NCBI GenBank assembly: GCA_017405765.1
Contig: JAFQZS010000037.1
Coordinates: forward strand, 1-33,875
DNA: 33,875 nucleotides
Direction of reading: 5' to 3'
Origin: Clostridia bacterium
Lineage (GTDB): Bacteria; Bacillota; Clostridia; Oscillospirales; RGIG577
The notes beneath the pieces were generated by a model, which searched no databases, was not told where the DNA came from, and saw only the letters and a list, made by a program, of their open reading frames with translations. How positions within the stretch are numbered: the first letter of the stretch is position 1; each line of letters opens with the position of its first letter. The translations under genes were made by a program, and so were the position numbers. This document shows positions 1 to 33,875 of this stretch, piece by piece.

Positions 1-2
1 AC

Positions 3-1352
3 AATGACTACGTTTATATTGCTGAATATGCCGACGATAGTGCGGTAATCGTAAAGAAACTTTCGGAACTGACGGCACACGGTATAGGTGGGTATCGTGC
101 ATCTGTTGATTCATGGCTACGCAATTATGAAGTTGACTGCCCTGAAAAGAAGGACGCGCTTCTGCGTATGTTTGAGGACTCAACGGTTGCTTTGATATAT
201 GGTTCTGCCGGGACTGGAAAATCAACACTAATCAACCATATTTCAAACTTCTTTTCCGATAGGGACAAAATATTCCTCGCTAATACACATCCAGCTGTTG
301 AAAACATGAGGAGAAAAGTCAAGACCGCCAAAAGCGAATTTAAGACCATTCGTTCGTTCCTTTCTGAACGTAACTCGCATATCAGCAGTGATGTACTTGT
401 AATTGACGAGTGTAGCACCGTAAGTAATCACGATATGCGGGCCATTCTTGAAAGCGCAAAATATAAGCTATTAATTCTGGTCGGTGATGTCTTTCAGATT
501 GAATCCATAATGTTTGGCAACTGGTTTAGCATTGTGCGATTCTTTATTCCCGAAAAGGCTACAATAGAATTAACAAAACCGTACAGAACCACCAGCGAAA
601 GTTTGTTGACTGTATGGAAGAGAGTGCGAGAACTTGACAATGCGATTCTTGAGCCGCTTGTGAAATATGAATACGTCCAAAACCTTGATAAGTCTATTTT
701 TGAGCATACAGAAAAAGACGAGATAATCCTTTGCCTAAACTACGATGGACTATACGGGATCAATAACATTAACCGCTTCTTGCAAGGAAACAATCTATCA
801 CCGGCGGTTGAGTGGGGTATAACAACCTATAAAGTCGGCGATCCTATTCTATTTAATGAGTCAGAAAGGTTTGCACCTTTGATATATAACAATATGAAGG
901 GACAAATCACGGCTATTTCACCAGAAGAAAAGCGTATATGGTTTGAAGTCGAACTGGACATTGCAATAAATGACTGGGATGCTGAATGGTATGATTTTGA
1001 ACTGATTGGGTTATCGGATGATGGCAACTCAATTATTGGCTTTTGGGTCGATAAGTACCGCAGTACCGACGATGACAACGATTCCTCGAGTACATTGGTA
1101 CCCTTTCAGGTTGCTTACGCGGTATCAATTCATAAAGCACAGGGATTGGAGTATAACTCCGTCAAAATCATTATTACGAACGAAATAGAGGAATTTATTA
1201 CGCATAACATTTTCTATACGGCAATCACTCGTGCTAAAGAAAAACTGAAAATCTATTGGACTCCGGAATCAGAGCAGCATGTACTTAGCTCTCTTGAAAA
1301 GCGGAATTACAATAGAGATGCTGCACTGCTAAGAACTTTATTTGCACTATAA
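3..1352 (+). CDS. Superfamily 1 helicase, RecD/UvrD-like (5' truncated by window edge)
   Basis: The reading frame is open from base 3, so the true start lies upstream; about 449 residues are visible. A Walker A motif (GSAGTGKST) lies near visible residue 67 and a Walker B/DEAD-like motif (LVIDECST) about 75 residues later. Near the C-terminus are AYAVSIHKAQGLEY and FYTAITRAKEKL, the late SF1 helicase motifs of the UvrD_C_2 region. This order fits an AAA_30 plus UvrD_C_2 protein, an ATP-dependent DNA helicase of the RecD-like type often carried by mobile elements and phage-defence loci. Base composition is more AT-rich than the core genes to the right. The exact family is uncertain because the N-terminus is missing; it could be the helicase of a defence system whose partner is outside the window. 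Confidence 0.75.
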   Translation, partial: NDYVYIAEYADDSAVIVKKLSELTAHGIGGYRASVDSWLRNYEVDCPEKKDALLRMFEDSTVALIYGSAGTGKSTLINHISNFFSDRDKIFLANTHPAVENMRRKVKTAKSEFKTIRSFLSERNSHISSDVLVIDECSTVSNHDMRAILESAKYKLLILVGDVFQIESIMFGNWFSIVRFFIPEKATIELTKPYRTTSESLLTVWKRVRELDNAILEPLVKYEYVQNLDKSIFEHTEKDEIILCLNYDGLYGINNINRFLQGNNLSPAVEWGITTYKVGDPILFNESERFAPLIYNNMKGQITAISPEEKRIWFEVELDIAINDWDAEWYDFELIGLSDDGNSIIGFWVDKYRSTDDDNDSSSTLVPFQVAYAVSIHKAQGLEYNSVKIIITNEIEEFITHNIFYTAITRAKEKLKIYWTPESEQHVLSSLEKRNYNRDAALLRTLFAL

Positions 1353-1425
1353 ACTACAAAACACAATTAAAAACCATTTATCAAAATGTGAATTAAGTCA
1401 AAACATCGCCCCCCCCAAAAATGGG

Positions 1426-1716
1426 CTACTTCATAATTCTGAAATGCCAGAATGCTTCTCTAACGCTATCTTTCTTTTCCTTAGTGCAGTTCGGCTGTTT
1501 TGGATCTTCAGTCTTTGGCAGATTATGATTCTCCCGTTCGATGATCTCGCATTTCAGCGTTATATGTGCGATATTCAGGTTCGTTACATGCATGTCGGCT
1601 TACTCCTTCACATAATTTCTGATCTGGTCATAGGTTGCCGTTCCGCGCTTGTCCTGCACAAGACCTTTCACGTCCACGTCAATGTTAACATGCGTACCCT
1701 TGCTTTTTCTGTTCAT
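1426..1716 (-). pseudogene. Remnant of the C-terminal tail of an RlmD-like RNA methyltransferase, with an internal stop
   Basis: Read on the minus strand from an ATG at 1716, the frame gives HVNIDVDVKGLVQDKRG, then ATYDQIRNYVKE, a TAA stop at 1602-1600, then in the same frame NLNIAHITLKCEIIERENHN and PKTEDPKQPNC, ending at TAG 1428-1426. From memory of the family, this block matches the C-terminal extension common on clostridial 23S rRNA (uracil-C5) methyltransferases (RlmD/RumA type), where the equivalent reads roughly ATYxxIxxYVLExxGLKVSxLYIAQVKxKxGIIERENYNxPKSED. The catalytic methyltransferase domain is absent and a TGA precedes the ATG directly, so this is a fragment broken at both ends. 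The in-frame homology across the stop argues for a point mutation rather than a frameshift. Confidence 0.6.
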
Positions 1717-1793
1717 TCAAGAGTGAGAATTGAATCCGTATTCTTGCATCCTCTATATGGAGAAAGGACGTGCACAGAACGCACGCCCTTCAT

Positions 1794-1816
1794 GGAGGTG
1801 GTGTTTTGCCACCTCC
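1794..1816 (-). terminator. GC-rich hairpin just downstream of the DUF6061-like gene
   Basis: A perfect 8-bp inverted repeat (GGAGGTGG / CCACCTCC) with a 7-nt loop lies 17 nt past the minus-strand stop at 1833. No clear U tract follows on the minus strand, so termination is an inference from position. The two arms also look like Shine-Dalgarno and anti-Shine-Dalgarno sequences. Confidence 0.35.
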
Positions 1817-1832
1817 TTTCCAAGAACCCGGA

Positions 1833-2066
1833 TTACTGCCCCTGCCTCACCGTATCCAGATACTTCTTCACATCCCCATTCAGCACCAACTCCGCATAGG
1901 CGGCGGGATCGTTGTAGATCAGGTAATCCAGCTCCCGGCGGTCAAGCCAGGTTTCCACGAACTCCCGTTCCACGGCGAGGGTGTCGATGGCTACCATCGT
2001 CCCATCCGGGCACCGGGCTTCCACGCAGGCTGTGTCCATGTTGTATATCCATATTTCCGGCTTCAT
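1833..2066 (-). CDS. Small DUF6061-like protein
   Basis: This is a 77-residue protein beginning MKPEIWIYNMDTACVEA, followed by DGTMVAIDTLAVEREF and ELDYLIYNDPAAYAELVLNG. I recognise this pattern as DUF6061, a family of short proteins of unknown function found in gut Clostridia and often on conjugative elements. The start at 2066 is chosen because AAGGAG lies 9 nt upstream; the frame extends further upstream without a ribosome site. It follows the twin-HTH gene by 16 nt in the same orientation and is probably cotranscribed with it. No membrane segment, signal peptide or catalytic motif is visible. The family assignment is from memory of its sequence pattern and the function is unknown. Confidence 0.6.
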   Translation of the reverse strand: MKPEIWIYNMDTACVEARCPDGTMVAIDTLAVEREFVETWLDRRELDYLIYNDPAAYAELVLNGDVKKYLDTVRQGQ

Positions 2067-2082
2067 TTTGATCCACTCCTTC

Positions 2083-2658
2083 TTATTTCTGCCTTTCATC
2101 GCTCTGGCTCTGCGGATTACCATAGAGGTATGCAACAAGCCGGATCTTCGGAATCCGATATGTACGGCCAATTTTCAGAACGGAAAGGTGACCTTCTTTG
2201 ATAAGACCATACACCGCTTTCGTACTTACGCCGAGTACTTCGCTGACCTGTTCGATGTTCATCACATCCGGATACTCCTGAAGCATGAGTCTGTATGCTT
2301 CTTTTTGTGTGATCGGCCGTGCTGATGTCTTTGAGCTTGCGCCTTTTGGGGCATTGGTTGTCTGTCGGCGCTGTTTCGGGGCCTTCTTCAAATTACTTTT
2401 TGCTTTTTCCAAGTCTCCTTGCGCTGCCGCGTTCGGCTCTGTCTGATCCTCCTTGTCATGCTCTTCGAGAAGATAATCGATCACGCATTCCTTCGGGATC
2501 TGATACTTCCTGCCAATCAAAAAGGATTTGATTTTCCCGGCTTGCAGCAGCTGCCGAGCATCCTTGGCTTTAACGCCTCCCAGCATGGCGCACAGATCAG
2601 TGACCTCCACGACATCCGGGTAATTCTGAAACTGATTCATAAGATCTTCTCTTGTCAT
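2083..2658 (-). CDS. Twin helix-turn-helix (HTH_17/excisionase-like) DNA-binding protein
   Basis: A 191-residue protein with the same small winged-HTH unit twice. The N-terminal copy (about residues 8-66) runs from YPDVVEVTDLCAMLGG to GRKYQIPKECVIDYL; the C-terminal copy (about 128-187) runs from YPDVMNIEQVSEVLG to GRTYRIPKIRLVAYL. They are joined by a basic, low-complexity linker of about 55 residues rich in K, A, Q and T. Each copy resembles the HTH_17 domain of MerR-like excisionases (Xis). The start at 2658 is preferred because GGAG lies 9 nt upstream; in-frame ATG (2667) and TTG (2673) codons overlap that ribosome site. Lying next to an attachment site, it may be a recombination directionality factor or regulator of the element. 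That is inference; single-domain Xis proteins are usually about 60-70 residues. Confidence 0.7.
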   Translation of the reverse strand: MTREDLMNQFQNYPDVVEVTDLCAMLGGVKAKDARQLLQAGKIKSFLIGRKYQIPKECVIDYLLEEHDKEDQTEPNAAAQGDLEKAKSNLKKAPKQRRQTTNAPKGASSKTSARPITQKEAYRLMLQEYPDVMNIEQVSEVLGVSTKAVYGLIKEGHLSVLKIGRTYRIPKIRLVAYLYGNPQSQSDERQK

Positions 2659-2790
2659 TTCGTTCATCTCCAAAGTTTTATTGTCGACGGAAAATGAACC
2701 TCCTGCAAAGCATTGTTATTTATTGTTTTCTACTGCATTTGTTGAACCGACCGCATAACGCCTTCCCTAAATTGTATCCCCTTCCGCACC

Positions 2791-2804
2791 CCTGCCCGGG
2801 CAGG
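2791..2804. repeat. 14-bp perfect palindrome in the element flank
   Basis: CCTGCCCGGGCAGG is fully self-complementary and lies between the twin-HTH gene and the tRNA-Leu remnant. It could be a protein-binding site near the attachment site, but nothing in the sequence proves that. The rest of 2674-2872 shows no gene. Confidence 0.4.
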
Positions 2805-2872
2805 TTCCCGCTTCGTTTTTTATCTGCCCAAAATCGGCGCCAGCGTCCGCCATCTTCCACATCACTTCAAAA

Positions 2873-2928
2873 ACTCAAAATCCGGTGGTAGCGATACCGT
2901 GCCGGTTCGACCCCGGCCACCGGCACCA
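2873..2928 (+). other. 3' half of tRNA-Leu(CAA): probable attachment-site remnant
   Basis: The sequence holds an anticodon loop CTCAAAA (anticodon CAA at 2876-2878), a 3' anticodon-stem strand TCCGG, a class II long variable arm (GGTGGTAGCGATACC region), a perfect T-stem GCCGG/CCGGC around TTCGACC, the acceptor 3' strand CACCGGC and an encoded ACCA end. The 5' partner strands are missing: the bases that should pair with TCCGG are AAAAA-like (2869-2873), and no GCCGGTG acceptor 5' strand exists in 2674-2872. It is therefore not a functional tRNA gene as it stands. A terminator follows directly, as expected for an original tRNA gene end. Confidence 0.75.
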
Positions 2929-2933
2929 ATAAA

Positions 2934-2972
2934 AAACAAACCGTTCAGAAATAGCGAACAGTTTGTTTTTTT
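2934..2972. terminator. Bidirectional rho-independent terminator
   Basis: AAACAAAC pairs with GTTTGTTT and GTTC with GAAC around a 9-nt loop. A T run follows on the plus strand (serving the former tRNA-Leu) and an A run precedes it, giving a T run on the minus strand for the pseudouridine synthase that ends at 2983. Confidence 0.85.
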
Positions 2973-2982
2973 ATTTATCAAC

Positions 2983-3930
2983 TCAAAATAAATTTAAAAA
3001 GAAAACATTGTCCACCTTAAATTCGCGGCCGTTCAAATACTCCAAAGCCGTCGCTTCGCCCAAGAACCTGAATGCAAGCTTATAAGCGCATAAAAGCTGG
3101 CGCTTATATCCAAGCCTTCTGTTAAGTTCGCCTATGCCGTACTTGCCGTCTCCTATCAACGGATGTCCAATGTGTGAAAGATGCGCCCTTATCTGATGAG
3201 TGCGTCCCGTTATCAAATGCACCTCCAAAAGGGAAATATCGTCTTTTTCCTTTAAAACGCGGTACTTTGTAATTATCGTTTTTGCATTGCTTTTCGGGCT
3301 GTCGTACACCTTTACCGTATTCGTTTTTTCGTCTTTTATCAAATACGCCTTAAGCGTATCGCTCTTCTTTTTGAAAACTCCCGCCGCCGCGCAAAGATAA
3401 TGCTTTTCTATCTCACGAAGCTTTATCTTTTCATTCATTATCCTTAAAGCCTCGGCGTTCTTGGCGCATATTACTATACCGCTTGTATTTCTGTCAAGGC
3501 GGTTGCAAAGCGCGGGAGCAAAGCTTTGCTCGGAGGCGGGGGAGTATTCTCCCTTTTTATACAGATAAGCGCATACCGTATCAATAAGCGTGGGATTTCC
3601 GTCCGCGTCGCTCTCATGCACTATAACTCCCGACGGCTTGTTTACAAGCAAAATATTATCATCTTCATAAACGACGTCCAGATCAGTATTTATCCTGTCA
3701 AAGTCTATTGCTTTACGCTCTTTTTGGAAAAACTCATCGTTTATATAAAGCTCCAATATGTCGCCCTCTTTAAGCTTATATTGAATATCGCATTTCTTTT
3801 TATTCACTTTTATACGCTTTGTGCGGACATAGCGGTATAAAAGCGATGCAGGCATGCCCTCCAAATATTTAAAAAGAAATTTATCTATGCGCTGTCCCGC
3901 ATCATTTTTATTTATTACCACCGTTTTCAT
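2983..3930 (-). CDS. RluA-family 23S rRNA/tRNA pseudouridine synthase
   Basis: This 315-residue protein converts uridine to pseudouridine in structured RNA. An S4 RNA-binding domain occupies about residues 12-62 (AGQRIDKFLFKYL, KVNKKKC, LKEGDILELYI). The catalytic domain follows, with VNKPSGVIVHES near 97 and the catalytic-Asp motif RLDRNTSG at 144-151 (Asp146). GRTHQIRAHLSHIGHPLIGD near the C-terminus is the usual RluA motif III. The start at 3930 is chosen because the S4 domain begins right after it and upstream residues match nothing. Its ribosome site is weak (GGGGAC). It stands alone on the minus strand, divergent from pyrE. Whether it is RluC-, RluD- or YjbO/YlyB-like cannot be settled without alignment. 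Confidence 0.9.
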   Translation of the reverse strand: MKTVVINKNDAGQRIDKFLFKYLEGMPASLLYRYVRTKRIKVNKKKCDIQYKLKEGDILELYINDEFFQKERKAIDFDRINTDLDVVYEDDNILLVNKPSGVIVHESDADGNPTLIDTVCAYLYKKGEYSPASEQSFAPALCNRLDRNTSGIVICAKNAEALRIMNEKIKLREIEKHYLCAAAGVFKKKSDTLKAYLIKDEKTNTVKVYDSPKSNAKTIITKYRVLKEKDDISLLEVHLITGRTHQIRAHLSHIGHPLIGDGKYGIGELNRRLGYKRQLLCAYKLAFRFLGEATALEYLNGREFKVDNVFFLNLF

Positions 3931-3960
3931 GTGACTGTCCCCGTTATCATACCTATTAAA

Positions 3961-3969
3961 ACTATACCA
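3961..3969 (-). promoter_or_regulatory. Extended -10 promoter for the pseudouridine synthase
   Basis: On the minus strand TGGTATAGT gives a -10 TATAGT (3966-3961) preceded by a TGn extension. No good -35 lies at 17 bp; TTGCAA is 20 bp away. Its position, about 30 nt ahead of the start at 3930, fits a promoter. Confidence 0.4.
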
Positions 3970-4025
3970 CAAGCAAAAATGCTTGCTTGCAAGGGCGTTT
4001 TTGCGACGTGATTCAATAAAGCGTG

Positions 4026-4080
4026 CCATACGTGAGTATGGCCGGCGCAGAGACGCCGAAAGGCTGCGAATGCAGGCTTT
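4026..4080. other. Cluster of three small hairpins in the divergent rluA-like/pyrE intergenic region
   Basis: Three consecutive inverted repeats are visible: CCATAC-gtga-GTATGG (4026-4041), GGCG-cagaga-CGCC (4044-4057) and GGCTGC-gaat-GCAGGC with one mismatch (about 4062-4077). They lie between the two divergent promoters, upstream of both mapped -10 boxes. They could form a structured RNA or a protein-binding array. No known riboswitch fold is recognised. The remainder of 3931-4218 holds only the two promoters. Confidence 0.4.
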
Positions 4081-4145
4081 ACGCGCATATTATACCACAC
4101 ATACGCGGGATTGTCTTTCATTTGACGCAGTTTATGTTTTTTATG

Positions 4146-4174
4146 TTGAACTGACAGCGCAATTCTGATATAAT
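4146..4174 (+). promoter_or_regulatory. Sigma-A promoter of the pyrE-radC-uvrB-uvrA operon
   Basis: TTGAAC and a perfect TATAAT are separated by 17 bp, about 45 nt ahead of the pyrE start. No second strong promoter is seen inside the operon, so uvrB and uvrA may be expressed largely from here. I found no convincing LexA/DinR box (CGAACNNNNGTTCG type) near it. Confidence 0.75.
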
Positions 4175-4218
4175 TATAAATAAATAATCAAGATTTTTAA
4201 TAAACGGAGGTATGACTT

Positions 4219-4803
4219 ATGCTAAGCAAAGGAAAAGCATTGGAGCTTATGAGAGAAGTGGGTTCGCTGTGGGAAGGTCACTTCCTGCTTACCTCGGGAA
4301 AGCACAGCGCACGCTATTTGCAGTGTGCAAAAATATTTCAGAACACTAAGTACGCCGAGCTGTTCTGCAGCGACCTGGCGGAACAGTTCAGAGATGATAA
4401 TATAGACGTCGTTATCGGTCCCGCATTGGGCGCTATACAGATGGCGTATGAAGTTTCGAGGCATCTCGGAGTCCCGAATTTCTTTGCCGAGCGTGTTGAT
4501 GGCGTAATGACTTTGAGACGCGGTTTTGCCATCGAAAAAGGCCAGCGCGTACTTATTGTCGAAGACGTTGTAACGACAGGAGGATCTGTAAAAGAGGTAA
4601 TGCAGATAGTGCGTGAGGCAGGCGGTATTGTGGCCGGCGTAGGCGCGATAGCCGACAGAACGGGCGGCAAGCTCGATTTCGGCGTTCCGTTCAGATCCGT
4701 GCTTTCCATAGAGATAGAAGCGTATGAAGCAGACGAATGCCCGCTCTGTAAAGAAGGAAAGCCCATAGTTAAGCCGGGCAGCAAAAAATTCAACACAAAA
4801 TAA
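4219..4803 (+). CDS. pyrE: Orotate phosphoribosyltransferase
   Basis: A 194-residue cytosolic enzyme of de novo pyrimidine synthesis that joins orotate to PRPP to make orotidine 5'-monophosphate. The PRPP-binding motif [13 protein letters not shown] sits at residues 111-123. The N-terminal [15 protein letters not shown] and the [13 protein letters not shown] loop are those of the longer clostridial/archaeal-like PyrE type rather than the E. coli type. A CPLCKEG segment near residue 173 is an unusual CxxC close to the C-terminus. GGAGG lies 8 nt before the ATG. It is the first gene of a four-gene unit with radC 20 nt downstream. The other pyr genes are not in the window. Confidence 0.95.
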
Positions 4804-4823
4804 ATCATTCAGGGACGACTATT

Positions 4824-5498
4824 ATGCATGAAGGTCATCGCAAACGCCTTAAAGCCCGCTTTAGACAAGAAGGGCTTGAACATTTTTCAGAAATAAATAT
4901 TTTAGAGCTGCTTCTGTTCTACTCTGTTCCCAGACGCGATACAAATCCTATAGCACATGAGCTCTTAGCCAAATACGGCAATATTGCAAACGTATTGGAG
5001 GCAGACTTTGATGATCTTCTCAAGGTCAACGGCATAACGGAAAGCTCGGCCTCGCTTATCACCATGCTTCTGCCTCTTTACAGACGCTATATGGACATAA
5101 AATCGCAGCCGGGTATAATAATAAACCGATTATCAGATGCAGCCGAATATCTGGTACATTCATACACCGGCGAAAAAAGCGAGATCGTCAAGATGATGGC
5201 CATAGACTCAAAAGGCAAGCTGATAGGCACCTACACGCTCTTTGAGGGCAATTTCAACTCTGTCGATATAAATATACGAAAACTTGTAGAGTCCGTTATC
5301 CTTACAAAGGCCTCCGCGGTGATCCTTGCTCACAATCATCCTGATGGGATCGCGCTTCCGAGCAGACAAGACGTCAACACAACGAAAAAAATACGCGACG
5401 TCTTAGAAAGTATTTCCGTGGATCTGTTGGATCATATTATAGTCGCCGACGGAGATTTTGTAAGTCTGTTTCAAAGCAGGGAGTCATACGATTTGTAA
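4824..5498 (+). CDS. radC: RadC-family JAMM/MPN protein
   Basis: This 224-residue protein has an N-terminal helix-hairpin-helix-like part (about residues 15-85, with LLAKYGNIANVLEA and LLKVNGITESSASLI) and a C-terminal MPN/JAMM domain (about 105-222). The metal-binding motif is intact: HNHPDG at 170-175 followed by Asp183 (H-x-H-x10-D). The family was once linked to DNA repair, but its biochemical role remains unsettled. The gene sits between pyrE and uvrB with gaps of 20 and 15 nt, so it is cotranscribed with the excision-repair genes. Length is normal for the family. The ribosome site (AGGGA) is weak, so coupling to pyrE translation is plausible. Confidence 0.92.
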   Translation: MHEGHRKRLKARFRQEGLEHFSEINILELLLFYSVPRRDTNPIAHELLAKYGNIANVLEADFDDLLKVNGITESSASLITMLLPLYRRYMDIKSQPGIIINRLSDAAEYLVHSYTGEKSEIVKMMAIDSKGKLIGTYTLFEGNFNSVDINIRKLVESVILTKASAVILAHNHPDGIALPSRQDVNTTKKIRDVLESISVDLLDHIIVADGDFVSLFQSRESYDL

Positions 5499-5513
5499 TG
5501 TTGGAGCAAACTA

Positions 5514-7472
5514 ATGAGTAAATTCAGAATTGACAGCACCTATAAGCCTACGGGCGATCAGCCTAAGGCCATTGAAACGCTTTCGAACGGCGTTCTCTCG
5601 GGGGCAAAGGAACAGGTGCTGTACGGCGTTACCGGCTCGGGCAAGACGTTTACTATGGCAAATATAATCGCAAACGTCGGAAGGCCTACGATAGTCCTTG
5701 CACATAACAAGACGCTTGCGGCACAGCTTTGCAGCGAGTTTAAGGAAATATTCAAATCTAACGCCGTTGAGTATTTTGTAAGCTATTACGACTATTACCA
5801 GCCGGAGGCGTATATTCCTTCGACTGACACGTATATCGAAAAGGATTCGCAGATCAACGACGAGATAGACAGACTGCGCCATTCCGCGACCTCCGCGCTC
5901 TTTGAACGACGTGACGTCGTGATCGTGAGCAGCGTATCCTGTATATACAACATCGGCGACCCTATCGACTATAAAAACCTCGTTATCTCGCTGCGTCCCG
6001 GTATGCACATGGAGCGAGACGCTCTGCTTCGTCGGCTCGTGTCTATCCAATACGAGAGAAACGACCTTAATTTCGTGAGAAACAAGTTCCGCGTAAGGGG
6101 AGACGTAGTTGAGATCTTTCTTTCAAGCGCACAGGAGCTTGCGGTCCGCGTAGAGTTCTTCGGAGACGAGATAGACAGAATATGCGAGATACACGTACTA
6201 ACCGGCGAGGTAAAGGCTACGCTCGAGCATATCTCAATATATCCCGCATCTCATTACGTTACGACTAAAGATAAGCTCAAATCGGCAGTTGAACAGATAG
6301 AATCCGACATGGAGGAGCGCGTAAAATATTTTGAAAGCCGCGGAAAGCTCATCGAAGCGCAGCGCATACGCGAGCGCACGCGCTACGACTGCGAAATGTT
6401 GAGAGAAACGGGATTTTGCAAAGGTATAGAGAATTATTCGCGATACTTAAACGGCAGACCTCCGGGCTCAAGGCCGTTTACGCTGCTTGATTATTTCCCC
6501 GACGACTATCTCATGTTCATAGACGAATCGCACGTTACGATACCGCAGGTTCGCGGTATGTACGAAGGCGACCGCTCCCGAAAAGAGCGTCTCGTGGAAT
6601 ACGGCTTCAGGCTTCCTTCCGCGCTTGATAACAGGCCGCTTAATTTCAGAGAATTTGAAGGCATAACGAATCAGATAATATACTGCAGCGCAACGCCCGC
6701 CGAATATGAGCGGAGCCGTTCGGTGAACATTGCGGAACAGATACTCCGCCCGACGGGACTTTTGGACCCCCAAATAGACGTTCGTCCCGTGAACGGTCAG
6801 ATAGACGATTTGAAAAACGAGATAAACTTACGCGCCGCAAAAGACGAGCGCGTACTTGTTACCACGCTAACGAAAAAAATGGCCGAAGACCTTACGGAGT
6901 ATCTTGAGCAGGACGGCATAAAGGTGCGATATCTTCACTCGGATATCGACACTATCGAGCGCATGGAGATAGTGCGCGATCTTCGCCTGGGCGAATTTGA
7001 CGTGCTCGTCGGCATAAATCTTTTGCGCGAAGGCCTCGATATACCCGAATGCTCGCTCGTCGTTATACTTGACGCCGACAAGCAGGGTTTTCTGCGCTCC
7101 GAAACGTCGCTTATTCAGACGATAGGCCGCGCAGCAAGAAATGCGTCGGGCAAGGTCATAATGTACGCCGATACGATAACCGACTCAATGCGCGTCGCGA
7201 TAGACGAAACGAACAGAAGGCGGCGGATACAAAGCGCGTACAACGAGGAGAACAACATTACGCCGAAGACGATAAAAAAGGGCGTAAGCGAGATCCTTCA
7301 GATATCGCGCAAAGAGGACGTTTTAAAGTCAGCAAAGAAGATGAACAAACGGGAGCGCGAGGAGCTTATAAGAAAGCTGAACGCCGATATGCGAGAAGCG
7401 GCGCGTATGCTCGAATTTGAATATGCCGCTCTGCTTCGTGACAAAATAAAGGAGCTTCAGGCGAAAAAATAA
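5514..7472 (+). CDS. uvrB: Excinuclease ABC subunit B
   Basis: UvrB (652 residues) is the DNA-damage verification helicase of nucleotide excision repair; it is loaded by UvrA and then recruits UvrC. Walker A is GVTGSGKT at residues 38-45. The beta-hairpin region [12 protein letters not shown] that clamps DNA lies near residue 90, and the helicase motif containing DESH is near 340. [11 protein letters not shown] and QTIGRAARN form the C-terminal helicase motifs. The last 40 residues are the UVR coiled coil ([10 protein letters not shown]... [10 protein letters not shown]) that contacts UvrC. Length is standard. It starts 15 nt after radC and ends 12 nt before uvrA. No uvrC is present in the window. 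Confidence 0.98.
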
Positions 7473-7484
7473 TCGGAGGCATAT

Positions 7485-10313
7485 ATGTCAAAGGATTTTA
7501 TAGTTATAAAAGGCGCAAAAGAGAACAATTTAAAGAACATAGACGTTTCCATACCGCGCGACAAACTCGTGGTGCTTACGGGACTTTCCGGCTCAGGAAA
7601 GTCCTCGCTTGCATTTGATACGATATTTGCGGAAGGACAAAGACGTTATGTCGAGTCGCTTTCCGCTTACGCGCACCAGTTTTTGGGTCAAATGAAAAAG
7701 CCCGACCTCGAATCGATAGAGGGGCTTTCTCCGGCAGTATCAATAGACCAGAAGACGACTTCAAAGAACCCTCGCTCAACCGTGGGTACCGTTACGGAGA
7801 TCTACGACTATCTGCGTCTTTTATATGCAAACATAGGCATACCTCATTGTCCCAAGTGCCATAAGCCGATATCTCAGCAGTCGATAGATCAGATAGTCGA
7901 TTCTATCATGGATTATCCCGAAGGCACTAAGATAATGATAATGGCGCCCGTTATACGTCAAAAGAAGGGCGAACATAAGAAGGTCATAGCAGACGCCAAG
8001 AAAAAAGGCTTCGTGCGCGTCCGCGTCGACGGTATCGTTTACGATGTAAACGATACTATAGAGCTTGAAAAAACGAAGAAACACTCTATAGAGATAGTTA
8101 TAGACCGACTGATAATAAAAAGCGGCATCCAAAAGCGGCTCACCGATTCTTCGGAAACGGCTCTTTCGCTGGCGGAAGGCACGATGACAGCTCAAATCGG
8201 AGACGAAGACGTTGTCTTTTCACAGAATTACGCATGCCCCGACTGTCAGATAAGCATTGAGGAATTTGCGCCGCGCAGCTTCTCGTTCAACAGCCCCTTC
8301 GGAGCATGTCCCACGTGCGGCGGCTTGGGCATACTTATGAAGGTCGATCCCGACCTTATTATTCCCGACAAGACGAAAAGCATAAACGAAGGCGCGATCC
8401 GCGCAAGCGGCTGGTCGGTATTCGACGGCACTACCGTAGCCGCGATGTATTACAATGCCATCGCGAAGGAGTACGGCTTCTCTCTCGATACGCCTGTAAA
8501 AGACCTGCCGAAAGAGGCGCTCGACGTGCTTTTATACGGCACGAACGGCAAACGGCTTAAAATAACTTACAACAGGGCCTACGGCTCCGGAACGTACGAG
8601 AGCGCTTTTGAGGGAATCGTAAACAATCTTGAACGCCGCTACAAAGAAACGAGCAGCAACTGGATGCGCGCGGAGATAGAATCTTCGATGGGCAACAACG
8701 TATGCCCTCACTGTCACGGAAAGCGCCTTAAGGACGAGGTACTGGCCGTTACTGTGGGAGATCTCAGCATCGCCGAGTTCTGCGATATGTCGATCATAAA
8801 TGAGCTTGATTTTATAGAGCATCTTACTCTGAATAAAAAAGAGCGTGATATAGCGCGCCTTATCTTAAAAGAAATAACGGCGCGGCTCGGTTTTCTTAAA
8901 AACGTGGGACTTGAATACCTTACGCTCTCGCGCTCGTCGGGCACGCTTTCCGGCGGCGAAAGTCAAAGGATACGGCTTGCGACGCAGATAGGCTCGTCGC
9001 TCATGGGCGTTTTATATATTCTCGACGAGCCAAGCATAGGCCTTCACCAGCGCGACAACGATAAACTGCTTGCCGCCCTGGGCGAGCTTAGAGACCTTGG
9101 GAATACGCTTATAGTCGTGGAGCACGACGAAGACACTATGCGCTTTGCCGACCACATAATCGACATAGGCCCCGGCGCGGGCGTTCACGGCGGCTACGTT
9201 GTGGCCGAAGGCACACCCGACGATATAATGGCGGCTGAGGACTCGATAACGGGGCAGTATCTTTCGGGGCGAAAATCCATACCCGTGCCCGAAACGCGCA
9301 GACAGGGAAACGGGAAGAAGCTTGTAATAAAAGGCGCGCGTCAGAACAACCTTAAAAATCTCGACGTAGATATTCCTTTGGGAAAATTCGTCTGCGTGAC
9401 GGGCGTATCGGGCTCAGGAAAGTCGTCGCTCATAAACGAAGTGCTTTATAAAACGCTGGCCGCGCGTGTAAACGGGGCAAAAACAAGAGGCGGCGACTGC
9501 GATGAGATAATAGGCGTTGAAAACATAGATAAAGTCATAAATATCGACCAATCGCCCATAGGGCGCACACCGCGCTCAAATCCTGCGACGTACACGGGCG
9601 TTTTCACGGATATACGAAACATATTCGCGCAGACGAACGAGGCGAAGCTTCGCGGCTATTCATCGGGACGCTTTTCGTTCAACATAAAGGGCGGCCGATG
9701 CGAAGCCTGCAGCGGCGACGGCATAATAAAGATAGAGATGCATTTTCTGCCCGACGTCTACGTTGACTGCGAGGTATGCAAGGGCAAACGATACAACCGT
9801 GAGACGCTTGAAGTAAAATACAAGGGCAAGAACATAAACGACGTGCTAAACATGACCGTTGCGGAGGCGATAGAGTTTTTCGACAGTGTTCCGCGCATAA
9901 GAAGAAAAATACAAACGCTCTCCGACGTCGGTCTTGATTATATAAAGCTCGGCCAGCCCTCGACTACGCTTTCGGGCGGAGAAGCGCAGCGCGTAAAGCT
10001 TGCGACCGAGCTTTCAAAAAAAAGCACGGGCAACACGGTATATATTCTCGACGAGCCCACGACAGGGCTTCACACCTACGATGTACACCGCCTTATAGAC
10101 GTTTTGAACGCTTTTTCGGACGCGGGCAACACCGTTATAGTTATCGAGCATAATCTTGACGTTATCAAGACAGCCGATCACATCATAGATATGGGACCTG
10201 AGGGCGGCGACCGCGGGGGAACGGTAGTCGCAACGGGTACGCCCGAGGAGGTTTCAACCTGCGAAGCTTCATATACGGGGCAGTATTTAAAAAATAAATT
10301 AAAAAAATCCTGA
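7485..10313 (+). CDS. uvrA: Excinuclease ABC subunit A
   Basis: UvrA (942 residues) is the DNA-damage sensor ATPase of nucleotide excision repair. It has two ABC-type nucleotide-binding domains: Walker [10 protein letters not shown] near residue 33 with signature [12 protein letters not shown] near 490, and Walker [10 protein letters not shown] near 640 with signature [12 protein letters not shown] near 830. Walker B sites are YILDEPS and YILDEPT. The zinc-binding cysteine pairs are CPDC/CPTCGG (about 250-280), CPHCHG, and [18 protein letters not shown] (about 740-765). Length and order are standard. GGAGG lies 7 nt ahead of the start. It is the last gene of the pyrE-radC-uvrB-uvrA unit; no clear terminator is seen before the merR promoter. 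Confidence 0.98.
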
Positions 10314-10320
10314 TCTCCTA

Positions 10321-10362
10321 TTGACCTTAACGCGGCGTAAAGCATTATAGTATTGACGTCAA
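10321..10362 (+). promoter_or_regulatory. MerR-type promoter (19-bp spacer) with adjacent 10-bp palindrome
   Basis: TTGACC (10321-10326) and TATAGT (10346-10351) are 19 bp apart. This over-long spacer is the hallmark of promoters activated by MerR-family proteins. TTGACGTCAA (10353-10362), a perfect palindrome, follows at the expected transcription start. The promoter directly precedes the MerR gene, so autoregulation is likely. Confidence 0.6.
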
Positions 10363-10382
10363 GAGAAAGGGGGCATTTTGGT

Positions 10383-11225
10383 ATGATGACTATTAAGGAA
10401 ATGTCAAAGCTTACCGGCGTCAGTACACGGACGCTCAGATACTACGACGAGATAGGTCTATTCTCTCCGACCGAAAAAAGCAAGTCCGGATACAGGCTTT
10501 ACGACCAAAACGCTTTGGAGAAGCTTCGGCAGATACTTTACTTTCGTGAGATGGATATTCCTCTCAATTCAATAAAGCAGATCATAAGCGACCCTGCTCT
10601 TGACAAAAATAATATTTTAAAAATGCAGAAAACGATGCTTGAATCAGAGAAAAATCGCATTGAGCGATTGATAGACAGTATCGACGCAGCATTGAAAGGA
10701 GCAGACATGGACTTTACGGTTTTTGACAGAGCGGAGTCGATAAAGCTGTTTGAGGCATTGGCCGAACGTATGCCCGAGGTGATGAAAGACGCGGCGTTAA
10801 AGGAGTTCGGCTCAGTTGAAAAATGGCGAGATCATTATCTTAACGCAGCGAGATCGAAGAAAGTGCAAAATCAGTTCGCAAAGATGATCGAGTGGTACGG
10901 CGACGCTAACGCATCTGATGATATGACGCAGATCGATTTGGCAAATGAAATCGAAAAAAGCTATCAAAGGCGCATAGATCATATCCTTGAAAAACTGAAC
11001 CTTAAACGCAGTCTCGATATAAACAGCTTTGATATCCGCGCGATCATAGGGGAATACGGCTTCGTAATAAGGCAGGAGCTTGGACTTAGGGACGAAAAAG
11101 AGATGATGCTTAGTATCGCAAAGCATTATACCGATAAGGACATTAAGGCCGACGCCGACAAAAACTACGGAGATGGTTTCTCTGATTATCTGAGCAAAGC
11201 GATCACAGCTTTTTACGAGCGGTAA
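10383..11225 (+). CDS. MerR-family transcriptional regulator, TipA-like
   Basis: A 280-residue regulator. The N-terminal winged HTH (about residues 2-70: MTIKEMSKLTGVSTRTLRYY, SGYRLYDQNALEKL) is a textbook MerR domain. It is followed by a dimerisation helix (ILKMQKTMLESEKNRIERLI) and a C-terminal part of about 170 residues with EFGSVEKWRDHYLNA and helical content resembling the TipAS multidrug-sensing domain. TipA-like proteins bind hydrophobic compounds covalently or tightly and activate their own promoter and efflux genes. The start is ATG 10383 (or the adjacent 10386), with AAAGGGGG about 9 nt upstream. No effector gene is adjacent, which leaves its target unknown. The TipAS assignment is moderate; the MerR assignment is firm. 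Confidence 0.88.
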   Translation: MMTIKEMSKLTGVSTRTLRYYDEIGLFSPTEKSKSGYRLYDQNALEKLRQILYFREMDIPLNSIKQIISDPALDKNNILKMQKTMLESEKNRIERLIDSIDAALKGADMDFTVFDRAESIKLFEALAERMPEVMKDAALKEFGSVEKWRDHYLNAARSKKVQNQFAKMIEWYGDANASDDMTQIDLANEIEKSYQRRIDHILEKLNLKRSLDINSFDIRAIIGEYGFVIRQELGLRDEKEMMLSIAKHYTDKDIKADADKNYGDGFSDYLSKAITAFYER

Positions 11226-11234
11226 TTCTTTAGC

Positions 11235-11265
11235 ATCGGCGCACACGGCGTGCGCCGATATTTTT
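11235..11265 (+). terminator. Rho-independent terminator after the MerR gene
   Basis: A 10-bp perfect stem (ATCGGCGCAC / GTGCGCCGAT), a 5-nt loop and an ATTTTTATTT tail lie 10 nt after the merR stop. Confidence 0.9.
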
Positions 11266-11321
11266 ATTTATGACGTAAATCTACAAAATTATAAACGAAG
11301 TGTTAATTTATATGAATTCTG

Positions 11322-11350
11322 TTGAAAAAGGCGCGTTTTTGGTTTACTAT
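11322..11350 (+). promoter_or_regulatory. Promoter of the DUF5685/J-protein operon
   Basis: TTGAAA and TACTAT are 17 bp apart. Transcription would begin near 11357, so the DUF5685 protein must start downstream of that. This excludes a possible TTG start inside the -35 box and sets the ATG at 11388 or the TTG at 11400 as the start. Confidence 0.6.
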
Positions 11351-11387
11351 AAAGAGGGATTTTTCATCTCCTCAAATATGTAAATGG

Positions 11388-12311
11388 ATGTGGCCTGAAT
11401 TGTTCGGATATGTTTTACCGCATAAGCCCGAGCTTAAAGTAAAAGAATATGAGTATTATAAATCCGTTTACTGTGGTTTATGTAAGCAGATGGGGGCGCG
11501 CTGCGGATGCATTTCGCGGTTTTTTTTAAGTTACGACAGCGCGTTCATGGCGCTTTCCAGAATGGCCGTTACGGGCGCGGGCGACTCTTGCATAACGAAA
11601 GGGCGCTGCGTTATAAATCCCTTTAAAAAGGTGCATTACTGCCATTCAAAGCATATCGACTACTGCGCAGACGTAAGCGTTCTGCTCGTATGGCACAAGA
11701 TAAAAGACGATATATTCGATAAAAAATTCCCGAAAAATATTCCCGCGCGGCTGTTATCGCTCATAATGGCGCTCCCGCACAGGCGCGCATCAAAAAGCGC
11801 GTGCGGCTCAGACGAGCGTATCGCACGTTCCATGGACGAGCTTCACAAGCTTGAAGAAGCTTGCTCACCTAATATGGACGAAGCTGCCGAGACCTTTTTC
11901 TCAATGCTTGCCGACGTTATGGCCGCGCATATAGATGATAAAACGCACGCGAGAGTGGCCTATGAGATAGGGAAGAACGTGGGGCGCTGGATCTACATAT
12001 TAGATGCGTACAACGATATCGAACAAGATTTGAAAAGCAGTGATTACAACCCGCTGATATACAGATATAATAAGAAGGACGACGAAGACGCGGCGTCATT
12101 TGCCGAAAGGATACGCGCCGACGTCGATGACACGCTTGCACAATGCATATATAATCTTTCAATAACTTTGGACTTTTGCAAAAGTGAAGACGCGGTGCTT
12201 AAAAACATCGTGAACATGGGACTCTCGGAAAAGCAGTTTATGATACTCTATCCCGAAGAGTATAAAAAGAAAACGGAGCAAAGCGGCACGACCGACTCCA
12301 ATCCGGCTTAA
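11388..12311 (+). CDS. DUF5685-family protein
   Basis: A 307-residue protein of a conserved clostridial family of unknown function. The family start is usually MFGYV; here LFGYV at residues 5-9 is encoded by TTG TTC GGA, so initiation may be at TTG 11400 instead. A cysteine-rich N-terminal part holds YCGLCKQMG (Cys29, Cys32), Cys68, Cys74 and Cys85, and could bind metal. The rest is helical. DAYNDIEQD (206-214) followed by NPL resembles the second Asp-rich motif of all-alpha prenyl/squalene synthase folds, although FLSYDSAF (around residue 50) is not a canonical first motif. No membrane segment or signal peptide is seen. The downstream J-protein gene starts 12 nt after the stop, with its ribosome site overlapping this stop. 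Enzyme activity is not established. Confidence 0.8.
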   Translation: MWPELFGYVLPHKPELKVKEYEYYKSVYCGLCKQMGARCGCISRFFLSYDSAFMALSRMAVTGAGDSCITKGRCVINPFKKVHYCHSKHIDYCADVSVLLVWHKIKDDIFDKKFPKNIPARLLSLIMALPHRRASKSACGSDERIARSMDELHKLEEACSPNMDEAAETFFSMLADVMAAHIDDKTHARVAYEIGKNVGRWIYILDAYNDIEQDLKSSDYNPLIYRYNKKDDEDAASFAERIRADVDDTLAQCIYNLSITLDFCKSEDAVLKNIVNMGLSEKQFMILYPEEYKKKTEQSGTTDSNPA

Positions 12312-12323
12312 AGGAGAAACTTG

Positions 12324-12977
12324 ATGGATCCTTATAAAGTATTGGGCGTTTCGCCGAACGACAGCGACGAAAAAATAAAGCAGGCTTATCGTGAGCTTGC
12401 AAGAAAATATCATCCTGACAAATATGCCAACAACCCTCTTTCCGATCTGGCTCAGGAAAAAATGAAGGAAATAAACGAGGCGTACGACACCATAACGAAA
12501 GAGCGAGCCTCCGGCTACGGCTCGCAGCCTGGCTCATCGCGTTCATACGGAAGCTCGGGCTATGGAAGCTCCGGCAGTTCAGGCTATGGCAGTTCGGGCT
12601 ATGGTAGTTCAAGCTATGGCAATTCAGGCTACGGAAGTTCCGGCGTCGATTACGGCGAAATACGTATGCTCATATCAATGGGCAGACTTGACGACGCGTA
12701 CCGCGCGCTGAGTGCCGTAAGCGAACGAAACGCGCAGTGGTATTATCTCATGGGACACATATACCACCGGCGCGGAATGTACGACCTTGCGCGCGAGAAT
12801 TATACGCGCGCATATCAGATGGAGCCCGGAAACGCAGAATACAGGTCTGCGCTCGAGAGTATGAATAATGCGGGCGGAATGTTTCGCACCTCCGGCGGCG
12901 CACCTGCGACCGGCTGCTCTCTTTGCGAAATCTGCGCCGGACTTATGTGTATAGACTGCCTGTGCGACTGCTGTTAG
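12324..12977 (+). CDS. J-domain protein with G/S/Y-rich linker, TPR and Cys-rich tail
   Basis: A 217-residue modular co-chaperone-like protein. The J domain occupies residues 1-60 with the essential HPD at 30-32 (KYHPDK), so it should stimulate a DnaK-type ATPase. Residues 64-110 are a G/S/Y-only linker made of YGSSG units. Residues 112-175 form about two TPR-like helical repeats (LISMGRLDDAYRAL, YYLMGHIYHRRGMYDLARENYTRAYQM). The last 20 residues contain eight cysteines and are hydrophobic, suggesting metal binding or membrane/lipid attachment. It lacks the zinc-finger and substrate domains of DnaJ itself. AAGGAG lies 7 nt before ATG 12324. It sits in an operon with the DUF5685 gene before it and a membrane protein after it. 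Confidence 0.9.
   Translation: MDPYKVLGVSPNDSDEKIKQAYRELARKYHPDKYANNPLSDLAQEKMKEINEAYDTITKERASGYGSQPGSSRSYGSSGYGSSGSSGYGSSGYGSSSYGNSGYGSSGVDYGEIRMLISMGRLDDAYRALSAVSERNAQWYYLMGHIYHRRGMYDLARENYTRAYQMEPGNAEYRSALESMNNAGGMFRTSGGAPATGCSLCEICAGLMCIDCLCDCC
12543..12641 (+). repeat. 15-bp coding tandem repeats (YGSSG units)
   Basis: Imperfect 15-bp units of the form GGCTATGGNAGTTCN run through the linker of the J protein, with one short 9-bp unit (12573-12581) between them. Differences fall largely at third codon positions, so the YGSSG peptide is kept while DNA diverges. The array could expand or contract by slippage in frame. Confidence 0.85.
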
Positions 12978-13006
12978 ACTTATTCCCGTAAAAAGAGTGT
13001 TTTAAA

Positions 13007-13522
13007 ATGAGCAAAGCTAAAAAGACGGTGCTTGGCGGCATTCTTTCCGCACTCGCGCTTATACTGCTTTTTTTTGCAAATCTCTCAAACGTGCTTGACA
13101 TATGCTTTGTAGTAGTCGCAAGCATGGTCATGTTCGTAGGAGTTATTGAACTGGGGCGAAAATGGATGCTTATTATGTACGCCGCAGTTACTGTTTTAGG
13201 ACTTCTTATGATACCCATAAGAGCCCCGCTTATTATGTTCGCGCTCTTTTTAGGATATTATCCGTTCATAAAAAGCCTTACGGAGCAGTTTAAAAAGAGA
13301 GCGGCGGAGTATGCGGTAAAATTTGCAGTCTTTAACGCGGCAGCCGTAATATGTATGATCTTTTTTAAAACTCTGTTTATTGAAAGCGCGTCTGCAACCA
13401 ACATGATGATGATTTTTTTCTTTATTATTGCAAACGCTCTGTTTTTGCTGTATGATATTGCTATGACCAGACTTGTTACTGTATATATGTATAAGATAAG
13501 GCCGAAACTTGGCAAAAGATAA
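13007..13522 (+). CDS. Multi-pass membrane protein of unknown function
   Basis: A 171-residue integral membrane protein with about five or six hydrophobic segments (near residues 8-25, 30-48, 53-68, 70-86, 107-127 and 133-155) and basic ends (MSKAKK, KIRPKLGKR). The overall pattern (LGGILSALALILLFF at the start, GYYPFIKSLTEQFKKR in the middle) is reminiscent of small ECF-type substrate-binding components, but I cannot confirm this. It follows the J-protein gene by 29 nt with only a weak ribosome site and is closed by its own terminator, so it is probably the third gene of that operon. No catalytic motif is visible. Confidence 0.75.
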   Translation: MSKAKKTVLGGILSALALILLFFANLSNVLDICFVVVASMVMFVGVIELGRKWMLIMYAAVTVLGLLMIPIRAPLIMFALFLGYYPFIKSLTEQFKKRAAEYAVKFAVFNAAAVICMIFFKTLFIESASATNMMMIFFFIIANALFLLYDIAMTRLVTVYMYKIRPKLGKR

Positions 13523-13548
13523 AATGGCGGGTTTTCCGTCATTTTTTT
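13521..13548 (+). terminator. Rho-independent terminator after the DUF5685/J-protein/membrane operon
   Basis: AATGGCGG pairs with CCGTCATT (one G-T wobble) over a GTTTT loop, followed by TTTTT. The A of the stop codon TAA is part of the upstream arm region. Confidence 0.8.
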
Positions 13549-13585
13549 CGTGTGCTAAAGAATACCACCGGAGGTAAAATGTCTC

Positions 13586-14767
13586 ATGGAGAATCTCAAT
13601 TTGCTCTTTTACGTGGCTCTCGTCCTCATTGCCGGACTTCTCTGCGGACGTCTTGTTAAGCAGGTAAAGCTTCCGAACGTAACGGGATACATACTGGCAG
13701 GACTGCTTTTAGGCCCGTACGTCCTTAAAATAATACCTTCAAACATCGTCGGCACGCTTGACCTCGTATCAGACGTGGCTCTCGGTTTTATCGCCTTCTC
13801 CATAGGCAGCGAATTCAAGATAAGCTATTTCAAGAGAGTAGGCGCAACGCCCATCGTCATAGCCGTGCTCGAGGCTCTCTTTGCCGTTATCGTGGTATGC
13901 GCGGGACTTTTGGCGATCGGCTGCGATCCGTCGTTCGCGATAGTGCTTTCGTCGATAGCGGCGGCAACGGCTCCCGCTTCAACGATAATGGTAATAAAGC
14001 AGTACCACTCAAAAGGGCCGGTAACCGATATGCTTTTGAGTGTCGTCGCAATAGACGACGCCGCCGCTCTTATGCTTTTCGGCATTGCGGTCGCCGTTGC
14101 AAAGACTATTACCGGCGGCGCGCTCTCGGCCGCGACTATGCTTCAGCCGCTTTACGAGATAGGCGTATCTCTCGGCGTCGGCGCGGCTTTAGGCGCAGTT
14201 TTCTGCCTGCCTCTCCGTTTTTTCAAAAAGGACTCGAACCGCCTGATAATCATCTCAGGCTTCGTTCTGCTCACCGTATCCGTGGCAAACCTTATCGGCG
14301 CTTCGCCGCTTCTTACATGTATGGCTATGGGCGGCTTTTTCGTGAATCTCTCGAAGGATCAGGTCAGCATAATGAAGATATGCGACAGAGTAACTCCGCC
14401 TATATTCCTTGTGTTCTTCGTAGTATCGGGCGCCGAGCTCAATATATCCGTGCTGCCCTCGATCGGTCTTGTCGGCATACTTTACGTTCTCTTAAGAGTG
14501 GTAGGAAAGTTCTTAGGCGCGTACACAGGGGCAAGGATCATGCGGGCGCCGAAGTCCGTGCAGAAGTATATCGGACCCGCGCTCGTTCCGCAGGAAGGCG
14601 TAGCTATCGGCCTTTCCCTCGTGGCGCAGACGGCAGTGCCGCAGTACGGCGAAATGATACGCGCGATAATTTTATGCTCCACACTCATATATGAGATAAC
14701 GGGGCCCGTTATAACAAAGGCCACCCTGATACGCGCAGGGGAAATACCGAAACAAAAAAGCACATAA
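13586..14767 (+). CDS. Cation:proton antiporter (CPA2/Kef-type Na+/H+ exchanger)
   Basis: A 393-residue membrane transporter of the Na_H_Exchanger family with about 12-13 hydrophobic segments. It begins with the GRLVKQVKLPNVTGYILAGLLLGP motif typical of CPA2 exchangers. An acidic pair in SVVAIDDAAALMLFG (around residue 158) corresponds to the ion-binding helix. There is no C-terminal TrkA_N/RCK domain, so it is not a full KefB/C. It likely exchanges Na+ or K+ for H+ across the cytoplasmic membrane. GGAGG lies 11 nt before ATG 13586; another ATG at 13579 is out of frame. It follows the preceding operon's terminator by about 40 nt with no strong promoter, so its transcription is unclear. Substrate is not predictable. 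Confidence 0.9.
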   Translation: MENLNLLFYVALVLIAGLLCGRLVKQVKLPNVTGYILAGLLLGPYVLKIIPSNIVGTLDLVSDVALGFIAFSIGSEFKISYFKRVGATPIVIAVLEALFAVIVVCAGLLAIGCDPSFAIVLSSIAAATAPASTIMVIKQYHSKGPVTDMLLSVVAIDDAAALMLFGIAVAVAKTITGGALSAATMLQPLYEIGVSLGVGAALGAVFCLPLRFFKKDSNRLIIISGFVLLTVSVANLIGASPLLTCMAMGGFFVNLSKDQVSIMKICDRVTPPIFLVFFVVSGAELNISVLPSIGLVGILYVLLRVVGKFLGAYTGARIMRAPKSVQKYIGPALVPQEGVAIGLSLVAQTAVPQYGEMIRAIILCSTLIYEITGPVITKATLIRAGEIPKQKST

Positions 14768-14770
14768 ATA

Positions 14771-14799
14771 TGTACATCGCAAAAAATTTGCGTTATAAT
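14771..14799 (+). promoter_or_regulatory. Promoter for the rpe-GT-C-gtrA unit
   Basis: A perfect TATAAT (14794-14799) lies 40 nt before the rpe start; the -35 at 17 bp is a poor TGTACA. The -35 begins just after the antiporter stop codon. Confidence 0.5.
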
Positions 14800-14838
14800 G
14801 ATTATTTGACATACAAACTCGTTAAAGGAGCCCAGATC

Positions 14839-15510
14839 ATGATACTTTCACCGTCGCTTTTATCCGCCGATTTTGTAAATCTTTCACGCGATGTATCTCT
14901 GTTAAAAGAAGCAGGCATAGAATATCTCCATGTCGACATTATGGACGGCATTTTTGTGCCGAATATAACTATAGGCATACCCGTTGTCAAAGCTTTGCGC
15001 GACATTACCGACCTTACGCTCGACGTTCATCTGATGATAGACAGGCCCGAACGCTATATAGACGATTTCTGCCGTGCGGGCTCTGATATATTGACCATAC
15101 ATACGGAAAGCACAGTTCATCTGCAGCGCGCACTGTCAATGATAAGGGAGCGGGGAAAAAGAGCGGGAGCCGCGCTCAATCCCTCAACGCCGCTTTCAGC
15201 CATAGAAAACGTGATGGACGATCTCGATATGGTGCTTATAATGTCGGTAAATCCCGGCTTCGGCGGCCAGAAATTCATACCGCAGGCCCTGAAGAAAATA
15301 AAGGATCTAAAAGAAATGATATCATCATACGGCAAGGATATACTTATAGCTGTTGACGGCGGTGTGACCGCTTCAAATATAGGAGAGATAACAAATGCCG
15401 GCGCCGACGTCTGTGTGGCAGGCTCGGCTACCTTTACGGGCGGTTTTCGGCAAATATCGCACAATGTTGCCGCTCTGAATAAAGGCGCCCTGTCTTTTAA
15501 TAACAAGTGA
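14839..15510 (+). CDS. rpe: Ribulose-phosphate 3-epimerase
   Basis: A 223-residue TIM-barrel enzyme that interconverts ribulose 5-phosphate and xylulose 5-phosphate in the pentose phosphate pathway. Metal ligands are in place: His31 and Asp33 (HVDIMDG), His64 (LDVHLMI) and Asp173 (VDGGV). The phosphate loop motif NPGFGGQ is at about 138-144. The start at 14839 is chosen because AAAGGAG lies 8 nt upstream and MILSPSLLSADF is the usual family start; the frame is open further upstream but through the promoter. Its stop TGA overlaps the ATG of the next gene (TGATG), coupling it to a membrane glycosyltransferase-like gene, an unusual partner for rpe. Confidence 0.96.
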   Translation: MILSPSLLSADFVNLSRDVSLLKEAGIEYLHVDIMDGIFVPNITIGIPVVKALRDITDLTLDVHLMIDRPERYIDDFCRAGSDILTIHTESTVHLQRALSMIRERGKRAGAALNPSTPLSAIENVMDDLDMVLIMSVNPGFGGQKFIPQALKKIKDLKEMISSYGKDILIAVDGGVTASNIGEITNAGADVCVAGSATFTGGFRQISHNVAALNKGALSFNNK

Positions 15511-17210
15511 TGGATACTTATTCCCGGATCGGCCGTGCGATATATGATCTGCCCGAGCGCTTAGTATATGTTATATTTGCGCTTGTAATGATCATAAAAG
15601 GCGGATATTACGGATTTTTATATAACCCCGTACTTGATGATTTTATTCAATATCACGCCTACACCCTTTATCAGGACCCGTTTGAGAATATAATTCTGAA
15701 AATGGGGCTGTTTTCAGCACGTCCGTTTGCAGCAGTATTCGACATATATTTTTGGTCGGGCTTTTGGAATGATATGCGCCTGGCAAGTCTTATTATAACT
15801 GCGCTTTATATACTTTCGGGAATACTTATATACCGCATATTTTCAAGGCATTTTAAAACGACGCCCGTGTTTTTGTTTGTTTACGGACTTATACCGCTCG
15901 GCAGCGAGGCCGTAAACTGGCTGTCGGCTTCGTCGCGTATGATCGTGCCGCTGTTTTTTTTAGGGCTTTCACTTACACTGCTTCAATTCGGCTTTGACAC
16001 GCAAGGCCCCGTAAAAAAAGCGGCGGGACATGTGACGGGTACGTTTTTATTATTCGTATCTATGGCATTTTATGAGCAGATAACGATAATCGCTTTTATA
16101 CTGGCGTGCGCGCTGCTCATAGCGAACAAAAAGCGCGCCCTTCATTATCTTATCGTGGCAATACCTTCTGCGGCAATAGCTTATTTTTACCTTTTCGCAA
16201 ATAAAACGTCCATATACACGGGACGCATGAACATAGTTGATTTTCAAGCTCCCGCAGAAGAGCTTTCACGTCATTTTGGCGCGGCCTTCAACGTAGTATT
16301 CGATCTGCTTTTTGAGATAAGCCGCAGCGCCGTGATAAGCGGGTTTACAAAAGGCCTTAAAATACTGAAAAACGACGGCAGTATCATTTTTATAATACTG
16401 CTCATATTGGCGGTAATTGCCGTGTTTTTTACGGTGTTTTTTCATGCCGCAAAAGAAAAACGGCTCGGGGAAGACAAAAGGCAGAATTATTTAGTGCTGC
16501 TTCTTGCGTTTATTCTGATCTTTTTGCCGCTCTTTTTGTTTGTGTTTATTCAAAATCCATGGATAAGCCTTAGAAATGTCTTTCCGTCGGCAATAGGGAT
16601 CGCGCTCCTTTTGGACCTTGTATTTAAGTGGCTTCTTTTTAATAAATACGTAAGAGGCGCAGCGATGGCTGTTATATGCTTTGTTTTTATAATTGTCAAT
16701 GTCGCTGAGCTTAATGATTACCTGCTTGTGGGACAAATTGACCGCATTATCGCCGAAAACACTTTAAATGTTTTGGAAAACGAAGAGGAACGCCCCGCCG
16801 CAGTCGTTGTTTTAAACACTCGCGACACATACGTAGATACTGCTCTGCGCTACCATGAGCATATCAATAATATAACGTCGAGCGACTGGGCTTATAAAGG
16901 GGCGCTTTACGCCGTTTCGGACAGTCTTGACGCGCCGGATATATATCCGCTTCACGACGGTCCCGTATGGAGATTATACCCTGAATTTGACGCTGATAAA
17001 ATTGACGCTTATTATTATATGGACGATGAGTTTGTGCTCCATAAGCTTAGGGTGGTCTCATATAATGAGAACTTCTCACTATACGATGGAGAAAAGCTCT
17101 ATGCCGAGCTGTTAAGATGGGATTATAAAGACCCGTCTGTAAAGCTTTATGATAATAACAAGTCGCCTGATACATTCTCGTACTATGGCGACTTTGAGGT
17201 GAAACAATGA
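15510..17210 (+). CDS. Multi-pass membrane protein, GT-C glycosyltransferase-like
   Basis: A 566-residue membrane protein with about 10-12 hydrophobic segments up to residue 410 and a soluble C-terminal domain of about 150 residues. After the first membrane segment comes NPVLDDFIQYHAY (Asp43-Asp44); a pair of acidic residues in the first outer loop is typical of GT-C enzymes that use polyprenyl-phosphate sugars. YGLIPLGSEAVNWLSASSR near 130 resembles GtrII/mannosyltransferase-like proteins. I recognise no specific family. The next gene is GtrA-like (start overlaps this stop, ATGA), a common partner for such transferases, so the pair may flip and transfer a lipid-linked sugar. The start is ATG 15510, inside the rpe stop; a GTG one codon earlier is also possible. 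Confidence 0.7.
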   Translation: MDTYSRIGRAIYDLPERLVYVIFALVMIIKGGYYGFLYNPVLDDFIQYHAYTLYQDPFENIILKMGLFSARPFAAVFDIYFWSGFWNDMRLASLIITALYILSGILIYRIFSRHFKTTPVFLFVYGLIPLGSEAVNWLSASSRMIVPLFFLGLSLTLLQFGFDTQGPVKKAAGHVTGTFLLFVSMAFYEQITIIAFILACALLIANKKRALHYLIVAIPSAAIAYFYLFANKTSIYTGRMNIVDFQAPAEELSRHFGAAFNVVFDLLFEISRSAVISGFTKGLKILKNDGSIIFIILLILAVIAVFFTVFFHAAKEKRLGEDKRQNYLVLLLAFILIFLPLFLFVFIQNPWISLRNVFPSAIGIALLLDLVFKWLLFNKYVRGAAMAVICFVFIIVNVAELNDYLLVGQIDRIIAENTLNVLENEEERPAAVVVLNTRDTYVDTALRYHEHINNITSSDWAYKGALYAVSDSLDAPDIYPLHDGPVWRLYPEFDADKIDAYYYMDDEFVLHKLRVVSYNENFSLYDGEKLYAELLRWDYKDPSVKLYDNNKSPDTFSYYGDFEVKQ

Positions 17211-17779
17211 TAAGACCCTTCGGACTGAGCGAAGAAGAGACGCGAAAGTTTATAAGATTCTGCATGGTCGGCCTTTCTAATTCCGTCATCGACGTTCTCG
17301 TCTTCGTGCTCTGTTATTACTTATTTCATTTGAATACATATATATGCCAGGTCATTGCCTTTATGACGGCAACGCTCAACAGCTACATACTGAACAGTCG
17401 CTTTACGTTCAGGACCCGCGATAGACTTCTGAGCAAAAAGATGGTGATGTTCTATATGCTAAACGTCATCACCATGGGCATCAGCATCGTCTTTATCTAT
17501 CTTTTCCACGACTTGATCGGTCTGAACGCGTTCCTTGCGAAGCTGATCGCCAGCCCTCTCGTTTTTATGGTGAATTACCTGGGCAGCCGCCTCATCATAT
17601 TCAAGGGCGAGGACGAAAACATAATGAAGCTCGTCCTTTTGCGAATGAAAGAGCAGCGACTGCTTAAAAAAGAAGCAAAAAGGCTGGGCGTAAGCCTTGA
17701 ACAGTTGAGAATGCTGAAAGCCCCCTTGTCCGCTTCGGACAGCGGCTCTCCCGAGCAGAACGACAGCGCGCCGGATTAA
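17207..17779 (+). CDS. GtrA-family membrane protein
   Basis: A 190-residue protein with four membrane segments (about residues 17-38, 44-62, 83-101 and 109-128) and a charged C-terminal tail of about 55 residues. FIRFCMVGLSNSVIDVLVF and the motif ATLNSYILNSRFTFR are signatures of the GtrA family (PF04138), thought to flip or help translocate polyprenyl-phosphate-linked sugars. The ATG overlaps the previous stop (ATGA), indicating translational coupling with the GT-C-like protein. The tail contains KKEAKRLGVSLEQLRML and is longer than usual for the family. Confidence 0.88.
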   Translation: MIRPFGLSEEETRKFIRFCMVGLSNSVIDVLVFVLCYYLFHLNTYICQVIAFMTATLNSYILNSRFTFRTRDRLLSKKMVMFYMLNVITMGISIVFIYLFHDLIGLNAFLAKLIASPLVFMVNYLGSRLIIFKGEDENIMKLVLLRMKEQRLLKKEAKRLGVSLEQLRMLKAPLSASDSGSPEQNDSAPD

Positions 17780-17806
17780 CCTTTTTCCCTCGGTATCCAT
17801 ATATTA
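17779..17806 (+). promoter_or_regulatory. Sigma-K-like promoter before the orphan tail-anchored protein
   Basis: AC (17779-17780), 17 bp, then CATATATTA (17798-17806), which fits the sigma-K pattern AC-N17-CATANNNTA exactly. It would start transcription about 30 nt ahead of the ATG at 17844. The pattern is short, so chance matches are possible in a window of this size. Confidence 0.4.
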
Positions 17807-17843
17807 TGGTGATATTCAATATGAATTTACCGGGGGATACTTT

Positions 17844-18695
17844 ATGTCTGCACTTAAAATCAAAATGCTGTCTCTGCGTGCTGCGGGCACGGCTTATATC
17901 CGTGTAAAAAAAGCCGCCGAGCATCTTTGTGACGAAAACTTCGTTTTCGATTTTCTTCCCAGGGTCTCTTCGATTTATGAGGAAAGCGACAAAGGAAGGC
18001 TGCTGCGCGAAAAAGCGTTCACCGATAAATGCGATCTTCTTGTAGTCTTCTTTTATCCCCACGCCTTTAACGCTTCCATGATGATATTGCTTGAAGCCAT
18101 GGAGTATTTTGACCGTGTAATAATAGTTTCGGACGCCTCTTTTGAATGTGCCTTTGATATATCCGCTTTTTCTCAATGCATGTGTATCGACGCTAAAGAG
18201 TGCGACGGCTCGGCGGGCTCGGTCGTTGATACGCTTGGTTTTATTCGTACATATGGCGCGTCTTTGCTTTACTCGTCGCCGTCATATATAAATTACGGTC
18301 CGGACGCAGAGTGTGCTCTCAGTATAATATCATATGACGCAGAAAAAGCGTTTACTGCAAAACAAAAGCGCTGGGCAGCTTCAAGGCTTTTAAGAGGCGG
18401 TTCGTTTATCCGTGAGCTTTTTATGCTTTTTAATATTGACGGGCAAAAAAAAGACGTGCTTTTTAGAGACATTAAAAAAGCGGAAGAATATCTCGAGCGA
18501 TGTGTGCCGTCAATAAAATTTAGCACATACGCAGACGAAGTCTTTGAAAGCATAACAAATTGTATAAAATGTTCTTCTTTATCGGTAGATGCGCAAAATG
18601 AAGATACGCCTGAAACGCGAAGCATATTCATCTGCGCCATGATACTTTATGTGCTCTTTTCGCTGACTTGCGCAGTCATTTTGCTTATTGACTGA
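17844..18695 (+). CDS. Unrecognised protein with a C-terminal membrane anchor
   Basis: A 283-residue protein that I do not recognise. The N-terminal half looks alpha/beta: DKCDLLVVFFYPHAF and YFDRVIIVSD alternate hydrophobic strands with helices, as in Rossmann- or TIR-like folds. The middle is helical and basic (AKQKRWAASRLLRGG), and KKAEEYLERCVPS follows. The C-terminus has a single hydrophobic helix (about residues 260-281, ICAMILYVLFSLTC) ending two or three residues before the stop, as in tail-anchored proteins. A GGGGG-rich ribosome site precedes ATG 17844. It stands alone, between the gtrA gene and the NusG-II promoter, behind a sigma-K-like promoter, so a mother-cell sporulation role is possible but unproven. 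No signal peptide or enzyme motif is seen. Confidence 0.75.
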   Translation: MSALKIKMLSLRAAGTAYIRVKKAAEHLCDENFVFDFLPRVSSIYEESDKGRLLREKAFTDKCDLLVVFFYPHAFNASMMILLEAMEYFDRVIIVSDASFECAFDISAFSQCMCIDAKECDGSAGSVVDTLGFIRTYGASLLYSSPSYINYGPDAECALSIISYDAEKAFTAKQKRWAASRLLRGGSFIRELFMLFNIDGQKKDVLFRDIKKAEEYLERCVPSIKFSTYADEVFESITNCIKCSSLSVDAQNEDTPETRSIFICAMILYVLFSLTCAVILLID

Positions 18696-18717
18696 GCTTA
18701 ATGCACAGTGGTATAAT
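18688..18717 (+). promoter_or_regulatory. Sigma-A promoter of the NusG-II/Gx-transporter pair
   Basis: TTGACT (18688-18693) and TATAAT (18712-18717) are 18 bp apart. The -35 overlaps the stop codon of the preceding gene, and a large palindrome follows the -10 directly. Confidence 0.75.
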
Positions 18718-18747
18718 ATATAAAGTTAGGAGTGTCTAACTTTATAT
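18718..18747. promoter_or_regulatory. Perfect 12-bp inverted repeat at the transcription start (operator or hairpin)
   Basis: ATATAAAGTTAG and CTAACTTTATAT are exact reverse complements separated by 6 nt, placed immediately after the TATAAT box. A repressor bound here would block initiation. As RNA it would be an AU-rich hairpin ending 6 nt before the ribosome site. The half-site does not match a regulator box I can name. Confidence 0.7.
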
Positions 18748-18767
18748 GCTTTAACGGAGGTCGAAAC

Positions 18768-19136
18768 ATGTTGTTTAAGCGCGGCGATATTATTATAATA
18801 ATAGTGCTTATAGTATGCGCGGCGCTTATTTATATGGCGCCTGCAGCGAATAATGACGCCGATACGCTCGTCATAACTGTAGACGGCAAAGAATACCGCC
18901 GTATCGATCTTTCCGATAAAGACTATTATGAAACTATCGAAATAGACGGAAAGTATAAAAACATAATCGAAGTAAAAAACGGCTCCGCTGCATTTATATA
19001 TGCAGACTGTCCCGACGGCGACTGCGTGAGATCCGGCGTACTGTCGCCGCGTCATAATTTTGCGGCATGTCTTCCTAACAGGGTCAGCATTTCTATAGTA
19101 TCAAGCGGCAGCGAGCTGGATGCGCTGGCAGGATAG
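18768..19136 (+). CDS. NusG domain II-containing membrane-anchored protein
   Basis: A 122-residue protein with one N-terminal membrane segment (about residues 7-24, DIIIIIVLIVCAALIY) and an extracytoplasmic NusG_II domain (PF07009) with the conserved cysteine block ADCPDGDCVRSG near residues 83-95. The domain is unrelated in function to transcription factor NusG. In Firmicutes it is regularly found with Gx transporters, ApbE and Rnf-like electron-transfer genes. Start 18768 is set by ACGGAGG 7 nt upstream, after the palindrome. The partner gene begins 9 nt downstream. Its role is unknown; the paired cysteines suggest redox or cofactor binding. Confidence 0.85.
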   Translation: MLFKRGDIIIIIVLIVCAALIYMAPAANNDADTLVITVDGKEYRRIDLSDKDYYETIEIDGKYKNIIEVKNGSAAFIYADCPDGDCVRSGVLSPRHNFAACLPNRVSISIVSSGSELDALAG

Positions 19137-19145
19137 GAGGGACGA

Positions 19146-19673
19146 ATGGAAAAAAGCAAAACTCATGATATCGCCGTTCTCGCGATACTTACGACATTGG
19201 CGCTCGTGCTTTCTTTATTTGACAATCTGCTTTCGCTTGCAGTACCGATACCGCTTCCCGGATTTAAAATAGGCGTCGCAAATCTTGTGACATTGTTTCT
19301 TGTAATGTACTTTGCGCTTCCCAAAGCCTTATGCGTCGTTTTTTTGCGCTGTCTCATTTCATCGATATACAGCGGAGGAATAACAGTATTTTTGATTTCG
19401 CTTTCGGGCGGCGTACTCAGCGTTCTTGCAATGTATTTTATAAAATACGCTCTTAAAGACAACGTATCGCAGATAGGCATAAGCATATTCGGCGCCGCAT
19501 GCCACAACCTCGGTCAGGTGATAATGGTAATAATCCTGCTTTTGAGCCCGTCGTACATTTTTTATCTGCCGATACTTTTGATAGTATCGCTGTTTACGGG
19601 ATTTATAATAGGCTTTATAGGGCTTAAAGCATACCCGAAAATCGCCGCTTTCACAAAACTTGAAACGCGCTGA
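19146..19673 (+). CDS. Gx transporter family protein (heptaprenyl diphosphate synthase component I-like)
   Basis: A 175-residue membrane protein with about five hydrophobic segments. IPLPGFKIGVANLVTLFLVMYF and RCLISSIYSGG are characteristic of the Hpre_diP_synt_I family (PF07456), now seen as ECF-type or Gx transporter S-component-like proteins rather than true synthase subunits. It is coupled to the NusG-II gene (9-nt gap, AGGAGGG ribosome site). The pair probably transports or handles a precursor of quinone, flavin or a related cofactor, but the substrate is not known. A strong terminator follows. Confidence 0.82.
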   Translation: MEKSKTHDIAVLAILTTLALVLSLFDNLLSLAVPIPLPGFKIGVANLVTLFLVMYFALPKALCVVFLRCLISSIYSGGITVFLISLSGGVLSVLAMYFIKYALKDNVSQIGISIFGAACHNLGQVIMVIILLLSPSYIFYLPILLIVSLFTGFIIGFIGLKAYPKIAAFTKLETR

Positions 19674-19697
19674 CAAAGAGCATTTTCAAAAAAAACG

Positions 19698-19743
19698 GAC
19701 TGTGAAAAAAGATTTCTTTCATCTTTTTTTCACAGTCTTTTTT
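19698..19743 (+). terminator. Rho-independent terminator after the Gx transporter
   Basis: GACTGTGAAAAAAGAT pairs with ATCTTTTTTTCACAGTC (one bulged T) across a 7-nt loop and is followed by TTTTTTC. The A run in front could allow weak termination in the other direction as well. Confidence 0.88.
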
Positions 19744-19776
19744 CATATAGTGAATAATCTGCTCATATATCATCAT

Positions 19777-19809
19777 ATGACAAATTTTACGCAGAACCCA
19801 ATATAAAAT
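19777..19809 (+). promoter_or_regulatory. Candidate spoIIGA promoter with long spacer
   Basis: ATGACA (19777-19782) is followed at 19 bp by TATAAA or at 21 bp by TAAAAT. In Bacillus subtilis the spoIIG promoter has an unusually long (22 bp) spacer and depends on Spo0A. A partial inverted repeat (TCATAT ... ATATGA, 19763-19780) covers the -35. I could not see a clear TGTCGAA Spo0A box. Confidence 0.35.
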
Positions 19810-19851
19810 AATGGCGTGTGCAAAAATTCCTTTTAAAGAACGAGGCGGCAT

Positions 19852-20748
19852 ATGGGGGAAACACGTATTGTATATATTGACGTACTGTTTTTTATAAATT
19901 TTATTATTAACTGTGCTCTGATACTCTGCACGGCAAAGATGATGTCTGTGCGTGCATCTCACGGGCGCACCGCAGCTGCGGCTGCTTTAGGCGGGGCCTA
20001 CTCGATATGCATGTTTTTTCCTTCGTTTTCAACGCCTGCCTGGATAGGACTTAAGCTTATATTTGCCGCTTCTATAGTAACTGCGGCCTTCGGATTTAAA
20101 AATATACGATACCTTTTAAGGTGTACGGCGGCCTTTCTTTTGATGAACTTGTTGTTCGGAGGCGCCGCTTTCGCGCTTTTTTACCTAACCCCGCTTGTCA
20201 GCGAAGAAAAAATGCTTCAAAACAACGGCGTTTTTTATTTGGAGCTTTCGCTTCCCGTATTACTTACGGTCTGCGCGATATCATATATCATACTGAATTA
20301 TGCGCTCTATTTATTTAAACGGCGCATATATACAAAAGAACAGATCATAGATATACGTATTTCACTCGGTGCAAAAAGCTGTATGCTGCGCGCCATGTGC
20401 GACAGCGGGAATATGCTTAAAACTCCTGTCGAGCATAAGCCGGTCATCGTTTGTGAGCTTTCGGCTCTGTCGGACATATTAAGCCCACAGGATTCGGCCG
20501 CGCTGTCGGGAGAGGGCGGCGCCGAGCCGTCGCTAGGCATAATTTTTTTGCCGTATACGTCGCTCGGAGCAAAAAACGGACTTATTCCGGCATTTTTTGC
20601 AGATGAGGCAACATATTATATAAATAAAGGCGAGCTTAAAACAAGCAAGGTACCTGTTGCCGTAAGCCGCGCTCGTCTCACGGATGACGGCCGAATAAAT
20701 GCGCTGGTGAACCCTGCGGCATTTGATGCAAAAGACGGGGAGGCATAA
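19852..20748 (+). CDS. spoIIGA: Sigma-E processing peptidase SpoIIGA
   Basis: SpoIIGA (298 residues) is the membrane aspartic protease that cleaves the pro-sequence from sigma-E in the mother cell after signalling from the forespore. Five hydrophobic segments fill residues 5-155; the C-terminal cytosolic protease domain holds the catalytic motif CDSGN at 183-187, with the active Asp at 184, as in the family. Length is normal. The gene overlaps nothing but lies directly before sigE (3-nt gap, and the sigE ribosome site sits in its last codons), the conserved order in endospore formers. The ribosome site (GAGGCGG) is moderate. Confidence 0.95.
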
Positions 20749-20750
20749 AA

Positions 20751-21452
20751 ATGATCAAGACTTTAAAAAAAATCTCATTATTGTTAAGGCGTCTCGGGCG
20801 CGATGCGGTCTTCTATATAGGCGGAAGCGATACGCTTCCCGCGCCGTTATCGGTTTCTCAGGAAAACAGAGTTATCGAGCTTTTAAAAACCGATCCGTCG
20901 CGCGCTCGAAGGATACTTATAGAGCACAATTTAAGACTTGTTGTATACATCGCAAGAAAATTTGAAAATACGGGCGTAGGCATTGAAGACCTTATATCGA
21001 CCGGTACAATAGGACTTATAAAGGCTATAAATACTTATAAGCCTGAACGAAACATAAAGCTTGCTACTTATGCGTCAAGATGTGTGGAAAACGAAATACT
21101 CATGTTTTTAAGAAAAAACTCTCATACGAGCCGCGAGATCTCACTTGACGAGCCGCTTAACGTCGACTGGGACGGAAACGAACTTCTGCTTTCGGATATA
21201 TTGGGTACTTCGGGCGACGTTGTATTAAAAGAACTGGAAGACGAAGTAGACCAACGCATTCTTTTAAGCGTAATAGATAAACTCTCGCCGAGAGAACGCG
21301 AAATAATCCGCATGCGCTTCGGGTTTTGCGGCAGCGAAGAAAAAACGCAGAAAGAGGTTGCAGACGCCTTGGGAATATCTCAGTCATACATATCGCGTCT
21401 TGAAAAGAAGATCATTTTAAGGCTGCAAAAGGAAATAGCCCGCCTCGTATAA
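20751..21452 (+). CDS. sigE: RNA polymerase sporulation sigma factor sigma-E (pro-form)
   Basis: Sigma-E (233 residues) directs early mother-cell transcription. The N-terminal pro-sequence is basic and hydrophobic ([16 protein letters not shown]) and leads into [14 protein letters not shown], which matches the SpoIIGA cleavage region of known pro-sigma-E. By comparison, mature protein would begin near Tyr22; this is inferred. Region 2 ([32 protein letters not shown]) and region 4 ([34 protein letters not shown]) are intact. GGGGAGG precedes the ATG. It is cotranscribed with spoIIGA; sigG follows after 67 nt. Confidence 0.97.
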
Positions 21453-21473
21453 AATCGGAGTTTTCGGCAATAA

Positions 21474-21501
21474 TGTAATTATCCAAATAATTGGAAATCA
21501 T
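21474..21501 (+). promoter_or_regulatory. Candidate sigma-F/sigma-G promoter for sigG
   Basis: TGTAA (21474-21478) and GGAAATCAT (21493-21501) are 14 bp apart. The second element fits the sigma-F -10 pattern GGNNANANT at all but one defined base; the -35 is weak. A forespore promoter is expected here, since sigG is normally transcribed by sigma-F and then by itself. Confidence 0.3.
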
Positions 21502-21519
21502 CATGCCGGGGGCACGATA

Positions 21520-22290
21520 ATGATAAATAAAGTTGAAATCTGCGGTATGAACACTTCCAAGCTTAAAGTGCTTTCAAACGAAGAAAAGACTGCGCTTATG
21601 GAAAGGATACGAAGCGGTGACAAAGAGGCGAGAGAAGAGTTCATAAACGGAAATTTAAGACTTGTACTCAGCATAATACAGCGATTTTATAATCGCGGAG
21701 AGTCGGCCGACGATCTTTTTCAGATCGGCTGCGTCGGTCTTATCAAAGCGATCGATAACTTTGACACCAGCCACGGGGTGCTGTTCTCAACATATGCCGT
21801 GCCCATGATAATAGGGGAGATACGCCGCTATCTGAGAGACAACAACTCGATACGAGTGTCACGTTCGATGCGCGATGTGGCATATAAGGCATTGGGCGTC
21901 AGAGAAAAAATAATGAATCGCGATCTGAAAGAACCCACTATCGACGAGATCGCGCGCGAAATGGGGCAAAATAAAGAAGACATAGTATTCGCGCTTGAAG
22001 CGATATGCGATCCGGTATCGTTATATGAGCCTATATATTCAGACGGCGGCGATACGATATATGTAATGGACCAGCTTAAAGATAATAAGAATTCAGACGA
22101 AATATGGCTTGAGCATATAGCGCTCAGAGAAGCTATGGACAGATTGAACGACAGAGAGCGCGAAATATTAAAACTTAGGTTTTTCGAGGGACGCACTCAA
22201 ATGGAGGTGGCAGCCGATATAGGGATTTCGCAGGCCCAGGTAAGCCGCCTCGAAAAGAGCGCCATATCCCATGTGAAGAAAAATATATAG
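21520..22290 (+). CDS. sigG: RNA polymerase sporulation sigma factor sigma-G
   Basis: Sigma-G (256 residues) directs late forespore transcription. The N-terminal KVEICGMNTSKLKVLS is the conserved sigma-G leader that helps distinguish it from sigma-F. Regions 2 (NLRLVLSIIQRFYNRGE, DDLFQIGCVGLIKAIDNFD), 3 (RDLKEPTIDEIAREMG) and 4 (LNDREREILKLRFFEGRTQMEVAADIGISQAQVSRLE) are complete. A GGGGG ribosome site lies 8 nt before the ATG. The order spoIIGA-sigE-sigG is the classic endospore-former arrangement. A wobble-rich hairpin follows the gene. Confidence 0.97.
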   Translation: MINKVEICGMNTSKLKVLSNEEKTALMERIRSGDKEAREEFINGNLRLVLSIIQRFYNRGESADDLFQIGCVGLIKAIDNFDTSHGVLFSTYAVPMIIGEIRRYLRDNNSIRVSRSMRDVAYKALGVREKIMNRDLKEPTIDEIAREMGQNKEDIVFALEAICDPVSLYEPIYSDGGDTIYVMDQLKDNKNSDEIWLEHIALREAMDRLNDREREILKLRFFEGRTQMEVAADIGISQAQVSRLEKSAISHVKKNI

Positions 22291-22301
22291 GATGCGAAAA
22301 A

Positions 22302-22333
22302 GCATGTGGGGCGGGTAATACCGCTCCATATGC
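22302..22333 (+). terminator. Long G-U-tolerant hairpin between sigG and the ylmC-like gene
   Basis: GCATGTGGGGCGG pairs with CCGCTCCATATGC as RNA over 13 positions with two G-U wobbles and a 6-nt loop (GUAAUA). Only a weak U-poor tail follows, so it may be an attenuator, a partial terminator or an RNA-stability element rather than a full terminator. It shows pairing only at the RNA level. Confidence 0.5.
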
Positions 22334-22365
22334 TTAATCAGATATATACTTTAGGGGGAATAATT

Positions 22366-22659
22366 ATGCCTGAACTATATCTCAGCGTGACTAAACTGAG
22401 AGCAAAAGACGTCGTTAATATAAATAACGGCTGTAAGCTGGGATACCTTCACGACGTTAATTTCGAATCATCTGAGGGGCGCGCCGTTTCATTTGTCGTG
22501 CTGGGGCCGCGAAGGTTTTTCGGATTATTCGGAAGGACGGACGACTACGTTATACCGTGGAGCGATATAAAAACGATAGGAGACGACGTGATACTTATAG
22601 ACTCAAAACACCTTGGCTATACGAAAAACATTCCGAGATTAAAAAATCGAGACGTATAA
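22366..22659 (+). CDS. YlmC/YmxH-family sporulation protein (PRC-barrel)
   Basis: A 97-residue protein with a single PRC-barrel-like domain: LRAKDVVNINNGCKLGYLHDVNFE, then SFVVLGPRRFFGLFG, then DDYVIPWSDIKTIGDDVILID. This is the YlmC/YmxH family, widely conserved in endospore formers and often beside sporulation sigma genes. The function is not known. The start at 22366 is set by AGGGGGAA about 6 nt upstream; a longer frame starting at 22306 would cover the hairpin. Its position 75 nt after sigG suggests late forespore expression. Confidence 0.88.
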   Translation: MPELYLSVTKLRAKDVVNINNGCKLGYLHDVNFESSEGRAVSFVVLGPRRFFGLFGRTDDYVIPWSDIKTIGDDVILIDSKHLGYTKNIPRLKNRDV

Positions 22660-22760
22660 AATTAACCGTTTGTCTATTTACTAAATCAGCCGCTTAGTAT
22701 AGAATATAGAATATCTGCATTTAAAAGAATTTTTCATGTGATGTTTTACGGAGGTTTAAA

Positions 22761-23927
22761 ATGAAAGTTCTTGTTATGTCAAATACCGCAGGTCAGGGGC
22801 ATAACGCCACCGGAAAGGCGATATGCAATATGCTCGTCTCCATGGGCGCGACAGCAGAGATGATCGACTCATACGAATACATAAATACAGCGCTCGGAGA
22901 AGCCGTTAACCTTATATATCTCATGTCCACAGGTCTTACGCCGCATTTTTACGGCTCTGCGTACCGCATGGCCGAACTGCAGGAAAAACAGCCCGATTTT
23001 TCGCCCACTTACATAGTCAATAAAATACTGTCGGTACGTATATATGATTTTTTGGAAGATTACGACCCCGACGTTATAGTATGTACGCACGTGTTTTCCG
23101 CAATAATCGCAAATCTGTTAAAAAAAGAGGGCAAAACGAAAGCAACGATAATATCTATAATCACTGATTTCACGATCCATCCCTTCTGGCAGGAGGTGGA
23201 CTGCGGCGACTGGTTCGTCACTCCCAGCTTTCTCATCGATTACGCCGCCCGCGTAAGGGGAATGGACGCCGCGAAATTCATGCATACGGGAATACCGATA
23301 CATCCCAAATTTTCAAAAAAGACAGATAAGAAAGAGGCGCGCCGCATACTCGGTATGGACGAGAACAAGAATACCGTGCTTCTTATGAGCGGTTCGATGG
23401 GCTACGGCAATATAGGCAAGCATTTAAAAAAGATAGACCAGCTAGATATCGACCTTCAGATCATAGTCGTATGCGGCTCGAACAAACGCTCGTACCGTAA
23501 GATCAAACGTATGCAGCTCAATAAAGACGTTTATCTTCACGGATACGCGGATAACGTAGAGGTCATGATGGACGCCGCCGACTGTATAATAACAAAGCCG
23601 GGAGGACTTACCTCGTCGGAAGCTATGGCAAAGGAACTACCCATGATAATCGTAAATCCGATACCGGGGCAGGAGGACAGAAATACCGAGTTTTTCTTAA
23701 ACAACGGTCTTGCGCTCAAGGTATCCGATACCTTCGGCATAGACGAAGCGCTCTTCTACATTTTTGAAACTCCGAACAGAATAGAGCGTATGCGCGAAAA
23801 CATAAGGCTTATGGGGAAACCTAATGCTACTTACGATTTGTGCAAATTTATAATGGACTTGGAAGAACCGAAAACGGAAGCAAAAACAGAAACAGAAGAT
23901 ACTTCCGCTGAAAATACAGACGAATGA
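22761..23927 (+). CDS. MGDG synthase/UgtP-type diacylglycerol glycosyltransferase
   Basis: A 388-residue GT28-like glycosyltransferase. The N-terminal MGDG_synth domain begins VLVMSNTAGQGHNATGKAI, and CTHVFSAIIANLLKK and IITDFTIHPFWQEVDCGDWFV follow. The C-terminal UDP-sugar-binding domain carries LLMSGSMGYGNIG and KPGGLTSSEAMAKELPMI. Such enzymes add glucose or galactose from the UDP-sugar to diacylglycerol at the inner membrane face, making glycolipids that anchor lipoteichoic acid. The last 20 residues are an acidic E/T/K tail. GGAGG lies 8 nt ahead of the ATG. Sugar specificity and processivity cannot be read from sequence. It shares a terminator with the convergent MFS gene. Confidence 0.9.
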   Translation: MKVLVMSNTAGQGHNATGKAICNMLVSMGATAEMIDSYEYINTALGEAVNLIYLMSTGLTPHFYGSAYRMAELQEKQPDFSPTYIVNKILSVRIYDFLEDYDPDVIVCTHVFSAIIANLLKKEGKTKATIISIITDFTIHPFWQEVDCGDWFVTPSFLIDYAARVRGMDAAKFMHTGIPIHPKFSKKTDKKEARRILGMDENKNTVLLMSGSMGYGNIGKHLKKIDQLDIDLQIIVVCGSNKRSYRKIKRMQLNKDVYLHGYADNVEVMMDAADCIITKPGGLTSSEAMAKELPMIIVNPIPGQEDRNTEFFLNNGLALKVSDTFGIDEALFYIFETPNRIERMRENIRLMGKPNATYDLCKFIMDLEEPKTEAKTETEDTSAENTDE

Positions 23928-23930
23928 CAA

Positions 23931-23973
23931 TAAAAAAAAGACGGTCAGCTGAAGCTTTGGCTGACCGTCTTTC
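23931..23973. terminator. Shared bidirectional terminator of the glycosyltransferase and MFS genes
   Basis: A perfect 13-bp stem (AAAGACGGTCAGC / GCTGACCGTCTTT) with a 10-nt loop. The minus strand has a run of eight T after it; on the plus strand the tail is only TTTCGTATTT, so it is stronger for the MFS gene. Confidence 0.9.
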
Positions 23974-24007
23974 GTATTTAAGATATAAGCTTATCACATT
24001 ACTGTGC

Positions 24008-25312
24008 TTAAAGCGCTTCGCCGACTTCTCTCCAATACTTGCTTCTTGCCTTCTTGCCCGAAGCAAACGTAGCTATGCACATAATAAGCGATATTGCGAT
24101 AACAACGCTGTTGAATACGTAAGAGCCCATATAAGAGCCTACAGACTCAAGAAGTACCGCGTTGAGCGAATAAGTAAGACCCGTACCGATCGACATACCC
24201 ATATTAACTATCGGGTAGATAACGCCGTAATCTCTCATGCCGAATATATTTCTTATCATTACGGGACCGGACATAGTCATAAGCGAAAGGTTCATGCCGT
24301 AAATAACGGAGCATACTGCTATTATCATAAGAGAATGATTTGCGCTGTTATGATGTATCATGAGCATTACCATTGCGATTATGCCCATAACGGAGAATAA
24401 TACGTGCGTATTTCTCGGACCAAGCTTGCTGTCGTTCAAAAATCCGCCTATTACCTTGAATATTGCGGCCGATATCATAGCAGCCGTAGCGATAAACGAC
24501 GCCTGAACGAGAGTGTAACCGTACGTTACGCCGCAGTTTACCCAGTGCTGATTGAATCCGGAGGAGAAGCCCGTAAACATTATCGTAAGGAACGCAAGCC
24601 ACAGTGTGGACGACTTATACGCATATTTCTTAGGTATACCGGGGAACTCCTTTATATGTACCTGACCCTTTAAGTCCTTCATTTCCTCCGAATCCTCCAT
24701 ACCGTAGGGCTGAAGTCCTATCTCGGAAGGCTTCGTTCTCATAAAGATACCGCCGATCACGGGGAAGAGAAGCGCTATAACGGCTGCTGTCCTGTATCCC
24801 ATTCTCCAGCCGTAATTCGTTATTATGCCTGCAAACAGCGGATTGTATAATGCGCCGCCGATGCCGGTCATCATCATTGCGATACCCATAACAAGCGCCC
24901 TGTGCTTTATAAACCAGTTGTTGATAAGTATCGGAACAACGTTCAAAGCGGCAAACGCGCTTGTACCGCCGCACAGAGCAGCTACCAGATAGAAATGCCA
25001 AAGCTGCGTGCTTAACGAATACAAGAGCAACCCGCACGCCATAATAAATCCGGCAATAGTAGATACCTTCCTTACGCCCCATTTGGCGAAAGCCTTGCCG
25101 CCAAGAAAATAAAAAGCTACGGTACACCATGACGCTATGGTCATAAGCAGCGATACCGACGACTTAGCTACTCCGAGGTCCTCGGCTATCGGGCCCATAA
25201 ACATACCGTAGGTATTGCTGATAAGGCCGACTCCGCAAAGACCTGCAAGACATGCTATAATAAAAATTACCCAACAATATCTGTTCTTTTTTACAGGTTG
25301 TTCCTGTGCCAT
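24008..25312 (-). CDS. MFS transporter, oxalate:formate antiporter (OxlT)-like
   Basis: A 434-residue major facilitator with 12 predicted membrane segments in two halves of six, separated by a cytosolic loop near residues 190-230. NTYGMFMGPIAEDLGVAKSSVSLLMT and the GMRDYGVIYPIVNMG stretch are typical of OxlT-like/monocarboxylate carriers (MFS_1). Start 25312 is set by AGGAGG 6 nt upstream. It is a single-gene minus-strand unit, with a promoter overlapping a 12-bp palindrome and a strong terminator. The substrate is probably a small organic anion, but this is a family-level inference. Confidence 0.87.
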   Translation of the reverse strand: MAQEQPVKKNRYCWVIFIIACLAGLCGVGLISNTYGMFMGPIAEDLGVAKSSVSLLMTIASWCTVAFYFLGGKAFAKWGVRKVSTIAGFIMACGLLLYSLSTQLWHFYLVAALCGGTSAFAALNVVPILINNWFIKHRALVMGIAMMMTGIGGALYNPLFAGIITNYGWRMGYRTAAVIALLFPVIGGIFMRTKPSEIGLQPYGMEDSEEMKDLKGQVHIKEFPGIPKKYAYKSSTLWLAFLTIMFTGFSSGFNQHWVNCGVTYGYTLVQASFIATAAMISAAIFKVIGGFLNDSKLGPRNTHVLFSVMGIIAMVMLMIHHNSANHSLMIIAVCSVIYGMNLSLMTMSGPVMIRNIFGMRDYGVIYPIVNMGMSIGTGLTYSLNAVLLESVGSYMGSYVFNSVVIAISLIMCIATFASGKKARSKYWREVGEAL

Positions 25313-25336
25313 ATGATACCTCCTAGTTTTTTTTAG

Positions 25337-25366
25337 TATGGTACCATATTCTGTATTAAAAATCAA
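25337..25366 (-). promoter_or_regulatory. MFS promoter overlapping a 12-bp palindromic operator
   Basis: On the minus strand TTGATT (25366-25361) and TACCAT (25343-25338) are 17 bp apart. TATGGTACCATA (25337-25348) is a perfect palindrome covering the -10; its TGGT/ACCA core resembles GntR-family operators. Confidence 0.45.
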
Positions 25367-25480
25367 TAGTTTTTAAAAAATATACATATTTTTTTTCAAT
25401 TCAATGTTATTATTGTTTAATATGCATAATTCGTTCGTGACTGTTTCTCTCATATCAGATCCTCTTTTCTTGCCGCAAAC

Positions 25481-25508
25481 ACAAGAAGGCCAAGTTTTGC
25501 ATATTATA
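25481..25508 (+). promoter_or_regulatory. Sigma-K-like promoter of dpaA-dpaB
   Basis: AC (25481-25482), 17 bp, then CATATTATA (25500-25508) matches AC-N17-CATANNNTA exactly. The expected start is about 28 nt before the dpaA ATG. In Bacillus subtilis the homologous spoVF operon is sigma-K-dependent, which supports the call. Confidence 0.65.
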
Positions 25509-25541
25509 TCGTGTAATCCTGATGAACCGGAGGAAATAAAA

Positions 25542-26420
25542 ATGATACGAAATCATTCGGTTGCGGTCATAGGGGGCGATATGCGTCAATTCGCCATATA
25601 TGAACGCCTTCTTTTGCAGAATAACGACGTTGTATTATGCGCATTTGAAAAAAGCGGCTTTCTCGGACGTCATACTTCTCAGCCGATATGCAGAGATGCG
25701 CTTTACGGCGCAGATATAGTCATACTTCCGCTTCCTGCATTTATACAAGGCAAACTCAACGCGCCTTTTTCGGATGAAAACGTAACTTTTGATACCCTTT
25801 TTCGCATAATACCGAAAAGCGCAAAAGTATTCGGCGGAAAAATCGACAAAAGCTGTGTTGAAGCGGCCGAAAAATCAGGATTCGTCATAAACGATTACAT
25901 GAAACGCGAGGATTTTGCCGTTATGAACGCCGTACCTACGGCAGAAGGCGCGCTGGCCGTCTCAATAGAAAATACAGACGGCACGATCATGGGAAGCCGC
26001 GTTCTTATATGCGGCTACGGCAGAATAGGGAAGATACTTTCCCGGCGCTTTCATCTTTTGGGCGCAGACGTGACCGTAAGCGCAAGAAAACCAGAAGATC
26101 TTTCGTGGATCGCGGCATACTCCATGAAACCGATAAAAACAGATGAGCTTTTTTATACGGAGCTTGATTTTGATATTATAGTAAACACAGTGCCATATAT
26201 GATATTTAACAAAAAGCTTATTTCCCATGTAAAAAACGGCTGCGTTATGATAGATCTTGCCTCGCTGCCCGGCGGAATAGACCTTGACGCGGCAAACAGC
26301 ATGGGCATCAAGGCCGTGCGCGCGTTGTCACTGCCGGGCAAAACGGCGCCTGCCGCTGCCGGGCGCATAATACTCTCTACTATTGAAAATATGCTTTACG
26401 AAACGGAGATGAGCAAATGA
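25542..26420 (+). CDS. dpaA: Dipicolinate synthase subunit A
   Basis: DpaA (292 residues) works with DpaB to oxidise dihydrodipicolinate to dipicolinic acid, the calcium chelator of the spore core, in the mother cell. The N-terminal VAVIGGDMRQFAIYERLL and the central Rossmann motif VLICGYGRIGKILSRRF (about residues 155-171) are those of the DpaA/SpoVFA family, related to adenosylhomocysteinase-like NAD-binding folds. LASLPGGID and ALSLPGKTAPAAAG near the C-terminus are also typical. Start 25542 is fixed by GGAGG 8 nt upstream and lies after the sigma-K-like promoter; the longer open frame upstream is noncoding. The stop overlaps the dpaB start (ATGA). Confidence 0.95.
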   Translation: MIRNHSVAVIGGDMRQFAIYERLLLQNNDVVLCAFEKSGFLGRHTSQPICRDALYGADIVILPLPAFIQGKLNAPFSDENVTFDTLFRIIPKSAKVFGGKIDKSCVEAAEKSGFVINDYMKREDFAVMNAVPTAEGALAVSIENTDGTIMGSRVLICGYGRIGKILSRRFHLLGADVTVSARKPEDLSWIAAYSMKPIKTDELFYTELDFDIIVNTVPYMIFNKKLISHVKNGCVMIDLASLPGGIDLDAANSMGIKAVRALSLPGKTAPAAAGRIILSTIENMLYETEMSK

Positions 26421-27007
26421 AAGACAATATATGCCTTGAAGGACTTACTATAGGCTTTGCGATGTGCGGCTCTTACTGCACATTTCTTAAAGCCTTTGAA
26501 GGGCTTTTTGGACTGATATCAACGGGATGCTCCGTTGTTCCGATAATGTCAGAAAACGCTTATTCTACAGATACGCGCTTCGGAACGGCGCGCGAGCATA
26601 TAGAAAAGCTTGAAGCAGCGTGCAAGCAAAAGGTCATACACACGATCATCGAAGCGGAACCGATAGGCCCAAAAAAGCTGCTTGACGCGCTGATCATTGC
26701 CCCCTGCACAGGCAACACGCTTGCAAAGCTTGCCTCCGGTATTACCGATACTTCCGTAACGATGGCCGCAAAAGCGCAGCTAAGAAACAAGCGGCCGGTG
26801 ATCATTGCTCCGTCTACGAACGATGCGCTGTCGGCAAACCTTAAGAACATCGGTACGCTTATGAATACAAAAAACGTATTCTTTGTGCCGTTCGGACAGG
26901 ACGATCCCATATCTAAAGAATCTTCCTTGCTTTCCGATATGAAGCGGCTTCCAGAAGCCGCTTTATGCGCGCTTTCGGGCAAACAGCTTCAGCCCGTAAT
27001 AATATGA
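26417..27007 (+). CDS. dpaB: Dipicolinate synthase subunit B
   Basis: DpaB (196 residues) is the flavoprotein-like partner of DpaA. LTIGFAMCGSYCTF at the start, GCSVVPIMSENA near 37-48, IIEAEPIGPKKLLDALIIAPCTGNTLAKLASGITDTSV in the middle and RPVIIAPSTNDALS follow the family pattern (Flavoprotein/SpoVFB). The ATG lies inside the dpaA stop, giving translational coupling. Length is standard. A terminator hairpin follows 65 nt downstream. Together with DpaA this provides the spore-core dipicolinate step; the dapA/dapG/asd genes that sit with it in Bacillus are absent here. Confidence 0.95.
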   Translation: MKDNICLEGLTIGFAMCGSYCTFLKAFEGLFGLISTGCSVVPIMSENAYSTDTRFGTAREHIEKLEAACKQKVIHTIIEAEPIGPKKLLDALIIAPCTGNTLAKLASGITDTSVTMAAKAQLRNKRPVIIAPSTNDALSANLKNIGTLMNTKNVFFVPFGQDDPISKESSLLSDMKRLPEAALCALSGKQLQPVII

Positions 27008-27071
27008 AAGCGCAGGCTTCATGATAAGGGGCTTTATAAAAAACTGCTTCTTTTTAAAAAGCGCATAAAAG

Positions 27072-27118
27072 AAAGACGCTTTCACGGGAATGTATGGTCC
27101 TTTGGAAGCGTCTTTTCA
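27072..27118 (+). terminator. Terminator hairpin after dpaB
   Basis: AAAGACGCTT (27072-27081) pairs with AAGCGTCTTT (27106-27115) around a loop of about 24 nt, followed by T and CATC. The U tail is short, so it is moderate in strength. Confidence 0.65.
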
Positions 27119-27210
27119 TCTGCTTTAGGCGAAATTTTCGCGCCGTTTGCTATTATATCTATATTTTACCTCAGCACCCGCTTTTTTTATATAATTAGTG
27201 CTGTAATCCA

Positions 27211-27259
27211 ATGCAAAATGAATAAAGTTTATTGTGAAATTGCATATTTTTATTTTTTT
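27211..27259. other. AT-rich hairpin with T-rich tail in the dpaB-aminotransferase gap
   Basis: ATGCAA pairs with TTGCAT and, inside, AATAAA with TTTATT around one G; an ATTTTTATTTTTTT tail follows. It looks like a terminator although no gene ends nearby. Apart from this, the dpaB terminator and the aminotransferase promoter, the 350-bp gap 27008-27357 shows nothing else. Confidence 0.35.
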
Positions 27260-27271
27260 GCGCCTTTTTTC

Positions 27272-27300
27272 TTGATATTTTGCAAGAACTGTTATATAAT
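27272..27300 (+). promoter_or_regulatory. Sigma-A promoter of the aminotransferase gene
   Basis: TTGATA and a perfect TATAAT are 17 bp apart, 58 nt before the ATG. A small hairpin lies in the leader. Confidence 0.8.
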
Positions 27301-27311
27301 ATCTTGAAATC

Positions 27312-27329
27312 AGCGCTGGAAGCGCTTTT
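27312..27329 (+). other. Small leader hairpin before the aminotransferase
   Basis: AGCGCT-gga-AGCGCT followed by TTT lies between the promoter and the ribosome site. The stem is short (6 bp), with a brief T run; it could be a weak attenuator or an RNA-stabilising 5' hairpin. Confidence 0.4.
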
Positions 27330-27357
27330 GGGTAACTTTTGAGAGGTGACAAATTGA

Positions 27358-28563
27358 ATGAATAAAAAACCTTTATCCAGGAGAGCATCGAGAATACACC
27401 CTTCAGCAACTCTGAGAATCGATGCAAAGTTCAAGCGTATGCTCTCCGAGGGTATTGACGTGGTCGGATTTGCCGCAGGCGAGCCCGATTTTGACACTCC
27501 CGAATACATCAAAGCCGCTGCATGCAAGGCAATAGCGGAAGGCAAAACGAAATATACTCCCGCATCAGGCATATACGACCTTAAAGTAGCGGTCTGCAAT
27601 AAATTAAAGAAAGACAACAACCTGACGTACGAGCCCTCGCAGATAATCATATCGAGCGGCGCAAAGCAGGCGCTTTACAATTCGCTGAGCGTACTCTTAA
27701 ATCCCGGCGACGAGGTCATTCTCCCCGGTCCGTTCTGGGTAAGCTATTACGAATTGATACAAATGGCGGGCGGATATCCCGTAATACTTGAGGGAAAAGA
27801 AGAAGACGATTTTCAGATAACGAGAAAGCAGATAGAAGACGCTTTATCCGATAAAACAAAGGCCATTATAATAACAAACCCCAACAACCCTACCGGCATG
27901 ATGATATCTAACGAGTTTCTCAAGGTCATTGCGGATATATGCGTTAAAAACGGTATTTACGTTATTTCCGACGAAATATACGAAAAGCTCGTTTACGACG
28001 GCAAAGAACACGTAAGCATCGCCACGTTCAATGATGATATAAAGGATCTTACGATAGTTATAAACGGCGTATCAAAAACTTATGCCATGACGGGCTGGCG
28101 TATTGGATACAGCGCAAGCAATCACGAGATAGCGGCGCTTATAAGCAATTATCAGAGCCATTCGTCGTCAAACCCCAATACGATAGCTCAATATGCTGCT
28201 TTGGCGGCTCTGTCAAAGGACGACGGCTCCGCCGACCGCATGAAGGCAGAGTTTTTAAAGCGCAGAAACTATATGGTAGACCGCATAAACAACCTGCCGC
28301 ACGTTCACTGCCGCAAGCCTATGGGCGCGTTTTACGTAATGATGAACGTATCGGAGCTTTTCTCCATGAAATACGACGGCAAAGAGATAGAAAGCGCGTC
28401 GTCGCTCTGCGAGATACTGCTCGATCAATTCAAGCTTTCCCTCGTACCGTGCGAAAGCTTCGGCGCGGGCGACTATGTGAGATGGTCTTATGCAACCTCC
28501 ATGGAAAATATCGTAAAAGGTCTTGACAGACTTGAAGCATTTTTAAAAGAGATCGAAGAATAA
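27358..28563 (+). CDS. Class I/II PLP-dependent aminotransferase, aspartate aminotransferase-like
   Basis: A 401-residue fold-type I aminotransferase. The PLP lysine is Lys240 in NGVSKTYAMTGWRIGY, with Asp205 (ISDEIYEKL) and Asn177 (NPNNPTG motif) holding the cofactor, and Arg near 375 (VRWSYA) for the substrate carboxylate. GFAAGEPDFDTP near residue 37 and YTPASGIYDLKVAV near 66 place it in the prokaryotic AspAT-Ib group. It probably transfers amino groups between aspartate or a related amino acid and 2-oxoglutarate in the cytosol. GAGAGG lies about 12 nt before ATG 27358, a wide spacing. Substrate choice cannot be read from sequence. It is a single-gene unit with its own promoter. Confidence 0.92.
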   Translation: MNKKPLSRRASRIHPSATLRIDAKFKRMLSEGIDVVGFAAGEPDFDTPEYIKAAACKAIAEGKTKYTPASGIYDLKVAVCNKLKKDNNLTYEPSQIIISSGAKQALYNSLSVLLNPGDEVILPGPFWVSYYELIQMAGGYPVILEGKEEDDFQITRKQIEDALSDKTKAIIITNPNNPTGMMISNEFLKVIADICVKNGIYVISDEIYEKLVYDGKEHVSIATFNDDIKDLTIVINGVSKTYAMTGWRIGYSASNHEIAALISNYQSHSSSNPNTIAQYAALAALSKDDGSADRMKAEFLKRRNYMVDRINNLPHVHCRKPMGAFYVMMNVSELFSMKYDGKEIESASSLCEILLDQFKLSLVPCESFGAGDYVRWSYATSMENIVKGLDRLEAFLKEIEE

Positions 28564-28580
28564 ATAATGCGTCTGTAAAA

Positions 28581-28621
28581 AAGCGGCTGCATTTCGGTCA
28601 TGTACCGTTATTCGGCCGCTT
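28581..28621. terminator. Weak hairpin after the aminotransferase
   Basis: AAGCGGC (28581-28587) pairs with GCCGCTT (28615-28621) across a long loop. There is no U tract on the plus strand but there is an A run before it, so it would work better on the minus strand. Termination is uncertain. Confidence 0.35.
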
Positions 28622-28652
28622 CGCTTATGCGTTTAAACAACAGCATTTTCAT

Positions 28653-28681
28653 TTGACAACGACATCGGTTAGTATTAAACT
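28653..28681 (+). promoter_or_regulatory. Sigma-A promoter of purB
   Basis: A perfect TTGACA and a TAAACT -10 are 17 bp apart, about 68 nt before the purB start. Confidence 0.65.
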
Positions 28682-28703
28682 TTACTGTGTTAATAATAAA
28701 ACC

Positions 28704-28735
28704 GGCGCGCATTTTTTCGCGCCTGTATTTTGTTT
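28704..28735 (+). other. GC hairpin in the purB leader (possible attenuator)
   Basis: GGCGCG pairs with CGCGCC around CATTTTTT, followed by TGTATTTTGTTT. It lies between the promoter and the ribosome site, as an attenuator would. No guanine/adenine riboswitch core or PurR box was recognised. Confidence 0.4.
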
Positions 28736-28748
28736 ATAGAGGTGAAAA

Positions 28749-30179
28749 ATGAGTACGTCTTATAAAAGTCCTTTAAGCTCAAGATATGCAAGCGACGAAA
28801 TGCAGTATATCTTCTCTGAGGATAAGAAATTCAAAACGTGGCGCAGACTCTGGATCGCTTTGGCGCGCGCCGAAATGCAGCTCGGCCTGCCTATAACGCC
28901 GCAGCAGATAGCGGAGCTTGAAGCGCATAAGGACGAGTTAAATCTCGAGGACGCTAAAAAGCGCGAAAAAGAGGTCCGCCACGACGTTATGGCGCACGTG
29001 TACGCCTACGGCCTTCAGTGCCCTAATGCAAAGGGAATAATCCACCTCGGCGCGACTTCGTGCTACGTTGGCGACAATACCGACGTTATTTTAATGAAGG
29101 AAGGGCTTCTGCTCATACGAAAAAAGCTTGTCAACGTCATATGGCAGCTTTCCGAATTCGCAAGAAAATATGCAAAAACGCCGACTCTCGGCTTTACGCA
29201 TTTTCAGCCGGCGCAGCTTACTACGGTGGGGAAGAGGGCCTCGCTTTGGATATATGAGCTTACGCAGGACCTTGAAGACGTTGAGTATATTTTATCGCGT
29301 CTGAAGCTTTTGGGCTCAAAGGGCACCACGGGCACTCAGGCAAGCTTTATGGAGCTTTTCGAGGGCAATGAAGCCAAAGTCAAAGAGCTTGAAAAGCTTA
29401 TTGCAAACGAGATGGGCTTTTCGGAGTGCGTTCCCGTTTCGGGACAGACTTATTCGCGCAAATTCGATTCCCGCGTGCTGAACGTCCTTTCGGGAATAGC
29501 TCAGAGCGCGTATAAGTTTTCCAACGATCTTCGTCTGCTTTCTCACCTAAAGGAGATAGAGGAGCCCTTCGAGGCGCATCAGATAGGCTCGTCAGCCATG
29601 CCGTATAAGAGAAACCCCATGAGAAGCGAACGCATAGGCTCGCTTGCGCGATACGTCATAATAGACGCCTTAAATCCCGCGGTGACCTCGGCTACACAGT
29701 GGTTCGAAAGGACCTTGGACGATTCCGCAAACAAGCGCATATCCGTTGCCGAAGCCTTTTTGGCCGTTGACGCCATACTCAATATCTACATAGATATAAC
29801 GCGCGGCATGGTGGTATACGAGAAAATGATAAGACGCCGCATCATGTCGGAGCTTCCGTTTATGATAAGCGAAAACATAATGATGAACGCCGTTAAAAAG
29901 GGCGGCGACAGGCAGGAGCTTCACGAGAAGCTCAGAGTTCACTCTATCGCGGCAGGCAAGAACGTAAAGGAGAACGGCGGCGAAAACGACCTTATCGACC
30001 GCATCGTATCGGATCCGGCGTTCGGCCTTACGAAAGAGGAGATAGAAACGATGCTCGACCCGTCCGATTATACTGGACGCGCCGCAAATCAGACTCTTGA
30101 GTTTTTAGACGAAGTTATATCTCCGATCTTAGAAAAATACGGCGACCAGCTCGGTATGAAAGTTGAATTGAACGTATAA
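28749..30179 (+). CDS. purB: Adenylosuccinate lyase
   Basis: PurB (476 residues) cleaves fumarate from SAICAR and from adenylosuccinate, so it acts twice in purine synthesis. The fumarase/aspartase superfamily signature SSAMPYKRNPMRSE lies near residue 282 and includes the flexible loop with the catalytic Ser. HDVMAHVYAYG and LGATSCYVGDNTD (about residues 78-112) and GTTGTQASF (about 196-204) form the rest of the active site. The length is that of the longer, human-like PurB type found in Clostridia. AGAGGTG lies 5-6 nt ahead of the ATG. It is a single gene with its own promoter and a leader hairpin; other pur genes are not in the window. Confidence 0.96.
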   Translation: MSTSYKSPLSSRYASDEMQYIFSEDKKFKTWRRLWIALARAEMQLGLPITPQQIAELEAHKDELNLEDAKKREKEVRHDVMAHVYAYGLQCPNAKGIIHLGATSCYVGDNTDVILMKEGLLLIRKKLVNVIWQLSEFARKYAKTPTLGFTHFQPAQLTTVGKRASLWIYELTQDLEDVEYILSRLKLLGSKGTTGTQASFMELFEGNEAKVKELEKLIANEMGFSECVPVSGQTYSRKFDSRVLNVLSGIAQSAYKFSNDLRLLSHLKEIEEPFEAHQIGSSAMPYKRNPMRSERIGSLARYVIIDALNPAVTSATQWFERTLDDSANKRISVAEAFLAVDAILNIYIDITRGMVVYEKMIRRRIMSELPFMISENIMMNAVKKGGDRQELHEKLRVHSIAAGKNVKENGGENDLIDRIVSDPAFGLTKEEIETMLDPSDYTGRAANQTLEFLDEVISPILEKYGDQLGMKVELNV

Positions 30180-30223
30180 CATAACCAATATAATAAATAT
30201 TTCATCAAATTATCGTTGTTTTA

Positions 30224-30253
30224 TTGACTTTGAACCGCTTTTGGTTATATAAT
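30224..30253 (+). promoter_or_regulatory. Sigma-A promoter of secD-secF
   Basis: TTGACT (30224-30229) and TATAAT (30248-30253) are 18 bp apart, 31 nt ahead of the secD start. Confidence 0.8.
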
Positions 30254-30284
30254 TTAATTTGTTTGTAAAAAGGAGGCATAATGT

Positions 30285-31562
30285 ATGGCAAAACCCCTTC
30301 CTAAGTTTATTGTAACGCTTATTATAATTGCAATAATTACTTATATTGCTCTTGCAGGCGTTTACATCGGCAATTTCATGATACCCAGCGTCTTCGATAC
30401 GGAAAACGGCGTTCGTAAAGGTCTTGACCTCGTAGGCGGTTCCGTTATTACTTATGAAGCGCAGATCGAAGAGAGCATGAGCCCGGACGAATTATCTACC
30501 AATATGGACTCTGTTGTCAGCATGATGCGCCAGCGTCTGAATTCTTTGGGACTCTACGAGGCTGATATCACAAAGGTCGGCGACAGGCGTGTACGCATAG
30601 AGATACCGTCCATTGACGATCCCGAAGAGGCGGTACAGAAGCTTGGTTCGACTGCACAGCTTGTGTTCTGCGACTATCAGGGCAACGTATTCCTTACTGG
30701 CTCCGACGTAGTTTCGGCAAAGTCGCAGTACGGCCAGACTCAGCAAAACGGTACAAGCCAATACTACGTTCAGCTCACGTTCACGCAGGACGCGGCTAAG
30801 ATCTTCGCCAATGAGACCGACAGAATATCAAAGCTTCCGCAGGGACAGAATATTATAGCTATCTTAATGGACGGCGAGGTAGTAAGCTCTGCATCCGTTT
30901 CGTATCGCATAGATTCCGAGTCTTGCATTATCGAAAGCCCCACTTTTACGGCAGAGGAAACTACGTGGCTTGCAGATATAATAACAGCCGGACAGCTTCC
31001 GTTCGCATTAAAAGACGTCGAGCTTCGTTCGGTAGGCCCGCAGTTAGGTGAACGCGCCCTTGAGACAAGCCTTTGGGCAGGCCTTATAGGTCTTATCCTT
31101 GTGGCGATCATAATGGTAGTTTTCTATCGCATCCAGGGCCTTATGTCTGTTATAGCCCTCGTTGCATATGTATCTATCGTAGGAATAATCATAACTGTAT
31201 TCCGCTTTAACTTATCGCTTCCCAGCATCGCCGGTATAATCCTGTCCATAGGTATGGCAGTCGATGCAAACGTCATCATATTCGAGCGTGTCAAGGAAGA
31301 AATACGCTTTGGCAAGTCGGTCAAGGCTTCTGTTGAGAGCGGCTTTAAACGTGCATTCAAAGCTATCTTGGACGCAAACATAACGACTCTTATAGCAGCG
31401 TTCGTGCTGTGGCAGTTCGGTACCGGTTCTATCCAGGGCTTTGCGATAACGCTCTTTGTAGGAATTATCGTATCGCTCATAACGGCGCTTATTATAACCA
31501 GAATACTTTTAAAGTGCATGGTCGGCTTCGGTATCACTAACCATAAGCTTTACGGCGCCTAA
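30285..31562 (+). CDS. secD: Protein translocase subunit SecD
   Basis: SecD (425 residues) is an RND-type membrane protein that uses the proton-motive force to help complete preprotein export through SecYEG. There is one N-terminal membrane segment (about residues 8-30), then KGLDLVGGSVITYEAQ (the conserved D1 motif), a periplasmic-side P1 domain, and five C-terminal membrane segments beginning near residue 265 (LWAGLIGLILVAIIMVVFYR), with GMAVDANVIIFERVKEE as the key RND motif. This is the short Gram-positive/clostridial form. GGAGG sits 8 nt before ATG 30285; an ATG at 30280 is out of frame. secF follows by 14 nt, unlike fused SecDF of Bacillus. Confidence 0.95.
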   Translation: MAKPLPKFIVTLIIIAIITYIALAGVYIGNFMIPSVFDTENGVRKGLDLVGGSVITYEAQIEESMSPDELSTNMDSVVSMMRQRLNSLGLYEADITKVGDRRVRIEIPSIDDPEEAVQKLGSTAQLVFCDYQGNVFLTGSDVVSAKSQYGQTQQNGTSQYYVQLTFTQDAAKIFANETDRISKLPQGQNIIAILMDGEVVSSASVSYRIDSESCIIESPTFTAEETTWLADIITAGQLPFALKDVELRSVGPQLGERALETSLWAGLIGLILVAIIMVVFYRIQGLMSVIALVAYVSIVGIIITVFRFNLSLPSIAGIILSIGMAVDANVIIFERVKEEIRFGKSVKASVESGFKRAFKAILDANITTLIAAFVLWQFGTGSIQGFAITLFVGIIVSLITALIITRILLKCMVGFGITNHKLYGA

Positions 31563-31576
31563 AGGAGGGATTTAGA

Positions 31577-32518
31577 ATGAACACAAAGATACGCATTGAC
31601 ATTGTCGGAAAGAGAAAGATCTTTCTCGCCATATCGATAATCATAATAGTTGCCGGTATTATCGGATTCTGCATTCGCGGTTTTAATCTTGATATAGACT
31701 TCACCGGCGGTACTACTCAGCAGTATAACCTCCATAAGGAAATAACGGATCAGGATATATCTAAGCTCAATGATATCATGGTCGAAATAACGGGCGAAGC
31801 GGCCTCGAGCATCCAGATAACCGGCAGCGAGCGCCAGGAAGTGATCATAAAATCGAAAGAGCTCTCCAGCGAAACGCGTGACGCAGCGTTCGACGCCATT
31901 GCAGAAGAGTTCGGCCTCACTGTTGCAGACCGCTACTCGGTAGATAATGTTTCTCCGTCAGTCGGCGCCGATATGAGCCGTGCAGCGCTGATATCAGTCG
32001 TTGTAGCCGTCGTGCTGATGCTCGTGTACATCACGATAAGGTTCAGCTTCAAGTCGGGACTTTCGGCGATAATCTGCCTTGTTCACGACGTGCTCGTTGT
32101 GCTTACGTTCTATATACTGTTTGCAATACCGATAAACACTTCATTTATCGCAGCCATACTTACAATAGTGGGTTATTCGATAAATGCGACCATCGTTCTT
32201 TTTGACAGAGTGAGAGAAAACAAAAAAACGATGTCGCGCGACGACTTTGCAACCGTTATAAACACAAGCATATGGCAAACAATGAATCGCTCGATACTCA
32301 CGTCTCTTACGACTTTCGTAATGGTGCTCCTGCTTTGCATAATGGGCGTAGATTCCATAAGAAACTTCGCTCTTCCGATAGTTATCGGTATAATCTGCGG
32401 TACGTATTCGTCCGTATTCCTTTCGGGCAACTTCTGGTATATGCTTGAAAACAAGAAGAAGAGCCAGGGCAGCACCAAGGCTCCGGCTAAAGCTAAAGCA
32501 AAGCGCGCAAAAGCTTAA
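31577..32518 (+). CDS. secF: Protein translocase subunit SecF
   Basis: SecF (313 residues) is the partner of SecD. After one membrane segment (about residues 15-32) comes GFNLDIDFTGGTTQQY, the family's conserved motif. Five C-terminal membrane segments start near residue 135 (AALISVVVAVVLMLVYITIRF) and include GYSINATIVLFDRVRENKK. The C-terminal tail is lysine/alanine-rich (KAPAKAKAKRAKA), likely cytosolic. AAAGGAGGG lies 8-9 nt before the ATG, and a clear terminator follows. SecD and SecF are separate genes, as in many Clostridia. Confidence 0.95.
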   Translation: MNTKIRIDIVGKRKIFLAISIIIIVAGIIGFCIRGFNLDIDFTGGTTQQYNLHKEITDQDISKLNDIMVEITGEAASSIQITGSERQEVIIKSKELSSETRDAAFDAIAEEFGLTVADRYSVDNVSPSVGADMSRAALISVVVAVVLMLVYITIRFSFKSGLSAIICLVHDVLVVLTFYILFAIPINTSFIAAILTIVGYSINATIVLFDRVRENKKTMSRDDFATVINTSIWQTMNRSILTSLTTFVMVLLLCIMGVDSIRNFALPIVIGIICGTYSSVFLSGNFWYMLENKKKSQGSTKAPAKAKAKRAKA

Positions 32519-32541
32519 TAACAACAATAATCAAAATCGAG

Positions 32542-32572
32542 AAAAAGACGAGCTCAACGTTCGTCTTTTTTT
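32542..32572 (+). terminator. Rho-independent terminator after secF
   Basis: AAAAAGACGA pairs with TCGTCTTTTT over a 9-nt loop, followed by TT. The rest of the 290-bp gap up to 32810 is AT-rich; I see a TTGACA (about 32663) with only a poor -10, and no gene. Confidence 0.88.
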
Positions 32573-32810
32573 GCTGCAAAAAAGCTTTTATTACGGGCAT
32601 AGAGAATAAAAAACTTATCTTCTTTTTGCGACAGAAAATATCATTTTTCTTCTGCATGTCAGTTGACATAATTCAAATGACAGGCGTTATCTACATTTAT
32701 TAAAGCAAATGTTGTTTTTTGAAGAATACTGCGATGAAACGCCTCTTGTTTTTTAGGGATATGTTGTTAGAATTACTCTTGAAAAAACTAAAAAACAGGA
32801 GATGAGAGAA

Positions 32811-33113
32811 ATGTACGAACGCATAAAAGCATCAAGCATAACACAAAATAGCGGGTCTGATATGCCCTTTGTACTCAACTACTATATGCTTATCAGCAAA
32901 AGCGAAACAACGGATGAAAAAGATACGCTTACAGAATACGGATGTGAAATATCGCTTGAATATCCCAATGCGCCGCAAATGAACGAGTCGTCTTTTATTC
33001 GATCCATATCGTGCGACCGCCGCTTTACCGAGCGCCTTATCGGCAGGCTTATCGACGGCGCAGTTACTCCTTGTACGCTCTTTGACATAGTTTATGACCA
33101 CATTTCCGAATAG
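32811..33113 (+). CDS. Small DUF6514-like protein
   Basis: A 100-residue soluble protein beginning MYERIKASS. NYYMLISKSETT, EYGCEISLEY and the C-terminal LIGRLIDGAVTPCTLFDIVYDHI fit DUF6514, a clostridial family of unknown function in which the end reads roughly LxxxLxxxxVTPxxLxDIVxDxI. The start at 32811 is preferred because AGGAG is 9 nt upstream; the in-frame ATG at 32802 abuts that ribosome site. It lies just before nrdR, separated by an AT-rich inverted repeat. No membrane segment or catalytic motif is visible. The family match is from memory of its pattern. Confidence 0.65.
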   Translation: MYERIKASSITQNSGSDMPFVLNYYMLISKSETTDEKDTLTEYGCEISLEYPNAPQMNESSFIRSISCDRRFTERLIGRLIDGAVTPCTLFDIVYDHISE

Positions 33114-33150
33114 ATCAAAAAAAACAACTATATTTTGTATTTTTTTTGAT
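33114..33150. promoter_or_regulatory. A8/T8 inverted repeat enclosing a possible NrdR box
   Basis: ATCAAAAAAAA (33114-33124) and TTTTTTTTGAT (33140-33150) are exact reverse complements. Between them, CAACTATATTTTGTAT (33125-33140) matches the NrdR-box pattern acaCwATATaTwGtgt at 12 of 16 positions. It lies just upstream of the nrdR promoter and could serve as a terminator for the DUF6514 gene, an NrdR-binding site, or both. Confidence 0.4.
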
Positions 33151-33157
33151 TTTTATA

Positions 33158-33186
33158 TTGAAACATATGCGTTTAGTTGATATAAT
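33158..33186 (+). promoter_or_regulatory. Sigma-A promoter of nrdR
   Basis: TTGAAA (33158-33163) and TATAAT (33181-33186) are 17 bp apart, 48 nt before the nrdR start. Confidence 0.8.
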
Positions 33187-33234
33187 TATTTAAACAGATT
33201 ACATAATTATTATTTCGTTGAAGGGAAAATTGCC

Positions 33235-33693
33235 ATGAGATGTCCATATTGCTCCTATTATGAAAGTAAAGTTATCGACAGCAGACCGACTGACGAAAGC
33301 GTAAGCATAAGACGTCGGCGCGAATGCCTCAAGTGCGGCAAACGCTTTACCACCTATGAAACGGTGGAGCGTATTCCTCTTATGGTAATAAAGAAGAATA
33401 AATCGCGCGAAGAATTTGATAAGCAAAAGCTGCTTACCGGTCTTCTGCGCGCGTGTCAAAAACGCCCGATATCGATTTCTACGCTGGAGGGTATAGCTAA
33501 CGATATAGAATCCGAGCTGTATAATTCCATGGAAAAGGAAGTTACCACAAAACAGATAGGCGAGCTTGTCATGGACCGTCTTAAGGAGATCGACGACGTC
33601 GCCTATGTGCGTTTTGCCTCTGTATATAAGGAGTTTAAGGATATTGACACCTTCATGAAAGAGCTTCTTATGATCCTAAACAGTAAAAAGTAA
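33235..33693 (+). CDS. nrdR: Transcriptional repressor NrdR
   Basis: NrdR (152 residues) senses ATP/dATP and represses ribonucleotide reductase genes. The N-terminal zinc ribbon has Cys3, Cys6, Cys31 and Cys34 (CPYC, CLKC), followed by the ATP-cone (about residues 46-136: [34 protein letters not shown]). Length and motifs are standard. GAAGGGA lies about 10 nt before the ATG. No nrd reductase gene is in the window, so its targets are elsewhere; a possible NrdR box upstream suggests autoregulation. Confidence 0.97.
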
Positions 33694-33752
33694 TCGATCA
33701 CAGCTGCTGAGCGGATGACGTTTTATGAACGTTATCGAGGCCGTCCCGAAAA

Positions 33753-33781
33753 TTGTGTAAACCTCCGATAAGGTGTAAAAT
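33753..33781 (+). promoter_or_regulatory. Transposase promoter in the IS left end
   Basis: TTGTGT and TAAAAT are 17 bp apart, with the -35 inside the putative terminal repeat, an arrangement common in insertion sequences. Confidence 0.45.
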
Positions 33782-33807
33782 AGAAGCACCATATTGGAGG
33801 TTTAATT

Positions 33808-33875
33808 ATGAGCAGCAGAAGAAAACGCAGTTCCGAGGAACGAGCACGGAGGGAGAAAATTCGTGAATTGCTGCA
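33808..33875 (+). CDS. IS256-family transposase (3' truncated by window edge)
   Basis: The 22 visible residues, MSSRRKRSSEERARREKIRELL, match the usual start of clostridial IS256-family (Mutator-like) transposases as I recall them. GGAGG lies 7 nt before the ATG. The catalytic DDE domain would be outside the window, so the call rests on the N-terminus and the terminal-repeat-like sequence just upstream. Confidence 0.6.
   Translation, partial: MSSRRKRSSEERARREKIRELL

Follow-up and report, generated by a model that had tools for sequence, protein, structure and literature searches.

Elements that integrate at tRNA genes usually carry a duplicate of the 3' end of their target, which restores the host gene. 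A different strategy, tRNA-dependent lysogeny, has been described for the actinobacteriophages Fionnbharth, Cluster L and Gaia, in which a tyrosine integrase acts at a core of 8-17 bp, neither junction rebuilds a tRNA and the phage carries a tRNA of the same isotype (Guerrero-Bustamante and Hatfull 2024, PMC10865867). Phage Gaia, with an 8-bp core, uses tRNA-Leu-CAA (PMC10865867). Breakage of a tRNA at a short core and its replacement by an element-borne tRNA are likewise known from the Rhizobium prophage vTRX32-1 and its relatives (PMC8631192) and from Sinorhizobium meliloti phage-related sequences (PMC11476347), and the Lactobacillus johnsonii prophage Lj965 is cited in PMC10865867 as a further case; these are older hints of the same principle. 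The target of vTRX32-1 is a tRNA-Leu with a 12-bp core (PMC8631192). The prevalence of tRNA replacement outside actinobacteriophages was left open (PMC10865867). The locus described here resembles the actinobacteriophage systems in its tyrosine integrase, short core, lack of a junction that rebuilds a tRNA and carried tRNA of matching isotype. With the classical islands and prophages it shares a tRNA target and a tyrosine integrase beside a tRNA, but unlike these it restores no tRNA.

The window analysed comprises 33,875 bases and represents an entire contig (C37, 33,875/33,875 bases) of a draft Clostridia genome of 54 contigs and 2.17 Mb (G000), so that the opposite edge of any inserted element had to come from another contig. 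Positions 2873-2928 on the plus strand hold the 3' half of a broken host tRNA-Leu(CAA), ACTCAAAATCCGGTGGTAGCGATACCGTGCCGGTTCGACCCCGGCCACCGGCACCA, comprising the anticodon loop (2874-2880, with CAA), the 3' anticodon stem (2881-2885), the variable arm, the T-arm, the acceptor strand and the CCA end (2926-2928). Reading of the sequence places the end of tRNA identity 5' of 2873, and neither ARAGORN nor Rfam reported a tRNA in the window. A hairpin followed by a T-run at 2935-2973 on the plus strand (AACAAACCGTTC...GAACAGTTTGTTTTTTT) is probably the host gene's terminator, left in place downstream of the 3' half. The host flank continues with a pseudouridine synthase (Pfam domains S4 and PseudoU_synth_2) at 2983-3930 on the minus strand.

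A DNA search of the same genome with a longer query identified the start of a second contig (C34) as the other edge. On the minus strand, running off the contig end, this contig encodes pcrA/uvrD, a promoter (TTGACG-17-TATACT), a 39-nt 5' half of the host tRNA-Leu(CAA) (GCCGGTGTGATGGAATTGGCAGACGTGCCGGACTCAAAA, C34:453-415, identity lost after 415), a 169-bp linker and an intact tRNA-Leu(CAA) (C34:245-159). These are followed on the opposite strand by the final 26 codons of a tyrosine recombinase (TSNIYTHLDYNSKINSANKILDYFPQ-stop, C34:3-83), cut by the contig end, and the position of this C-terminus next to a tRNA resembles the layout in relatives. The two halves have just ACTCAAAA (8 bp) in common, essentially the anticodon loop, at 2873-2880 on the plus strand of the window (the attR crossover core) and at C34:415-422 on the minus strand (attL). 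The joined sequence folds into a perfect tRNA-Leu(CAA), in which the anticodon stem is CCGGA/TCCGG and the acceptor GCCGGTG/CACCGGC. On the sequence, a chance origin of the half-tRNA is excluded by this joining of the 39-nt half at ACTCAAAA into an 87-nt tRNA.

Two genomes of the same genus provide a direct comparison. The joined 87 nt are 100% identical (87/87) to an intact gene in the first (G002), where a single copy stands at the site behind the same pcrA gene and tRNA cluster; the left flank is common to both genomes and the right flank is not. The second congener (G001) is also split, its 5' half being located where one contig begins and followed by the first part of another tRNA, and its 3' half lying on a different contig that has a pseudouridine synthase homologue 11.7 kb further on. 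The halves of G001 share CTCAAAAT, and the block common to this and ACTCAAAA is CTCAAAA, exactly the 7-nt anticodon loop. The first-pass annotation had proposed that a 3' half-tRNA-Leu(CAA) at 2869-2928 marks the edge of an integrated element covering at least 1-2872, with the break inside the anticodon stem or loop, and had suggested comparison with strains lacking the element. The half-tRNA, the element edge and the break in the loop are all borne out; the left boundary of the half is better placed at 2873.

The separate 5' half and the divergent intact tRNA argue that insertion destroys the host tRNA-Leu(CAA) and that the element supplies a replacement, which is tRNA replacement rather than restoration. 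We consider this the best explanation as a whole and give it a probability of roughly 0.9. An integrative, probably mobilizable element would have inserted by a tyrosine-recombinase crossover within the 7-nt anticodon loop of the host gene. Because attP and attB would have only about 8 bp in common, neither junction would remake a tRNA and the host gene would be lost, a cost met by the complete tRNA-Leu(CAA) that the element carries just inside attL. From the host side, the predicted order is the promoter, the broken 5' half, an attP arm of about 150-170 bp, the spare tRNA and a convergent integrase. The captured host tRNA promoter would most likely transcribe the spare, and the spare should therefore work only once integrated. 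Exact excision would be expected to reunite the halves, leaving an intact 87-nt tRNA as the empty site and a circle with the predicted attP ...CAAAAACTCAAAAGACATC... We infer that C34 and C37, which are separate draft contigs, flank one such element. The two halves, the short core, the spare tRNA, the tail of the integrase, the recurrence of this layout in dozens of relatives and the isoacceptor matching can be read directly from sequence.

The right end of the integrated element occupies positions 1-2872 of the window, inside attR and cut by the contig end. This 2.9 kb is what the assembly holds of the right part of the element; the middle and most of the integrase are absent from the assembly, and a complete integrase for this element was not recovered in the genome, in which the other integrases are internal to other contigs. 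The homologous right end in G001 has 69% DNA identity over 127 bp (tblastx E about 3e-41) and adjoins that genome's own tRNA 3' half. Genes encoded here include a superfamily 1 helicase (Dda-like) truncated at its 5' end by the contig end (3-1352, plus strand; Pfam Viral_helicase1 1e-21 and AAA_30, PHROG Dda-like 4e-47) and a DUF6061 protein (1833-2171, minus strand; Pfam 3e-28). A two-domain HTH_17 protein (2083-2673, minus strand; Pfam HTH_17 2.3e-18, PHROG excisionase and transcriptional regulator 7e-11) has a homologue at the same place in G001 and is probably the excisionase or recombination directionality factor of the element, for which it is our candidate.

To describe the distribution of this arrangement, a DNA pattern consisting of a tRNA-Leu(CAA) 5' half, 120-180 bp and a further tRNA-Leu(CAA) was scanned over 84,980 species. 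At least 80 loci were obtained in a pattern census that is incomplete, as both layout patterns missed the copy in G000 itself with gap ranges too narrow or too strict. Among the 80 loci listed, at least 75 begin with a broken copy followed by one that is intact or itself broken, two (L147 and L216) are genuine tandem intact tRNA genes and three (L145, L207 and L219) are ambiguous. The loci are mostly from Clostridia and include the isolates Tissierella pigra, Anaeromassilibacillus sp. An200 and Lachnoclostridium sp. An169; the viral collection gave no match with the first of the two patterns. Where the contig continues, a related integrase (...WLGHSDISTTSNIYTHLDYSSKVASANAI...) is usually next and convergent with the tRNA, and full integrases in relatives match PF00589 at E 1e-26 to 1e-27. 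The linker is a conserved arm-like sequence in which two spaced CCYCC repeats occur in 68 of the 80 listed loci versus 0.2 expected after shuffling, and no conserved RNA structure was found in it. Two further genomes considered as split sites were rejected, one having an intact gene (G004) and the other a tRNA-Leu(UAG) repeat (G014).

Whole elements lie on single contigs in four relatives (G406, 18.8 kb; G407, 31.6 kb; G423, 19.8 kb; G414, 33.4 kb), with 5/5 pairing between the remote halves in the anticodon stem of every one. In G414 the host acceptor is GCCGGAA/TTCCGGC and the carried tRNA has the different sequence GCCGGTG, showing that the remote halves belong together. In G414 (L231) and in L185 and L208, a large serine-recombinase-like ORF (C-terminus GKNRTQRITICYRFVGYLEIP) lies beside the carried tRNA in the usual place of the tyrosine integrase, and may represent a nested insertion or a recombinase swap. 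A search of 394 genomes from the order detected relatives of the G407 integrase in 121 (E up to 1e-40), a set that includes relatives without tRNA replacement; this and the other census figures are lower bounds or samples.

The relation between target and carried tRNA was examined in one order at the 3' ends of a series of integrases (L253-L342), 44 of which adjoin both a broken 5' half and an intact tRNA. The two anticodons match at 43 of these 44 loci across five isoacceptors, namely Ser(CGA) (24 of 25), Leu(CAA) (9), Ser(UGA) (5), Leu(UAA) (4) and Leu(CAG) (1), whereas in 20,000 permutations the agreement averaged 16.4 and never exceeded 28. A single branch (SH-aLRT 91) in a tree of 57 integrases has the replacement mode on one side, to which the integrase relatives that adjoin Met, Tyr, Arg, Pro or Ala tRNAs and have no broken half do not belong. 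Eight changes of isoacceptor map to this tree, a number that is approximate as the tree is a quick one with several long branches. At one locus (L262; G150:C1:213168 and 213358) the broken tRNA-Leu(UAA) runs past the anticodon arm and stops in the T-loop (GGTTC), so that members of this integrase clade can also break their target at other positions. Two other loci (L068:1513-1760 and L094:1-220) have a second copy of the last about 20 nt (GACCCCCGCCACCGGCACCA) about 170 bp past the 3' end of an intact tRNA-Leu, as if a different element targets the T-loop or 3' end.

In nearly all loci the carried tRNA begins about 170-215 bp, and typically about 190 bp, from the start of the broken half. When the best sigma-70-like site scoring at least 9/12 was sought in 122 loci, promoter-like sites were present upstream of the broken half in 57% versus 13% in shuffled sequence, and before the carried tRNA in 7% versus 10%. 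The simplest reading is that the host tRNA promoter reads through the broken half and linker into the spare tRNA, although many linkers contain a T-rich hairpin-like stretch that could terminate such transcription and counts against it. The carried tRNA might instead use a promoter of its own, as demonstrated for the Fionnbharth tRNA (PMC10865867), and the A/T-rich sequence at the end of some linkers is compatible with this. Since sites before the spare are no commoner than in shuffled sequence, those before the broken half are strongly enriched, and the fixed spacing near the host promoter agrees with read-through, we regard a separate promoter as a tentative and rather unlikely alternative to this one step.

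Conventional integration into a tRNA gene would account for the locus as a whole in a different manner. The element would carry a copy of the tRNA 3' end, the tRNA beside the integrase would be the rebuilt host gene and positions 2873-2928 would be the displaced end. The scheme fits the finding of a displaced 3' half at one edge and of an intact tRNA-Leu(CAA) next to an integrase at the opposite edge, and the first-pass annotation had anticipated an intact tRNA and an integrase at the far end together with a direct repeat of the tRNA 3' half at both ends. An intact tRNA-Leu(CAA) and the end of a tyrosine integrase gene are indeed present on C34. The tRNA is not a rebuilt host gene, however, but an extra copy that is 81-83% identical to the broken one, and the host 5' half stands separately, 208 bp upstream of it (start to start), and pairs with the remote 3' half. 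The expected repeat did not materialize, as the shared core is 8 bp versus the about 45-56 bp that restoration would require and no second copy of 2873-2928 occurs in G000 within 3 mismatches. With this 8-bp identity, no long 3' duplication and a separate host 5' half, we rejected classical 3'-end restoration as very improbable.

Still less probable is a simple duplication, in which C34 would hold tandem host tRNA-Leu genes of which one has decayed and the intact tRNA would be a host paralogue. True tandem pairs do exist (the two noted among the 80 listed loci), and a further genome (G024) has a broken half and an intact tRNA without an integrase. Against this explanation, G002 has a single copy at the site, dozens of species share a break exactly at the anticodon loop, the linker is conserved, resembles an integrase arm and carries the CCYCC repeats, and the carried isoacceptor tracks the integrase clade. 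An intron in the anticodon loop, or a split tRNA joined as RNA, can practically be dismissed, since, although anticodon loops are generally known as common intron sites, Rfam gave no intron match, nor a recognisable group I core, either across the window (gathering scores) or at the half-tRNA (E up to 1). In complete relatives the insert carries an integrase and cargo genes over 19-33 kb and is accompanied by an intact tRNA with the matching anticodon.

Under the favored reading of tRNA replacement, the nature of the elements can be assessed from the genes that they carry. Genes behind the integrase in sampled relatives variously encode ParB, relaxases of the MobA/VirD2 or Mob_Pre type, a replication helicase (AAA_25/DnaB-like) or a MazF-like toxin, with metal uptake genes, a P-type ATPase and a radical-SAM protein among the cargo. 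Relaxase and integrase occur together in four relatives (G407, L189, L281 and L200), and no phage structural genes were recognised among the proteins searched in sampled relatives. This gene content points to integrative mobilizable elements (IMEs), which is what these probably are, and the tyrosine integrase, relaxase and ParB are features in common with that class. The relaxase, ParB, Mob_Pre and replication-type helicase set them apart from the temperate phages of tRNA-dependent lysogeny. Whereas the Fionnbharth tRNA has its own promoter, the spare in these predicted mobilizable Clostridia elements sits beside attL behind a host promoter, and they further differ from the actinobacteriophages in stacking by re-invasion and in the exclusive use of class II tRNAs (Leu and Ser) in the 44 matched loci.

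Stacking is evident at 8 of the 44 loci, where two successive broken halves precede the intact tRNA, mostly in steps of 169-192 bp, and a second broken copy is also present in five of the 80 listed pattern loci (L169, L171, L188, L190 and L209). These successive halves indicate that the carried tRNA keeps its loop and becomes the next target. In vTRX32-1, by contrast, super-integration is said to be prevented because the carried tRNA reportedly has no core (PMC8631192). In another genome (G404, C39:123501-183000, L233-L235) two elements of the family lie in tandem, the second spare tRNA (C39:181383-181439) following the right end of the first element and a core.

The consequences for the host should depend on the isoacceptor. 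By the usual decoding rules tRNA-Leu(UAA) is required for UUA, and it can also read UUG by wobble, so that tRNA-Leu(CAA) may be dispensable. Four carriers of the Leu(UAA) type (G329, G348, G312 and G150) have no other tRNA-Leu(UAA)-like site within 3 mismatches beyond the broken and carried copies, and the assembly of the first consists of two contigs and is 100% complete. Because the only Leu(UAA) found in these hosts belongs to the element and this tRNA is needed for UUA, they should depend on the element's tRNA. The intact copy on C34 is the only tRNA-Leu(CAA) found in G000, in which the other leucine tRNAs found have the anticodons UAA, UAG, CAG and GAG. Dependence may be weaker for this isoacceptor, and selection for a Leu(CAA) spare is less obvious than for Leu(UAA) or Ser(UGA), because UUG is readable by Leu(UAA) wobble. 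A Clostridium isolate (sp. D33t1_170424_F3, L081:9541-9780) retains a broken 5' half and an intact carried-type tRNA-Leu(CAA) without an integrase, and no 3' half was found in the 44 kb examined; this tRNA has possibly outlived its element.

On balance we lean towards a broader view in which a monophyletic group of non-phage Clostridia elements replaces host tRNAs, the promoterless spare is switched on only upon integration and forms a fresh attB, so that elements stack, and hosts decode UUA, UCA, UCG or UUG with a tRNA belonging to the element. The principle has already been published for phages; what appears new, with good support for the anatomy as read from the genomes, is a large Clostridia clade of probably mobilizable elements with five isoacceptors and stacking. 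The open-access literature searched contained no IME replacing its target tRNA and no description of tRNA replacement by mobilizable elements or in Clostridia, of promoter capture or of stacking, which is weak evidence of novelty. Within the gut Clostridia, replacement is the rule for one integrase clade, in which repeated changes of target are matched by the carried tRNA, and it offers a natural test for the joint evolution of integrase specificity and cargo tRNA. If this is correct, mobile elements own part of the tRNA set in many gut bacteria, the annotated tRNAs of these organisms come from both host and element, and a broken tRNA at the end of a contig is a sign of such an element.

Individual cargo genes add some detail to this description. 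A MazF/PemK-like toxin gene lies directly behind the integrase in one locus (L253:646-1182), and ORFs of equal length (178 aa) occupy the same place in four others (L255, L202, L209 and L271). A toxin together with the sole copy of a tRNA would give an element two ties to its host. The cargo of the G407 element includes a 1024-aa protein (L228:3142-6216, minus strand) that matches Pfam RdRP (PF05183), the fold of cellular RNA-dependent RNA polymerases.
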